Source: a virus
Strand: one strand, 5' to 3'
Length of the DNA: 48,586 nucleotides
IMG/VR virus record: IMGVR_UViG_3300042556_001932
Location: 1-48,586 of that record
The notes under the pieces were generated by a model, which worked only from the letters and a program-made list of their open reading frames with translations, was not told the DNA's origin and did no database searches. Shown here one piece after another: positions 1 through 48,586 of the stretch (within the stretch, counting starts at the first letter, position 1; each line of letters starts with the position of its first letter). A program made the translations under genes and the position numbers.

Positions 1-272
1 AGGAGCAGCGGCCTCAACCGCTTCAGGCGCAGCGGCCTGCACCGGGTCAACCCCGGCATTGTCGAGAGTCATCGGGGTTGTTGAATCAAAGGAACGAGAG
101 AGGCACACCGTGTCGGCGCCTTCCGGCACCAATGCGGCATGACCCAGGCGCCAACTGCGAACCAGGTCCGCATCGGCACTGTGAGAGACGACATCCGCAG
201 CCGTGAACAGCGCCCGCACGCTCACAGCGCAGCCGCTGCGTGCCAGCTGCCAGCCCATCTCCGCGCCAGGCG
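1..272. repeat. Terminal redundancy, left copy
   Basis: This segment recurs at 48315-48586 with 266 of 272 bases identical. Differences fall at positions 23, 85, 90, 118, 142 and 145. Both copies lie in the same reading frame of the protease-capsid gene: three changes are silent and three replace an amino acid (E/V, D/E, F/L). This indicates a circular or circularly permuted molecule of about 48,314 bp, assembled from closely related variants. Confidence 0.95.
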
Positions 273-570
273 CATCCTTAAACTGGGCCCTGCCAATGAG
301 CTGTCCGCCATCGAACCGCAACCCGGTCAGACGGCCCGCCATCCGATCAATGCTTGACGCATGGTCAAGCATCACGGGCACAGGCGCCTCACCGAGCTGC
401 ACGGCATCCGGCGAACACCTCAGCACATACCCACCCACGGGATTTTCTGAGGCGATCACCAAATCAATCGTGCGGTCCTCCTCGTTGGCCGAGGCGGGCC
501 GCACGAATGCCGCTCGCTCAATAGTCGAATGGTCGCTCACTGTCATGGATGTCTCCATGACCCGCAACAT
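1..570 (-). CDS. Prohead protease domain (N-terminal part of protease-capsid fusion)
   Basis: This is the 5' part of a gene that continues, through the circular junction, into 46944-48314. The joined frame encodes about 646 residues. The ATG at 570 is chosen because AGGGGGT precedes it by about 6 bases, just after the portal stop; in-frame ATGs at 558 and 546 are alternatives. The domain resembles the HK97-type S78/U35 prohead proteases: VPVMLDH (His about residue 70) fits the catalytic histidine motif and CAVSVRAL (Ser about residue 117) the catalytic serine strand. It should cleave scaffold or capsid N-termini during head maturation. An Ala/Pro-rich linker (about residues 155-200) leads to the capsid domain. 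Its place after the portal gene is the usual one. Confidence 0.85.
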   Translation of the reverse strand, partial: MLRVMETSMTVSDHSTIERAAFVRPASANEEDRTIDLVIASENPVGGYVLRCSPDAVQLGEAPVPVMLDHASSIDRMAGRLTGLRFDGGQLIGRAQFKDAPGAEMGWQLARSGCAVSVRALFTAADVVSHSADADLVRSWRLGHAALVPEGADTVCLSRSFDSTTPMTLDNAGVDPVQAAAPEAVEAAAP

Positions 571-579
571 AGTGACCCC

Positions 580-2127
580 CTACGGCTCTTCCCCTTCCGC
601 GAAGAACTTCTCCAGCGGCGTGTCCACCACCCCCGGCGTCGTGTCCTGGTAGCCCGAACCCTTCGTCAGGATCGCCAGGCTGCCATCCGTGCTCAACGCC
701 AGGCCCCGCTTCCGCGCCGCACTCAGATTTGCCTCCAGCTGCTCCAGTATCTCGTCCGTATAGCTGCCGTACACACTCCGGTGCACATCCTCCAGTGAGC
801 GGAATCCAGCCAACACCTCAGCCACCAACGTCGGCACCTCCTTCGATGGATCCACCATGGCAAGCCGCGGTGGTGTCCAGGTCCAGCGGGTTGGCACCCG
901 CATCCCCGTGGTCTCCCGCAGACTCTGCCCAAACCATCCGCTCACCCGGTTCAGCAGCTGCGGCTCGAGGATCGTCGTGCGCCACTCCTGCACCGCCGCA
1001 TGGAACCCGAGCCGTCCCATCCGGATGCTCGAGTAGTTCACCTCACTGAGGTCCCCGCTCAGCTGCTCATAGGGCACCTCATACGCTGCGGCCACCGCCC
1101 GCAGGTGGTGCTTGTCCACGCTCACATAGTCCCCACTCACTGGCGGCTGAGCGAACCGGATGTCCTTCCCCGGCGGCAGGATCTCCACCGCCCCAGGCTC
1201 CAGCGAATCCACCAGCCCCGCCGCATCCTCGCTCGCCACTGCCTCCGGATCGTTGTCGATCACAAATGCCGTGAAGCAGGCCGCCAGCTTGTCGCTCATC
1301 AGCTTGGCCTCCCGCCGATCCGCCAGGTCCCGCATCGTCAGCAGCGCCGCAAACCCCCACGGAACCCCAATCGCCTGCCCCGGCCGCCGAATCCGATACA
1401 TGTGCACCATCTCCCGCGCCGGCACAAAGTCGCTCCCCACACTCAGCCGCCAATCCGTCTCGCCCGGGTGACCCCTCCGGATCCAATAGCCCTCCAGCCG
1501 CCCCTCGTCGTCGTATTGCTTGCCAAACCGGATCTTCCCCCCGTCATCCTTCGATATGTCCAGCCAGTCCGGCTCCAGCACCTGCAGCTGCAACGGCGCC
1601 AGCCCCTCCAGCAGGTTCTCCTCCCGCAGCCGCTGCCGCACCAGCACACTGCCCCGCACCACCATCGTCTCCCACGCCTGGATCTGCAGCCCGTAGAAGT
1701 TCGTCTGACCGTAAAAATCGCACCGCGTTCCCTCCGCCCATTCCTCCCACATCCGCTGCAACCGCTTCGTCGCCCCAGGGCCCGCCGGTGTGCCCATCAC
1801 CCCATCACCCACCGCACCCTTCACGATCTCCCGCACAGCCTTCAGGCAATACGGCTCGTTGTCCACCAAGTCCTGATGGCGCCCGATCAACCACTGCAGG
1901 CTGGTCTTCAGGTCTGCATTGGGCCCCGCCAGTGTCGTCCACCAGCCCTGCGTCCGACGCGAATGACGCGCCCCATCAAACGCCCGCTCAATGTCGCGCA
2001 CGCTGATCTGCTGAATGCCGCTCACCCCCGTCCCCGTCCCCGTCCCCGTGCCGGTGCCCGCCGGCTCCGTCCAGCGCTTGCCGCCCTTGTAGCCCTTCCC
2101 CTTCCCGCCCTTGCCACCCATGCCCAT
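580..2127 (-). CDS. Portal protein (lambda gpB type)
   Basis: The 515-residue product matches the lambda-type portal family in length and layout. From about residue 40 it has the typical start SVRDIERAFDGARHSRR, followed by a region rich in conserved Trp, Arg and Gly and a C-terminal helical part. The portal dodecamer sits at one capsid vertex, docks terminase and passes DNA. The first 35 residues are unusual: Gly/Lys-rich, then a (Gly-Thr)n tract encoded by CCCCGT hexamers near 2025-2058, which can only expand in frame. The gene starts just after the gpW-like gene and its stop is 10 bases before the protease start. Methionines 1 and 3 are both possible starts. Confidence 0.93.
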   Translation of the reverse strand: MGMGGKGGKGKGYKGGKRWTEPAGTGTGTGTGTGVSGIQQISVRDIERAFDGARHSRRTQGWWTTLAGPNADLKTSLQWLIGRHQDLVDNEPYCLKAVREIVKGAVGDGVMGTPAGPGATKRLQRMWEEWAEGTRCDFYGQTNFYGLQIQAWETMVVRGSVLVRQRLREENLLEGLAPLQLQVLEPDWLDISKDDGGKIRFGKQYDDEGRLEGYWIRRGHPGETDWRLSVGSDFVPAREMVHMYRIRRPGQAIGVPWGFAALLTMRDLADRREAKLMSDKLAACFTAFVIDNDPEAVASEDAAGLVDSLEPGAVEILPPGKDIRFAQPPVSGDYVSVDKHHLRAVAAAYEVPYEQLSGDLSEVNYSSIRMGRLGFHAAVQEWRTTILEPQLLNRVSGWFGQSLRETTGMRVPTRWTWTPPRLAMVDPSKEVPTLVAEVLAGFRSLEDVHRSVYGSYTDEILEQLEANLSAARKRGLALSTDGSLAILTKGSGYQDTTPGVVDTPLEKFFAEGEEP

Positions 2128-2128
2128 C

Positions 2129-2335
2129 TCAGCTCCTCACAAACTGGAAATACTTCCTCTGAACCGGCCGCGTCTGCGCCCCCACCTCCACCTCAGCCGA
2201 CATCTTTCGCTCCATTTGCATCATTTCCGCCAGATCTCGAAACTCCACTCGCCGTCCATCGGGGAACGCCACACTCCGCACCCCCTCAGCCATCGCTGAG
2301 CGCAATGCATCGAGCTGCTCTGTCGTGTACGCCAT
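2129..2335 (-). CDS. Head-tail joining protein, gpW-like
   Basis: A 68-residue protein located between the large terminase and portal, exactly where lambda carries W. It begins MAYTTEQLDALRSAMAEG and has the gpW-like pattern of an N-terminal helix, a short beta hairpin (FPDGRRVEFRD) and a second helix (LAEMMQMERKM). Such proteins plug the portal after packaging and make the tail-binding site. The gene starts 9 bases after the terminase stop. Identity is by position, length and pattern. Confidence 0.8.
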   Translation of the reverse strand: MAYTTEQLDALRSAMAEGVRSVAFPDGRRVEFRDLAEMMQMERKMSAEVEVGAQTRPVQRKYFQFVRS

Positions 2336-2344
2336 TCCCTCAAC

Positions 2345-4264
2345 CTAGGAACCCTTTAGCCAGCTGCCCTTCCGTCTCTTGACGCCATCTGCGTCGCCCA
2401 CCTCCTGGTTCCTCATTGCCTTTCTGTCCGTCTGCCCCGCCGCTTCCCGCGCCATCTGATCCCACATCGTCGCCCGGTTGTACCGGCGTGCCAGCAGCTG
2501 CAGCGCCGCGTAGGCGTACCTGGTGCAGTCCCCACCCTCATCCCTCGAACCTGGCGGCAGGACCCAGTGGTAGGTCGTCTGCCCCTTGTCCCGTCTTGGC
2601 ATCCGCTTCCACGGGAACAGCTCATCCAGGAACTGATCTGTTGCCGCCTCCCCCAAATGCAGATAGCCGGGCCCCACCTGCTCATTCCTCAGCCGGCCCT
2701 GCAAATGGTGCACGCTCGCGTCGTAGCCAACGTGATACAGCAACACCCCACGCCTGGTCACTGCCTGATTCTTTCGGTTCACATCCACCGGGGTTCCCCT
2801 CCCCAGCAAAGGCTTGCCTTTCTGCGGCGCTCCCTTCATCGGCACCCACACCGCTGCCCTGGTGCGGCACCACTCCCTCACCTCCTGCGTCGCAATGCCG
2901 CCATCATCAATGCCGCCCTTCGCCAGCCGCAGCTCCACACCGTCCCGCCGCACCCATGGCGTTGCCGCCAGGTGGTCCAGCTGCGCAAGCGTGTCCGGCT
3001 GCTGAGGGTCGCCATCAATCTCCCAGTGTCCCAGGTGCCACCCCTCCTCACCCTTCCCCCAGCCCCAGATCGTCGCCACCAGCCGCTCTCCCACCGTCCC
3101 GCCGCCGCCCTGCACGTCCACTCCGGCCGTGATCACCAGCACACCCTCCGGCACCGTTCCTGCCACATACCCATTCCCCGCCGCCGTGTTCTGTCGCCGC
3201 TTCGCCAAGCCATCACCCGTCAGCTTCCCGGCCAACGTGTCCTCCCATGGCACACCCAGCACCGTGTTGTGAAACGTCTGCATGGCATCAGGATCCCCAC
3301 GCCTCATCGCCTCCAGCGCCTCCTGGTATTCCCTAACCAAAACCTCCCACTCAGCCGCTGGGCTGTAGCTGTAGCCCGCCCAGATGTGGAAGCTCACCAG
3401 CCCAGGCATTTGGCTCTCTGCCGTTGCTCGCCACTCACCCCGCTCGACCATCCACCGTTTCTTGCTGTGCGGGATCAGCTCCAGACAGTTCTCGCACTCA
3501 TACTGTCCAGCCTCTGGCCCTTCCTTTCGCATCTGCTCCCACCGCAACACCTGAAACGCCTCGCAATGCGGGCAAGGCACGAAGTAACGCCGTTGGTCCC
3601 CTCGCAAGAACCATTCCTCTGTCTTCCCACCCGCAAAGATCGGCGTGCCGCCGAGCCCTATCTTCCGATCCCAGTAGTAGTCCGCCCGGTTCCTGCCCAG
3701 CTTGATTGGATCACCTTCATCCAGCCTGGGATAGGCATCCACCTCATCAAACAGCACCACCTTGCGGCTTTTCCTCCTAAAGCTCCGTCCGCTGGCAGCG
3801 TTCACAATGTCGATCAGACCACCATTTGCCAGCTGCTTCAGAAGAATCGTGTTGCTCGCTGTGTTCCGCGCCTTGCTCTCACAGATCAGCCCCCGCAGCG
3901 CTGGCGTGTCCTCAAACAGCGGCTTGATCTCCTCCTTTGAGTAGCCCTCAGCGTCTTCCTTCACCGGCTGCACGATCATCACCGGGCATGGATCCTGATG
4001 GCTGAAGTACTGCACCACCACCCCGAGGCACTTCGTCCACCCAATACGAGCGCTCTTCATGATCGCCACCGTCTCCACCCTCGAATCCGTAAAGGCATCG
4101 AGGATCTCCCGCTGATACGGCAGCGTCCGCCACCTGCCCCGCTCAGCCGCAGGTCCAGTCATGACCGCAAACTCGTCGGCATACTCACTCAATCGCAGCC
4201 TCGGCGGTGGCTTGAAACCCTTCAGGATCTCCCGCGTGTGCTCGGACACGTCAGCGGTGATCAT
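2345..4264 (-). CDS. Terminase large subunit (lambda gpA family)
   Basis: A 639-residue protein, almost the length of lambda gpA. It carries a gpA-type ATPase signature: the Walker-A-like stretch KSARIGWTK (about residues 70-78) and Walker B VVLFDEVDAY (about 169-178). A zinc-like CPHC and CENC pair (about 235-263) follows. The nuclease region includes GVDVQGGG (about 375-382). It should translocate DNA into the prohead and cut at cos. The start overlaps the small-subunit stop by ATGA. GpA-type enzymes normally belong to cos-packaging phages, which fits the cos-like region upstream of the small subunit. Confidence 0.95.
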   Translation of the reverse strand: MITADVSEHTREILKGFKPPPRLRLSEYADEFAVMTGPAAERGRWRTLPYQREILDAFTDSRVETVAIMKSARIGWTKCLGVVVQYFSHQDPCPVMIVQPVKEDAEGYSKEEIKPLFEDTPALRGLICESKARNTASNTILLKQLANGGLIDIVNAASGRSFRRKSRKVVLFDEVDAYPRLDEGDPIKLGRNRADYYWDRKIGLGGTPIFAGGKTEEWFLRGDQRRYFVPCPHCEAFQVLRWEQMRKEGPEAGQYECENCLELIPHSKKRWMVERGEWRATAESQMPGLVSFHIWAGYSYSPAAEWEVLVREYQEALEAMRRGDPDAMQTFHNTVLGVPWEDTLAGKLTGDGLAKRRQNTAAGNGYVAGTVPEGVLVITAGVDVQGGGGTVGERLVATIWGWGKGEEGWHLGHWEIDGDPQQPDTLAQLDHLAATPWVRRDGVELRLAKGGIDDGGIATQEVREWCRTRAAVWVPMKGAPQKGKPLLGRGTPVDVNRKNQAVTRRGVLLYHVGYDASVHHLQGRLRNEQVGPGYLHLGEAATDQFLDELFPWKRMPRRDKGQTTYHWVLPPGSRDEGGDCTRYAYAALQLLARRYNRATMWDQMAREAAGQTDRKAMRNQEVGDADGVKRRKGSWLKGS

Positions 4265-4788
4265 GCCTTTACCTCCCCAGCTGCCAGCTCATCCAGCGCC
4301 TCACGTTGCAGACCCATTAGTACCTCGATTTCCTCAAGGGTCAGGTGGGGGATCCGCTGTTTGGCCACACTCGGGATCCCCAGCAGCTTCGTCCGGGTGA
4401 TATTCACCGCCGCTGCCCACGCCTGCTGCGCATCCTCCCGCCGCAACAGCTGACCCTCCTTCGTCTTCCGCTCCAGCTCCAGCAGGTTCGCCTTCTCAAA
4501 CTCTGATCGAGCCCGGCTTTCGTTGTAGTTGGGTAGGTCATCCCGAGTCGGTTCGGGTGCCTCCGAGGGCCTGGCCGGCCGTGTTGCGGTGCGTTCCGCC
4601 ATGGGCCTCGGTGAATCCGAACGCTTCCGCGTGATGCTGTTCCACACCTGCTCCAGACGGTCCCGCTCAATCATCGGACCATCTGGGGAGTCCACATGGG
4701 GCAGCTCCCGATTCTTGATCTTGCGGTAGATGCTGCCCCTGCTCTTCAGGCCCAGGAGATCTGCTGCTTCCTTGACAGTGATGAGCAC
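4261..4788 (-). CDS. Terminase small subunit (Nu1-like)
   Basis: A 175-residue protein with an N-terminal winged helix-turn-helix (MLITVKEAADLLGLKSRGSI, residues 1-20, then YRKIKNRELP), a Pro/Arg-rich linker, and a C-terminal helical region (residues 90-175) of the kind that contacts the large subunit. Lambda gpNu1 has the same layout and binds cosB. It directly precedes the large subunit with an ATGA overlap. Repeats that could be its binding sites lie just upstream of its start at 4800-4838. Confidence 0.88.
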   Translation of the reverse strand: MLITVKEAADLLGLKSRGSIYRKIKNRELPHVDSPDGPMIERDRLEQVWNSITRKRSDSPRPMAERTATRPARPSEAPEPTRDDLPNYNESRARSEFEKANLLELERKTKEGQLLRREDAQQAWAAAVNITRTKLLGIPSVAKQRIPHLTLEEIEVLMGLQREALDELAAGEVKA

Positions 4789-5036
4789 TCAGGAGCCGGC
4801 TGTCACATGCCTGTCACATAATAGGGAGCCTGTGACAGGTGTGAATGGGGTGGGGGGATGCTGCAGGGCGCGTCCTGTGTTGTCGCATTGTTGCGAACCG
4901 TTCTCAATAGGAAAAACGGGCGCGCGGTGCACCGCGCCAAGGGGAGCCAGGAAGGACCCATCGACTCAGAAGCGTTGCAGGGTCTGCGTTCTAAGACAAC
5001 CGACCCCTGTTGTTTGAAAGAAATCCCCAGGCGGTT
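4789..5036. other. Probable cos packaging region
   Basis: This 248-bp gap has no convincing gene. Next to the terminase small-subunit start are CTGTCACA at 4800-4807 and 4811-4818 and an inverted TGTGACAG at 4831-4838. Further upstream is a perfect 16-bp GC palindrome, GCGCGGTGCACCGCGC at 4922-4937. In lambda, read toward nu1, the order is cosQ, cosN (a dyad cut site), cosB (repeats bound by gpNu1), then nu1. The same order is seen here on the minus strand. Assigning cosN to the palindrome is an inference. Confidence 0.5.
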
Positions 5037-5636
5037 TTATCTTCCAAACCCCCGGACCATGGCTTCATAAGCGCGGACGGCGCCTTTCTCGAATTGCTCC
5101 CCTGCTCTGGCATTCACTTCGTTCTGGATCTGGTCCCCAAATTTAGAACGACCCAGGAAGATTGAACCAGTTGATGGGCCATGCACAACTTCAATAGCCC
5201 GACGCGGTTTGTTGCGGCCACCGTCTCCACCGTATGAACCACGGGCAGGCTTGAAGGTGAGCTGCTGGCCTTTGCGGGTCGCTTGGATGAAGCCGCCTTT
5301 CACTGTGGTGCGGCCACCACGAAAGATGCCAAGGCTCAATCCACCAGCAACAGCGCGTGGGCTGTACTGCATGCCAGTAGGTGGCCTGCGGCTGAAGTAA
5401 AGGTCCGCTTCATGGTCGATCCCGTTCGATTTGATGAACGGCCCACGCACGTCAGCCTTCACCCGGCCGCTCTTGATGCCATAGCGGGATGAGATGCCCT
5501 TACCGACTGCAGGCGTAACAGATCGCGCCGCGTAGCCCAGGGCCTGCCGTTGAATCTTGCTGAACTCGCGGGGTGATACCAGGCTTTTGATTCGATCGAG
5601 GTCGGAGGTGTCGATTGAAAAGTCGACGCGGGCCAT
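5037..5636 (-). CDS. Minor tail protein Z-like (gpZ family)
   Basis: Start taken at the ATG at 5636 (MARVDFSIDTSDLDRIKSLV), five bases after the stop of the phosphoesterase gene. The roughly 199-residue product resembles phage minor tail protein Z or tail-completion proteins: an N-terminal helix pair, a central Arg-rich stretch with SSRYGIKSGRVKADVRG, and a C-terminal helix containing IQNEVNARAGEQFEKGAVRAYEA. Members act at the head-tail joint or tail completion. Its place before the terminase genes, rather than between head-tail attachment and tail tube genes, is unusual. Confidence 0.7.
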   Translation of the reverse strand: MARVDFSIDTSDLDRIKSLVSPREFSKIQRQALGYAARSVTPAVGKGISSRYGIKSGRVKADVRGPFIKSNGIDHEADLYFSRRPPTGMQYSPRAVAGGLSLGIFRGGRTTVKGGFIQATRKGQQLTFKPARGSYGGDGGRNKPRRAIEVVHGPSTGSIFLGRSKFGDQIQNEVNARAGEQFEKGAVRAYEAMVRGFGR

Positions 5637-5640
5637 GGTT

Positions 5641-6522
5641 TCAGGAAGGCTCCAGTGAGATTTCAACGCCCTGGTCGGAGGGCTTGAGTTTGAGCCAGAC
5701 ACCACCCAAGGATTTTGGCATCACGATCCGCTCAACAGCCCAGCCGGAGCCCTCCTCAAATTCTTCCTTGTAGGTGCCCGTCTGGACGTGCCAGCGCTGG
5801 GCAATGCGCTGCTTCCCGGAGGCGTTCACGCGGTAGCAGGGATGGCTCACGATCGTCCGCTCGTGGTTGTGGCCGTTGACGTAAACGTCCGCCTCCGCCA
5901 CGCTCGTGTAGCGAAGTCCTCCGAGGGTCCCCTTCGTCACGACACCACCCCAGGCGCCATGGTGAAAGAACAGCGCACAGCGCCGCGTGCGTGAGCTCCT
6001 GGAAGCGCCAGGTTGGTGGAACGTGAACCAGATCCACCCTTGGTAGCGCATGTGCTCTACAGGGCTCTTGTAGCGGTCTCTCATGAGGCGCACCACGTTG
6101 CCAAGCGGATCAATCTCCTGGTTGTTGATGACGGCCGTTTCGTGGTTGCCGTCGGACATCATCAGGACGGTGCTGGAGAACGGCGCCAGCCACTCGGCCG
6201 TTTCGGAGAACACCAGATCGAAGTAGTTGGAGCCGAGATGCTCAGGCCGGATGCTGGACTTGCTGCCCCTGCGGTCGCGGCGGCCCTGCATGAGGCACAT
6301 CACGTCCCCAAAGAGGAGGGCGTGCCCCCCTCGGCCTTGAACCTGCTTGAGGTGCTTGCGAAACAGCTCCCGGTCGCAATGTGGATTGTCCAGGTGGATG
6401 TCTGAGGCGAGGAGGAACTCGTGGGTTCGCTCGGTCGTGTAGGGGATTCGGATTTCCAGGAGCTCTGGGCTGCGCCTGATTAGGTCCAGGGATGGAGCAG
6501 CCACCAGGGAAGAGCGCAACAA
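5641..6522 (-). CDS. Calcineurin-like metallophosphoesterase
   Basis: The 293-residue frame holds all blocks of the calcineurin-like phosphoesterase fold in order: DIHLD (about residues 41-45), GDVM (about 73), GNHE (about 126), HHG and the final GHNHE. These supply metal ligands for a two-metal phosphoesterase. Substrate is unknown; related phage proteins are predicted nucleases or phosphatases. The first in-frame start is TTG at 6522; GTG at 6504 is an alternative, so the N-terminus is uncertain. It sits between the iteron region and the gpZ-like gene in the leftward operon. Confidence 0.88.
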   Translation of the reverse strand: MLRSSLVAAPSLDLIRRSPELLEIRIPYTTERTHEFLLASDIHLDNPHCDRELFRKHLKQVQGRGGHALLFGDVMCLMQGRRDRRGSKSSIRPEHLGSNYFDLVFSETAEWLAPFSSTVLMMSDGNHETAVINNQEIDPLGNVVRLMRDRYKSPVEHMRYQGWIWFTFHQPGASRSSRTRRCALFFHHGAWGGVVTKGTLGGLRYTSVAEADVYVNGHNHERTIVSHPCYRVNASGKQRIAQRWHVQTGTYKEEFEEGSGWAVERIVMPKSLGGVWLKLKPSDQGVEISLEPS

Positions 6523-6540
6523 AGCTCAAGGCTCAACCTA

Positions 6541-6846
6541 TGGAAATTTCCAACCTTTCCAACTTTCCAACCTTACCAACCGTTTCCTAAAACCCCTTAC
6601 GTGTCCCCTCTACCCCCTCTCCCTCTCTTATTACCTTTCCTTCCTTTTAGGTTGGATAGGTTGGATAGGTAGGATAAAGGCAGGCGCTGCAAGGGATCTG
6701 GGGTTACCAACCTCCCGTAAAAGGTTGGAAACCCAGGGCCTGAGGTTGGAAAGATCAGCCCGCGATGGGGTGATAGGTCCAGCGGAGACGGCCGTTGACA
6801 AGCTGGCGCCGCTTCTGATGGCCAAGTTCCCGGAGTAGGTTGGAAA
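6541..6846. repeat. Iteron cluster, probable replication origin
   Basis: Mostly gene-free (6523-6754) and rich in variants of GGTTGGAAA. Four tandem copies read as the complement (TTTCCAACC at 6547, TTTCCAAC at 6556, TTTCCAACC at 6564, TTACCAACC at 6573). Three tandem nonamers AGGTTGGAT/AGGTTGGAT/AGGTAGGAT fill 6649-6675. A near-palindrome GGTTACCAACC is at 6702, and AGGTTGGAAA is at 6722, 6743 and 6837, the last inside the primase gene. A pyrimidine-rich, AT-richer stretch (6582-6648) separates the groups. Iterons beside an initiator or primase gene are the usual form of phage origins; function here is inferred. Confidence 0.55.
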
Positions 6847-8920
6847 CCTGCATCTGGTCCGATCGGGTCTGCCGCTCGATGGGTTTCTGGATGGCTTCGA
6901 GGAGGATCACCTCAGTGGTGATGGTCTTGCCCCTGTTGGCTGGTGCTGCGAGCCAGGCCTCGATGGGTTCACGCCAGGGAGAGGTAACGAGGTAGGACTC
7001 GTTTTCGGTGTTGACCTGAATGGAGAGCTCGACGGGCAGGTGAGAGGATTCGCCGGCTCGATAGGCGTGGACCGCAGCGGCCCAGATGGCGTCGCGTTCG
7101 AGGGCGAGGGCAGCGGTGTCGATCGGTTCGGTGAGGTGCCTGGTGGTTGGAATGATCCAGAAGCGGCGGTTGCCTGTGGAGTCTTGGAGGAGGCCTTCTG
7201 TGGAGTTGGTGGAGCCGACGATGATGCCGCGGCGTGGGTTGGGCTCCACGGCCTTGCCATAGGGCACACGGAAGGTGTCGATGGCTTGAGTGAGGAAGGC
7301 TTTGATCAGTCCAGCGTGACGACGTGATGTGATGGCGTCGAGCTCTGCCCATTCCATGAGCCAGGAGCGGTGGAGCTTGAGGAGGTCGTCTTTGTTGGAG
7401 AGGTCCCCGAGGGAGTCTGAGAAGAAGGGCCCGCCGAGGCAGGACCAGAAGGAGGATTTACGGGCCTCTTGTGCACCGGCGATGATGCATGAGGTGTCGT
7501 GCTTGCAGCCGGGCTCCATGGCGCGGCGAACGGCACCGATGAGGGTGCAGCGCAGCATGTGGTCGTAGAGGGTGGGTTCCGGGTGTGAGGCGTCTTCTGG
7601 GCGGAGGTAGGTGGTGGCGAGCCGATCGATGTAGGTGGGGGGGACGGTGTCGGCGCAGTGGTTGAGGTAGAGGCAGACGGGGTCGTATGGATGCTCGTGA
7701 GCGACCTGGATGAGGCAATCAACGGCCAGATCCTTGCGGACCTTGTAGCCCTGGTCTGCGAGGTTGAGGTAGAAGCGTTCGATACCCCGGGCGGGTTCGC
7801 CGTCGAGTTCAACTTGCTGATGGAAGGTGTTCCAGCGGATGGCTTGGCCGTCCCTGGCCTGAGAGCGAAGGAGGCTAAGGAGTTCCCGTTCTTCGAGCTT
7901 CTGTGGCTTCTCTGCGGGCCGCTCTGGTGGCTCGTCGGCTGCTGTGCGTGGCTGTGGCGGAGGGGCTTGGGCCCGTGGTGCGCGGGTGTGAAAGGCGAGG
8001 CGTGAGCGGAGCTTGTCTTCTGGTGTGGAGGGATGTGGGTTGTGCTTGTGGGCACCGGAGAAACGGCGCCAGGCCTTGGACTCGGAGAAGTTGGAGTCAA
8101 GAGCGCAAGCGGCAGAGATGTGGAGTTGAAAGGCGTCTTCTGCTGTGAGATCTGTGTTGTGGCCCTGGGCGCGAATCCAGGCCTCGGTGCCGATCAGATC
8201 GAGGGAGAGGGCGAGTTGATCATCGTTCCAGGCGCCAGGTGCACCACCGGACTCGATGATGTTCCGGGAGTCGCGGGAGATGAAGTCGAGGAGGGGTAGG
8301 GCGTCTGCAGTGGATGAGGTGGGCGGGGTTGGTTGTTGTCTGGGTTGTGGTTGTGGGGTGGGTTCAGGCTTGAGGAGCAGCTCAATGAGCGGTGGCGGGG
8401 CCTCGGCGATGGGCAGGTCAGAGGGTGAGCGGCCATTGAGCCAGCGGTAAGCGCCGGTGATGGGGTGATGGCCAGCGACAACAGACTGGTGCGAGGCCCA
8501 GCGGAGTTCGACTTGTTCGGCTTTGCCGTCGCTGTCGAGCTTGCCGGTGCGGAAGACGCGGCGATTGCTGAGGGCGGGCCAGTATTGCTTGGGGACGTGG
8601 AAGAGAAGTTGAAAGCGTCCATCACGGCCGGAGGTAACGGTCTGGGTGATGGGAAGGGATCGAACGGGGATGCCGAGGCGTTCGAGTTCTGCGGTGGCGG
8701 AGATGCCGTCGTGATCAAGGAAGAGGAGGCCACCTGAGGCGGGGCCAGCCTGCACACCGATGGCTTTGGCGCGTCCGGCTTGGATTTCGGCGGTGAGCTG
8801 CTGTGGCGTGAGGGGATGCTCTTGCCAGGCGGGCATGTAGGGGCGCTTGTTGCCATCAACGGCAACGAAGGCCCAATGGGGTGGGAGACTGCTCAGTGCA
8901 GCCAGGAGCTCATCGCGCAT
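6755..8920 (-). CDS. Primase-polymerase/VapE-type helicase fusion
   Basis: Start placed at the ATG at 8920 (MRDELLAALSSLPPHW), where homology-like sequence begins; it overlaps the stop of the ribbon-helix-helix gene by 11 bases. The 721-residue product has an N-terminal prim-pol domain (LLFLDHDG, acidic residues about 69 and 71), a Pro/Gln-rich linker, and a C-terminal VapE/D5-like helicase domain. The P-loop is GAQEARKSS (about 482-490), in which Arg replaces the usual glycine before Lys-Ser. Walker B is LMEWAELD (about 521-528), and a GSTN.. RRFW sensor region follows. It should prime and unwind at the adjacent iteron region. It is probably the replication initiator. Confidence 0.85.
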   Translation of the reverse strand: MRDELLAALSSLPPHWAFVAVDGNKRPYMPAWQEHPLTPQQLTAEIQAGRAKAIGVQAGPASGGLLFLDHDGISATAELERLGIPVRSLPITQTVTSGRDGRFQLLFHVPKQYWPALSNRRVFRTGKLDSDGKAEQVELRWASHQSVVAGHHPITGAYRWLNGRSPSDLPIAEAPPPLIELLLKPEPTPQPQPRQQPTPPTSSTADALPLLDFISRDSRNIIESGGAPGAWNDDQLALSLDLIGTEAWIRAQGHNTDLTAEDAFQLHISAACALDSNFSESKAWRRFSGAHKHNPHPSTPEDKLRSRLAFHTRAPRAQAPPPQPRTAADEPPERPAEKPQKLEERELLSLLRSQARDGQAIRWNTFHQQVELDGEPARGIERFYLNLADQGYKVRKDLAVDCLIQVAHEHPYDPVCLYLNHCADTVPPTYIDRLATTYLRPEDASHPEPTLYDHMLRCTLIGAVRRAMEPGCKHDTSCIIAGAQEARKSSFWSCLGGPFFSDSLGDLSNKDDLLKLHRSWLMEWAELDAITSRRHAGLIKAFLTQAIDTFRVPYGKAVEPNPRRGIIVGSTNSTEGLLQDSTGNRRFWIIPTTRHLTEPIDTAALALERDAIWAAAVHAYRAGESSHLPVELSIQVNTENESYLVTSPWREPIEAWLAAPANRGKTITTEVILLEAIQKPIERQTRSDQMQVSNLLRELGHQKRRQLVNGRLRWTYHPIAG

Positions 8921-9062
8921 CGGAGCGCATCGCGTCAAGGATGAGGCGCTGAAGGATTTGAGAGCGTGAGGTGTGCTCCTGGCGTGCCTGCTGATCAAGC
9001 CAGAGGAGGAGTGGGAGCGGAAGGCGGGTGGTGAAGGGCCGCCTCTGTGGATTGTCCGACAA
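8910..9062 (-). CDS. Small ribbon-helix-helix DNA-binding protein (TTG start)
   Basis: A 50-residue frame, in frame from TTG at 9062 to TGA at 8910, with the form of an Arc/CopG ribbon-helix-helix: a basic beta strand RRPFTTRLP (residues 7-15), helix A LLLWLDQQARQEH (about 18-30), and helix B SRSQILQRLILDAMR (32-46). No ATG is available, so TTG is inferred. It overlaps the primase start by 11 bases and lies within 30 bases of a TACTAT -10-like box at 9090-9095, on the same strand. A likely role is autoregulation of the divergent promoter region or replication control. Confidence 0.6.
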   Translation of the reverse strand: MSDNPQRRPFTTRLPLPLLLWLDQQARQEHTSRSQILQRLILDAMRSDAR

Positions 9063-9147
9063 GCGGTTGCGGTCTGAAGTGCGATCGGTATAGTAGCGGT
9101 GCCAGGTGGCTCAGGCCACTGGCCACACACCCACCCCACAGGATCAG
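9063..9147. promoter_or_regulatory. Divergent promoter region of replication and early genes
   Basis: This gap separates leftward replication genes from the rightward early block. On plus, TTGCGG (9067-9072), 16 bases, then TATAGT (9089-9094) is a plausible promoter. The complement of 9090-9095 gives TACTAT for the minus strand, in the context CGCTACTAT that recurs before genes at 19042 and 20612. A hairpin CCAG(G)TGGC/GCCACTGG occupies about 9101-9119 in the plus leader. AGGA lies 4 bases before the ATG at 9148. Confidence 0.5.
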
Positions 9148-9780
9148 ATGGCAACCAAGAGCACGGTGACGGCGCTGATATCGCCGCCAGACTTCCGGCG
9201 CCTGGAGATCAACATCAGAGGCACGACACCGCTGGTGATGAATCGCTTCAGCGCCAAGGCGATGGAGATCATGCGCAAGACGCAAGAGGCAGGCAGCACG
9301 GCCCGATCAAGGAAGGCCCGTGAGCCGAAGGACTTCGACGCACTCTATGAAGGTGCGAAGCACATCTCAGACGCAGGCTGGGAGGGCATCCATGCGGCTG
9401 CGTTCCGCAATGGTGCGATCAGCGCCTGCCGGGCGTGTGGGTTCAAGATGACCCACGCGAAGCTGGCCTTCATGGTGCTGCATGACGGCTTTGACCGTGT
9501 GGACGGTGCGCCGCTGGTGCGGATCACGAAGGGCGAGGCGGAGCAATGGGTGGCACCAACGAGGAACGCCACGGGAGTGGTGGATCTGAGATGCAGGCCG
9601 ATGTATCGCGAATGGGAAGCCGTGCTGAGGATCCGTTACGACGCCGGGATGTTGACGGCAAATGACGTGACCAACCTGATCAACAGGGTGGGTCTGCAGG
9701 TTGGAATCGGTGAGGGTCGGCCCGATTCAAAAGACAGCGCCGGGATCGGCCTGGGCCTGTTCGAGATCGTGAACGTGTGA
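9148..9780 (+). CDS. Conserved phage protein of unknown function
   Basis: Start at 9148 has AGGA four bases upstream; a longer frame from 9106 has no ribosome site and runs through the leader hairpin. The 210-residue protein begins MATKSTVTALISPPDFRRLE and contains NIRGTTPLVMNRFS (about residues 22-35), a pattern I associate with a phage family of unknown function usually found beside recombination or replication genes. It is soluble and Arg-rich in the middle, with no membrane segment. It is the first gene of the early rightward block and is followed by the pentamer repeat region and a terminator. Confidence 0.75.
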   Translation: MATKSTVTALISPPDFRRLEINIRGTTPLVMNRFSAKAMEIMRKTQEAGSTARSRKAREPKDFDALYEGAKHISDAGWEGIHAAAFRNGAISACRACGFKMTHAKLAFMVLHDGFDRVDGAPLVRITKGEAEQWVAPTRNATGVVDLRCRPMYREWEAVLRIRYDAGMLTANDVTNLINRVGLQVGIGEGRPDSKDSAGIGLGLFEIVNV

Positions 9781-10082
9781 TGGAAAGAATCAGGCATGGC
9801 AGGCTGGGCAAGGAGTGGCGAGGCGCTGTGTGGCGAGGCCAAGCACCGCAGGCGAGGTTCGGCGAGTCTGGGCGGGGCCGGTCATGGCAGGCATGGCCAG
9901 GACCGTCTTCCATGGCAGGGCGAGGCCCTGCAGGCGAGGTGATGGGATGAAGAGAATCAGGCACGGCAGGCGTGGCGTGGCGAGGCAAGGCCAGGCACGG
10001 CAACGCAGGCTTGGCGTGGCTTGGCGTGGCGTGGCGCGGCGCGGCCTGGTCCGGCTGGCGGAGCTGGGCGTGGTTGCGCACC
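9781..10082. repeat. GGCNN pentamer repeat region
   Basis: About 300 bp built from irregular GGC-plus-two-base units (for example GGCGTGGCGTGGCGAGGCAA), giving a five-base period and long open but meaningless frames on both strands. Two blocks start with nearly the same phrase, GAATCAGGCAYGGCAGGC, at about 9787 and 9954. I see no gene. It lies between the first early gene and a terminator, so it will be transcribed as untranslated RNA. Confidence 0.75.
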
Positions 10083-10085
10083 AAA

Positions 10086-10117
10086 GGGGGCGGGATTACC
10101 TGCCCCCAACCTTTTTT
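10086..10117 (+). terminator. Rho-independent terminator
   Basis: GGGGGCGGG (10086-10094) can pair with CCTGCCCCC (10099-10107), with one G-U pair and an ATTA loop, followed by AACC and six T at 10112-10117. It closes the 9148 transcription unit 13 bases before the next ATG. Confidence 0.7.
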
Positions 10118-10130
10118 CTGATCTAATCCA

Positions 10131-10655
10131 ATGACCTATCAATTTCGAGACATTCACTCCATTTTCAATTGCAAGGCAATCACCCCGGAGATCGCCGGCA
10201 CTGAGCTGGACCGCATCTACGAAAAGAATGGTGGGCTTAGGCCTGCAGATGTAGTGGATGAGGCCCGGCCCAACGATGCGCCATTGCATCCTGCCTTTGA
10301 GTGGAACAACAAGGTGGCGGGCGAGAAGTGGCGGCAGGAGCAGGCACGAAACATGATCCGAACGGTTGTGGTCGTGACCCCAGACGAAGACGGGGAGGAG
10401 GTGGAGGAGAAGGTATACGTGAATGTGCGGATGGACAACGAGTCCTGCTATGCACCCACCAGGGTTGTGGTGAGGGACGACGATCTGTTCGAGTCGGCCT
10501 GGAACCAGACGGTGGCGCAGCTGCATGGTGCGCAGAAGAGCTTGGATCAGCTAATGCGAATTGCCAGGGAAGAGCGCCGGCCCGACTCAGCGCGGTATGT
10601 GACAGCCCTGCAGCTGCTGCGGAGGGCGGAGACCGTCATGGTGAAGGGACCATGA
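10131..10655 (+). CDS. Conserved phage protein, unknown function
   Basis: A 174-residue soluble protein. Its N-terminal part contains the phrase TPEIAGTELDRIYEKNGGLR and then SPLHPAFEWNN-like sequence (PLHPAFEWNNKVAGEKWRQ, about residues 51-69), a pattern seen in many phage and prophage proteins of unknown role. An acidic loop DEDGEEVEE (about 85-93) is followed by a C-terminal helical part. Its stop overlaps the helicase start by ATGA, indicating coupled translation. Confidence 0.7.
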   Translation: MTYQFRDIHSIFNCKAITPEIAGTELDRIYEKNGGLRPADVVDEARPNDAPLHPAFEWNNKVAGEKWRQEQARNMIRTVVVVTPDEDGEEVEEKVYVNVRMDNESCYAPTRVVVRDDDLFESAWNQTVAQLHGAQKSLDQLMRIAREERRPDSARYVTALQLLRRAETVMVKGP

Positions 10656-12019
10656 CCCCCACCCCCCGCCACCATCAAACCCAAGACATCGAGCGCCTGA
10701 GCCAGGCGTGCCGCCGCGCCGCAAGGGTGCTGTATGTGCTTCCAACTGGCGGGGGGAAGACTTTCGTGTTCAGTGAGATCACCCGCCGTGTGGTGGCGCG
10801 TGGCGGCAGGGTGCTGATCCTGGTGCATCGGCAGGAGCTGCTGTTGCAGGCGAGCGCAAGCCTTAGCCGTTTGGGTGTGGCCCATGGGTTGATCCAGTCC
10901 GGGCAGCCGATGGACATCAGCCAGCTGGTGCTGGTGGCGAGCGTGCAGACGTTGGTGCGCAGGCTGGATGAGTTCCCGCCCAATGCGTTCCGCCTGGTGA
11001 TCGTGGATGAGGCGCACCATGCGGTGGCCGGCACCTGGGCGAGGGTGCTGGAGCACTTCAGCCCAGCCCGGCTGCTGGGCGTGACGGCAACGCCGATTCG
11101 CGGTGATGGGAGGGGCCTGGGTGAAGTGTTTCAGGAGATGGTGCTGGGCCCGAGTGCTGCGGAGTTGACGGAGTGGGGCTACCTGGCTCGAGCGCGGGTG
11201 TTTGCGCCACCGATTGGGTTTGATCCGAAGGGATTGCGCAAGCGGATGGGTGATTTCGACCAGGGAGAGGCCGGCGAGCGGCTGATGGTCACCAGCGTGA
11301 TGGGCAGCGCCGTCGGCCACTACATGCAACACCTCCAGGGCGGCACGGCCGTGGTGTTTTGCTGCAGTATCAGGCATGCGGAGGCCACTGCGGAGGCCTA
11401 TCGAGCGGCGGGTATTCGAGCGGCGAGCATTGATGGGACGACGCCAAACCGCGGCGAGCTACTGCGGGATCTCGGCACCGGTGCGCTGCAGGTGTTGACG
11501 AGCTGTGAGCTGATTGGCGAGGGCGTGGATGTGCCGAGTGTGGCCGGCTGCCAGCTATTAAGGGTCACTCAGAGCGAGGGCTTGCACCTGCAGATGATCG
11601 GCCGCTGCCTGAGGCCATCGGAGGGGAAGGAAGCGGCGATCGTGCTCGACCATGTGGGCAACGTGGCGAGGTTGGGCCACCACCTGGAGGAGCGGGAGTG
11701 GACGCTGGATGGTGTCCGCAAGCGTGCGCGGGAGGGTGGGCCAGCGGTGCCGGTGCGCGAGTGCCCGGTCTGCTATGCCGCGATGCCAGGCGGTGTGGCA
11801 GTTTGTGAAGAGTGCGGACATGTGTTTGTAGTCAGGACCGCAACCGTTCAAACTGTCGAAGGTCAACTCCAGGAGGTGCTGATGCAACGGCGGGAGCGCA
11901 AGCGTGAGCAAGGCTCTGCCCGGTCGTTTGAGAATCTGGTGGAAGTGGGCCGCCGCCGAGGCATGAAGAACCCCCACGGCTGGGCCCGGCACGTCATGAC
12001 GGCCAGGGGGGGGAGATGA
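10652..12019 (+). CDS. DEAH-box superfamily 2 helicase
   Basis: Start at 10652 forms an ATGA overlap with the preceding gene; longer frames upstream are in a different, unused phase. The 455-residue protein has motif I LPTGGGKT (about residues 30-37), motif II DEAHH (119-123), motif III GVTATP (about 144), and in the second RecA domain the motif VI-like MIGRCLRP. A C-terminal zinc ribbon uses CPVC and CEEC. It resembles phage SF2 helicases related to RecG/DRA2-type unwinding proteins and probably acts in replication or recombination with the SSB and nuclease encoded nearby. Confidence 0.93.
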   Translation: MTPTPRHHQTQDIERLSQACRRAARVLYVLPTGGGKTFVFSEITRRVVARGGRVLILVHRQELLLQASASLSRLGVAHGLIQSGQPMDISQLVLVASVQTLVRRLDEFPPNAFRLVIVDEAHHAVAGTWARVLEHFSPARLLGVTATPIRGDGRGLGEVFQEMVLGPSAAELTEWGYLARARVFAPPIGFDPKGLRKRMGDFDQGEAGERLMVTSVMGSAVGHYMQHLQGGTAVVFCCSIRHAEATAEAYRAAGIRAASIDGTTPNRGELLRDLGTGALQVLTSCELIGEGVDVPSVAGCQLLRVTQSEGLHLQMIGRCLRPSEGKEAAIVLDHVGNVARLGHHLEEREWTLDGVRKRAREGGPAVPVRECPVCYAAMPGGVAVCEECGHVFVVRTATVQTVEGQLQEVLMQRRERKREQGSARSFENLVEVGRRRGMKNPHGWARHVMTARGGR

Positions 12020-12402
12020 GCTTGCAACTGTTCAGTGTTGAATTGAAGCGCACATGGACCGCGACCATGACAGCGCTGGTTTGGGCAGCAGACAGGGACG
12101 ATGCCATCAATGCAGCCAAGGATGAAGAGGACCTGAGTTTAATCGATGCCTGGGATGATGGGTTCAAAACTGTGGCTCATCCGGCTGATCTGCGTTTATT
12201 GGAGCAGCTGCCGGCTAAGCCAGACGAACTATTGCTGGTGCCAGAACCACAGCGGCCCGGTACGTTCAAGCGGACATGGCGCGTGGTGGATACCACAGCA
12301 GAATTCGCGGGATTTTGGGATTCGGCAGAAGGCGAACGGCTCAGAATTGCGGCAATGGAACGCAACAATGGTCAACTTGCCTTGTTAGAGGTAGTGAAAT
12401 GA
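12016..12402 (+). CDS. Hypothetical phage protein
   Basis: A 128-residue soluble protein with ATGA overlaps at both ends, so it belongs to the helicase operon. It begins MSLQLFSVELKRTWTATMTA and contains acidic DRDDAINAAKDEED, resembling small beta-strand-first phage proteins. I do not recognise a family. No membrane segment or motif is visible. Confidence 0.65.
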   Translation: MSLQLFSVELKRTWTATMTALVWAADRDDAINAAKDEEDLSLIDAWDDGFKTVAHPADLRLLEQLPAKPDELLLVPEPQRPGTFKRTWRVVDTTAEFAGFWDSAEGERLRIAAMERNNGQLALLEVVK

Positions 12403-12674
12403 ACATTAACGACACCCTTGCAGAGCGAGGAGAGCGCTACGGAGATTTTGCTGGCCACGCAGAGGTGACCCAAAAACTGAAATATGTTGCAGGTTTTCAC
12501 CTCAGGTCCTTTGGCAGAGCGCTTGCTGACGACCAGCAAGAAGCTCTCGACATGATCTTCCACAAAATCGGGAGGATCATCAACGGCGACCCCGACTATG
12601 CCGACAGCTGGGTGGATATTGCTGGCTATGCGCAACTGGTAGCGAATAGGCTGATGGGGAAGGGGGTTCAATGA
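12399..12674 (+). CDS. DUF6378-like phage protein
   Basis: Start at 12399 (MNINDTLAERGERYGDFAGH) overlaps the preceding stop by ATGA. The 91-residue product has the pattern ERYGDF, QQEALDMIFHKIGRI, GDPDYADSWVDIAGYA typical of a small all-helical phage family that I associate with DUF6378. Its role is unknown; the conserved Asp/Glu residues suggest similarity to MazG-like nucleotide-binding helices, but this is a guess. It overlaps the methyltransferase start. Confidence 0.65.
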   Translation: MNINDTLAERGERYGDFAGHAEVTQKLKYVAGFHLRSFGRALADDQQEALDMIFHKIGRIINGDPDYADSWVDIAGYAQLVANRLMGKGVQ

Positions 12675-13918
12675 CCATGACCATCCCCATCCGCCACCTG
12701 CTGTCCCTGCGCCCTGATGTAAGTGACCAGGTGATGCTGGCTAGGGGGGGGGAGATGACCCACGCGCTGCACCATGGCGACTGCCTAGAGGTGCTCCGCA
12801 CCATGGCGGATGCGTCAGTGGATGCGGTCGTGACCGATCCACCCTATGGCCTGGCGTTCATGGGCAAGGGTTGGGATTACGACGTGCCAAGCGTGGAGGT
12901 GTGGGCCGAGTGCCTGCGGGTGCTGAAGCCTGGCGGGCATCTGCTGGCGTTCGCCGGGACACGGACGCAGCACAGGATGGCCTGCCGAATTGAGGATGCA
13001 GGCTTTGAGATCCGCGACATGATCGCTTGGGTCTACGGGTCGGGGTTCCCGAAGTCGCTGGATGTGAGCAAGGCGATTGACAAGGCGGCGGGGGCTGAGC
13101 GTGCCGTCCCGTCGTCGTTCACTCGCAGCGGCAAGAGCGGCGGGATTCTCGGGCAGGACGTCGAAATTACGCGCGCCATCACCGCCCCCGCCACCCCCGA
13201 AGCCCAGCAGTGGGCCGGCTGGGGCACAGCCCTAAAGCCCGCCCTAGAGCCGATCACCATGGCCCGCAAGCCGCTGGCCGGCACCGTGGCCGCGAACGTG
13301 CTGGAGCATGGCACCGGGGCGCTGAATGTGGATGGGTGCAGGGTGAAGGGCCAGTGGTCAACCTGGAAAAAGAAAGATGGGACAGTCAGCGAGCAGAACC
13401 AAGACAGCCATGCCATCTACGGGCAAGGCATGGGAGACGTTCGCAACCCTGAGCACCCCTCCGGTCGCTGGCCCGCCAACCTGATCCACGACGGCAGCGA
13501 CGAGGTGGTGGGGTTGTTTCCTGAGACCACCAGCGGAGGCGGCGAAAATGCAGGAGCCAACATGCGCAAGGGTCTCAGAGGCAATGATGCCCCGCCCCGG
13601 ACCCTGAACACCGTGGCGCCGAGTTCCGGCAGCGCCGCCCGCTTCTTCTACACCGCCAAGGCCACCAAAGCCGAACGCCAAGGGGTCACCCATCCCACGG
13701 TGAAACCCCTCGACCTAATGGCCTACCTGTGCCGCCTGGTCACTCCGCCCGGCGGCACGGTGCTGGATCCGTTTATGGGCAGCGGCACCACGATCAAAGC
13801 TGCCGTGTCCGAGGGCTTCAACGCCATCGGCATCGAGCGTGATCCGTCTTACTTCGCCATGGCTGAGCACCGGATGAATGGCGCTCAGTTGGGTCTAACC
13901 CTGGAGCCAGCCGCATGA
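12671..13918 (+). CDS. DNA methyltransferase (N4-cytosine/N6-adenine)
   Basis: A 415-residue protein with the beta-class amino-methyltransferase order: the catalytic TDPPYG (about residues 55-60) precedes a FMGSGTT AdoMet-binding motif (about 375-381). HPTVKPLDLM (about 349) is also typical of this class. The central region (about 140-300) is the likely target-recognition part. The 12671 ATG overlaps the previous stop; an in-frame ATG at 12755 (MTHALHHGDCLEVL) starts nearer the conserved core and may be used. No restriction endonuclease lies beside it, so it is probably an orphan enzyme protecting phage DNA or regulating expression. Confidence 0.92.
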   Translation: MTMTIPIRHLLSLRPDVSDQVMLARGGEMTHALHHGDCLEVLRTMADASVDAVVTDPPYGLAFMGKGWDYDVPSVEVWAECLRVLKPGGHLLAFAGTRTQHRMACRIEDAGFEIRDMIAWVYGSGFPKSLDVSKAIDKAAGAERAVPSSFTRSGKSGGILGQDVEITRAITAPATPEAQQWAGWGTALKPALEPITMARKPLAGTVAANVLEHGTGALNVDGCRVKGQWSTWKKKDGTVSEQNQDSHAIYGQGMGDVRNPEHPSGRWPANLIHDGSDEVVGLFPETTSGGGENAGANMRKGLRGNDAPPRTLNTVAPSSGSAARFFYTAKATKAERQGVTHPTVKPLDLMAYLCRLVTPPGGTVLDPFMGSGTTIKAAVSEGFNAIGIERDPSYFAMAEHRMNGAQLGLTLEPAA

Positions 13919-14244
13919 CAGAACAACAAATCCAGCAACACATCCGCATCGCCTGCAGCCGTGGCCCTGTGAGGCTCTGGCGCAACAACGTGGGCGCCCT
14001 GCGTGATGAAAACGGCCGCATGGTCAGATATGGCCTCTGCCCTGGATCCGCTGATCTGATCGGCCTCCAATGTTTGCCGTCTGGACTGGGCCGCTTTGTG
14101 GCCCTGGAGGTGAAGCGGCCCGGTGGCCGCCCCACCACGGAGCAGCTCAACTGGCTTGCCACGGTGCGGCAGATGGGCGGCATCGCCGGCCTGGTGCACA
14201 GCGTGGAAGAAGCCGATGCCCTGCTGCGGGCCCCCCCCCCCTGA
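13915..14244 (+). CDS. VRR-NUC domain nuclease
   Basis: A 109-residue single-domain protein. RLWRNNVGALRDENG, the glycine-rich CPGSADLIG (about residues 43-51), ALEVKRPGGRPT (about 63-74) and the C-terminal GGIAGLVHSVEEA match the VRR-NUC PD-(D/E)XK fold, in which Asp of SADLIG and Glu-x-Lys are catalytic. Stand-alone versions act on branched DNA in phages. It overlaps the methyltransferase stop by ATGA. The gene ends in an 11-base C run coding for the prolines. Confidence 0.9.
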   Translation: MTEQQIQQHIRIACSRGPVRLWRNNVGALRDENGRMVRYGLCPGSADLIGLQCLPSGLGRFVALEVKRPGGRPTTEQLNWLATVRQMGGIAGLVHSVEEADALLRAPPP

Positions 14245-14276
14245 TCTTCCGCAGCAAACCCCTAACCCCCAACACA

Positions 14277-14492
14277 ATGAACTCAGACCTAGACGACACC
14301 CCAGACACGCCAACGGATCCAATCCAAGAGCTTCGCAATCAACAGACCAACACCATGCTCTCGGTGCTGGCCACGATGAGCAATATCCCAGGCATCACCC
14401 TGGACGAGATCGATTGGCCCTATCTGCCCGACTGCGAGCACGGCGACCCTCCACAGCGCTACCGGGCCACCGTGACCTTTTGGGTGCCATGA
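14277..14492 (+). CDS. Hypothetical small protein
   Basis: Start at the ATG at 14277, 33 bases after the nuclease stop. The 71-residue product is acidic: MNSDLDDTPDTPTDPIQELR, then a helix around NTMLSVLATMSNIPG, then Pro/Tyr-rich sequence ending TVTFWVP. No family recognised. Its stop overlaps the SSB start by four bases, so it is probably translated with SSB. Confidence 0.55.
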   Translation: MNSDLDDTPDTPTDPIQELRNQQTNTMLSVLATMSNIPGITLDEIDWPYLPDCEHGDPPQRYRATVTFWVP

Positions 14493-14878
14493 ACGATCTC
14501 TTCACAACCATCATCCGCGCCAGCCAACACACCTTCGTGGGCCGCATCGGTCGCGCTCCAGAGATTAAATTTCTGGATGGCGGGAGCAGCGTCGCCAAGA
14601 CCAGCCTGGCCGTCAATCGCCCCGGCGAGGCCCAACCAGACTGGTTCACCATCGAGGTCTGGAGCGACCTGGCCCAGCAGGTGGCAGACACCATCAGCCA
14701 AGGCGATCTGGTGGAGGTAACCGGGCGGGTGAAGTCCAGCCGCTACACCAGCACAACAACCGGCGAAGAAAAAACCGAGCTGATTGTGACGGTGCAGGCG
14801 TTCAAGGTGCTAAGTCGTAAAAACTCCGTGCCTGAGCGGCAAGCTGAGCAAGTCAGCGAAGAGGAGATCCCGTTCTGA
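14489..14878 (+). CDS. ssb: Single-stranded DNA-binding protein
   Basis: A 129-residue OB-fold protein: MNDLFTTIIRASQHTFVGRI, GRAPEIKFLDGGSSVAKTSL, WFTIEVWSDLAQQVAD and GDLVEVTGRVKSSRYTS follow the strands of bacterial SSB. The C-terminus is acidic and ends EEEIPF, like the DDDIPF tip that recruits partner proteins. It protects single strands during replication and RecE/RecT-type recombination encoded further on. Start at 14489 overlaps the previous stop by ATGA. Confidence 0.93.
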   Translation: MNDLFTTIIRASQHTFVGRIGRAPEIKFLDGGSSVAKTSLAVNRPGEAQPDWFTIEVWSDLAQQVADTISQGDLVEVTGRVKSSRYTSTTTGEEKTELIVTVQAFKVLSRKNSVPERQAEQVSEEEIPF

Positions 14879-15231
14879 TGGAAGCGACGTTCCCTAAGGC
14901 GATCGCTGCCGAATTGAACGGCACGATGTTGGGCCGCTGCGTGCTCGCCCATGCTGAAGGCTTTGACGACGGCGGCGATCCCCACCACTGGCCCGACCGT
15001 CTGCGGCAGTGCATGGCGCAGGTGTTCGAGTCGCTGGCGGCTGAGATCACAGTGATGCGTCAAGCCGAGCCAGCGCTGTCGGCTGAAGACTTCGCTCGAT
15101 TTCTCCTGGCAGAAGCCAACTTCCTAGAAGATGAGCAAGTTGAGCTCGATCCTGAAGAGGACGAAGATCCGCCAGAAGAGTGGCACACCCATCCGTCTTT
15201 GACGCCAGCCCAACGCAATTCATGGTCATGA
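14878..15231 (+). CDS. Hypothetical protein with acidic C-terminus
   Basis: 117 residues, overlapping the SSB stop as TGATG. A HIP1 octamer lies within it at 14899-14906. The N-terminal two-thirds is helical (FPKAIAAELNGTMLGRCVLA; LRQCMAQVFESLAAEITVM), and a highly acidic run DPEEDEDPPEEW lies about residues 92-103. No family recognised. Acidic tails of this kind occur in DNA mimic or replication accessory proteins, but there is no direct evidence for that. Confidence 0.55.
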   Translation: MEATFPKAIAAELNGTMLGRCVLAHAEGFDDGGDPHHWPDRLRQCMAQVFESLAAEITVMRQAEPALSAEDFARFLLAEANFLEDEQVELDPEEDEDPPEEWHTHPSLTPAQRNSWS

Positions 15232-15410
15232 CCGCAACCCTCTATGGCCTCCAGCGTCGAGGCCAATGGCTTTCAAACCCACCCCAACTGGCACGATTTG
15301 GCATCGAGCCGATCTATGCCGCTCCAAGTGTTGAGCAGGCACTGGAGCAAGCCCAGCTGCTGAGGTTCATTCACGGGCTATCAACAGAGCCCAGGAGGAT
15401 TCCACAGTGA
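15228..15410 (+). CDS. Hypothetical small protein
   Basis: The ATG at 15228 overlaps the preceding stop by ATGA and gives 60 residues; earlier in-frame starts at 15180 and 15222 are less likely. It contains ATLYGLQRRGQWLSNPP and APSVEQALEQAQLLRFIHG, which looks like a short beta hairpin followed by a helix. No family recognised. Confidence 0.5.
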   Translation: MTATLYGLQRRGQWLSNPPQLARFGIEPIYAAPSVEQALEQAQLLRFIHGLSTEPRRIPQ

Positions 15411-15625
15411 TCACCCGCACTCAATTGTTAAACATGCAGCCATGGCGTTTCCAGCCTGGTGCAAAAGTTTATGCCCGCAATTGGTCGGAAGAGCAGCCAT
15501 TAACAGTTATTGAGCAGCTTCACGGTTGTGGAGTCCCCCACTACCGACTCTTGGATGCTATCGGCGACTACTGGCGGATGTCTCAGCTAGAGCTAAGTAC
15601 AAAACCAATCCCTAAAGAACGATGA
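15407..15625 (+). CDS. Hypothetical small protein (GTG start)
   Basis: 72 residues. The GTG at 15407 overlaps the previous stop as GTGA, and an AGGAGG lies a few bases upstream. It reads MITRTQLLNMQPWRFQPGAK and is beta-rich (LTVIEQLHGCGVPHYRLLD). Such small beta-barrel-like phage proteins are common but undefined. It overlaps the dCTP deaminase-like gene. Confidence 0.5.
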   Translation: MITRTQLLNMQPWRFQPGAKVYARNWSEEQPLTVIEQLHGCGVPHYRLLDAIGDYWRMSQLELSTKPIPKER

Positions 15626-16143
15626 AACTTGTAGATTTTCAGATTCGGAATCTGTGCCTTCTTGAGACCGCGCCAATGGTCTCTCCATTTGATGAGTCGC
15701 TGCTCAATTCAGCATCACTTGACGTGCGACTAGGGCCAAACCTGCTGATCGAATCAGCGGAGAGCCCAGAGATGGTGCCCTACCCATTTGATAGGCACAG
15801 CGAGGCAAATCCTTACGAGATGGTGCCTGCCCAGTTTGCACTAGCCCAGACTGCGGAAACATTCAACATCCCAAAGGATCTTGCCGCCGAGTTCAAGTTA
15901 AAAAGCTCAAGGGCTCGGGAAGGCGCTGATAACGCTCTCGCCTGCTGGTGTGATCCAGGTTGGAACGGCTCAGTATTGACGCTTGAGCTGCGAAACAACC
16001 GGCAACTATGGCCGGTGAAAATCTGGCCAGGGATGAAGATTGGCCAGATGATTTTCCACCGACTGGATGCGATTCCATTGCGTGGATACGACGAGACGGG
16101 CCGCTACAACGGCGACACAACGGTGCAGGGTAGCAAGGGATGA
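15622..16143 (+). CDS. dcd: dCTP deaminase/dUTPase-like protein
   Basis: A 173-residue member of the trimeric dUTPase/dCTP deaminase superfamily. SASLDVRLGPNLLIES (about residues 31-46) is the typical first motif, KLKSSRAREG (about 91-100) corresponds to the Dcd arginine loop, and LTLELRN (about 118-124) carries the glutamate that acts in deamination. The C-terminal NGDTTVQGSKG matches the phosphate-binding tail. It makes dUMP or dUTP precursors for thymidylate, or limits dUTP. Start ATG overlaps the previous stop. Confidence 0.88.
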   Translation: MKLVDFQIRNLCLLETAPMVSPFDESLLNSASLDVRLGPNLLIESAESPEMVPYPFDRHSEANPYEMVPAQFALAQTAETFNIPKDLAAEFKLKSSRAREGADNALACWCDPGWNGSVLTLELRNNRQLWPVKIWPGMKIGQMIFHRLDAIPLRGYDETGRYNGDTTVQGSKG

Positions 16144-16430
16144 CCGGGAACTGGAAGCAGTTTAGCCGAATCCCATGGGATGAAACCGTGGCGACTGTTG
16201 TTCGGGTGTTGGGGATTGACGTGCCCACGGAGGGCCGTCCGGTGTCGTATCAGTGTGGCGGTTTTATCGCTAGCCGCACCAGTGACGGCTTATGGGTGGT
16301 GATGGGGAATGGGAAATCAGCGCATTTTGTTGATGGCCCTAAGGAGGTGTTGCGCGTCGCCAAATTAACCAAGGGGACGCCAAGTGGGGACGCGCTCAGG
16401 CAATGGCTCGAGATGTGGGGGGAACCATGA
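16140..16430 (+). CDS. Hypothetical protein
   Basis: 96 residues, with ATGA overlaps at both ends. Central beta-rich part GRPVSYQCGGFIASRTSDGL, then HFVDGPKEVLRVAKL and a C-terminal helix ending LRQWLEMWGEP. No family recognised and no membrane segment. Confidence 0.5.
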   Translation: MTGNWKQFSRIPWDETVATVVRVLGIDVPTEGRPVSYQCGGFIASRTSDGLWVVMGNGKSAHFVDGPKEVLRVAKLTKGTPSGDALRQWLEMWGEP

Positions 16431-16666
16431 ACCGCGTCTTGCTGACGATTCCCCAAGCCGCCGAGACCCTAGGTGTGTCTGAAAGGCACATCAAGCGCCT
16501 GATCGCCGAAGCTGATGCCAACAGGAAGAGCCGTTGGCGGTGGGGCCGTGAGCTGATCAACCTGGCACCCGTCAACGCCCAGCGCCGCATGGTGCGGGTC
16601 AACGTTGGGGCAGTGGTGCCGGGGATGTGCCAGACAAAAGCCCACCTTAAGGATCGGATGACATGA
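16427..16666 (+). CDS. Excisionase-like HTH protein
   Basis: The ATG at 16427 overlaps the previous stop. The 79-residue protein starts MNRVLLTIPQAAETLGVSER and continues HIKRLIAEADA, the MerR/excisionase type of winged helix in which the second helix reads the DNA. The rest is basic. It lies less than 1 kb from the 3' end of the integrase, so an excision (directionality) role is possible, as is autoregulation of the early operon. Confidence 0.65.
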   Translation: MNRVLLTIPQAAETLGVSERHIKRLIAEADANRKSRWRWGRELINLAPVNAQRRMVRVNVGAVVPGMCQTKAHLKDRMT

Positions 16667-17055
16667 CAGATACTACTTGTTACGCGATCGCGTGCGGCGA
16701 ATATAGTGATTACGGTGTTTGCGCTGTATTCACTACAAAGGCTGCTGCTGAGGCTGCGCTGCCGGCATACCTAGATGATTCCGGCAGACACTACTGTCGC
16801 ATTGAAGAGTTTCCGTTAGATCCTACAATTCCCTTGCCGCCGTTGGGAGAATCCGCTTTTTATGTTGCTCGACAACGAGGCGAACCGTTTCGCGTCATTA
16901 TCTGCGCTCCCATTGATGTCAAGGAGGAAGGCCCGCTAAAGGTTTTGCCGTGGGGGCTGGTGGCTCACGTGTTCGCCCGAGACAAAGACCATGCAATCAA
17001 GATCGCTTCAGAGCGCTTTGCGCAATATGATGCGCAGCAGGTGGGGATCTCCTAG
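16663..17055 (+). CDS. Hypothetical phage protein
   Basis: 130 residues, ATGA overlap with the HTH gene. It begins MTDTTCYAIACGEYSDYGVC and continues FTTKAAAEAALPAYLDD, a pattern common in small phage and prophage proteins of unknown role (strand, strand, helix). A C-terminal helix holds KDHAIKIASERFAQYDAQQ. A HIP1 octamer is at 16684-16691. Its stop at 17053-17055 abuts an integrase remnant on the other strand. Confidence 0.55.
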   Translation: MTDTTCYAIACGEYSDYGVCAVFTTKAAAEAALPAYLDDSGRHYCRIEEFPLDPTIPLPPLGESAFYVARQRGEPFRVIICAPIDVKEEGPLKVLPWGLVAHVFARDKDHAIKIASERFAQYDAQQVGIS

Positions 17056-17105
17056 CCCTCCCCCATTAACGCCCTCTCCGCCGCCTCTGCTACAGCGTGC
17101 GGTGG
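17052..17105 (-). pseudogene. Remnant of an integrase 3' end
   Basis: Read on minus this stretch encodes PPHAVAEAAERALMGEG and a stop, 13 of 17 residues like the end of the intact integrase (QPHLVAEAAERALLGSQ, 17399-17449). The two copies share 21 identical bases (17067-17087 and 17414-17434). A stop codon lies directly upstream, so nothing else of the gene survives. It is either a scar of integrase replacement or an attachment-related duplication. Confidence 0.65.
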
Positions 17106-17136
17106 CTACGATAATCGGCCCAATACAGGAGGATTG

Positions 17137-17487
17137 ATGGACTGGCAGCCGATTGAATCCGCGCCAAAAGATGGCACTGATGTATTAGTTCTTCTGGATT
17201 GTGCTTCGGTGCCTGTTGTGCATCTTGCTTGGTGGAGAAGCCGTGAGGAGTGGGAGCTGAGCGGTCAATACTGCGGCGGGTGGGACTCTGCTGCAGAATG
17301 GGAAGGCTGGTGGTCTTACACCCAAAACAGCACGACTCAAGAGAAGCTGGACGGGTATCGACTGCCGACTCATTGGATGCCTATGCCCACCCCACCCGTT
17401 ACTGAGATCCCAGTAACGCCCTCTCCGCCGCCTCCGCCACCAAGTGCGGCTGAATGTGCGCCCGGTAGGTCCGGGCGTGCTGGCTAG
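17137..17487 (+). CDS. DUF551-like protein with extended tail
   Basis: A perfect AGGAGG at 17127-17132 selects the ATG at 17137 (MDWQPIESAPKDGTDVLVL). Residues 1-80, with APKDGTDVLVLL, a Trp-rich middle and THWMPMPTPP, look like the small DUF551 phage family. That family normally ends near THWMPLP; here the frame runs about 35 residues further as a Pro-rich tail antisense to the integrase end, as if the native stop was lost when the integrase segment was joined. It is convergent with the integrase and overlaps it by 89 bases. Confidence 0.65.
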   Translation: MDWQPIESAPKDGTDVLVLLDCASVPVVHLAWWRSREEWELSGQYCGGWDSAAEWEGWWSYTQNSTTQEKLDGYRLPTHWMPMPTPPVTEIPVTPSPPPPPPSAAECAPGRSGRAG

Positions 17488-18394
17488 CGGAGTGCCCCAT
17501 CAATCGCGCCGCTGTGTAAATATCTAGCCGGGAGCCGCCCTCTCGCCAAAGCCTGCCAGCGTACGCATGCCGCAGCGCATAGGACCGCCACGGTAACCCC
17601 AGCCGCCTTAGCTCCTTCGAGAGCCACTTCCCAACAGCGTCAGGCCGCTGGTCAGAGCCAGGCCACTGCCGTTGATCCCGCAACCGAAACCGCTTCACCC
17701 ACTCCCGGTGGAGGGGCACCACCGTACGGAATCCGGTCTTGGTGCCATTCGCCACCTGGCAGTAGTCGCGCTCGATCAACGTAGCCCCCTCGATTTCATG
17801 GGGCCGCAGTCCATAGGTGGCCATCATCCCCCAGTACCAAGCTGCCGGGTCCGGGGCCCCCTCCACCCAGGCGATGATCTCCTCATCGGTGGGCACGGCC
17901 ACCAGCGCCGCCTGGCCATAGGTGGGAATGGGCAGCTCTGGAAACGGCACGGCCACCAGGCGCGAGATGTGCCGCAGCAGATACCAGAGTTCCTTGTAGG
18001 AGCAGGTGGCCCGGTCGTAGCGCTGCAGCGCTGCCGCCATCGATTCGGAGGTTACCAGCGAGGTGGGTGGGATCTGCCGCAGCCGGCCCATGTAGTTGAT
18101 CTGCCAAGTGGCCTCGCTGGTCCGCCCCAGCACCACCCGAGCACGGTGGAGCCTGGCGATGGCCTGCCTCCAGGTGGTGCCCCGACTCTCCTCTTGCCAG
18201 TAGGACCACTCGAAGGTGCCAGCGGCGATCTGTTTCTCCAGGGTGGCCAGCTGCTTGGCGGCGTGCCGGCGGTTGGCCGGTGTGTCGTCGAGGCGGAGGG
18301 CGATGCGGGTCTGCTGGCCTCCGGGGCTGCCGTCTCTGCGCGGCACCTTGGCAAGCAGGTAGAGACGCCCGCGCTGGGCGGTGATGCTGGCCAC
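17399..18394 (-). CDS. int: Tyrosine-type site-specific integrase
   Basis: 331 residues. The N-terminal half (1-90) looks like an arm- and core-binding region; the catalytic half has ATYGLRPHEIEG (Arg of box I, about residue 196), a lysine-containing beta turn NGTKTGFRTV, box II LRHAYAGRLW (His-x-x-Arg-like, about 276), GHS (about 302) and ARTYRAH with the nucleophilic tyrosine (about 312). It mediates integration and excision. The stop lies in a 7-bp inverted repeat (17398-17404/17411-17417). It is encoded opposite to the flanking early genes, with the probable attP upstream of it. Confidence 0.92.
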   Translation of the reverse strand: MASITAQRGRLYLLAKVPRRDGSPGGQQTRIALRLDDTPANRRHAAKQLATLEKQIAAGTFEWSYWQEESRGTTWRQAIARLHRARVVLGRTSEATWQINYMGRLRQIPPTSLVTSESMAAALQRYDRATCSYKELWYLLRHISRLVAVPFPELPIPTYGQAALVAVPTDEEIIAWVEGAPDPAAWYWGMMATYGLRPHEIEGATLIERDYCQVANGTKTGFRTVVPLHREWVKRFRLRDQRQWPGSDQRPDAVGKWLSKELRRLGLPWRSYALRHAYAGRLWREGGSRLDIYTAARLMGHSASQHARTYRAHIQPHLVAEAAERALLGSQ

Positions 18395-18704
18395 GGGGAA
18401 TACGACGAAACCGGGGCAATCGTACGGAGGGGATGCACGGCCCGTGCATAAAGGGCGGCTCTGTTGGCCCTTAGTGGCCCTTGCTGACCCTTGAGCGAAG
18501 ACGGCTCAGTCCTTGGAGGTCCCTCCGCAACTGTCATCTTCCGCTCTACGACAGGCGAGCACGGCCAGATACAGATCTTCGTTTGTTTCCCGGATGTCGT
18601 ATTGCCGGACCAGTGGGGGGAACGGGTTCCGGCAAGCGTGCATTTTTGTGCTATGCTTCAGGCGTCGGGGTCGAGCGAGTGCCTCCCCCGGCTACTGAAA
18701 TCCA
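18395..18704. other. Probable attP/integrase control region
   Basis: No convincing gene in this 310-bp gap. It holds a 17-base inverted repeat ATGCACGGCCCGTGCAT (18433-18449), then three direct 10-bp repeats in exact helical register: TGGCCCTTAG (18465), TGGCCCTTGC (18475), TGACCCTTGA (18485). Phased short direct repeats beside int resemble arm-type integrase sites. A leader-like element before the 18705 ATG has a GCTATGCT box and complementary GGGG and CCCCC runs (about 18668-18690). The core crossover site is not identified. Confidence 0.4.
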
Positions 18705-18887
18705 ATGACCACCGCCATCTGGGCCATCCTGGCCTTCATCCTGCTGCCAATCCTGTTCCTGGCCTGGCTCACCGAGAGCCACCCCGAGCGTGCCCGTCGC
18801 CTACGTCGCGCCGGGTGGAGTCAGCAGCGCATTGCTGACCATCTAGGTGTTACGCGCTATCGGGTTCGGGTGATGTTGGCATTCTGA
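18705..18887 (+). CDS. Small membrane-anchored HTH protein
   Basis: 60 residues. The N-terminus is one hydrophobic helix (AIWAILAFILLPILFLAWL, residues 4-22), followed by a basic stretch (HPERARRLRRAGW) and a helix-turn-helix GWSQQRIADHLGVTRYRVRV (about 37-56). The layout predicts an inner-membrane peptide with a cytoplasmic DNA-binding head. I do not know a named family. It stands alone between the att region and a terminator, so it could be expressed from the prophage. Confidence 0.6.
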   Translation: MTTAIWAILAFILLPILFLAWLTESHPERARRLRRAGWSQQRIADHLGVTRYRVRVMLAF

Positions 18888-18914
18888 AACCGTATCGGAG
18901 GCCCGGTTTTATTT
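18887..18914 (+). terminator. Terminator after the membrane HTH gene
   Basis: AAACCG (18887-18892) pairs with CGGTTT (18904-18909), followed by T-rich TATTT. The first 20 or so bases (CTGAAACCGTATCGGAGGCC) recur at 20941 with two changes, without the T run. Confidence 0.5.
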
Positions 18915-18978
18915 GGTTCCGTGCGTTTGCGATCCTGACCGCAACAGTTTGTGAACCGTCCCGCTGTGGAGCATTCGG

Positions 18979-19036
18979 CCGCAACGCCAGACGCTACTAT
19001 TGGGTCATCGGAGGGGAGGCCCTCCACCACCAACGA
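18979..19036 (+). promoter_or_regulatory. Repeated promoter-leader element, copy A
   Basis: This 58-bp element matches 20547-20604 at 53 positions, the last 31 exactly. It contains CGCTACTAT (TACTAT as a -10-like box at 18995-19000) and, in the presumed transcript, GGAGGGGAGGCCCTCC (19010-19025), a 6-bp perfect stem with GAGG loop. The stem hides a strong GGAGG. The ATG follows at 19042. Confidence 0.6.
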
Positions 19037-19041
19037 CAGAC

Positions 19042-19272
19042 ATGACTCGCAACCCCCAGCAACGCATCACCGCCGACCCCATGGCCGCCTGCTTCGGCCG
19101 CCCCGCTACCTACACCTGGAACGCTCCCACCTTGGAGCAGATCGTCGCCGAATGTCCAGGACTGGCTCAGGAGGTTGACGGTGAACGACTCTATCTAATC
19201 CCCCACAACGGCCGGCAGCTCCCCATCACTTTCGGTGCCCTGGAACGGCTCTACGCCTACGCCGCCGCCTGA
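19042..19272 (+). CDS. Hypothetical small protein behind leader A
   Basis: 76 residues starting MTRNPQQRITADPMAACFGR at the first ATG after the repeated leader. Contains APTLEQIVAECPGLAQEV and DGERLYLIPHNGRQLPITF, suggesting a helix followed by a beta hairpin. No family recognised. The hairpin leader suggests that translation is controlled. Confidence 0.55.
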   Translation: MTRNPQQRITADPMAACFGRPATYTWNAPTLEQIVAECPGLAQEVDGERLYLIPHNGRQLPITFGALERLYAYAAA

Positions 19273-19327
19273 CCCCCACGGCCCGCCGGGAGCCTATCCC
19301 GGCAATCAATCCCATCGCTTTTGCTCA

Positions 19328-19555
19328 ATGACCAAGCCCACATACGATCAAATCGCTACAGTGCCAACTGTTGACGAAATGCTGGAGTCCACCGCTGTCG
19401 GCAATGGCTTTCATGACTGGGGAGTTGAAGGTGGCGTGATCCGCGTCACTGCAGCTGAACTCCGCCCGGTTTTAAAAGCTGCCTACGACTCAGGCAACCC
19501 TAATTGGGTGGCCCTAATTGATTGCGATGAGGAGAATGGATTTCATGTTGCCTAA
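19328..19555 (+). CDS. Hypothetical small protein
   Basis: 75 residues from the ATG at 19328 (MTKPTYDQIATVPTVDEMLE). It contains ELRPVLKAAYDSGNPNW and an acidic end DCDEENGFHVA. No family recognised. It lies 55 bases after the preceding gene in the same direction and 37 bases before the next. Confidence 0.5.
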   Translation: MTKPTYDQIATVPTVDEMLESTAVGNGFHDWGVEGGVIRVTAAELRPVLKAAYDSGNPNWVALIDCDEENGFHVA

Positions 19556-19592
19556 CTCCCATCCCCGGCAAACCATCTCACCCCATCAGCCC

Positions 19593-19955
19593 ATGACAAA
19601 GCCCATCCCTGTCTCGGAAAGACTTCCAGAAGAAAAAGATTGCAATGAGACACACCGAATCTGGGTCTGGTACTCCAAATCAGAAGCCTGGGTTCTGTAT
19701 CTCTACTTTGGGTTCGGCCCCCTGCCTCCCGAGTGCCCTTACTGGCTTCCGTACTACGACCTACCAGCGCCATTTGAAAACGTACCAGCTTCCATTGACG
19801 AATCAGATCCCATCATCGCCGCCGGCCGAGTCTTGCAAGAAATATCTGACACCATCGTTGGAGCCTTCCAGGCAGCGCAGATCGACCCACAGCAAGCCGC
19901 CAAGATTCAAGAGATCGCGGCAGCCCTCAAAGCGATCAGGGATCGTCCTCGTTGA
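19593..19955 (+). CDS. DUF551-like protein
   Basis: 120 residues from the ATG at 19593. The first 60 residues (MTKPIPVSERLPEE, WVWYSKSEAWVLYLYF, YWLPYYDLPAP) follow the DUF551 pattern of small Trp-rich phage proteins, also seen at 17137 and in the C-terminal part of 27464-28168. The C-terminal half is a long helix with GAFQAAQIDPQQAAKIQEIA, possibly a dimerising segment. Function unknown. Confidence 0.6.
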   Translation: MTKPIPVSERLPEEKDCNETHRIWVWYSKSEAWVLYLYFGFGPLPPECPYWLPYYDLPAPFENVPASIDESDPIIAAGRVLQEISDTIVGAFQAAQIDPQQAAKIQEIAAALKAIRDRPR

Positions 19956-20074
19956 GCCGCGACCCCACCAACGCCGAACGCTCGCGCCGCTGGCGTGCCA
20001 GACGTGCCAAAAAGATACCCTCCATTCCACCGCAGTTCACACTATGCTCCACATTGAAACTGGCCACCCAATAA
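19952..20074 (+). pseudogene. Truncated copy of the 20295 gene
   Basis: From TTG at 19952 (overlapping the upstream stop as TTGA) the frame encodes MSRDPTNAERSRRWRARRA and then unrelated sequence to a stop at 20074. The first part is the same as the start of the intact gene at 20295 (MSDPTNAERSRRWRARRA). The shared 45 bases (19964-20008 and 20304-20348) are identical. Sequence after the repeat lacks the zinc ribbon. It looks like the broken left copy left when the cassette carrying the 20044 gene entered. Confidence 0.65.
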
Positions 20075-20298
20075 CAAAAGACGTTCAAATTCTGCCTGAT
20101 AAAGTTGTGCGTTTTGTCACCAGCGATGATCGAAAAACAATGTTTGAGGTTCACATCGGAGACAATGGCACTTCAATCGAAGTAAGAGGCGTTGATTTCA
20201 CCATAGTTTCCGACGTGCTTTATAGCTCTAGCCTTGCCGCTTGCCCAAATGCTTCCAATAGCCTCACGATTTGCGTTCTTCCCAAGGGGGACTGGTGA
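20044..20298 (+). CDS. Hypothetical protein in a repeat-flanked cassette
   Basis: 84 residues, MLHIETGHPITKDVQILPDK, mostly beta strands (VVRFVTSDDRKTMFEVHIGD; SIEVRGVDFTIVSDVLYSS). It is AT-richer than its neighbours (for example 20070-20240), suggesting transfer. It lies between two identical 45-bp direct repeats and its stop overlaps the GTG start of the next gene. No clear ribosome site is visible. No family recognised. Confidence 0.5.
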   Translation: MLHIETGHPITKDVQILPDKVVRFVTSDDRKTMFEVHIGDNGTSIEVRGVDFTIVSDVLYSSSLAACPNASNSLTICVLPKGDW

Positions 20299-20522
20299 GC
20301 GATCCCACCAACGCCGAACGCTCGCGCCGCTGGCGTGCCAGACGTGCCGGCAAGGCGCCACCAGCGGAGCGGTTGATCTGCTCAGCCTGTGGAGCAGGTC
20401 GTAGCGGTCGCTATGGGGAGATCTGCCGGCGTTGCTGGGAGAGGGTCACACCAGAGGGGAGGGCAGACAAGGCGGCCAGGGTTGCACGGGTCAGGGCCAA
20501 AGCAAATGGTGACGGATTGTGA
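20295..20522 (+). CDS. Small basic zinc-ribbon protein
   Basis: 75 residues from GTG at 20295 (GTGA overlap). The N-terminus is a very basic helix (NAERSRRWRARRAGK) and the middle has a treble-clef-like pair LICSAC and ICRRC (about residues 31-51). The C-terminal helix is Ala/Arg/Lys-rich. It should bind nucleic acid. A broken copy of its 5' end lies at 19952. Confidence 0.6.
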   Translation: MSDPTNAERSRRWRARRAGKAPPAERLICSACGAGRSGRYGEICRRCWERVTPEGRADKAARVARVRAKANGDGL

Positions 20523-20546
20523 ACAGGCCTGATGGAGGCATAGCAA

Positions 20547-20604
20547 CCGCAACGCTAAGCGCTACTATTAGGGCATCGGAGGGGAGGCCCTCCACCACCA
20601 ACGA
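20547..20604 (+). promoter_or_regulatory. Repeated promoter-leader element, copy B
   Basis: Second copy of the 58-bp element: CGCTACTAT at 20559-20567, stem-loop GGAGGGGAGGCCCTCC at 20578-20593, then CACCACCAACGA shared with copy A. The gene starts at 20612, 7 bases after the repeat ends. Confidence 0.6.
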
Positions 20605-20611
20605 ACCAGCC

Positions 20612-20818
20612 ATGACCACCACCATCAACGGCCGCAGCTTTCAACTCACCGAAAACACCCAAGAGTTGGCCAACCTGCGCAACCACCTGATTAACCAAGG
20701 ATTTGACGGCAGCATCTGGGAAGGTTTCAGCGCTCGCACCGGCCGCCAACGCAAAGATCTTCACTCCATGATTTACCGCAAGCCGTCCGGCGAATTCGTG
20801 ATTGCCCTCTCCTTCTAA
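20612..20818 (+). CDS. Hypothetical small protein behind leader B
   Basis: 68 residues, MTTTINGRSFQLTENTQELA, then a helix (NLRNHLINQGFDG) and GRQRKDLHSMIYRKPSGEFV. The protein shows no similarity to the one behind leader A, so only the control element was duplicated. A strong terminator follows at 20839. No family recognised. Confidence 0.55.
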   Translation: MTTTINGRSFQLTENTQELANLRNHLINQGFDGSIWEGFSARTGRQRKDLHSMIYRKPSGEFVIALSF

Positions 20819-20838
20819 CCCCCACCCTTTCCCCCCCC

Positions 20839-20863
20839 GCCCCTGGCCACCCGGGGGCTTTTT
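20839..20863 (+). terminator. Rho-independent terminator
   Basis: GCCCC (20839-20843) pairs with GGGGC (20854-20858), followed by five T (20859-20863). It ends the leader-B unit. The 20864-20971 interval after it has no gene that I can support. Confidence 0.7.
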
Positions 20864-20971
20864 CATGCCCTACGCTTGCCAGGTCCGGTCGGCCCATCAT
20901 CCGCAAGAGGGGCGCGGGGGTTGCTTTCGTTGGGGGCAGCCTGAAACCGTACCGTAGGCCGGGCCTTCAAA

Positions 20972-21002
20972 TAAAAAGCCCCTAGGTGTCGCGCCCAGGG
21001 GC
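20972..21002 (-). terminator. Minus-strand terminator without an annotated gene
   Basis: On minus, GCCCCT (21002-20997) pairs with AGGGGC (20983-20978) and is followed by TTTTTAT. No minus-strand gene lies within several kb upstream, so it may end a short untranslated RNA started in 21003-21081. Confidence 0.5.
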
Positions 21003-21081
21003 CAGTCGTATTCCGCCTCACCTTTGACACTATAGGGTTACGGTTTAGACCTATACTCCCTGTGTGTTGACATCACATTGA
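21003..21081 (+). promoter_or_regulatory. Promoter/operator region of the cyAbrB-like gene
   Basis: Contains TTGACA (21024-21029) and TATACT (21052-21057); the 22-base gap is too long for a standard pair, so each may belong to a different promoter. GGTTTAGACC (21042-21051) is nearly palindromic and may be an operator. The complement has TATAGT at about 21030-21035, a possible leftward promoter. Confidence 0.4.
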
Positions 21082-21480
21082 ATGAAGCTACACGGACCGC
21101 AGCTCATTGAGAAGCTGCAATCACTTGGGCCAGATACGCCTGAGCCCGCCCGGATTCGCGCCGCTGGCTACGTGTTCACCCGCCAGGGGCAGGAACGCCT
21201 CAATCGAGCAGGCTTCTACAAAGCCCTTGCCCTCGCGCACATCAACATCGCAGCCCTTGCCGGCCGTCCAGAGGCAAAGCCGACGGGCTACAGGGGCCGA
21301 CGACTCTCTTGGCAAACCAGCGTCCTAGCCCCCGGCCATGCGGTGCTCGGACGCCGCTACCTCGATCAGCTGGGCGTCAAGCCAGGGGATCGACTGCGCA
21401 TCGTGCCAGAACATGGCGCACTGACCATCGAAAAGTGCAGTGATGTCATGCTGGACGGCAATCCAGACCGCACCCCATAA
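21082..21480 (+). CDS. cyAbrB-like transcription regulator
   Basis: 132 residues with the full layout of the cyanobacterial AbrB family. The N-terminal part has GPQLIEKLQSLG, ARIRAAGYVFTRQGQERLNR and FYKALALAH, as in cyAbrB proteins (GYVST..GGERLNFTAFYEALLEA). The C-terminal SpoVT/AbrB-type domain has GRRLSWQTSV and YLDQLGVKPGDRLRI. In cyanobacteria these are global regulators of carbon/nitrogen balance. A phage copy could bind host cyAbrB sites, form mixed oligomers, or control lysogeny. Start ATG at 21082 follows a promoter-like region; the putative repressor follows 35 bases later. Confidence 0.85.
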   Translation: MKLHGPQLIEKLQSLGPDTPEPARIRAAGYVFTRQGQERLNRAGFYKALALAHINIAALAGRPEAKPTGYRGRRLSWQTSVLAPGHAVLGRRYLDQLGVKPGDRLRIVPEHGALTIEKCSDVMLDGNPDRTP

Positions 21481-21514
21481 ACTGCACTGATTGTGGAAAA
21501 GTAGTGTGGGAGGC

Positions 21515-22273
21515 ATGACACACCATGCCCCTCACAACCATCCCAGTTTCGTGGCCGGTCGCGCCAGGTTGGCCCGGCTAATCAAGTTGCTGCTTGGCAA
21601 AAACGATCTCAGCCACCTTGATCTGGAGGCGTTTGCACGCTGGGCCGCAATCGACGACGAGGCCGGCGAGTGGCTCTCGAAATCGCAGATCAGCACGATT
21701 CGCAACGCGAAGTTGCCCAAGCCAGGCCCCCAGTTGTTCCTGATCCTGGCGTGCGTCAACGAGAGGCTGGCTGAGCTGACCCTGCCCATTGGCGAACGAC
21801 CCCAGCGGCCTCCCCTGCCGCCCCAGTTGCGGGGGTTGGCGGTTGAACCAGGGCCGTGGTTTCTGGTGAACCCCGCCACCGGCAAGCCATGCGACGAAGG
21901 CGACCTGTTCAAGATCTATTGCGGCCGGTTGCAGGTTCCTGAGTTGGAAGGGAGCGAGTTGGTCGCACAGCTCAGCCAGGCCCAGGCGTCCCATGCCTGC
22001 GAACGCCTGGCATTGCTGGCCCAGGCTTGGATCCGCGATCAAAACCTGAACTCCTGGCGCGAGGGCAAGGCACGGCTGATGGAGCTCTACCCAGAGCAGA
22101 GCCCAGAGCGCCGCGCCAGGATTTGGGCCGTGATCCTGCAGGAGGAGGATCTCACCCCTGAGCAGTTTGCGGAAGAGTGGAATTCGTTGCGTTTTCTGGT
22201 GGGTCGGCTGCAGGGTGGGGAAGCGTTGCCGGTAAGGGCATGGGATCGCTGGCTAGCGGGGAGTGCTTCCTAA
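21515..22273 (+). CDS. Putative phage repressor-like regulator
   Basis: 252 residues from the ATG at 21515, preceded closely by GGGAGG. Residues about 10-75 (GRARLARLIKLLLG, FARWAAIDDEAGEWLSKSQI, STIRNAKLPKPGPQ) could form a helix-turn-helix region of the XRE-like type; the rest is helical without a peptidase motif. Position between cyAbrB and a divergent control region (22392-22552), with a convergent small gene, resembles an immunity region. The repressor role is inferred from context, and I do not recognise the family. Confidence 0.55.
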   Translation: MTHHAPHNHPSFVAGRARLARLIKLLLGKNDLSHLDLEAFARWAAIDDEAGEWLSKSQISTIRNAKLPKPGPQLFLILACVNERLAELTLPIGERPQRPPLPPQLRGLAVEPGPWFLVNPATGKPCDEGDLFKIYCGRLQVPELEGSELVAQLSQAQASHACERLALLAQAWIRDQNLNSWREGKARLMELYPEQSPERRARIWAVILQEEDLTPEQFAEEWNSLRFLVGRLQGGEALPVRAWDRWLAGSAS

Positions 22274-22391
22274 GGATCACCTCTAGGCCTCCATCGATCA
22301 CGACCACGCCAGCGGGCAACGCCTGCCTGAGCCTGATGAGATTGGACAGGACGTACAGGCGGTCGGCTTGATTTTCAATGACCAGTTTCAT
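22152..22391 (-). CDS. Candidate Cro-like/antagonist small gene
   Basis: 79 residues from the ATG at 22391, with TAGGAGA about 10 bases upstream on minus. The first 42 residues, outside the repressor-like gene, read like a real folded protein (MKLVIENQADRLYVLSNLIR; LPAGVVVIDGGLEVILRK). The last 37 overlap the 3' end of the repressor-like gene in antisense and are low-complexity. The arrangement suggests mutual antagonism, but this is an inference and the gene may be shorter. Confidence 0.4.
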   Translation of the reverse strand: MKLVIENQADRLYVLSNLIRLRQALPAGVVVIDGGLEVILRKHSPLASDPMPLPATLPHPAADPPENATNSTLPQTAQG

Positions 22392-22552
22392 GGGCAGGCA
22401 TCTCCTAAGAACGTGTGTACTAGCCAGGATGGGGGGAGAGGTGTAGCAATGGCTGCCGAATGCAGATCGCGTATCGCAAAAAGATCTTAACTCATGGTCC
22501 AAAAGTAGTCCGGTCCGGGTTAGGATCGGCTCATGCCACTCACCTAGGCACC
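22392..22552. promoter_or_regulatory. Intergenic control region
   Basis: 161 bp between the leftward 22391 gene and rightward 22553 gene. Contains a run of G's followed by GAGAGGTG (22430-22442) and AAAAGTAGT (22500-22508); the latter also occurs just before the repressor-like gene (21497-21505), which would fit a shared operator. Promoter boxes are not clear. Confidence 0.35.
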
Positions 22553-22732
22553 ATGAGTTTATCAATCAGGCAACGCTGGCGCCTCTTCCGGGCCAGCTTG
22601 AAACGTGATCCGGCCAAACGCGAGCTGCGCACCTGGCTTGCGCTCAAGACCGTGACCGAGCTTCTCCAGATCCGCGCCGACCACCAGGCCCCAGTCGTCC
22701 AGGCTGAGCTGCGCCGCAGGGGGCTCAACTGA
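22553..22732 (+). CDS. Small basic helical protein
   Basis: 59 residues: MSLSIRQRWRLFRASLKRDP, then RELRTWLALKTVTELLQIRA and AELRRRGLN. Strongly basic and entirely helical by appearance, so a nucleic-acid or protein-binding peptide is likely. First gene of the 22.5-30.2 kb rightward run. The next gene overlaps its stop as TGATG. Confidence 0.5.
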   Translation: MSLSIRQRWRLFRASLKRDPAKRELRTWLALKTVTELLQIRADHQAPVVQAELRRRGLN

Positions 22733-22965
22733 TGACCGCTCCCTTTTGCAAGGACTGCCGGCATTGCCGCATCTCCTTCTTGGAATTCGTGTTCTTTTTC
22801 TTCAAACGGTTTAACTTCGCCAAGTGCCACGCGAAGCAAGAGCTCAAGATTGACCTCGTTAGCGGCACATTGGTGCCGGTCAAGGATGAGTACTACTGCT
22901 CTGTGCAGCGGATGTTTGACTCTAGCTGTGGCCCCAGCGGGAAATGGTTCGAGGCGAGGAGATGA
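22732..22965 (+). CDS. Small Cys-rich (zinc-ribbon-like) protein 1
   Basis: 77 residues. FCKDCRHC at residues 5-12, KCHAK in the middle, YYCSVQRM and a terminal SCGPSGKWFEARR. Four or more cysteine positions and the ending CGPxGKWF are shared with the next protein, so they are paralogues. A strongly hydrophobic stretch FLEFVFFFF (about 16-24) is odd. Probably metal-binding; function unknown. Confidence 0.6.
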   Translation: MTAPFCKDCRHCRISFLEFVFFFFKRFNFAKCHAKQELKIDLVSGTLVPVKDEYYCSVQRMFDSSCGPSGKWFEARR

Positions 22966-23222
22966 CCATTCCTTTTTGCACGAACTGCAAGCATGCTAGC
23001 CCGTTTTATTATTGTCACCACTCATCAGTTATGGGGGAACAGGACCCTGTGAATGGTCTATACTACGGCTGGCCTTCTTGCCATGCATGCCGCCAGTCTG
23101 TTCACTTCTGCGGTCCAGAAGGCAAGTGGTTTTCTCCTAATTTTCAGCACCGGATCTGGCTCTGGCTGCTCGCCTTACTACAGGTGGCGTATCGCAGCGG
23201 GCGCCGCAAGGGGGTGGAGTGA
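22962..23222 (+). CDS. Small Cys-rich (zinc-ribbon-like) protein 2
   Basis: 86 residues from the ATG at 22962 (ATGA overlap). FCTNCKHA at the start, SCHACRQSV and FCGPEGKWFSP pair with the neighbouring paralogue. It adds a C-terminal hydrophobic segment (IWLWLLALLQVAY, about 64-76) that may contact the membrane. The next gene overlaps as TGATG. Confidence 0.6.
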   Translation: MTIPFCTNCKHASPFYYCHHSSVMGEQDPVNGLYYGWPSCHACRQSVHFCGPEGKWFSPNFQHRIWLWLLALLQVAYRSGRRKGVE

Positions 23223-23395
23223 TGCGAATGTTTGGCATCGCCCTGGTCTTCAACTTGGCCAGCATCGCCGCCGTCCTTGCAGCCGCCTACCTCGCAGCGC
23301 TTGGCATCCCCGGCTGGGGCTGGTTCCTGCTAGTTGGCGTGCTTTTAGCCGGCTCCATCCCCGACAAGCCCACCAATGATGAGAATCTGAAATGA
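23222..23395 (+). CDS. Small two-helix membrane protein
   Basis: 57 residues, MRMFGIALVFNLASIAAVLA, then AAYLAALGIPGWGWFLLVGV and LLAGSIPDKPTNDENLK. Two hydrophobic helices with a short GIPGWGW turn, N- and C-termini probably cytoplasmic. It overlaps the previous gene as TGATG. Small holin-like and superinfection-exclusion proteins look like this, but its early-region place argues against a holin. Confidence 0.55.
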   Translation: MRMFGIALVFNLASIAAVLAAAYLAALGIPGWGWFLLVGVLLAGSIPDKPTNDENLK

Positions 23396-23428
23396 CCAGC
23401 TTCGCCAACCTTTGCCAACCTTTCACCC

Positions 23429-23611
23429 ATGAATGAAGACATCTCCGCAGGCCTCATTGTTGTCCTTCTGGTCATCTTGATTGTCGGCGGCGGAACATGG
23501 ATCTCGGCCAGCAACGAAGCAGCTGCATTCAACCGCTTTACCGATGGCCCCGTGGCCACCACCTGGGATGCCGTCTGGCTTGAGCTGCGTGTGGAGGCCT
23601 GCCGCCAATGA
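23429..23611 (+). CDS. Small single-pass membrane protein
   Basis: 60 residues. MNEDISAGLIVVLLVILIVG contains one transmembrane helix (about residues 7-25), followed by a soluble part (TWISASNEAAAFNRFTDGPV; WLELRVEACRQ). ATGA overlap with the RecE-like gene. A 14-codon frame at 23392 upstream is too short to support. Confidence 0.55.
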   Translation: MNEDISAGLIVVLLVILIVGGGTWISASNEAAAFNRFTDGPVATTWDAVWLELRVEACRQ

Positions 23612-24420
23612 CCCCCACCCTCACCCACCACCCCGGCCTCAGCATCGAGGCTTATCACGCGATGGAGGCTGTCAGCCCCAGCCGGCTGAAGGCCTTCGCC
23701 CGAAGCCCCTTGCATTATTGGGCCGCCCACGAAGCGCCAGACCGGCCCACCCCAGAGCCCACCGATGCCATGCAGCTCGGCACTGCGCTGCATGTGGCGG
23801 TCCTGGAGCCCCAGATCTGGAGCCAGTCGATTGCAGTCCGGCCCGTAATCGATCGCCGCACGAAGGCCGGCAAGGCCCTGGCGGATGAGTTCGACGCCGA
23901 GCACGCCGGCAAGATCGTCCTCTCTGAGGATGACGCCGCACGGGTGCAGGCGATGGCCACCGCCATCCACGCCCACCAGGCTGCCCACTTCCTCCTTGAG
24001 CAGGAGGGCCACCGGGAGGCGTCTTACACCTGGACCGATCCCACCTACGGCATCGCCTGCAAATGCCGCCCGGACTGGCACAGCGTAGACCGTCGCCTGA
24101 TCGTCGACCTGAAGACGACACAAGACTGCAGCCGCCGCGAGTTCACCCGCAGCATCGCCAGATTTGGCTACCACCTGCAGGCGGCATGGAACACCAGCGC
24201 CCTGGGTGCGGAGCAGTTCCTGATCATCGCGGTGGAGTCCCAACGCCCCTATGCCGTGGCCGTCTACCCCATCGCCGCCGAGGCCCTGGCCGCCGGTGCT
24301 CGCCGCATCGACCGCGCCCTTGAGTCCCTCGCCCAATGCCGCGCCACTGGCGTCTGGCCTGGCCCAGAAGGGGCCCTCATTGCGGAGCCGATCAACTTGC
24401 CAGGGTGGTGTGATGACTGA
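23608..24420 (+). CDS. RecE-like exodeoxyribonuclease (PD-(D/E)XK)
   Basis: 270 residues. The start SIEAYHAMEAVSPSRLKAFA and GTALHVAVLEP (about residues 59-69) are typical of the RecE/DUF3799 nuclease family. IACKCRPDW (Asp about 155) and IVDLKTTQD (about 167-175) hold the active-site Asp and the D-x-K pair; FGYHLQAAW provides the C-terminal Gln motif. It should resect double-strand ends 5'-3' for the annealing protein encoded two genes on. Confidence 0.9.
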   Translation: MTPTLTHHPGLSIEAYHAMEAVSPSRLKAFARSPLHYWAAHEAPDRPTPEPTDAMQLGTALHVAVLEPQIWSQSIAVRPVIDRRTKAGKALADEFDAEHAGKIVLSEDDAARVQAMATAIHAHQAAHFLLEQEGHREASYTWTDPTYGIACKCRPDWHSVDRRLIVDLKTTQDCSRREFTRSIARFGYHLQAAWNTSALGAEQFLIIAVESQRPYAVAVYPIAAEALAAGARRIDRALESLAQCRATGVWPGPEGALIAEPINLPGWCDD

Positions 24421-24790
24421 ACAACATCCGATAAGCCCGCCGCCGGAGCTGGTGGTGCAATGGTGTGAGGAGGCTGTTGATCATCTGCCCACGGAAAAGG
24501 TCGCCCCCTACATGGCCAAGCGCGCCGCTCAGTGGGGCGCGGATAAGGAGCTGGATGCGATCTGCCACTGGCTGAGAACTGGCCCCTACGGAGCCTCAAT
24601 TGCCTGCGGTGCCGAACAAATGATCTCCGATCTCCGCGCCGCCCGACGCCCTAAGCCTCTGAGCCTGAAGGAGCAGGCGCTGCTTCAGCTCGGCACGCTC
24701 AACGCAGACCTGACCATGCACGGGCTTGGATGCGACCTGTCCCACATCCGCCGCGCCCTGTGGCTCCTACCCGACAACCCCACCCCATGA
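24413..24790 (+). CDS. Conserved small phage protein
   Basis: 125 residues from the ATG at 24413, overlapping the nuclease stop. It opens MTEQHPISPPPELVVQWCEE, a start I associate with cyanobacterial phage/prophage genes of unknown function. A central CHWLRTGPYG and a C-terminal helix-rich part end WLLPDNPTP. It sits between RecE- and RecT-like genes and overlaps both. A remnant of a related 3' end lies at 25853-25930. Confidence 0.6.
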   Translation: MTEQHPISPPPELVVQWCEEAVDHLPTEKVAPYMAKRAAQWGADKELDAICHWLRTGPYGASIACGAEQMISDLRAARRPKPLSLKEQALLQLGTLNADLTMHGLGCDLSHIRRALWLLPDNPTP

Positions 24791-25539
24791 CATCCTCCGC
24801 ACTCTCCGCCCAGTCCAGCAGCCCCGACCTGGCCTTCCTCCACGACTCCGTAGCGTTTGAGCACACCTGGCGTGTCGCCAGGGCCTTCAGCCAGTCCGGC
24901 ATGGTGCCCGCCGCATACCAGGGCAAGCCCGAGGCGTGCATGGTCGCCCTGATGTATGCCGCCCAGCTCGGCGAGAACCCCATGCTGGTGTTCCAGGAGA
25001 TGGCACCAATCAAGGGCCGCCCCACCACCAGCGCACGGTTCGCGATCGCCCGGGCGAATAATTCCGGCCTGCTCCGCGGCACCATCACATGGTCCAGCAA
25101 GGGGAGCGGCGAAGGCCTGGAGGTTACCGCCTCCGCCGTGCTGGCCGCCACGGGCGAAACCATCAGCGTGCCGGTGTCCATGGCCGAGGCCAAGGCCGAC
25201 GGCTGGACACAAAACCCGAAGTACCGCAGCATCCCGGAGCAGATGTTGCGCTGGCGCAGCGCCACCCGCCTGATCTCCCTCTACCTGCCGGAGGTGCTCT
25301 TCGGCATTGCCGTGCGGGAGGAGATCCAGGTAGAGCGTGTGAACGTGCAGGAGGTGCCAGCCGCCGGCGGCACCGAGCTGGTCGCCCAGCTCAATGAGCA
25401 GATCAGCGCGGCCCCAGAGCCCACCCCAGCCCCCAGGCGCCGTGCTGCACCAGCAGTGGAGCCCACCCCAGTGGAACCTGAACCCCTCCCGATCGGCACC
25501 ACCACCGAGGCCCAGGGCTACCTCGAGGAGGTGGAGTGA
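24787..25539 (+). CDS. RecT-like single-strand annealing protein
   Basis: 250 residues. CMVALMYAAQLGENPMLVFQ (about residues 52-71), APIKGRPTTSARFAIA (about 75-90), and YRSIPEQMLRWRSATRLISL followed by LPEVLFGI (about 145-175) are the conserved core of the RecT/Redbeta-type proteins. The C-terminal 70 residues are Pro/Ala-rich and acidic, and probably flexible. It anneals single strands made by the RecE-like nuclease. Start overlaps the previous stop by ATGA. Confidence 0.87.
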   Translation: MTSSALSAQSSSPDLAFLHDSVAFEHTWRVARAFSQSGMVPAAYQGKPEACMVALMYAAQLGENPMLVFQEMAPIKGRPTTSARFAIARANNSGLLRGTITWSSKGSGEGLEVTASAVLAATGETISVPVSMAEAKADGWTQNPKYRSIPEQMLRWRSATRLISLYLPEVLFGIAVREEIQVERVNVQEVPAAGGTELVAQLNEQISAAPEPTPAPRRRAAPAVEPTPVEPEPLPIGTTTEAQGYLEEVE

Positions 25540-25817
25540 TGAACGCCGACATTCAAGACTGGGAATCAGTTGAGTTTCAAGCACGAGCTGGCAACTGGAG
25601 ACGTTCAGAAAATCCTCAAGCAGCCTGCATCCTTGAACTCCGCGCCAGGGTCGAAGCGCTGGAGGCCAGGGTTAAGGCGCTGGAGCGTGCATGGACACCA
25701 GCCCCGCAGACCCCAGAACAGGTTGCGGCCGGATTGCGCGAGGCTTTCCACGCTTCCTCGGGGGCTTCCAAGCCGGCTTCGCCTGCCGGGGGGAACGGGT
25801 GGGAAATTCCACCTTAA
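25539..25817 (+). CDS. Small coiled-coil protein
   Basis: 92 residues, ATG overlapping the RecT stop as TGATG (a GTG three bases earlier is possible). A coiled coil LELRARVEALEARVKALERA spans about residues 33-52; the remainder is Ala/Pro/Gly-rich. Similar short coiled-coil phage proteins have no known function. Confidence 0.5.
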   Translation: MNADIQDWESVEFQARAGNWRRSENPQAACILELRARVEALEARVKALERAWTPAPQTPEQVAAGLREAFHASSGASKPASPAGGNGWEIPP

Positions 25818-25852
25818 AGCTGGTCGCCATAGAAATGGGCGAACTTCTGTAG

Positions 25853-25930
25853 CGATTCGATCAGCAGGAAGTTGATCTCCTGTCAGCCCTGGAGCTCCTA
25901 CCCGACCCCGACAACCACACCAACCCATGA
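25853..25930 (+). pseudogene. Remnant of a 3' gene end
   Basis: Open for 26 codons after a stop, encoding ALELLPDPDNHTNP at the end, resembling ALWLLPDNPTP of the 24413 gene. The sequence after it (CCATGACATCCTC) also matches the start of the RecT gene. It seems to be left over from duplication or replacement; there is no start codon in reach. Confidence 0.4.
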
Positions 25931-25939
25931 CATCCTCTC

Positions 25940-26299
25940 ATGACTAACAGCATTGAAAAAAAGCATGCCAGCCTGCAATGCTGGCTCTCCGATTGGATAG
26001 AAAAAGAGTTTCCAGCGCTGGCGGAACAATTAGAAGGGTTTGTAGTAAGAGGCAACGATAGTTGCCTTTGCCTTGATAACGTATCGCTACGGATGGCAGA
26101 CGCGGCAATGTCCGTTTTACTGGCTTATGTAGAAGCGACTGGACTTCCCGAGCACCGCCCAACCACATGGGACCAGGTAGCCCAGTGGCTCATACAGCAG
26201 GGCTTTGCGGCGAGCAGTGACCGACAACCACAGGATGCAGCACCGCCAGCGCTGACTACTTCTCCGACATGCTGCGCGAGGAGGCCGGCCGATGATTGA
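25940..26299 (+). CDS. Hypothetical protein
   Basis: 119 residues, MTNSIEKKHASLQCWLSDWI. Helical first half (EFPALAEQLEGFVVRGNDS; MADAAMSVLLAYVEATGL), then TWDQVAQWLIQQGF, then a Ser/Thr/Pro-rich tail. AT-richer at its start than neighbours. No family recognised. Confidence 0.5.
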   Translation: MTNSIEKKHASLQCWLSDWIEKEFPALAEQLEGFVVRGNDSCLCLDNVSLRMADAAMSVLLAYVEATGLPEHRPTTWDQVAQWLIQQGFAASSDRQPQDAAPPALTTSPTCCARRPADD

Positions 26300-26370
26300 A
26301 ATGGACGGCGTTTCGCAAAAGCCGTTTTTCAATTCATTTTCGATTATTACACCTTTCCCAAAATCAAACC

Positions 26371-27030
26371 ATGACCACACCACGCACAATTGACGAGCTG
26401 CTTGATTACTGGCCCGGAAATATCCCCTTCAAGGGAGCACTCGTCAGCAAAGACGGCTCTTGTATGTGCGCTCAGGGCCAAGCGTTGCATTTTTTAGACG
26501 GGCTAACTATTGATGAATTGCGCAAGATTGACCAGGCTAATGCTGACAAAAAAATTGCCAAACTTTTTGGCATTAGCCTGGCCCATTCGATCTTGTTGCG
26601 TATTGTCAACGACGGACAAGCAGGGGCACCGTCTTGCGTAATTCGCAACCCCGAACAAGTTTTGGGAGGCCAGGCGCATGTAGTCCTGGCGTTTTGGCGG
26701 CATCTTGACCAAATGAACCCAGCGGCCTGGGAAGAGGCCTGGGAAGCGGCCAGGGCAGCGGCCTGGGAAGAGGCCTGGGAAGAGGCCAGGGCAGAGGCCG
26801 GGGCAGCGGCCAGGGCAGAGGCCGGGGCAGAGGCCGAGGCAGCGGCCAGGGCAGCGGCCAGGGCAGCGGCCAGGGCAGCGGCCTTGGGAGCGGCGGCCTG
26901 GGCTTCTAACGAAATCCAAGGCGCCGCTTTTATGCGTGCAAACAACCAGCCTTTCTTTTTCTTGCCGATATTTGGTTTTCCAAACCCAGAGGCGGTAATC
27001 GCTGCCGAACTGGAGGCCAACCGTGGCTAA
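26371..27030 (+). CDS. Ala/Glu/Arg tandem-repeat protein
   Basis: 219 residues from the ATG at 26371. The N-terminal domain (residues 1-115) contains TIDELLDYWPGNIPFKGALV and CAQGQALHFLDGLT. Residues about 118-180 are a tandem repeat of AAWEEAWEAARAAA type, coded by 12-bp DNA units such as GGCCAGGGCAGC between about 26724 and 26890, predicting one long amphipathic helix. A hydrophobic, Phe-rich C-terminus (FFFLPIFGFPNPE) follows. Proteins with this repeat occur in many phages with no known role. Repeat number is likely to vary between relatives. Confidence 0.65.
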   Translation: MTTPRTIDELLDYWPGNIPFKGALVSKDGSCMCAQGQALHFLDGLTIDELRKIDQANADKKIAKLFGISLAHSILLRIVNDGQAGAPSCVIRNPEQVLGGQAHVVLAFWRHLDQMNPAAWEEAWEAARAAAWEEAWEEARAEAGAAARAEAGAEAEAAARAAARAAARAAALGAAAWASNEIQGAAFMRANNQPFFFLPIFGFPNPEAVIAAELEANRG

Positions 27031-27211
27031 ACCCCTTTCCCCCGCCGCGCAGGCGGTAAAAGATGCCTTGCCATCTGCTCCGCATCTTCAAATGGTGAAC
27101 CGCGCCTACGCCGCAGCTGCCCTTTACGCAGCTGCGCACTTTCTTACCCACGACCGCAAGCAACTGGCTGCTATTGCTGATGAACTCGCCGAAATGGAAG
27201 GGTTGCCATGA
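27023..27211 (+). CDS. Small helical protein, paralogue 1
   Basis: 62 residues from GTG at 27023, overlapping the previous stop by 8 bases. LSPAAQAVKDALPSAP at the start and KQLAAIADELAEMEG at the end match the next protein (LSPAAQAIWDAF; LLAIAAELEGADG), so the two are tandem paralogues. Wholly helical. Function unknown. Confidence 0.5.
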   Translation: MAKPLSPAAQAVKDALPSAPHLQMVNRAYAAAALYAAAHFLTHDRKQLAAIADELAEMEGLP

Positions 27212-27471
27212 CTGAACTGTCACCCGCCGCGCAGGCCATCTGGGACGCCTTCAACGAAGACGAAGCCGGCGTCTTCGTGGACTATGGCGACAAGCTGGCG
27301 GCAGCCTTTCGTGCTGCAGCGGATCAGGTGGTGCCGGAAGACTACAACCCGCCACGAGCTGCATGTTACCCAGAGGCGCAGGCATTCGTGGATGGCAAAG
27401 AATGCAGGAATGAATCCGTGAGGTTTCAGCTCCTGGCCATCGCCGCCGAGCTGGAGGGGGCCGATGGCTGA
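27208..27471 (+). CDS. Small helical protein, paralogue 2
   Basis: 87 residues, ATGA overlap upstream. Starts MTELSPAAQAIWDAFNEDEA, with KLAAAFRAAADQVVPEDYNP in the middle and a terminal helix like the preceding paralogue. No named function. Confidence 0.55.
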   Translation: MTELSPAAQAIWDAFNEDEAGVFVDYGDKLAAAFRAAADQVVPEDYNPPRAACYPEAQAFVDGKECRNESVRFQLLAIAAELEGADG

Positions 27472-28168
27472 CTTTCGTACTGAGCTGGAACATGCAGCTC
27501 AAGAACTAGAGCTGGCTGAAAACGCTTTGCTGTGCTCATCGTTTCACAACAGCGCCATTCGCGTTAAGGCTGCTGCTCGCCGCGCCCGCGCCGCCCTGGC
27601 CCAGCCCGCGCCGGAGCCTCCTGCCGATGGTGAGGTGGCGGAGATAGTGGCTGAGCTGCGGGAGGTTCAAGACTGCTTTGACATTGCCAGCGGCATGGAG
27701 GGATGGGGCCCGGTTATCACCCGCGCCGCCGACCTACTGGAGCGCCTATCCCAGCCCGAACTGCAGGGGCCGACGGATGCGGAGTTGGGTCGCCGTTTCC
27801 GGGTCTGGTGGCACAACGAAGGGTCTGGACTGCCACCTCTGCCAGGCATGGATCACGAAGAACACGTCCGACGCATCAGTGAGATTGCCTGGGCGAACGG
27901 CGCGTATGCCGCCCGCTGGGGCAGCCCCACCATCGAGCCGGTGCCGGTGAGCGAGAGGCCCTGGGAACGCGATGGGTGGTGCGATGCGGATGGCAAATGT
28001 TGGTGGGGCAGGCCAGAAGATGAGCTGTGCAACTCGGACTGGTTTCTGGGCACCCGTGCGGAAGTGATGGCCCAATGGGGAGGGGGGTTTTTTGAGGATT
28101 TTTTTCCAACCGTTTCACTTCCCCATTGGGCCCTGCCCCTGCCCCTGCCCAAACCAGTTCACGGTTAG
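27464..28168 (+). CDS. Two-part protein with DUF551-like C-terminus
   Basis: 234 residues. N-terminal half is helical (FRTELEHAAQELELAENALL; AARRARAALAQ); the middle HEEHVRRISEIAWANGAYAA is common in phage proteins; the C-terminal 80 residues (PVPVSERPWERDGW, DGKCWWGRPEDE, HWALPLPLP) match the DUF551 pattern. It looks like a fusion. The poly-G/T run at 28079-28102 lies in frame. Confidence 0.6.
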   Translation: MADFRTELEHAAQELELAENALLCSSFHNSAIRVKAAARRARAALAQPAPEPPADGEVAEIVAELREVQDCFDIASGMEGWGPVITRAADLLERLSQPELQGPTDAELGRRFRVWWHNEGSGLPPLPGMDHEEHVRRISEIAWANGAYAARWGSPTIEPVPVSERPWERDGWCDADGKCWWGRPEDELCNSDWFLGTRAEVMAQWGGGFFEDFFPTVSLPHWALPLPLPKPVHG

Positions 28169-28187
28169 AACCACCCACTTTTCCAAA

Positions 28188-28334
28188 ATGAGTTACACTG
28201 TTACCTGTCAGACATCCAAAGGCCCCAAGCCGTTTCAAATCATCAACGGCCGCCGTGTCTGGCTCACCGTTCCACCGTCTCACGTCCTCCCCGATCTCCT
28301 CATTCAATGCGGCCCTACACAATTGCGGTCTTGA
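28188..28334 (+). CDS. Small basic protein
   Basis: 48 residues, MSYTVTCQTSKGPKPFQIIN, then GRRVWLTVPPSHVLPD. Beta-hairpin-like. It overlaps the next gene by 28 bases in another frame. No family recognised. Confidence 0.4.
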   Translation: MSYTVTCQTSKGPKPFQIINGRRVWLTVPPSHVLPDLLIQCGPTQLRS

Positions 28335-28462
28335 CCGGCATTCTCCTCCTGTTTGCCCTGCTCTCCCACTGCGAGCGGGATATTGAAGTGATGTGTGCCA
28401 AGCAGGCACAGTCCAACGGCCTCAGCGCAGAGGCCGCCAAGCGTGCGTGCGATAGATTGTGA
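28307..28462 (+). CDS. Small exported or membrane-anchored peptide
   Basis: 51 residues: MRPYTIAVLTGILLLFALLS (hydrophobic helix, residues 5-20), then HCERDIEVMCAKQAQSNGLS and a short basic end. Looks like a signal anchor; the Cys after the hydrophobic part is not in a standard lipobox (His precedes it). Three cysteines could form disulphides outside. No family recognised. Confidence 0.45.
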   Translation: MRPYTIAVLTGILLLFALLSHCERDIEVMCAKQAQSNGLSAEAAKRACDRL

Positions 28463-28481
28463 TCAAGACCGTCACCGCAGA

Positions 28482-28907
28482 ATGGACCTTCAATCCCTCG
28501 ACTTGAGCTGGCCGCCGGTTTCAGGTCCAAAAATCACAATCGACCACCTTGATGTACAGGACGTAGCCCGTCCTCATTACAAGCAGGTCAACATCATCAC
28601 CAGCCTAGAAGGGCAGATCCCTAGCGATCAGTGCGCTTGGCTGGTGGAATTTGTCGACGAGTTCGCGTATAACCCCAAGCGACATCTTGATTTTAGTTTT
28701 TTGCCTGATGTGTTGGAGTCCTACCTGACATCAGGCAACCCGAACATTGAAAGGCGCCCTGCAATCCTGATCATCCCCCGCGCTGCTGAACCGATCTACT
28801 GGGAAGCCCTGGCCCTTGGCCGCGACACCGGCACCTATCAGCCGATCTTCTTTAGTGGCAATGTAACCCTGGCAGCAATGGGCCAGTCCTACACCACAGC
28901 GCCATGA
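28482..28907 (+). CDS. Hypothetical protein
   Basis: 141 residues from the ATG at 28482 (MDLQSLDLSWPPVSGPKITI). Mixed alpha/beta: QVNIITSLEGQIPSDQCAWL, FDEFAYNP-like acidic stretch, PAILIIPRAAEPIYWEALAL. Its stop overlaps the glycosyltransferase start by ATGA, so the products may act together. No family recognised. Confidence 0.5.
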   Translation: MDLQSLDLSWPPVSGPKITIDHLDVQDVARPHYKQVNIITSLEGQIPSDQCAWLVEFVDEFAYNPKRHLDFSFLPDVLESYLTSGNPNIERRPAILIIPRAAEPIYWEALALGRDTGTYQPIFFSGNVTLAAMGQSYTTAP

Positions 28908-29890
28908 TTTCCCCTAGCCCATTTTCAGTCCGTGCCCAAACGGACATGCCACCGCTTTACGTGGTGGCGGTGGTGTTCAATCCGGCCCGATACCGCACAC
29001 GCTATCGGCTGTTCAAGGAGTTTGAATCTTATGTCGAAGCCAGCGGGGCAATCCTCTATACCGTAGAAATCGCTTTCGGGAAGCGAGGCTTTCTGTGCAC
29101 CGAGCCTGGCAATCCTCGCCACCTACAGCTCCGCACCCATAATGAGATCTGGCTCAAAGAAAACGCTTTGAACCTCGGCGTGCAACGCCTCCCGGACGAC
29201 TGGGAGTACGTGGCTTTTGTTGATGCCGATGTGACGTTCTCCCGCCCTGACTGGATGCGGGAGACAGTAGAGCAACTGCAACACAATAAGATTGTGCAGA
29301 TGTTCAGCAAGAGCCTGGACCTTGGCCCGAATCATGTGCCCTTTAACGGCACCGGATCCTATGGGTTTGCCTATTGCTATCGCAACGAAATCCCTAGGGC
29401 ACATCCTGGCCGTTTGCCCATAGGCTATGGATATCCAGATGGCCAATACTGGCACCCTGGTTACGCTTGGGCCTACACCCGCAAGGCTTATGAAGATCTG
29501 GGGGGGTTGATTGATTGGGCGATCATTGGCGCCGCAGACTATCACATGGCCCAAGCCCTCTTGGGCGATGTGCAAACATCAATTCCTAAGGGCATAGATA
29601 CCTTCTACAGCGAGCAGTGCGCCGACTGGCAGGAGCTCGCCACCCGCCACATCCAAGGCCACGTCGGCTACGTCGAAGGCACCCTGCTGCACCACTTCCA
29701 TGGTGCCAAGGCGAACCGCCGCTATCGAGAACGGTGGGACGTGCTGCGCGACTCGGGCTACGTCCAGCGCCGTGATCTGCGCCGTGATCGTCAAGGTCTC
29801 TGGAGCCTCACCAAAGAAAACCCAGCCCTCAAGAGGGCCCTCCAAGATTATTTCAACCAACGGAATGAAGATGATATCAGCATCCCATGA
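28904..29890 (+). CDS. Glycosyltransferase-like protein (GT-A, DxD)
   Basis: 328 residues. LYVVAVVFNPARYRTRY (about residues 18-34) begins a Rossmann-like nucleotide-sugar domain; YVAFVDADVTFSRPDW (about 102-117) holds the D-x-D metal motif; later come YGYPDGQYWHPGYAWA and GAADYHMAQALLG, and a C-terminal H..G.. RRYRERW part. Phage enzymes of this kind modify surface glycans, virion proteins or hypermodified DNA bases; I cannot tell which. The late end of the early block and the overlap with 28482 suggest use in infected cells before lysis. Confidence 0.78.
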   Translation: MISPSPFSVRAQTDMPPLYVVAVVFNPARYRTRYRLFKEFESYVEASGAILYTVEIAFGKRGFLCTEPGNPRHLQLRTHNEIWLKENALNLGVQRLPDDWEYVAFVDADVTFSRPDWMRETVEQLQHNKIVQMFSKSLDLGPNHVPFNGTGSYGFAYCYRNEIPRAHPGRLPIGYGYPDGQYWHPGYAWAYTRKAYEDLGGLIDWAIIGAADYHMAQALLGDVQTSIPKGIDTFYSEQCADWQELATRHIQGHVGYVEGTLLHHFHGAKANRRYRERWDVLRDSGYVQRRDLRRDRQGLWSLTKENPALKRALQDYFNQRNEDDISIP

Positions 29891-30230
29891 CCATAAGGAA
29901 TGGCTTGTCGAGCAGGTGCTGAAATCCTCCTTGGGCCATAAACTATTGTCCCAGGAGCTGTCACAGCAAATGGGGGAGACTGTCAGCCGTGAAACAGTGC
30001 GGCGCATCCGTGCAGGCACTCTCCACGCCGATGTGTTGCCTGAGATCGAGAGATTTGAGTACAGAAAAGCGCTCTGCACAGCCTGCCAGTTCTATGACCA
30101 CAAGCGCAAAGCGTGCGACATGGGCATTCCAGAGGCAGATCAAAACGCCTGCCTACCCGGTTACAACAATGCTGAGGTCGGGCTCTGTTATGCCCGTCGC
30201 TGTTCGACGTTCATGCCAGCAAATCCCTAG
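29865..30230 (+). CDS. HTH plus Cys-rich regulator candidate
   Basis: About 121 residues from ATG 29865 (ATG 29871 also possible), overlapping the glycosyltransferase stop. N-terminal helices LVEQVLKSSLGHKLLSQELS and SRETVRRIRAGTL resemble a helix-turn-helix; the C-terminal 60 residues carry six cysteines (LCTACQFYDHKRKACD; NACLPGYN; LCYARRCS), likely a metal site. It is the last gene of the rightward block and converges on the NblA-like gene with a 20-base overlap. A regulator role is an inference. Confidence 0.55.
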   Translation: MKMISASHDHKEWLVEQVLKSSLGHKLLSQELSQQMGETVSRETVRRIRAGTLHADVLPEIERFEYRKALCTACQFYDHKRKACDMGIPEADQNACLPGYNNAEVGLCYARRCSTFMPANP

Positions 30231-30474
30231 CCCATTGCCGGTGTTCAGCGCTCACCTCCGCGCCTCCACCATCTAGGCAGCTGAGCTCCATCTCAAGCTC
30301 CAGGCATCGATCAGACAGCCCCTTCACCACCCTCTCCCGATGCCATTGCGCCCACAGGAGTTGATCAGCAAACGCCAGCAGCTCGTCACGGCTCAGGGTC
30401 CGTAGGGCTCGCCGTTGTGTCTCCATCTGGAGCTGTTCCTCCAGCGTTAAATCCCTGATCCTGATTTGTCCCAT
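30211..30474 (-). CDS. NblA-like phycobilisome degradation candidate
   Basis: 87 residues from the ATG at 30474 (a GTG at 30486 is possible). RDLTLEEQLQMETQRRALR followed by TLSRDELLAFADQLLWAQ and HRERVVKGL aligns without gaps to the NblA pattern (LTLEQxFxL..., LS.EQ..ELL..L..Q...., K...L) over about 45 residues. NblA, about 60 residues, is a helix-turn-helix adaptor that brings phycobilisomes to Clp protease; cyanophages are known to carry it. This protein is longer, with an acidic tail (ELEMELSCLDGGG). It is the last leftward gene, after the endolysin. The assignment is by eye only. Confidence 0.5.
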   Translation of the reverse strand: MGQIRIRDLTLEEQLQMETQRRALRTLSRDELLAFADQLLWAQWHRERVVKGLSDRCLELEMELSCLDGGGAEVSAEHRQWARDLLA

Positions 30475-30628
30475 GGCCTTACACACTCCCTATCTGCAGG
30501 TGGGCACCAATGCCAAGGGCGGCTGCTGCTGGCAGGTGGTGATCCTCCCCGGCCTGGTGGTTGATGTCGCCAGTGGAGCGGATGCGGCCAGGGTTTTGCA
30601 CTGCCTTAAGCCCCCGGTCGTGCGGTGA
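30473..30628 (+). CDS. Candidate small plus-strand protein
   Basis: 51 codons, MALHTPYLQVGTNAKGGCCW, then QVVILPGLVVDVASGADAAR. The composition is protein-like. Its ATG shares a CCATGG with the NblA-like start on the other strand, and it fills the 130-bp gap between that gene and the endolysin stop, which it overlaps by 23 bases. No ribosome site is evident. Confidence 0.35.
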   Translation: MALHTPYLQVGTNAKGGCCWQVVILPGLVVDVASGADAARVLHCLKPPVVR

Positions 30629-31325
30629 TCATCCACCCGTCATTGCCCATCGGCACCCATCGAGGCCTCCAGTTCCGGTTTCCATACTCAATACTTCTGC
30701 CCGCACCAACAGCAGTGGAGATGTAGCCGCCGCCAATCAGGTTGGCTTCTCCATAGGGATCGTGGTGAATCCAGCTGTTGTTGGTGTAGCCGATGATCAC
30801 GCTCCAGTGGCCCCCACCGGTCGGCGCATGGACCGGGCCGTGGTGGAGCCACCCAACGGCAACAGGCCGGCCAGCATCGAGCTCTGCGTAGAGGATGGCT
30901 GGGTTGCCATTGGTGCGCAGGGTGGCGGTGAGCCCCAGCTCGCTCAATGTGGCCACGTTGGCGTTTGGATTGGTCGTCTCACCATGGCGACGCCTGAGCT
31001 GTCGATAGGCGTCATCGGTCGACACCTTGCCATGAAAGGCCGCAAGCATCGCGCAGGAGGAAGAGCAGCAATGGCGCCAGCCAGGGCCGTCGAAATCATC
31101 GGCATCATCCATCTGGCTGAAGTAGGGCACCGTCAGCGGCTTCCCCTTCGGCTGGCGTCCGTCCTGGCTCCAGATCTTGAACCATTCCTGATCTCGCCGC
31201 ATCACTTCGGCATAGGGCCGCCCCTTGCGCAGTTCCTCCTCGAGGGCCTTCACCGCTGCCGACTGATGGGGCAGATCACGACGATAGAAGCGAAACAGTT
31301 GATCCAGGCTGATAGGGGAACTCAT
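30606..31325 (-). CDS. Endolysin, C39-like cysteine peptidase
   Basis: 239 residues. LTVPYFSQMDD (Gln about 71), CCSSSCAML (Cys about 86 in the C-x6-M pattern), GGHWSVIIGY (His about 172) and WIHHDPYGE (Asp about 188) give the Gln/Cys/His/Asp arrangement of the C39-like papain fold. N-terminal 60 residues are helical and charged. Related phage proteins cut peptidoglycan cross-links. It follows the holin-like gene with ATGA overlap and has no signal peptide, so release would need the holin. Confidence 0.85.
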   Translation of the reverse strand: MSSPISLDQLFRFYRRDLPHQSAAVKALEEELRKGRPYAEVMRRDQEWFKIWSQDGRQPKGKPLTVPYFSQMDDADDFDGPGWRHCCSSSCAMLAAFHGKVSTDDAYRQLRRRHGETTNPNANVATLSELGLTATLRTNGNPAILYAELDAGRPVAVGWLHHGPVHAPTGGGHWSVIIGYTNNSWIHHDPYGEANLIGGGYISTAVGAGRSIEYGNRNWRPRWVPMGNDGWMITARPGA

Positions 31326-31615
31326 TTGGTTCGCTCTATAGGTTGGCCGAACTCCAGCCGTGGGGAGGCCGCAGTTACTGCGAAAGGAATCACAAACGTG
31401 AGCGCGGCAGAGATGGCCATCACTTGCGCCATGCGGATCTTTAGCCCCTCGTTTGCGGATTTAAGGGTCTTGAGTTCGCCCTTAATTTCCTCAATCTCTT
31501 TGTCGTGCCCACTGGTCACATTGTTGATCGCGTCTCGAATTGTTTTCAGCTCCTGTTGCATGAGCCGCAGCTGCACCAGCAGCTCGACATGGGTGACCGG
31601 CGGTTCCTGCTCCAT
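31322..31615 (-). CDS. Holin-like protein (XhlA-like layout)
   Basis: 97 residues: an N-terminal coiled coil (VELLVQLRLMQQELKTIRDA to EIEEIKGELKTLKSANEGLK) and one transmembrane helix near the C-terminus (AQVMAISAALTFVIPFAVTA, about 63-82). This matches haemolysin XhlA-type lysis proteins. GGGAGG lies just before the ATG. It is divergent from the sigma factor gene, from which it is separated by 50 bp, and overlaps the endolysin start. Confidence 0.75.
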   Translation of the reverse strand: MEQEPPVTHVELLVQLRLMQQELKTIRDAINNVTSGHDKEIEEIKGELKTLKSANEGLKIRMAQVMAISAALTFVIPFAVTAASPRLEFGQPIERTK

Positions 31616-31665
31616 TCCTCCCAGTTTAGAGACCGTTTACAGTTGCGACCAAAACCGCCAGCGCA
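31616..31665. promoter_or_regulatory. Divergent promoter region, lysis/sigma
   Basis: 50 bp between the holin-like ATG (minus) and sigma ATG (plus). On minus, TTGGTC, 18 bases, TAAACT is a weak promoter match toward the lysis genes. GTCGCAACTGTAAACGG on minus resembles ACCGCAACAGTTTGTGAACCG near 18938, which may be a shared site. No clear ribosome site precedes the sigma ATG. Confidence 0.3.
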
Positions 31666-32658
31666 ATGGTCAGCGAGCAGCAAGCATGGCTCGACGCCGC
31701 TGGGCGGGTGCCACTGCTGACCACTGCGGAGGAGATCACGCTAGGTCGATGGGTGCAAGCCGCCGCTGGCATTGATCAGGACTCAACCGATCCAGACCAT
31801 CAACGGGCACTCAGGCGGGCCCAGCGTGCGCGTGCGCGCCTCTGTTCCGCCAATCTCCGACTGGTTTACACAGTGGCCAAAGGCTACCGGTCACTGGTGC
31901 CAGACCATCAGTTCCTCGACCTACTGCAGGCTGGAGCGGAGGGTGTGCTGCACGCGGCGGGGAAGTTCGACCCAGAGCTGGGCTACAAATTTTCCACCTA
32001 TTCCGCCATCTGGATCCGCCAGAGGATCCAGATTGAACTCGATCGACATAGCCGCACCATCCGAGCACCGAGCACGATCACCCCACGCCTGAGGCGGCTG
32101 CCTCGAGTGCGTCAATTGCTCACGCAAGAGCTCGGCCGCGAGCCATCCCTGGAGGAGCTGGCGACGGGGCTGGGCATGGCGCCTGGTGAGCTGCTGCTGG
32201 CGCGGCAACGGGCCGGCCCAACGGTCAGCCTTGATCAGTGCCTCGATGGAGACACCACAACAACTCTGGCAGATCTTCAGTCAACGCCTGCCAGCGAAGA
32301 ACATGATGAGCAGTTGGAGCTGTTACGCGAGGCGATGGCCAGGATGCCCAGGCGCCAGCGGGTCCTGCTGAGGGCTGCGCACTTGCCGGGCGGGCCAACA
32401 CTCGCTCAGGCTGCCCAGATCGAGGGCGTGTCCGTTGCCGAGGCGCGGTCGATTGTTCAGCGGGGGCTGGCACGACTCAAGCTGCTGCGGCCAGTGTTGT
32501 CGCAGCATCGGCAGCTCACGCTGCCACTGCCTGAGGTGCCGATCTGCCAGCGGGCCCCAGGTCCAAGGCGCCGCCGCCGCTGCCATCACCAGGACAATCA
32601 TGAGCAGCTGGTGCTGTTTCACAGCCGACAGCTGCGCAAGTTGATTTCTGCATCGTAG
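31666..32658 (+). CDS. Phage-encoded sigma-70 factor (group 2-like)
   Basis: 330 residues with regions in order: 1.2 (LTTAEEITLGRWVQAA, about 18-33), 2.1-2.4 (ANLRLVYTVAKGYRS, FLDLLQAGAEGVLHAAGKFD, YKFSTYSAIWIRQRI, SRTIRAPS; about 62-136), 3 (TQELGREPSLEELA, about 153-166), and 4 (MPRRQRVLLRAAHLP and a helix-turn-helix LAQAAQIEGVSVAEARSIVQ, about 227-266). It resembles cyanobacterial group 2 sigmas and should redirect host RNA polymerase. The last 50 residues after region 4 are Arg/Gln-rich, unlike the family, and overlap the 3' end of 32619-32990. It is encoded against the late operon around it. Confidence 0.9.
   Translation: MVSEQQAWLDAAGRVPLLTTAEEITLGRWVQAAAGIDQDSTDPDHQRALRRAQRARARLCSANLRLVYTVAKGYRSLVPDHQFLDLLQAGAEGVLHAAGKFDPELGYKFSTYSAIWIRQRIQIELDRHSRTIRAPSTITPRLRRLPRVRQLLTQELGREPSLEELATGLGMAPGELLLARQRAGPTVSLDQCLDGDTTTTLADLQSTPASEEHDEQLELLREAMARMPRRQRVLLRAAHLPGGPTLAQAAQIEGVSVAEARSIVQRGLARLKLLRPVLSQHRQLTLPLPEVPICQRAPGPRRRRRCHHQDNHEQLVLFHSRQLRKLISAS
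32323..32622 (-). CDS. Candidate small membrane protein antisense to sigma
   Basis: 99 residues from GTG at 32622, overlapping the previous tail gene stop as GTGA, the style of this operon. Starts MKQHQLLMIVLVMAAAAAPW, a signal-anchor-like helix, followed by a polar Gln/Arg/Pro-rich part; a spanin- or holin-like role is conceivable at the tail/lysis border. It lies wholly antisense to sigma region 4 and tail, so it may be a chance frame. Confidence 0.3.
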   Translation of the reverse strand: MKQHQLLMIVLVMAAAAAPWTWGPLADRHLRQWQRELPMLRQHWPQQLESCQPPLNNRPRLGNGHALDLGSLSECWPARQVRSPQQDPLAPGHPGHRLA

Positions 32659-32990
32659 AGATCGAAGTTTCGTGGCTTCTCTTCTGGCTCATCGGCATAG
32701 AGCCAGCTCTGGTGCTTCAGGAAGACATCATCGAGTTCTCCGTAGCCTGCTAGCACAACGTCGGGCAGGGAGAAATGGTGCACGGACTGCTGGCCAAGGT
32801 AGTGGTCGCGGATCAGTTGCATTTCCGCTTCGCTGATCAGCTCATACACCAAGGTGAGAGGCAGATCCGTGGGCGTTGAGCCAAATTCAAACGAGATCGT
32901 CCCGCCTCCTGCTCCCTCATAATCAGCAGTCGGGAAGGCGGGGAATTCCCACTCCCGCCTCACGGGCATCAGAGGTGGAAAGACTGCCAT
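32619..32990 (-). CDS. Tail protein, paralogue of the 33445 N-domain
   Basis: 123 residues: MAVFPPLMPVRREWEFPAFP, GGTISFEFGSTPTDLPLTLV, HYLGQQSVHHFSLPDVV and NFDLYDAEINLRS. The order of strand, ISDANA-like helix (LISEAEMQLIRDHYLG), F-LP and a final V-L motif is like a small cyanophage tail domain and the first 140 residues of the 33445 protein. Probably a tail tip or baseplate component. It is followed by lysis genes. Confidence 0.6.
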   Translation of the reverse strand: MAVFPPLMPVRREWEFPAFPTADYEGAGGGTISFEFGSTPTDLPLTLVYELISEAEMQLIRDHYLGQQSVHHFSLPDVVLAGYGELDDVFLKHQSWLYADEPEEKPRNFDLYDAEINLRSCRL

Positions 32991-33415
32991 CAGTTGGGAT
33001 TGCTGATGCTAACGGTGGCGGCAGCAACGTTGAAAGGTTGATTCGTGTAAGTGTAATCAGCCTCAAAATTCACACATGCAACCAAGAAATCACCGCTTGC
33101 GGCGCCGCCATTGGCAACGTAGTAGACGACTTGGCGCACACCGGTGAGGGTGCTGTTTGGCAGAGAGAATGCGGAGAAGGTGAGAGTTGCCTTGTCTGTT
33201 GCCAGGTCTTGGGTGAGGGTAGCGGTCACCGTCACGCCGCCTGATGTGTAACCGGTGCCGCTCACCTCACCCGTGAGGTTGGCTCGGGTGGTGTGGGCAT
33301 CCTTTGAAAATGTGTAGGTATTGTTAAGAAGGATCGCCTTGAAAACACTGCTGTCGACATTGATTCTCCCCTTATGGAGATCCATGTAGTAGGAGTTGTA
33401 GGCGGATGCAGCCAA
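32990..33415 (-). CDS. Probable virion protein, unknown function
   Basis: 141 residues, MAASAYNSYYMDLHKGRINV, then DSSVFKAILLNNTYTFSKDA and beta-rich sequence with VTVTATLTQDLATDKATLTF. This pattern is frequent in phage tail regions (about 140 residues, hypothetical structural protein). Its stop and the next start share one base. No catalytic motif. Confidence 0.65.
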   Translation of the reverse strand: MAASAYNSYYMDLHKGRINVDSSVFKAILLNNTYTFSKDAHTTRANLTGEVSGTGYTSGGVTVTATLTQDLATDKATLTFSAFSLPNSTLTGVRQVVYYVANGGAASGDFLVACVNFEADYTYTNQPFNVAAATVSISNPN

Positions 33416-33444
33416 GGGGACACGATGAAATCTTACGACTCAAC

Positions 33445-35028
33445 TTATGAAGTCGGATGTGGCCCGCTGGAGGGTGTGTAGTTTGCCAGGCCCCATGGAG
33501 GCGTTTGCCTGGCAAAGCGGAAATCATCCATGTAAACATCGATCCCGTTATCATAGGAGCCGCCGCTGCGTCGCCTGGCGCCGATGTGAATAATGTTCCC
33601 CAGTGATTTGATTGTTCTAGACCCAATGGCCTTAGTCTCCGCCGTGAATGGCCACTGATCCTGATAGAGCACGCCGTTTAACCAGACGGCTAGTTCGTTG
33701 CCGACCCTGCCTGCTGCGAAGTGGTTAAAGCTGGTGATGGTGATGGGCACGTTGACCGCACCAGTCTGGAAGCCTTGGTTATCTGTGGTCTTTGCGTTGA
33801 TGTTGAAGGCTAGGTTACCGCTGTTTTCAGCAATGTAGATCGAGCTGCCGTCTGAAAACTCAGAGCCAGAGTCGTGGTTGTAGCTGATAAAAAACCCGGC
33901 GCCGCTAAGGGTATTACTTAAGAACTTAAGACGCATCTCAAACCAGAAATCATCACTTGCAACACCAAGCGTTGAACTGTTTGCAGATATGGCGTCAGTT
34001 GTTGCACTGTTGAATCGCACACTCGCGCCACCATTGGCAAAGGCCGCTGTCGAGATGACGGGAGCCCCACTTCGGGTGATGGTCAAACCGTTTGAGCTCA
34101 GGTCCAGAATGTTGGTGCTGTTGTTGCTGCCATCGCCAGGAATCAAGAGCTTGACGTTGGCAAACGTTGGATTCACTGAGCCCACCGAAGCGGCGCCACC
34201 AGCAACGGAAGATGTGGCGACGATCGCCGCACCACCAAGGCTCCGATTGGAGTTGCCGACGGCTCCACCGGCCACGATGGCGACGGCCGTGATGTTCCCA
34301 CCTGGCGGGGTGCCTGAAAACGACGGATTGCCCCCGGCCACAGAAGCGGTCGCCTGGATTGTGGCGCGTGTCCCCACCGCCGGGCTTGATGCGCCGGCCG
34401 CCGAAGCGACCGCCACGATGTCGGCCCCCGGCAGCTCGCCAACACCAACCGACGCGCTCCCACCCGTTGCCCACGCCTGTGCGTTCACGTCTCCCCCGCC
34501 AACGTTCCACGCCGCAACACCAGCCAACCCACCAACGACGGAGGCCCTCGCCACCACAACGCCGCCAGCCAGGGTGATTGGCATCACAGGCAGTGATAAC
34601 TCAGGCGCAAACGGATCGACGTAGGCGGCGACCCTTCGAGGTTGCGACACGAGCTCAACTTCCAGGCTGTGAAGCAGTCGGCTAGGGCCACCACAGATGT
34701 CAATGCATTTGGGGGGGGCGGCATATTTCCAAGTGGTGGAGAGGAGGGCGGTACGCGCTGCCGCCCCCATGCTTCCCAAGTTCACAGCCGTGAGCACAAA
34801 CTCTCGAGCCGTGCCGCGTGCATCGCGCCAATGCCTCACGAACGTCTCCAGATCCCTGGTGGAGACATGACTGAACGAGAGTTTGAGGCGTGCGCCCACA
34901 CGCACATTCGAGAGTCTGATTCGCGTCTCACCACCGCCGCTTGATCGCTTGGCAACGTGCGGATGGCGTGGCTGCACAACGGTCAAGTCGCGATCCGGGG
35001 CCAGTAAGGGGAACGCAGCTGTTGTCAT
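33445..35028 (-). CDS. Tail tip protein with lectin/LamG-like domain
   Basis: ATG at 35028 is chosen because GAGGGGG precedes it by 6 bases; 527 residues. Residues 1-150 form a tail domain (TRIRLSNVRVGARLKLSFSH, WRDARGTAREFVLTA) related to 32619. Residues about 155-290 are Gly/Ala/Val repeats (VVAVASVAGG-like, ASVAGGAASVG), a flexible stalk. Residues about 295-527 look like a concanavalin A-like LamG/laminin domain (LLIPGDGSNNSTNILDLSSN; IGARRRSGGSYDNGIDVYMD; DDFRFAR). This C-terminal domain probably binds host surface glycan. Confidence 0.75.
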   Translation of the reverse strand: MTTAAFPLLAPDRDLTVVQPRHPHVAKRSSGGGETRIRLSNVRVGARLKLSFSHVSTRDLETFVRHWRDARGTAREFVLTAVNLGSMGAAARTALLSTTWKYAAPPKCIDICGGPSRLLHSLEVELVSQPRRVAAYVDPFAPELSLPVMPITLAGGVVVARASVVGGLAGVAAWNVGGGDVNAQAWATGGSASVGVGELPGADIVAVASAAGASSPAVGTRATIQATASVAGGNPSFSGTPPGGNITAVAIVAGGAVGNSNRSLGGAAIVATSSVAGGAASVGSVNPTFANVKLLIPGDGSNNSTNILDLSSNGLTITRSGAPVISTAAFANGGASVRFNSATTDAISANSSTLGVASDDFWFEMRLKFLSNTLSGAGFFISYNHDSGSEFSDGSSIYIAENSGNLAFNINAKTTDNQGFQTGAVNVPITITSFNHFAAGRVGNELAVWLNGVLYQDQWPFTAETKAIGSRTIKSLGNIIHIGARRRSGGSYDNGIDVYMDDFRFARQTPPWGLANYTPSSGPHPTS

Positions 35029-35029
35029 C

Positions 35030-37249
35030 TCATACCCCCTCAATGCTCACGTCTACCCACTCCTCGATGAATGTGTAGTAACTAGCAGCTGTGGCCTTGC
35101 CATGCCAGGCTTCACCACCAACAGTGCGGAGGTGGACGTATTCCCCGGCTGCGTTAAATCCATTGATCGCCCAGCCCATGAAACGACGCTCAAACTGATA
35201 GGGTAGATTGTTTTGATCATTGGTACATGTGTATTCTTCCTTGCGAATTAAGTACAGCGGGATGACGCTCTTGCCCATTACTGTTTGACTTCTTCTGCCC
35301 TGATCAATTGTTACAGGCACGCTCCCTGGCCTGATGGTGTTGCCACAGGTCGCGCCTGGTGTGACCGTCACCTGCACCCGCCAGGAGATTCGGATCGGCA
35401 CATTGGGTCCATCGCTGAGATTGTAGGTAGGCGAATTTGGCGGGCCAACGGGCATCCCCGGAGGTCGCGGTGGATCCGTTGTGCTGGTTGTTGGCGGCGG
35501 GTTGTCTGGGTTGGTTGGCTGCTGCGAGGGGCCATCGGTTGGCTGCTGCGAGGGGCCATTGGGTCCTGTTGGCCCTGGTGGATTTGGTGGTGGATCCATC
35601 GGCGGGAGGTCCGGCCCTGGAGGTGGGGCGGGCGGTGGTCCATCCAGCGGGCCATCCAGCGGGCCATCAAACGGTCCAACGTCTAAGGGCCCATCCAGCG
35701 GGCCATCCAGCGGATCCAAGGGGGGCAGATTATCCAGGGGGATCTCAACGTCGTAGGGGTTGTCTGTTGGCAGGTTCCAGTCGATCGTGTCTTCCGGCAG
35801 TGGCGTCTGGTTACTACTGCTGTTGACATCACAGGTTGGCCCTGTCGGATTGAACGGCAGGATGGTCCCCGTGGGTTCAGCCTGATACACTGCCCAGGAG
35901 ATCGCCGAACGACCGAACCTATCCAGAGGCAGGTGCACCAGGGAGAACTGGGTTTCCCCCATCAGGTCCTTCCCAATGCTGCTCACCCGATAGAGATAAT
36001 CGTGAGTTCCCAAATCTTCGCCGTCGACGGCCAGCGGCACCTTCACCCGCACGATGGAGCCATCGCTCAGGGTTTGGTTGTAGGGTCCTGGGCGGGCACT
36101 CACCTCCAGGGTGTGGGTTGAAAGTGCGCGGTGGGCCACCACGTAGGCGCCAACCTTGACAGCATGCTGCTCACTGGTCGCAAACCGGCTGAGGTCGTGC
36201 TGCTCGAACGGTCCATCCGGCGCGTTGAACGGTGGGGCAAAACGCACCTCAGAAGTCCTGGCCAGGCTTTGAATACCCTCGCCCTGTTGCCGCCATTGCA
36301 TTTGGGCACAGATCGGGCGACGGTCCGACAGGCTGAGAAACTCCAGTTTCCAGGTGTCCAGATCGAGATCCACCTCGGTAAGCGTGGCATGGGCCGCCAC
36401 TGGCCCCAGGAAGAGGCTGCCATCAAGGTTCGTCGGCAGCATGGGCATTAGCCCCTCCTGACCCCTCACGCGGGTACGCGCCAACAAGAAGAACGGCTTC
36501 AGAACGTTTTCACACCAATCATCGAGGTTCTCTGTTGCCTCACCGCCCAGCACGCCATCCCAGCGCATGCCGAGCAGTTCTGTGAACCTGGCCGCGTGCC
36601 GCAGGCTGGGCAGGTTGATCATCGATTCTGGCACCCGCTCCACGGCCCGCAGCAGGTAGAGATACAGGTCAACCACGCTGGAGCTTGGCCCCGTCACCCC
36701 ATCAACTAGCCGTTGCACATGCCGCCCGCCACGGGAAAACGCATGGATCTGGCGATTGAATTCTTCGCCGTCCTGATAGGTATTGACGAAGCTGAGGGTG
36801 GCAAGCCCTTCGTAGGTCCCGGCCGCTCCACAAAACCGTGGCACATCCCATCGGGTGTAGTTGCTGCCCCGATCAACGGTCAGGTTGCCAGGTTGCCAGG
36901 CACCAGCGCGTCGGCCGAAAGCCTGCGTGCTGGTGCCCACACGGCAGGCACACTGGAACACATCCCGAGCCTGGATCGCATCCATCGGACCCTCGCCGAT
37001 CACCAGGTGCCAGGAAGCCGTGAGCACATTGGAGGCATCATTGGAGAAGCGTGCCTCAGTCGCCGCCGGCGACACCAGGCACCCGCCCAAGTTCCCCTCC
37101 CGCCGGCAAAACACAATGGGCAGTGGGTCGCCGATCCTCATCAGCCGCTGCTCGGTGCACAGGTCGCCGGAGGCCTCGGCCGCCTGCTCAGAGCTGGGAG
37201 CAGTGATGAGCCCTCCCTGAAACGCCAGCAGTGAGAGAGAGTCGCTCAT
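35030..37249 (-). CDS. Tail tip/hub protein with Pro-rich insert
   Basis: 739 residues, placed after the tape measure and a 156-residue minor tail protein where siphoviruses carry the tip (J-like) protein. N-terminal 430 residues are a mixed-fold hub-like region (RIGDPLPIVFCRREGNLGG; LRAVERVPESMINLPSLRHA). A Pro/Asp-rich low-complexity segment about 485-620 has repeats of PLDGPLDG and PPNPPGPTGP, coded by 12-bp repeats around 35642-35710. A C-terminal folded domain (VPIRISWRVQVTVTPGATCG) follows. It is shorter than lambda J (1132 residues). Confidence 0.65.
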   Translation of the reverse strand: MSDSLSLLAFQGGLITAPSSEQAAEASGDLCTEQRLMRIGDPLPIVFCRREGNLGGCLVSPAATEARFSNDASNVLTASWHLVIGEGPMDAIQARDVFQCACRVGTSTQAFGRRAGAWQPGNLTVDRGSNYTRWDVPRFCGAAGTYEGLATLSFVNTYQDGEEFNRQIHAFSRGGRHVQRLVDGVTGPSSSVVDLYLYLLRAVERVPESMINLPSLRHAARFTELLGMRWDGVLGGEATENLDDWCENVLKPFFLLARTRVRGQEGLMPMLPTNLDGSLFLGPVAAHATLTEVDLDLDTWKLEFLSLSDRRPICAQMQWRQQGEGIQSLARTSEVRFAPPFNAPDGPFEQHDLSRFATSEQHAVKVGAYVVAHRALSTHTLEVSARPGPYNQTLSDGSIVRVKVPLAVDGEDLGTHDYLYRVSSIGKDLMGETQFSLVHLPLDRFGRSAISWAVYQAEPTGTILPFNPTGPTCDVNSSSNQTPLPEDTIDWNLPTDNPYDVEIPLDNLPPLDPLDGPLDGPLDVGPFDGPLDGPLDGPPPAPPPGPDLPPMDPPPNPPGPTGPNGPSQQPTDGPSQQPTNPDNPPPTTSTTDPPRPPGMPVGPPNSPTYNLSDGPNVPIRISWRVQVTVTPGATCGNTIRPGSVPVTIDQGRRSQTVMGKSVIPLYLIRKEEYTCTNDQNNLPYQFERRFMGWAINGFNAAGEYVHLRTVGGEAWHGKATAASYYTFIEEWVDVSIEGV

Positions 37250-37716
37250 GCCTTGATCCCCGGCCCGATCAGACGTGTGGTCGCCGTGCGTGGTGGGATC
37301 TGCGCCCCAACGGGCGACAAGCTCGAACCCAGCTCTACTTTCAGGATGGTGAGGGGGTCGTTGCTCACCTTCACGATCTGCCCGCGAGTGATGCCGATTC
37401 GATTCATGTTGGTGGGCGGGAGCGATTCAGCGCCCGCCGCCGCAAATTCCCACAGCTCCAGCTGTGCCAGCCACCTCCCTGCGGATGCCATCGCCCTGGT
37501 GCAGAGGTTCCAGTTTGCGGCAGTGCGCGGCAGCTCCAGGGATGATGCTCCCTCGCCGGAGACGTGCCCCTGAAAGATGCCGGATGCTTCAAATTGCGCC
37601 CAGTCGTATTGGCGTCCGTCGATGGCCACCCGGCCATACCAGTGGGATTGATAGGCGGCGACAACTTGCCCGGTCTCGCTCCAGATGGTGAGGGTCAGTG
37701 CGCGTCCAAGGCTCAT
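37246..37716 (-). CDS. Minor tail protein
   Basis: 156 residues between tape measure and tip protein, ATGA overlaps at both ends. MSLGRALTLTIWSETGQVVA, RQYDWAQFEASGIF and RIGITRGQIVKVSNDPLTIL resemble small tail tip connectors (DUF1833/gpM-gpL-like position). Mostly beta. Role inferred from position. Confidence 0.6.
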   Translation of the reverse strand: MSLGRALTLTIWSETGQVVAAYQSHWYGRVAIDGRQYDWAQFEASGIFQGHVSGEGASSLELPRTAANWNLCTRAMASAGRWLAQLELWEFAAAGAESLPPTNMNRIGITRGQIVKVSNDPLTILKVELGSSLSPVGAQIPPRTATTRLIGPGIKA

Positions 37717-40700
37717 CGTCCTGTTGCCCTCCGCCCCTGGGCAGTCCGCAGCAGGGCCATTGTCCGATTCTGCACCTCCCTAAGCCCCCGCTGGTAGTCG
37801 GCCATGGAGACGTACTGCTCACCCTGGAACTCAACAACGTCACCGGTTTTGATTTCGATTGTGGCGTTGATCGTTGGCGCCTCCACCACCACGGAAGCGC
37901 CACGGAGATCACCCGTCCGCTGCAGGATGCTGTCCAGGCTGGCGGAGCGGTTGCTGCTGGAGCCGACCACACCACCATTGGCAAACCTAGGCGGGTCAAT
38001 CACGCCCATCCCTCGAGCTCCTGAGAGGTAGGCCATGCTGCTCGCCGCCATCTTGCCCGAAGGAATAATGTACTCACTATCTCTACCCTCTCCAATCAGG
38101 CCCAATGTGGGGCGTTTGACAAAGCCACCCTTAGCGTATCTCCGTGGCTTGTTATTTATAGTTTTAGCAATGCTGCCAAGACCGCCATTAGGGATGGTAA
38201 ATGTAATATCTCTAATGCCGGCCCTAAGATAAGCCTGCGCGATTTCTTGAGCTGCATTTTTGGAATCCCAATAGTACCATTTGCCATTAATATTTGTACC
38301 GCCTACCCTAGACGCTCTTTCATCATACATCGGATTATTCTTCTTCATCATCATATTGATAAACTTTTTGCTGCCGTAGCCGGTGAAGCCTGTCCCGCCA
38401 GTGTTTAGTGGAGTCCGCCTACCCCTTCTGCGATTGCCCGTCGCGGCGCCACTGCTGACATACCCACCCGAAGCAAAACCCCTGATGTTATTCGCCGACT
38501 GCAGCACAGAAGCGCCACGCTTGCCGGCGAGGAAATTCATCGAAGCTTGGTACATTTTCCCCGAAGGGATGATGTATTCTCCAGGATCCTTGCCCTCTCC
38601 CACCCAAGCAAGTGTTGGGCCGTTCACGTAGCCGCCTTTGGCAAACTTCAATGGCCCCGCGCCTCCGGGGCTGCCTCCACCACCTACCCGAGAAATTAGC
38701 GCTTGAATTCTTGCCTGCACACCATTAAGCCAACCGATCAATCCATTGATTGTGTTACGAACCCATCCGACAAACGCCTGGAATGATCGCTGTAGTGGCT
38801 CGATCATGTTTGATCTTATAGCGCTGGATACGCTAGAAAAAGCTGAAGCCACGCCACGGGCGGCAGTTGTGGCCGCGCCCTTCATCCATCCCAGCACTCC
38901 TCCCCAGCCTTGCCGAAACGGTTGCACGACTGAGCTATTAAAACTCATGGATACACCGTTCCATGCTCCTGCCAATACTTGCCGCAAGTTGCCTACTCCT
39001 TGGCTAAGCCATTGGGATAAGGAACTCCATCCCTGTTGCACAGGCTGCGTCACATAAGCCACAAACGCCCGTGAAACACTTGCCCACATTTGTGCGAAGA
39101 GTGTGCCCAGGTTTGATGCCGTCCGCGAAAACCACTGCGCAAACATTCCCCAGGCGTTCTGGATTGGAATGATGGCCCAGGTTTGGAAACCCTGCGCGAT
39201 CCCTGTCCAGATTGTTGCGAACCATGTGCGCAGTCGCGTGATGGCTTGACCAATCCAAGAAAGTAGAGCGCTGAAGGCATATTGGATTGGCTGCACGACG
39301 TAGAGATTGAAACCACCTGTTACCGACTTCCACCAACCTACGGCCGAGGTCGCCAAGGAAGTACGAATCCAGTTCAGAAATGTTCCCCAGATTGTTTGAA
39401 TCGGAATCACTACATAGCTCCGAAAGGCAATCGCCAGGCCGGCAAAACCAGCGGCAAGCTTTGGTCCGAGCGTTGAAAATGTCGACCCCACCCAAGTCGT
39501 GAATGTGGTCCACAGTGTCCTCAGTGGTGTCACGACATAGGTGTTCCAGCTGGGTGCAAGCCAAGTAAAAAACTGCATGATCCGATCTCGGAACGCATAG
39601 AGCGCAATCCCTGCAGAGATCAGCAGCGTGGCCCACCCCACAGGGCCCGTAAAGATGCCAAGCAACACCCGACCCACACCCAGCAGGATCGGCACGATGC
39701 TTGAAAGCAGCGGCCCGATCCGCGTTACCACGGAGCCGATCTGAAGCAGCCAAGGCGCCAGTCGCGACAGCCAAGGGCCAACGGCTCCCAGCCAGCCAGC
39801 AATTGTTGCCAGGATGCCTAGCCGCGAAAGCGCACCCGCCAGCGTGATCACTGAACTGATGAACGGCGCGGAGATCACCAGGCCCGCGAAGGCAACGCCA
39901 AGGCCCACGATCAGGGCAGAGAATCCAGGGATCTTCTGCGAGAGGAACCCAATCGCGCTGATCACCGGCCGCAGCGCCCCGAGGATGGCATTGATCCCAG
40001 GAAGCAGCGCATTGCCGAGGCTGATGGCCACTGCGTCAAGGTTATTCTTGAACAGCTTCAGCTGCGCTTCAGTGCTGTTGAGCTGGTTGTTAAATTCTTT
40101 CTGCATGGAGCCGGCATACTGGCTCTTGTCTGCAACCAATCCAAAGGCTTCATCTACGAGGTTGAGGTTCGTAAGCAGGGGCATGATTGCGGCTTTGCTT
40201 TCTTCCCCGAAGATCTTTGTGATAACACCCGCTTGCAGTTCCTTGGGCAGTGCAGCGATTCGTGTCAGCACATCCTTGATGGTGGGCAGGGCGTCGGTTT
40301 GCATATCCTTGGCCACCTGCTGTGCATCGAGTCCGAGCTTTTTAAAAGCAGCATGGAAAGATTCAGATCCTGCGTCGCCAATGGTCAGCGCCTTAAGGAA
40401 GTTCTTCACTCCGGTGGCTGCCACTTCAGAAGCGGTGCCAGGCGCCAAAAAGGCAGCTCCAAGAGCGGCCACCTGTTCAGCCGAAAGACCAGACGCCTTG
40501 CCAATCGCCCCAATCCTTTTGGTCACCTCCACCAGCGCCGCTGGCTCCACCACACCCTTCAGGTTGTCACTCAAGTGGTTGATGGCGTCGCCCATGCTGA
40601 TGGCCTCATCCAGGGTGAGGCCCATACCAGCCTGGAACGCCACCATGGCGTCGCCGGCATCCTTGGCGCTCATGTTGAACGCCGTGCCCATCTGAGAGGC

Positions 40701-41111
40701 CGCGTTGACAAACTTCATGATGTCCTTCTCCGCGTAGCCAGCCATGCCGGCCGCCGCCGCAATCTCCGCCAATTCCTTGGCCGCGTAGGGCACTTTGGTG
40801 GACAGCTCCACGATGTCGGCCGTCATGTTCTTCAGCCCATTGTGCCCGCTGAAGTCCACCACCTTCCGCACCTGCACCATCTGCGTTTCCAGCTCGATGG
40901 CCTTCTTTGCCGAATAGGCCAAACCGGCGCCAATGCCTGTCGCTGCCCCCGCGGCTCCCTGCCAACTGGCAGAGCTCACCACATCCTTCAACGATCCCCT
41001 CACCCCCTTGGCCTCACGTTCGAGCTGGCCAAAAGCCTTTCTTGCGGCATCCAGCCCACGGCCATCAAACTGCGACCTAAGCCTCAGCAGCGCCTCAGCC
41101 GCAACCGCCAT
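37713..41111 (-). CDS. Tape measure protein
   Basis: 1132 residues. Residues about 80-330 are the conserved tape-measure domain (LETQMVQVRKVVDFSG, VPYAAKELAEIAAAAGMAGY, EEAIS-like MGDAINHLSDN). Residues about 370-500 hold several hydrophobic helices (FSALIVGLGVAFAGLVISAP; VPILLGVGRVLLGIF). Residues about 510-760 repeat a roughly 45-residue W..YVV.PIQ.IWG.F..W unit. The C-terminus has two copies of GGYVNGPTLAWVGEG..EYIIPSGKM (about 835-880 and 1010-1050) with an AT-richer insert between them. It sets tail length, about 170 nm at 0.15 nm per residue. Confidence 0.95.
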   Translation of the reverse strand: MAVAAEALLRLRSQFDGRGLDAARKAFGQLEREAKGVRGSLKDVVSSASWQGAAGAATGIGAGLAYSAKKAIELETQMVQVRKVVDFSGHNGLKNMTADIVELSTKVPYAAKELAEIAAAAGMAGYAEKDIMKFVNAASQMGTAFNMSAKDAGDAMVAFQAGMGLTLDEAISMGDAINHLSDNLKGVVEPAALVEVTKRIGAIGKASGLSAEQVAALGAAFLAPGTASEVAATGVKNFLKALTIGDAGSESFHAAFKKLGLDAQQVAKDMQTDALPTIKDVLTRIAALPKELQAGVITKIFGEESKAAIMPLLTNLNLVDEAFGLVADKSQYAGSMQKEFNNQLNSTEAQLKLFKNNLDAVAISLGNALLPGINAILGALRPVISAIGFLSQKIPGFSALIVGLGVAFAGLVISAPFISSVITLAGALSRLGILATIAGWLGAVGPWLSRLAPWLLQIGSVVTRIGPLLSSIVPILLGVGRVLLGIFTGPVGWATLLISAGIALYAFRDRIMQFFTWLAPSWNTYVVTPLRTLWTTFTTWVGSTFSTLGPKLAAGFAGLAIAFRSYVVIPIQTIWGTFLNWIRTSLATSAVGWWKSVTGGFNLYVVQPIQYAFSALLSWIGQAITRLRTWFATIWTGIAQGFQTWAIIPIQNAWGMFAQWFSRTASNLGTLFAQMWASVSRAFVAYVTQPVQQGWSSLSQWLSQGVGNLRQVLAGAWNGVSMSFNSSVVQPFRQGWGGVLGWMKGAATTAARGVASAFSSVSSAIRSNMIEPLQRSFQAFVGWVRNTINGLIGWLNGVQARIQALISRVGGGGSPGGAGPLKFAKGGYVNGPTLAWVGEGKDPGEYIIPSGKMYQASMNFLAGKRGASVLQSANNIRGFASGGYVSSGAATGNRRRGRRTPLNTGGTGFTGYGSKKFINMMMKKNNPMYDERASRVGGTNINGKWYYWDSKNAAQEIAQAYLRAGIRDITFTIPNGGLGSIAKTINNKPRRYAKGGFVKRPTLGLIGEGRDSEYIIPSGKMAASSMAYLSGARGMGVIDPPRFANGGVVGSSSNRSASLDSILQRTGDLRGASVVVEAPTINATIEIKTGDVVEFQGEQYVSMADYQRGLREVQNRTMALLRTAQGRRATGR

Positions 41112-41490
41112 CAGCCTTTCCTCCCTTTCTTGGCCGGCTTGCGCTTGTTCATCAATTCCACAGCCCTGGCTTCCATGATTTGGAAATCACTAAACAGCTC
41201 ATGGCCCAGTTCGATACCACTCAATCTAGCGATCGTTTCTACTGCCACAATGTCTAGGCCAAGGAACGCCTCCCCTGCAGTCCTCCATTGACGAAGCGAG
41301 CGGGCGAATAGCTCCACCACTGGCAGGTGTTCCTCCCACAACTCAAACTCTTCCCCGGCGCCTTGCATCTGCTCAAGCCGCCAGGGTTCAATCACCGATA
41401 GGTCTAACCCTTGAGCCGCCAAGTCGGATTCAAGGGTATCGCTGCTGCTGGATCCCTTTTCTTTTAGGATCACATCAACAGCGTCTGTTA
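41111..41490 (-). CDS. Tail chaperone, frameshift extension (GT-like)
   Basis: Read in the -1 frame after the slippery site, LTDAVDVILKEKG then 120 or so helical residues ending MNKRKPAKKGRKG. It has no good start of its own (a GTG at 41473 without ribosome site). Joined to the 41488 frame it gives about 240 residues, like the lambda GT fusion. The C-terminal part should bind tail tube subunits or the tape measure. Its stop overlaps the tape measure ATG by one base. Confidence 0.8.
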
Positions 41491-41832
41491 GTTTTTTTCC
41501 TTTGCTAGATTCATGCTTGCTCGATAAGCATCACTGACGGCATTCACAAAAACCGGCACCTCAAGCAATTCGTCTAGTTTTTCCTCGCTGAATGGCACTT
41601 CTTCGCCATCATCATCTTTAATCCCAGACCAACCCACAAGTGTAGCCTTAAAAAATTCAAGACCACGCTGCTCGTCAGTTTCCGCGCCCTCTGCTGAGAT
41701 AGCGTCCTTCCGCCAGCGCTTGAACACAGCCGTGAATTCTTCCTTCCTGAACTTCCCCCCATCAATGGGGATCATCACAGGCACAGGCCACTTATAGGTC
41801 CCCTCAGTCGCTGAGCTGATCTTAAAAGCCAT
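41488..41832 (-). CDS. Tail assembly chaperone (G-like)
   Basis: 114 residues, MAFKISSATEGTYKWPVPVM, then FRKEEFTAVFKRWRKDAISA and LDELLEVPVFVNAVSDAYRA. The position (between tail tube and tape measure), size, and a terminal -1 frameshift signal make it the G-type chaperone that coats the tape measure during tail assembly. The frame ends KEKN* directly on the slippery heptamer. A terminator-like stem precedes the gene. Confidence 0.85.
   Translation of the reverse strand: MAFKISSATEGTYKWPVPVMIPIDGGKFRKEEFTAVFKRWRKDAISAEGAETDEQRGLEFFKATLVGWSGIKDDDGEEVPFSEEKLDELLEVPVFVNAVSDAYRASMNLAKEKN
41491..41497 (-). other. Programmed -1 frameshift site (A AAA AAC)
   Basis: On minus the sequence is GAA AAA AAC TAA in the zero frame. 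A-AAA-AAC is the classic X-XXY-YYZ heptamer, here directly before the stop. Slipping by -1 continues as CTA ACA GAC GCT into the 41111 frame, which is open. Conserved G/GT frameshifting in this gene position is well established for tailed phages. Confidence 0.88.
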
Positions 41833-41837
41833 GCTCT

Positions 41838-41858
41838 AAAAATGCGGTCTAGACCGCA
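41838..41858 (-). terminator. Terminator/attenuator after the tail tube gene
   Basis: TGCGGTCTAGACCGCA (41843-41858) is a perfect 16-base palindrome, so its transcript folds with a CTAG loop; on minus it is followed by TTTTT (41842-41838). It lies in the 31-bp gap between tail tube stop and chaperone start and would lower expression downstream. Confidence 0.65.
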
Positions 41859-41863
41859 ATATC

Positions 41864-42835
41864 CTAACCCGTAACGATCACCAGTTCATTGTTTCCGGGC
41901 GACACCGCAACGGCACGGCCATTGAGGGTGTGCATCAGCACACCATCGGAGTCGTCGGCCTCGGGGTGCGTGAACTGGCAAGTTGGCAGGTAGAAGGCCA
42001 CCCGGTTACCTGAAACCGTCCCTTGAGTAAACCCAAAGGCCATGGTTTCGTCCGCGTCGATCTTGGTGTAGAAATTCTTCTCCGCCAATGTTTGAGGGCG
42101 TTCGATTGTCAACTCAATCTCCACGCTGCGATCAGTGATCAACGTGCGCTTTGCACAACCCACCAGCTCACGGAACACAGAGTCCAGCCCCAGGTCAATG
42201 GTGACGCTCTCAATACAGGGGCTGTAGCCATCAAGCGTCGCGTTGGCGGTGTTGCCAGCAGCAAACGTTAGAGGCTTGCTCTGCCCGGTATAGGTGGGGC
42301 TCGGAAGGGCCAGGTCGGCGGGGTTGACGTAAGCACCCTCAAATTCAAAATTCAGTCTGCCGATTTCGCTGGTCTCGCAATCAATCTCCACAGATGTTGC
42401 CCTACATCCCAACGCTGCGTAGGCAATGCCATCATGGTTGCCATACATCGTAAGGCTTGCAAATCCAGTGCTCACCAGGGAATAGACCACTGCCGCCCCG
42501 GTCCAGGGGATGGTGGCGGTCGCCGTGGCATTGTTCGCTACCAGGGTTTGGGCAAACCCTGCAGCTTGCAGGTAACGACCCCACGCCGGAGGCGTTGCAG
42601 CCGTTCCGCTCCCGGCGATCTCCACCCCGAACGAAAACGTTGTGCGCTTCTGGGTGTACACCACAGGCTTAGCGCCAAGCCAGGGAGTAGAAATCTCCCG
42701 CTCCACTTCCTCGGATGTCACTCCGATCTCCAGATCCAACACCTGGATGGCGTCAGTTGTCGATGAGGGCGAGGCGTTCTGCCCCTCCGTCGTCTCGAGC
42801 GCGGAGTACAGGACTCGATTGCGGAAGGTAGCCAT
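41864..42835 (-). CDS. Major tail tube protein
   Basis: 323 residues, MATFRNRVLYSALETTEGQN, with VEREISTPWLGAKPVVYTQK, FSFGVEIAGSG, GRLNFEFEGAY and VTIDLGLDSVF, the strand pattern of siphovirus tail tube proteins (this version has an added immunoglobulin-like or extended C-terminal part, LNGRAVAVSPGNNELVIVTG). It is directly upstream of the chaperone pair and is the most abundant tail protein; the terminator downstream fits that. Start overlaps the small 42835 gene as TGATG. Confidence 0.85.
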   Translation of the reverse strand: MATFRNRVLYSALETTEGQNASPSSTTDAIQVLDLEIGVTSEEVEREISTPWLGAKPVVYTQKRTTFSFGVEIAGSGTAATPPAWGRYLQAAGFAQTLVANNATATATIPWTGAAVVYSLVSTGFASLTMYGNHDGIAYAALGCRATSVEIDCETSEIGRLNFEFEGAYVNPADLALPSPTYTGQSKPLTFAAGNTANATLDGYSPCIESVTIDLGLDSVFRELVGCAKRTLITDRSVEIELTIERPQTLAEKNFYTKIDADETMAFGFTQGTVSGNRVAFYLPTCQFTHPEADDSDGVLMHTLNGRAVAVSPGNNELVIVTG

Positions 42836-43011
42836 CAGCCTTGCTCCTCAGAATGGGTCAGCTCACCGCCCTCAACCGTTGCGACACCCTGCAGGTGCAC
42901 GTCACAACCAGGACTGACCGGCGGGGTTACAGGTTTGATCTCTCCCCCATCGAGCACATACTCGCCGCCAACAGAAGGCCATGGGGGTGTTGCCGTTGGA
43001 GCTTTAGGCAC
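42835..43011 (-). CDS. Small GTG-start protein between tail genes
   Basis: 58 residues: MPKAPTATPPWPSVGGEYVL, then GGEIKPVTPPVSPGCDVHLQ and VATVEGGELTHSEEQG. The GTG at 43011 lies within the last codons of the preceding gene, and the stop overlaps the tail tube ATG as TGATG, so it fills the gap exactly. Pro/Gly-rich with probable beta strands. GGEIKP also occurs at the start of the 43429 protein (PGGEIKPYP). No family recognised. Confidence 0.6.
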   Translation of the reverse strand: MPKAPTATPPWPSVGGEYVLDGGEIKPVTPPVSPGCDVHLQGVATVEGGELTHSEEQG

Positions 43012-43432
43012 TGGTCAGGGATCTGGTAAGAGTCTGATACTTCACAACATATAAAACCGAGACAATCGCAACCCCGTCTCCCTCAAGGTCCCAGCGAGTC
43101 TCTCCCGGCGCGATCTCTGAAGCCAGCCCGCCAAGGGAGAGATCACCCATGATTCTGTTATGCAGATCCACCAGGATCGGATCGGCCGCACGGTCAGGGA
43201 TCGGGTCATCAATCAACAGAAGAAACCGAATCTCCAATTGTGTCGGCATTCTTGTGTGTCCACCCCTGTCTGGGGCAGGGGTATTTCGCAGGCACTCCAT
43301 CACCAGCGCTGGTGCCGCTGCCCGACTAAACGCTTCCTGCCTCGAGCGGTAAGCACGGCCCCCTACGCCTACGGTGCTCTCCGCCTTGCTGAACATCACC
43401 GTAGCGATCTGCTCTCGAATGCTCGTTGTCAT
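43004..43432 (-). CDS. Tail terminator-like protein (gpU position)
   Basis: 142 residues, MTTSIREQIATVMFSKAEST, ERNTPAPDRG-like CLRNTPAPDRGGHTRM, LEIRFLLLIDDPIPDRAADP and ETRWDLEGDGVAIVSVLYVV. Helix, then beta strands with a YVVKYQT final strand; similar phage proteins of this size upstream of the tail tube gene cap the tail. Assignment is mainly positional. Confidence 0.6.
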   Translation of the reverse strand: MTTSIREQIATVMFSKAESTVGVGGRAYRSRQEAFSRAAAPALVMECLRNTPAPDRGGHTRMPTQLEIRFLLLIDDPIPDRAADPILVDLHNRIMGDLSLGGLASEIAPGETRWDLEGDGVAIVSVLYVVKYQTLTRSLTSA

Positions 43433-43944
43433 AAGGCATTAACAAATTCAGTCGGCAAATGATGCGCAACGGCTAGCGCTTGGATGGGTGGCGTGAGTTC
43501 TGTTGGCACCAGTCCAAGATTTTTTGCCGTGCCCCATGCCGTCAGAAACACCCGGCTATCACCATCGGCGGCCTTGCCCAAGCCAACGGACAAGCTGCCA
43601 TAGAGGGCCGGTGCGGCCTGGAACACTACGCCTAGGAATTGGTTGACTTGGGCCATCGCTACAACAGCACTGCCAAACTCCACCCACTGAGGCTCTGGAG
43701 GTGGGGGCGGCAGATCGACAACTTGCCAACCCTTTCTCAGGATCCCATTGATAAACCCATCAGGGTCTGTGATCTCGACAGTCTGTGTCGGGATCGCCTC
43801 TTGATTTGCGTTGAGCTGTGGCAGTGGATCTTCCACCACCTGAAGGACGTCCGCCTCAAGGTCCAGGCCGATGATTGGTAGTTCATCCTGCCTTGGATAA
43901 GGCTTGATCTCACCACCCGGAATGGAGACAACAAGCACGGCCAT
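43429..43944 (-). CDS. Hypothetical protein of the fibre cassette
   Basis: 171 residues, MAVLVVSIPGGEIKPYPRQD, IPTQTVEITDPDGFINGILR, a VVDLPPPPPEPQW poly-proline hinge (about 75-87), and a C-terminal helical part (AVVAMAQVNQFLGVVFQAAP). Overlaps both neighbours by ATGA. It might be a chaperone or connector of the adjacent Gly-rich adhesin; not recognised. Confidence 0.5.
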   Translation of the reverse strand: MAVLVVSIPGGEIKPYPRQDELPIIGLDLEADVLQVVEDPLPQLNANQEAIPTQTVEITDPDGFINGILRKGWQVVDLPPPPPEPQWVEFGSAVVAMAQVNQFLGVVFQAAPALYGSLSVGLGKAADGDSRVFLTAWGTAKNLGLVPTELTPPIQALAVAHHLPTEFVNAL

Positions 43945-44771
43945 TACGCAATCCTGCAGCGAACAACAATGATTCCGCTGGAACCCTTCCCGCCAGTGTT
44001 GCTAAATCCTGGCCCCACTTCGTTTGGCCCAGCGCCGTTCCCGCCCCAACCCCTGTTTGCGGGCCCGGCCGTGCCGTTGCCGCCGCCCTCCGACTGGCGG
44101 CGGCCATTGCCCCCACGGCAATACTCAATGGCGGCGCCGGTTATTGCAGAGATGAGGCCAGCTCCGCCGAATCCGGCCGAGGCCCCGCCAGCCTGTCCAG
44201 CCGCTGTGGCCCCTCCGCCACCACCTGCATTTTGAGTCCCGCTCTCACCCGCCCCGCCGTTGTTGCCGTTATCACCGGCTGTTGTCGCGGCGCCCCCGAG
44301 GCCCCGGCCGTTTACTGAGCTGCCCCCGCCGCCGCCGCTGCCTCCAGGCCCCCCAGCCAGGGTGCCGCTGCCCCCGAATCCACCTCCCTCTGCGGTCTGG
44401 CCAAAGCCAGTCGTGGCCCCGCCTTTCTGGCCTACGGCGCTGTTGCTGCCAGGCAGGCCACCATCTCCAACGAAGATGGGGTAGTTTCCCGGAGAAAGCA
44501 AAAAGTTTGCAAGGAAAATTGGGCGCCCTGCTCCGGCGCCACCGCCACGAAAGTCACTACCACCACCACCACCGCCGCCACCACCACCCGGCACCAGCAG
44601 TATATCCGCCAGGCCACCAGAAGAGACCGTGAGCAAACCAGATCCAACAGATAAAAACTGATGAACTCGATATGTAAATCCCGCATCGGTGTATGTACTT
44701 ATCGTTCCGCCTGTTGCGGAAACAAACTGGGAAACAGTTGCAAAAACATAACTATTCAGTATCCCATCCAT
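43944..44771 (-). CDS. Glycine-rich adhesin/fibre protein
   Basis: 275 residues. After an N-terminal beta part (FVSATGGTISTYTDAGFTYR) it is about half glycine: GGGGGGGGGSDFRGGGAGAG, GGFGGSGTLAGGPGG, and ends GGKGSSGIIVVRCRIA, the hallmark end of the phage glycine-rich domain. T-even-like Gly-rich adhesins fold as bundles of polyglycine-II helices with receptor-binding loops. Location after head genes rather than at the tail tip is unusual and may mean a capsid fibre. Confidence 0.75.
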   Translation of the reverse strand: MDGILNSYVFATVSQFVSATGGTISTYTDAGFTYRVHQFLSVGSGLLTVSSGGLADILLVPGGGGGGGGGGSDFRGGGAGAGRPIFLANFLLSPGNYPIFVGDGGLPGSNSAVGQKGGATTGFGQTAEGGGFGGSGTLAGGPGGSGGGGGSSVNGRGLGGAATTAGDNGNNGGAGESGTQNAGGGGGATAAGQAGGASAGFGGAGLISAITGAAIEYCRGGNGRRQSEGGGNGTAGPANRGWGGNGAGPNEVGPGFSNTGGKGSSGIIVVRCRIA

Positions 44772-45427
44772 CAGCTTGCCCTCCTCATTGGCACAAACAC
44801 CTTCAGCCCAGCACCAGCTGTTGAGCTGCCAATTTGCAACACATGGAACGTCACAACAGACCCCGCAGCGATCTGCTGGCCACCGCTCACAAATGCTGTT
44901 GAGAATACCGCTGCAGTCCCACCAACACTACTTAAGGAACTTGCCGCAATTGTTGGCAAGGTTGAGAAGATCGAAGTGCCGCCAACCCTTATGTCCAACT
45001 GGATCGCCGATCCCACCGGTGCCGTGCCAACCATCCATATGGGAATATCCGTCAACAAACTGGCTCGTGGCCAGTAGCTGATTGTCACGCGCACGCCTGT
45101 CGTGAGCGCCGTCGTCTCATCAGACAACGCCACAGGAAAATCCTTGAGCGATCTGATGGCAGTGCCGTCAATGATGACATCACTGGCTAAGGTTGCTTCA
45201 CGGGGTGCGCCAACCCCACTTGCAGGCCCTATCAGTACACGACCAGCGGTCATCGTAAGACCGCTGGTAACAATTTGGCCCGTCCCGATTGGCACCATTG
45301 AACCATCAGCAGCCTTAATAAAAAGCTGCTTGTTTGTAGAATCCCAAGCAGGTTCAGCTTCCTGGAAATCAGCGGCCACGGGCGCCGCTGATCCCATCCT
45401 GAATCTGATCAGCTGCCCCCTGGGCAT
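44771..45427 (-). CDS. Fibre-like protein
   Basis: Start ATG at 45427 overlaps the preceding stop (TAATG); longer frames upstream are not needed. 218 residues: MPRGQLIRFRMGSAAPVAAD, EPAWDSTNKQLFIKAADGSM (a short version of the Mtd-N-like/fibre N-module), then SLKDFPVALSDETTALTTGV and a beta-sandwich-like C-terminus ending GLKVFVPMRRAS. Probably one subunit of a fibre made from several small proteins. Confidence 0.6.
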   Translation of the reverse strand: MPRGQLIRFRMGSAAPVAADFQEAEPAWDSTNKQLFIKAADGSMVPIGTGQIVTSGLTMTAGRVLIGPASGVGAPREATLASDVIIDGTAIRSLKDFPVALSDETTALTTGVRVTISYWPRASLLTDIPIWMVGTAPVGSAIQLDIRVGGTSIFSTLPTIAASSLSSVGGTAAVFSTAFVSGGQQIAAGSVVTFHVLQIGSSTAGAGLKVFVPMRRAS

Positions 45428-45882
45428 TAGAACGTCCCTCCGTCTACGGTCTCGACCGCAATCGTTACAAACCCGTTGCCGGCATCCTTGACCCAACTCA
45501 GGGAGCTGTTCAGGCGGATCACGCCGTTGGTCCCATCCGTCCCCCAGATGTAGCCAGCCGTCCCTCCGCTTACGATGGCGACCTTCTCGTCGGAGCTCCC
45601 GACAGGAATGTTGAGAGACGCTTTGAAGGCATCAAATGTCATCTTCTTCTCTTTCTGCCCACTGGCCTGGCTGGCATCGTGAACGAGCACCAGGTCCGAC
45701 GTGCCATCAACTGAGGCGAGGGTCACCAGGTCATCGATAGCGGGCACCACAACCACCTTCGTGGTTGCATCCGTAGCCACATGCAACGTGCCGCGATCTG
45801 TGGTGAAATGAGCCTCGCCCGCCAGCATGGCGCTGCTGGGAAGGTTGGCCTTGAGGCCTCGCTTGAGCTGTAGTCTTGCCAT
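45427..45882 (-). CDS. Fibre-like protein with Mtd-N-like start
   Basis: 151 residues. MARLQLKRGLKANLPSSAML, then GEAHFTTDRGTLHVATDA, is the short beta hairpin module (R.G....P...L..GE....TD...L..G) common at fibre N-termini. The C-terminus VAIVSGGTAGYIWGTDGTNG and ETVDGGTF resembles tail-fibre repeats. It ends VDGGTF like the next protein (VDGGTFN), coded by similar DNA at 45428-45445 and 45906-45925. Confidence 0.6.
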   Translation of the reverse strand: MARLQLKRGLKANLPSSAMLAGEAHFTTDRGTLHVATDATTKVVVVPAIDDLVTLASVDGTSDLVLVHDASQASGQKEKKMTFDAFKASLNIPVGSSDEKVAIVSGGTAGYIWGTDGTNGVIRLNSSLSWVKDAGNGFVTIAVETVDGGTF

Positions 45883-45903
45883 TGGAAGATCCTCCGTGGG
45901 TGG

Positions 45904-46185
45904 TTAGTTGAACGTGCCGCCGTCTACGACAAGACCGGGCACATTGAGCCCAGCAAATGTGGGCGTGTCTGAAGTCCCCAGCGGTTGGGGGAGCTCAGCG
46001 GCAGCCTCCAGATAAGGCAACTGCGACCAGGTTTTGGTGCCATCACCAAACTTCGTGCGTGTGGATCCATCGAGCAACACCTCGATGCCTGGCTCTCCAA
46101 CCAGGAGCACAGGGTTAAGCGCCGCCCACTCGGCCGTTGTCTTCCGTTTCTGTTGAATCCGTAGCGGGAACCTCTCATCAGCCAT
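45904..46185 (-). CDS. Fibre-like protein with Mtd-N-like domain
   Basis: ATG at 46185 gives MADERFPLRIQQKRKTTAEW; it overlaps the preceding gene by 8 bases. 93 residues. KRKTTAEWAALNPVLLVGEP and TRTKFGDGTKTWSQLPYLE are close to the consensus of the major tropism determinant N-terminal domain found in many phage fibres. The end, LGTSDTPTFAGLNVPGLVV, is typical of fibre repeats cut short. Probably a modular piece of the same fibre as its neighbours. Confidence 0.65.
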   Translation of the reverse strand: MADERFPLRIQQKRKTTAEWAALNPVLLVGEPGIEVLLDGSTRTKFGDGTKTWSQLPYLEAAAELPQPLGTSDTPTFAGLNVPGLVVDGGTFN

Positions 46186-46573
46186 CGCCAGTCCCATCGA
46201 GCACGTCGTTATCGCCATCGGGGTTGCCATCGATGATCAGCTCTCCAGCCATCGGCGGCACCGGCAGCGCACTCCTCTCCGCAGGCTGCAGCGGCACCTG
46301 CACCCAGCTCCCGTCACCTGTTCTCAAGCCCCGGTGGATCGTGCGGAACTCACGCCCGCCAACCACCACCAGATCGCCATAGCCCAGCCAACCAAAGTCC
46401 GACGCCGGCACCTGCAGCACGTAATCCACCAGCACCAGCTGGCCCTCGAGCACCAGCTCGCTGTTCTGTAGGAGGAAGCCACGCCCCGAGGAGGCGCCCG
46501 CCGTGACGGGCACGCTCCCCAGGTGATCCAGGGCCAGCCGGTTGGCTGCCTGTGAAAGCGTGGCCCAGCCCAT
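46178..46573 (-). CDS. Head-tail attachment protein (FII-like)
   Basis: 131 residues, MGWATLSQAANRLALDHLGS, then LVLVDYVLQVPASDFGWLGY and GDLVVVGGREFRTIHRGLRT. N-terminal helix then a beta barrel, as in lambda gpFII and related head-tail attachment proteins. It follows the decoration gene with a one-base overlap, which fits lambda order. An acidic C-terminal tail (DGNPDGDNDVLDGTGDG) is extra. Confidence 0.65.
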   Translation of the reverse strand: MGWATLSQAANRLALDHLGSVPVTAGASSGRGFLLQNSELVLEGQLVLVDYVLQVPASDFGWLGYGDLVVVGGREFRTIHRGLRTGDGSWVQVPLQPAERSALPVPPMAGELIIDGNPDGDNDVLDGTGDG

Positions 46574-46905
46574 CAGTTGAAGAGCCTCACATCCACCGTG
46601 GTCGCCGCCTGGTTGGCAGCAGCCATGGAGTGGCCCACGAGCTTGCGGGTGCCGGAGCTGTCCGTTCCAGACACACTGCCGGCGCTGAAGTACACCGGCC
46701 CGCCAGCTGTGCAGGCATCACCGGCAGCAGCGGTCAGCTTGGGCAGGGTGTAGATGCCCTCCAGGCTGATGGTGCCGGTGGCACCGTTGGCGATGGCGGC
46801 AACAGCAACACCATGGAGGTTGCCGAATTGCACCAGCTGGCCGGAGGTGATGTCGGCTCCAGCGGTGATGGTGATGTGTTCACCCTCTTGAATGAAGTTC
46901 TTCAT
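46573..46905 (-). CDS. Capsid decoration protein (DUF2190-like)
   Basis: 110 residues, MKNFIQEGEHITITAGADIT, SGQLVQFGNLHGVAVAAIAN, GATGTISLEGIYTLPKLTAA and GGPVYFSAGS. This is the DUF2190 beta-barrel family that cements capsids beside the protease/capsid gene. It lies 38 bases after the capsid stop. Confidence 0.87.
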   Translation of the reverse strand: MKNFIQEGEHITITAGADITSGQLVQFGNLHGVAVAAIANGATGTISLEGIYTLPKLTAAAGDACTAGGPVYFSAGSVSGTDSSGTRKLVGHSMAAANQAATTVDVRLFN

Positions 46906-46943
46906 GGGATCAGATCAGAATGGGAAAAACGGGTGGGGGCCGA

Positions 46944-48586
46944 TCAGACCCCAGTGGAGCGGTAGAAGCCCGCGTAATGGGGCAGCGTCACGCCGAAGTC
47001 AAACCGTGCCAGGAGCTCCATCCCATCGGGATCCCGCTTCTCGGTCGTGGTGATCGTTGGGCCGCTCTCCCCGCGGAGGTAGCCGTACTTGATCAGATCC
47101 ACCCGGTTGGGCCGGGCGGCCAGATACCAGAGCGCCGTGCTGTCGTCAGAGAGGCGGTTCTCCACGATCAGTTGCACCGATCCCGCGAAGGGGTTGGTGG
47201 CATTGGCGCCGGTCAGGGCGGCCGGGGCGTAGCCGTTGGGGAACAGGAACTGGAGCGCCGTCACCTCCAGCTCAGGAGGCACGATCAGGAACGCAGGCTC
47301 CAGGCCGAAGAAGTTGCCGGCGGCGTCCTTCTGCTTGCGGATCTTCTGCCGGGCGGTGTCCATCCCAGCGATGCCGATGGCGCCACTGCCGGTGTTGTTG
47401 TGGTCCTGGTGGAAGAGCGCCTTAGCGTCGATGCCCACCGTGGCGCCACCGCCATAGGTCTGGTTGGAGGTCACGCTGCCGGTGGTCAGCAGCTCCCACG
47501 CCATGTTGTTCTCCAGGATGGCGAAGCCAGCCCCGAGCACCTGCGGCACCCGCGAAAGCGCGCCCAGGTCGTCGTTGATGATGAGCTGCCTGGTCACCTG
47601 CACCTTCTGGGCGTAGGTGTCGATCTTCCAGGTGCGCTTGCCGTCCACCATGGTGCGGCTCTTGTACTCACCGCCTTCCAGCAGCTTCTCCGGCACCATC
47701 CGCCCCACGAAGTCCACCTCGGTGGCCTCCTTAAAGTCGGGCAGGTCTTCCCGGCGGGCCAGTGGGCGCCAGGTCTGGGGCTCCTCGCTGTAGGCCTGAA
47801 TGAGGCTCTTCTGAGCCACGTTCAGCATCAGGTTCGGGAAGTCGCTGGTGCTATGGAAGGAGCGATCAACGATCTGGTTGGTGCTCATCCCGCGGGTGTT
47901 CACACCGCGCAGCTCCAGCAACTCCCGGGCGAGCTCCTTCATGCTGCAATGCACGAAGTCCCGGCCCTCATCGCCGAGCTCGCGATCAGCGCCAGCCCTG
48001 TAGGCCACCGCCCGCTCAATGCCCACCAAGGTCTTGTCACCGGCGTCGCGCTGCACCGAGAGCACAGGGATCTGTGCGGGGTGTCCGGCAACGCTGGTCT
48101 TCTCCTGGGCCAGGCGCTGCTCACGCACCACGGCCATCATCCAGCGCACGGAATCCCGCTCGCCTTTGGTCTCGCTGAGCAGACGATCCACCGTCTCCAC
48201 AGGCAGCCGGGCCTCACCGCAGGCGCGGCGAATTTCCAGCTCGCGCTTCAGCTCCACCACATCCGTGGCAGGAGCAGCGACAGCAGCACGCTCCACCGCC
48301 TCAGCGGCAGGAGCAGGAGCAGCGGCCTCAACCGCTACAGGCGCAGCGGCCTGCACCGGGTCAACCCCGGCATTGTCGAGAGTCATCGGGGTTGTTGATT
48401 CAAGGGAACGAGAGAGGCACACCGTGTCGGCACCTTCCGGCACCAATGCGGCATGGCCAAGGCGCCAACTGCGAACCAGGTCCGCATCGGCACTGTGAGA
48501 GACGACATCCGCAGCCGTGAACAGCGCCCGCACGCTCACAGCGCAGCCGCTGCGTGCCAGCTGCCAGCCCATCTCCGCGCCAGGCG
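46944..48586 (-). CDS. Major capsid protein domain of protease-capsid fusion
   Basis: C-terminal part of the gene that starts at 570 across the junction. Segment 48315-48586 duplicates 1-272. After the protease and Ala/Pro linker comes a delta-like helical stretch (VELKRELEIRRACGEA, ETVDRLLSETKGERDSVRWM), then the capsid core: MKELARELLELRGVNTRGMS, FHSTSDFPNLMLNVAQKSLI, VQVTRQLIINDDLGALSRVP, and a P-domain-like end. Fused protease-capsid genes are known in phages and Mu-like elements; cleavage between the two should occur after assembly. Total about 646 residues. The window edge is internal to the gene. Confidence 0.9.
   Translation of the reverse strand, partial: PGAEMGWQLARSGCAVSVRALFTAADVVSHSADADLVRSWRLGHAALVPEGADTVCLSRSLESTTPMTLDNAGVDPVQAAAPVAVEAAAPAPAAEAVERAAVAAPATDVVELKRELEIRRACGEARLPVETVDRLLSETKGERDSVRWMMAVVREQRLAQEKTSVAGHPAQIPVLSVQRDAGDKTLVGIERAVAYRAGADRELGDEGRDFVHCSMKELARELLELRGVNTRGMSTNQIVDRSFHSTSDFPNLMLNVAQKSLIQAYSEEPQTWRPLARREDLPDFKEATEVDFVGRMVPEKLLEGGEYKSRTMVDGKRTWKIDTYAQKVQVTRQLIINDDLGALSRVPQVLGAGFAILENNMAWELLTTGSVTSNQTYGGGATVGIDAKALFHQDHNNTGSGAIGIAGMDTARQKIRKQKDAAGNFFGLEPAFLIVPPELEVTALQFLFPNGYAPAALTGANATNPFAGSVQLIVENRLSDDSTALWYLAARPNRVDLIKYGYLRGESGPTITTTEKRDPDGMELLARFDFGVTLPHYAGFYRSTGV
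48315..48586. repeat. Terminal redundancy, right copy
   Basis: Repeats 1-272 with six substitutions, all keeping the reading frame. It supports a circular genome map with position 48314 joined to position 1. Confidence 0.95.

Follow-up and report, generated by a model that had tools for sequence, protein, structure and literature searches.

A phage sigma-70 factor with clamp-binding-like peptides in its C-terminal tail, encoded among the late genes of a probable cyanosiphovirus

Introduction

In T4-type phages that encode a clamp of their own, it is already established that a sliding clamp couples late transcription to replication. The C-terminus of the T4 late sigma factor, gp55, is an epitope that binds the clamp and is attached by a flexible linker of divergent sequence; the clamp activates late transcription (PMC2988020). 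gp55 lacks sigma domain 4 and uses gp33 together with the phage clamp gp45. Bacterial beta clamps are bound through the motif QL[S/D]LF or, more broadly, QxxLF, with QLSLPL of Hda as a tight-binding peptide (PMC12309361), and transposase C-termini carry QLxLF (PMC4549789). No report of a clamp-binding peptide in a sigma factor that uses the host clamp was found in the literature that we searched.

Sigma factors are present in 65 of 153 cyanophage genomes covered by a recent review (PMC10452541), and P-SS2 has two (PMC2784084). Annotated homologs are encoded by S-LBS1 (34.6 kb), S-CBS3 (33.0 kb), S-CBS1 (30.3 kb), and KBS-S-2A (40.7 kb); sigma genes are thus ordinary in cyanosiphoviruses of 30–41 kb, contrary to the suggestion in an initial annotation of the locus described here that such a gene is uncommon in a phage this small. 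The sigmas of S-CBS1, S-CBS3, and KBS-S-2A, which are annotated as group 2 or RpoD, comprise sigma-70 domains 2–4 and follow the cyanosiphovirus pattern of a gene at the early/late junction.

Here, we describe a sigma gene in a 48,586-nucleotide viral sequence (IMG/VR record IMGVR_UViG_3300042556_001932, positions 1–48,586; hereafter the window). Its closest described counterpart is the sigma of S-LBS1 (SLBS1_A33, ATS93205.1), which belongs to the same clade, has a non-canonical region 4.2 and a QLxL-type tail, overlaps a small convergent NblA-like gene, and is flanked by opposite-strand genes on both sides. The two proteins are only 36% identical, and the S-LBS1 gene differs in retaining W433, in having its own promoter element, and in following the usual placement of the lysis genes. 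The sigmas of S-CBS1, S-CBS3, and KBS-S-2A differ further from that of the window in that they have canonical -35 residues, belong to other clades, and are without the QLxL tail.

Results

Genomic Context of the Window

The window looks like the genome of a cyanosiphovirus, based on its gene content and strand organization. It contains a prim-pol gene (6755–9154), plus-strand early genes, and minus-strand late genes that start on the side of the terminase, continue across the ends of the record, and reach position 30211. No end repeats were found in the IMG/VR record, and a megablast search of the window against sequenced phages yielded no match. A probable tyrosine integrase (17399–18394, minus strand; PHROG_1, E = 2e-12; Arm-DNA-bind_2, E = 1.6e-7) is the lone minus-strand gene within the early region and suggests that the phage may be temperate; a search of the window for a serine integrase detected none. 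A phage-encoded, cyanobacterial-type AbrB-like regulator is located at 21082–21480 on the plus strand (PF14250, E = 8.6e-7). Iteron-like inverted repeats (CCAACCT/AGGTTGG) that represent a candidate replication origin lie directly after prim-pol both in the window (6523–6754) and in S-LBS1 (L329; 34237–34641). The sequence TTCTGATCTRATCC occurs twice, at 10116–10129 (plus strand) and 46907–46920 (minus strand), just before the starts of the genes at 10131 (plus) and 46905 (minus); these copies, which are not conserved in relatives, possibly provide extended anti-Shine-Dalgarno pairing.

Identity and Fold of the Sigma Factor

The gene at 31666–32658 on the plus strand has an ATG start and an unbroken frame of 330 codons, and it encodes a sigma-70-family phage factor. 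Pfam profiles of region 2 (core binding and -10 recognition; 31846–32055; Sigma70_r2, E = 8.4e-13) and region 3 (32089–32286; E = 3.7e-9) scored above their cut-offs, whereas those of region 4 (32332–32481; E = 2.6e-4) and region 1.2 (E = 3.2e-3) fell below the curated cut-offs and were nonetheless alignable to the protein. The PHROG_351 sigma profile matched with E = 2.9e-41, and each of the IMG/VR scans conducted with the sigma had more than 570 relatives among the matches listed. An AlphaFold2 model built on a 66-sequence alignment had a mean pLDDT of 84.8 with every domain folded, including values above 90 across most of regions 1.2–2 and in regions 3 and 4; the tail, from approximately residue 283 onward, was predicted to be disordered (pLDDT ~45–50). 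The nearest folds in the PDB, as identified by Foldseek, were SigA chains of initiation complexes (E ~1e-14), and SigA chains were also the best solved relatives by sequence. The protein can thus be considered a complete sigma-70 factor, as originally proposed. Codon-position GC content of the gene (0.73/0.49/0.71) is typical for the genome.

Promoter-Reading Residues, Phylogeny, and Selection

The roles of sigma-70 residues in core binding, -10 melting and reading, and -35 reading are well established and are referred to here by RpoD numbering. When aligned with E. coli RpoD, the window sigma retains the core-binding residues D403 and Q406 as well as Y425, T429, Y430, W434, and Q437, which are involved in -10 melting and reading. 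Substitutions were identified at W433 (to I), T440 (to Q), and R441 (to I), and the -35 triad R584/E585/R588 reads V/A/R. Isoleucine at position 433 was considered as a unique mark of the window copy and rejected, since it is present in other phage sigmas. A full -35 triad, defined as R or K, E or D, and R or K, was detected in 79 of 80 cyanobacterial sigmas versus 36 of 93 phage sigmas, and triads vary widely inside the clade that comprises the window and S-LBS1 sigmas. By sequence, the window sigma therefore keeps core-binding and most promoter-melting determinants, with divergence of its -35-reading residues and of some of its -10-reading residues.

Phylogenetic reconstruction against host sigmas, as called for in the initial annotation, placed the window and S-LBS1 sigmas in a clade composed of phages only (SH-aLRT 99), and this clade was maintained at SH-aLRT 98 after long branches and tails were removed. 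Together with the PHROG_351 match, this assigns the protein to the cyanosiphovirus sigmas of the S-LBS1 clade, in which it forms the longest branch. Its score against TIGR02997, the cyanobacterial group 2/RpoD-like family, was 164.9 bits versus a cut-off of 384.5. Neither this score, the V/A/R triad, nor the phage-only clade is what would be expected of a mimic of a host group 2 sigma, which had been suggested as one possible role; the -35-reading residues that nearly all cyanobacterial sigmas keep have been lost.

Ratios of dN/dS were mostly 0.03–0.27 among close pairs in the sigma family, and in most cases region 4 had evolved more rapidly than region 2; these ratios describe the close pairs, as no relative of the window copy exceeds ~41% identity over its length. 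They indicate that the family is under purifying selection. As far as its residues and these family-level ratios reach, the gene shows neither of the features that had been named as evidence against a functional factor, namely missing core-binding residues or decay of a host gene under no selection. Collectively, the residue and dN/dS patterns are those of a functioning sigma with promoter recognition that has diverged from the host's, rather than those of a mimic or a wreck.

Position of the Sigma Gene Relative to Late Genes

The sigma gene is embedded head-on in the late operon, as initially noted, with tail genes on one side and lysis genes on the other, all on the minus strand. At its 3' end it overlaps tail-to-tail by 40 nt (32619–32658) with a gene for a minor tail protein (32619–32990, minus strand; PHROG_15525); the overlap that had been described is therefore real but involves one tail gene and not several. 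Overlaps with convergent neighbors also occur in S-LBS1 and KBS-S-2A (24 and 35 nt, respectively). Upstream, a divergent intergenic region of 50 nt (31616–31665) without a recognizable sigma-70 promoter separates the gene from the lysis block, which comprises a 97-aa coiled-coil/membrane protein that is holin-like by position (31322–31615, minus strand) and an endolysin (30606–31325, minus strand; PHROG_10051, E = 2e-62; Peptidase_C39_2).

A survey of 111 distinct sigma loci revealed a consistent layout. The nearest endolysin homolog was downstream and on the opposite strand in 75 of the 76 loci with a detectable endolysin, indicating that sigma is normally the last gene of the early operon. 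Tail genes were likewise downstream and opposite in all 17 loci where they were found. Of 37 loci with a recombination or replication gene, 36 had the nearest such gene upstream of sigma and co-directional with it, and a small opposite-strand gene followed sigma in 58 distinct cases. The usual order is early genes and sigma on one strand, followed on the other strand by the convergent small gene, the endolysin, (small genes), and tail genes. The window departs from this order: the small gene, endolysin, and holin-like gene lie on the early side of sigma, the endolysin being upstream, which places sigma between tail and lysis genes. Enclosure by lysis genes was unmatched among the surveyed loci; full enclosure as such has a precedent in S-LBS1, where opposite-strand genes lie on both flanks. 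These observations suggest that the window sigma gene left its place at the early/late junction and now lies within the late operon, upstream of the lysis block, although an assembly error at the junction may be the source of the rearranged position. Single-sequence IMG/VR scans with the window tail protein and endolysin identified no relatives.

The small gene (30211–30486, minus strand) encodes an NblA-like protein; NblA is a phycobilisome degradation family. Counterparts include S-LBS1 A32, S-CBS1 gp26, and KBS-S-2A CPKG_00010, amounting to the 58 distinct IMG/VR and phage cases. In most relatives, the gene immediately follows sigma and runs in the opposite direction; in the window it has been kept with the lysis block. 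PF04485 (NblA) matched the window protein below its cut-off (E = 0.04) and was not found among the small proteins of 15 relatives. A profile of the small-protein family matched all four NblA structures (E = 2.5e-4 to 9e-4), and a Foldseek search with the protein model gave no match. The nblA genes listed for cyanophages are from podo- and myoviruses (PMC9602691), and those resembling NblA in siphoviruses are annotated as hypothetical.

Clamp-Binding-Like Peptides in the Disordered Tail

Following region 4.2, the disordered tail contains a hexapeptide, QLTLPL (residues 283–288; 32512–32529, plus strand), in the context RQLTLPLPE, and a pentapeptide, QLVLF (residues 314–318; 32605–32619, plus strand), in the context EQLVLF. 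Both resemble clamp-binding peptides and occur where pLDDT is ~45–50; peptides of this pattern, likewise in disordered regions, are found in Hda (QLSLPL), PolC (QLSLF), and transposase C-termini (PMC12309361, PMC4549789). Tails of relatives include the exact consensus forms QLSLF, within EQLSLFAA (L261 and L264), and QLSLPL (L260), as well as QLALF (L280), EQLSLP (L171), and, at the extreme C-terminal end, EQLTLL (L168); the S-LBS1 tail has the weak form QLVLV.

QLx[L/I] was identified in 16 of 19 non-redundant tails of the clade, compared to a mean of 1.18 and a maximum of 7 in 2000 shuffles, and the pentapeptide form in nine of the 19 (shuffled mean, 0.42), and the motif was 34 times as dense in the tails as in the protein bodies; these statistics are inflated by common ancestry, since shuffling does not model kinship. 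The motif was detected in 4 of 47 other phage sigmas (P = 4e-9 against the clade) and in none of 80 cellular (cyanobacterial) sigmas. Among sequences fetched later and less than 70% identical to all earlier ones, it was present in 4 of the 7 nearest the clade versus 1 of the 20 nearest the others (P = 0.009). The glutamine column was invariant in a 10-sequence alignment of tails that are otherwise poorly alignable. By sequence, the sigma tail thus carries a clade-specific peptide matching clamp-binding motifs.

Two tandem sigma genes are encoded by each of five related phages (L008, L010, L077, L261, and L264). In L261 and L264, QLSLF is found in the tail of only one of the two sigmas, as a two-step cascade would predict; the paired sigmas belong to different clades.

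Promoter Motifs

The initial annotation had proposed CGCAACNGT as a shared late-promoter motif. It occurs at five exact sites in the window and, with one mismatch, at 64 sites compared to 44 ± 8 expected. An EM search of the late intergenic regions of the window yielded scores within those of shuffles, and gains obtained with larger sets were attributed to coding composition and rejected. CGCAAC was detected in four of the nine intergenic regions on the late strand, a count that some hexamer reaches in ~47% of simulations. Individual candidates fared no better: the CGCAACNGT site before the major tail protein gene is missing from a 62%-identical relative (L091), and CGCAAC before terS is half of a palindrome conserved in relatives. 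With no common motif beyond shuffles and no conservation of the sites, we do not retain CGCAACNGT as a late promoter. A scan for sigma-70 promoters gave as many matches in the window as in shuffles, with none near sigma.

The region upstream of terS (4789–5036, minus strand), which is shared with approximately 20 relatives, contains the palindrome TTGAGAACNNTTCGCAACAA followed by repeated TGTCACA/TGTGACA sites and may be a control or packaging region. A conserved promoter-like element, composed of CCGNATNKGCACC and a subsequent TATAGT or TATGAT, directly precedes sigma in S-LBS1 and in three of its relatives; its positions are 22978 and 31862 in S-LBS1 (L329), 12904 and 3915 in G011, 9944 in L053, and 9939 in L085. 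The second copy in S-LBS1 and in G011 precedes the primase, and the two copies within each genome resemble each other, which is suggestive of joint expression of sigma and replication genes in these phages. The pattern had no match elsewhere in the fetched loci and is absent from the window.

Discussion

Switching on late promoters is the most plausible role for the window sigma. We propose that it would bind the host core RNA polymerase and redirect it, after early expression, to phage promoters that are most likely late. The disordered tail, through QLTLPL and QLVLF, would anchor the resulting holoenzyme on DnaN, the sliding clamp of the host; as no recognizable beta clamp is encoded in the window, it is the host clamp that would be used. 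Such tethering would make late transcription dependent on replicating DNA and less dependent on a strong -35 element, as with T4 gp55 and gp45. Since the gene appears to have moved into the late operon, antisense late transcription might, more speculatively, also damp its expression. Taken as a whole, promoter redirection combined with replication coupling through the host clamp falls, in our estimation, slightly short of an even chance.

The likeness to T4 is that of a phage sigma with a C-terminal peptide of the clamp-binding type on a flexible, divergent linker. In contrast to gp55, the window sigma has domain 4, and in the proposed model it would work like gp55 without being a homolog or a member of its family. 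That this branch of cyanosiphovirus sigmas couples late transcription to replication by T4-like logic, via C-terminal peptides and the host clamp, is put forward tentatively and with some doubt; similar doubt attaches to the idea that the logic is reached by another route, with a full-length sigma, the host clamp, and no gp33.

The tail may instead be an inherited hydrophobic peptide on a plain alternative sigma that serves phage promoters without clamp coupling, in which case QLxL would have another partner, such as the RNA polymerase flap or a different protein of the phage, or would serve no function. In its favor, the motif is missing from most other cyanosiphovirus sigmas, which presumably still work, and members of the clade have common ancestry; against it stand a glutamine that is invariant in tails otherwise unalignable, the recurrence of exact consensus motifs, and replication of the pattern on fresh sequences. 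We regard this explanation as a serious one, if rather doubtful. Another explanation is a host-like group 2 sigma that acts in lysogens or reprograms the host's stress or carbon-metabolism genes. According to PMC10452541, the metabolism of S. elongatus changed upon expression of the S-CBS2 and S-CBS3 sigmas, and the phage has a probable integrase, but the phage-only clade, the lost -35-reading residues, and a score less than half the cut-off for the cyanobacterial RpoD family make this role improbable. A displaced, decaying copy that no longer functions seems more improbable still: the intact frame, genome-typical codon-position GC, and retention of most invariant family residues and of both clamp-like peptides argue against decay, despite a position unlike that of 75 of 76 relatives, the longest branch in the clade, the lack of a recognizable promoter, and the substitutions W433I, T440Q, and R441I, the first of which other phage sigmas share.

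If host-clamp coupling is true, small siphophages without a clamp that place clamp peptides on a full sigma would represent a second, convergent solution to replication-coupled late transcription, one that uses host parts. The wide variation of -35-reading residues within one clade offers a natural series for studies of sigma specificity. Finally, the cyanosiphovirus layout of early operon, sigma, opposite NblA-like gene, endolysin, and tail provides a clue to what a small gene annotated as hypothetical may do.
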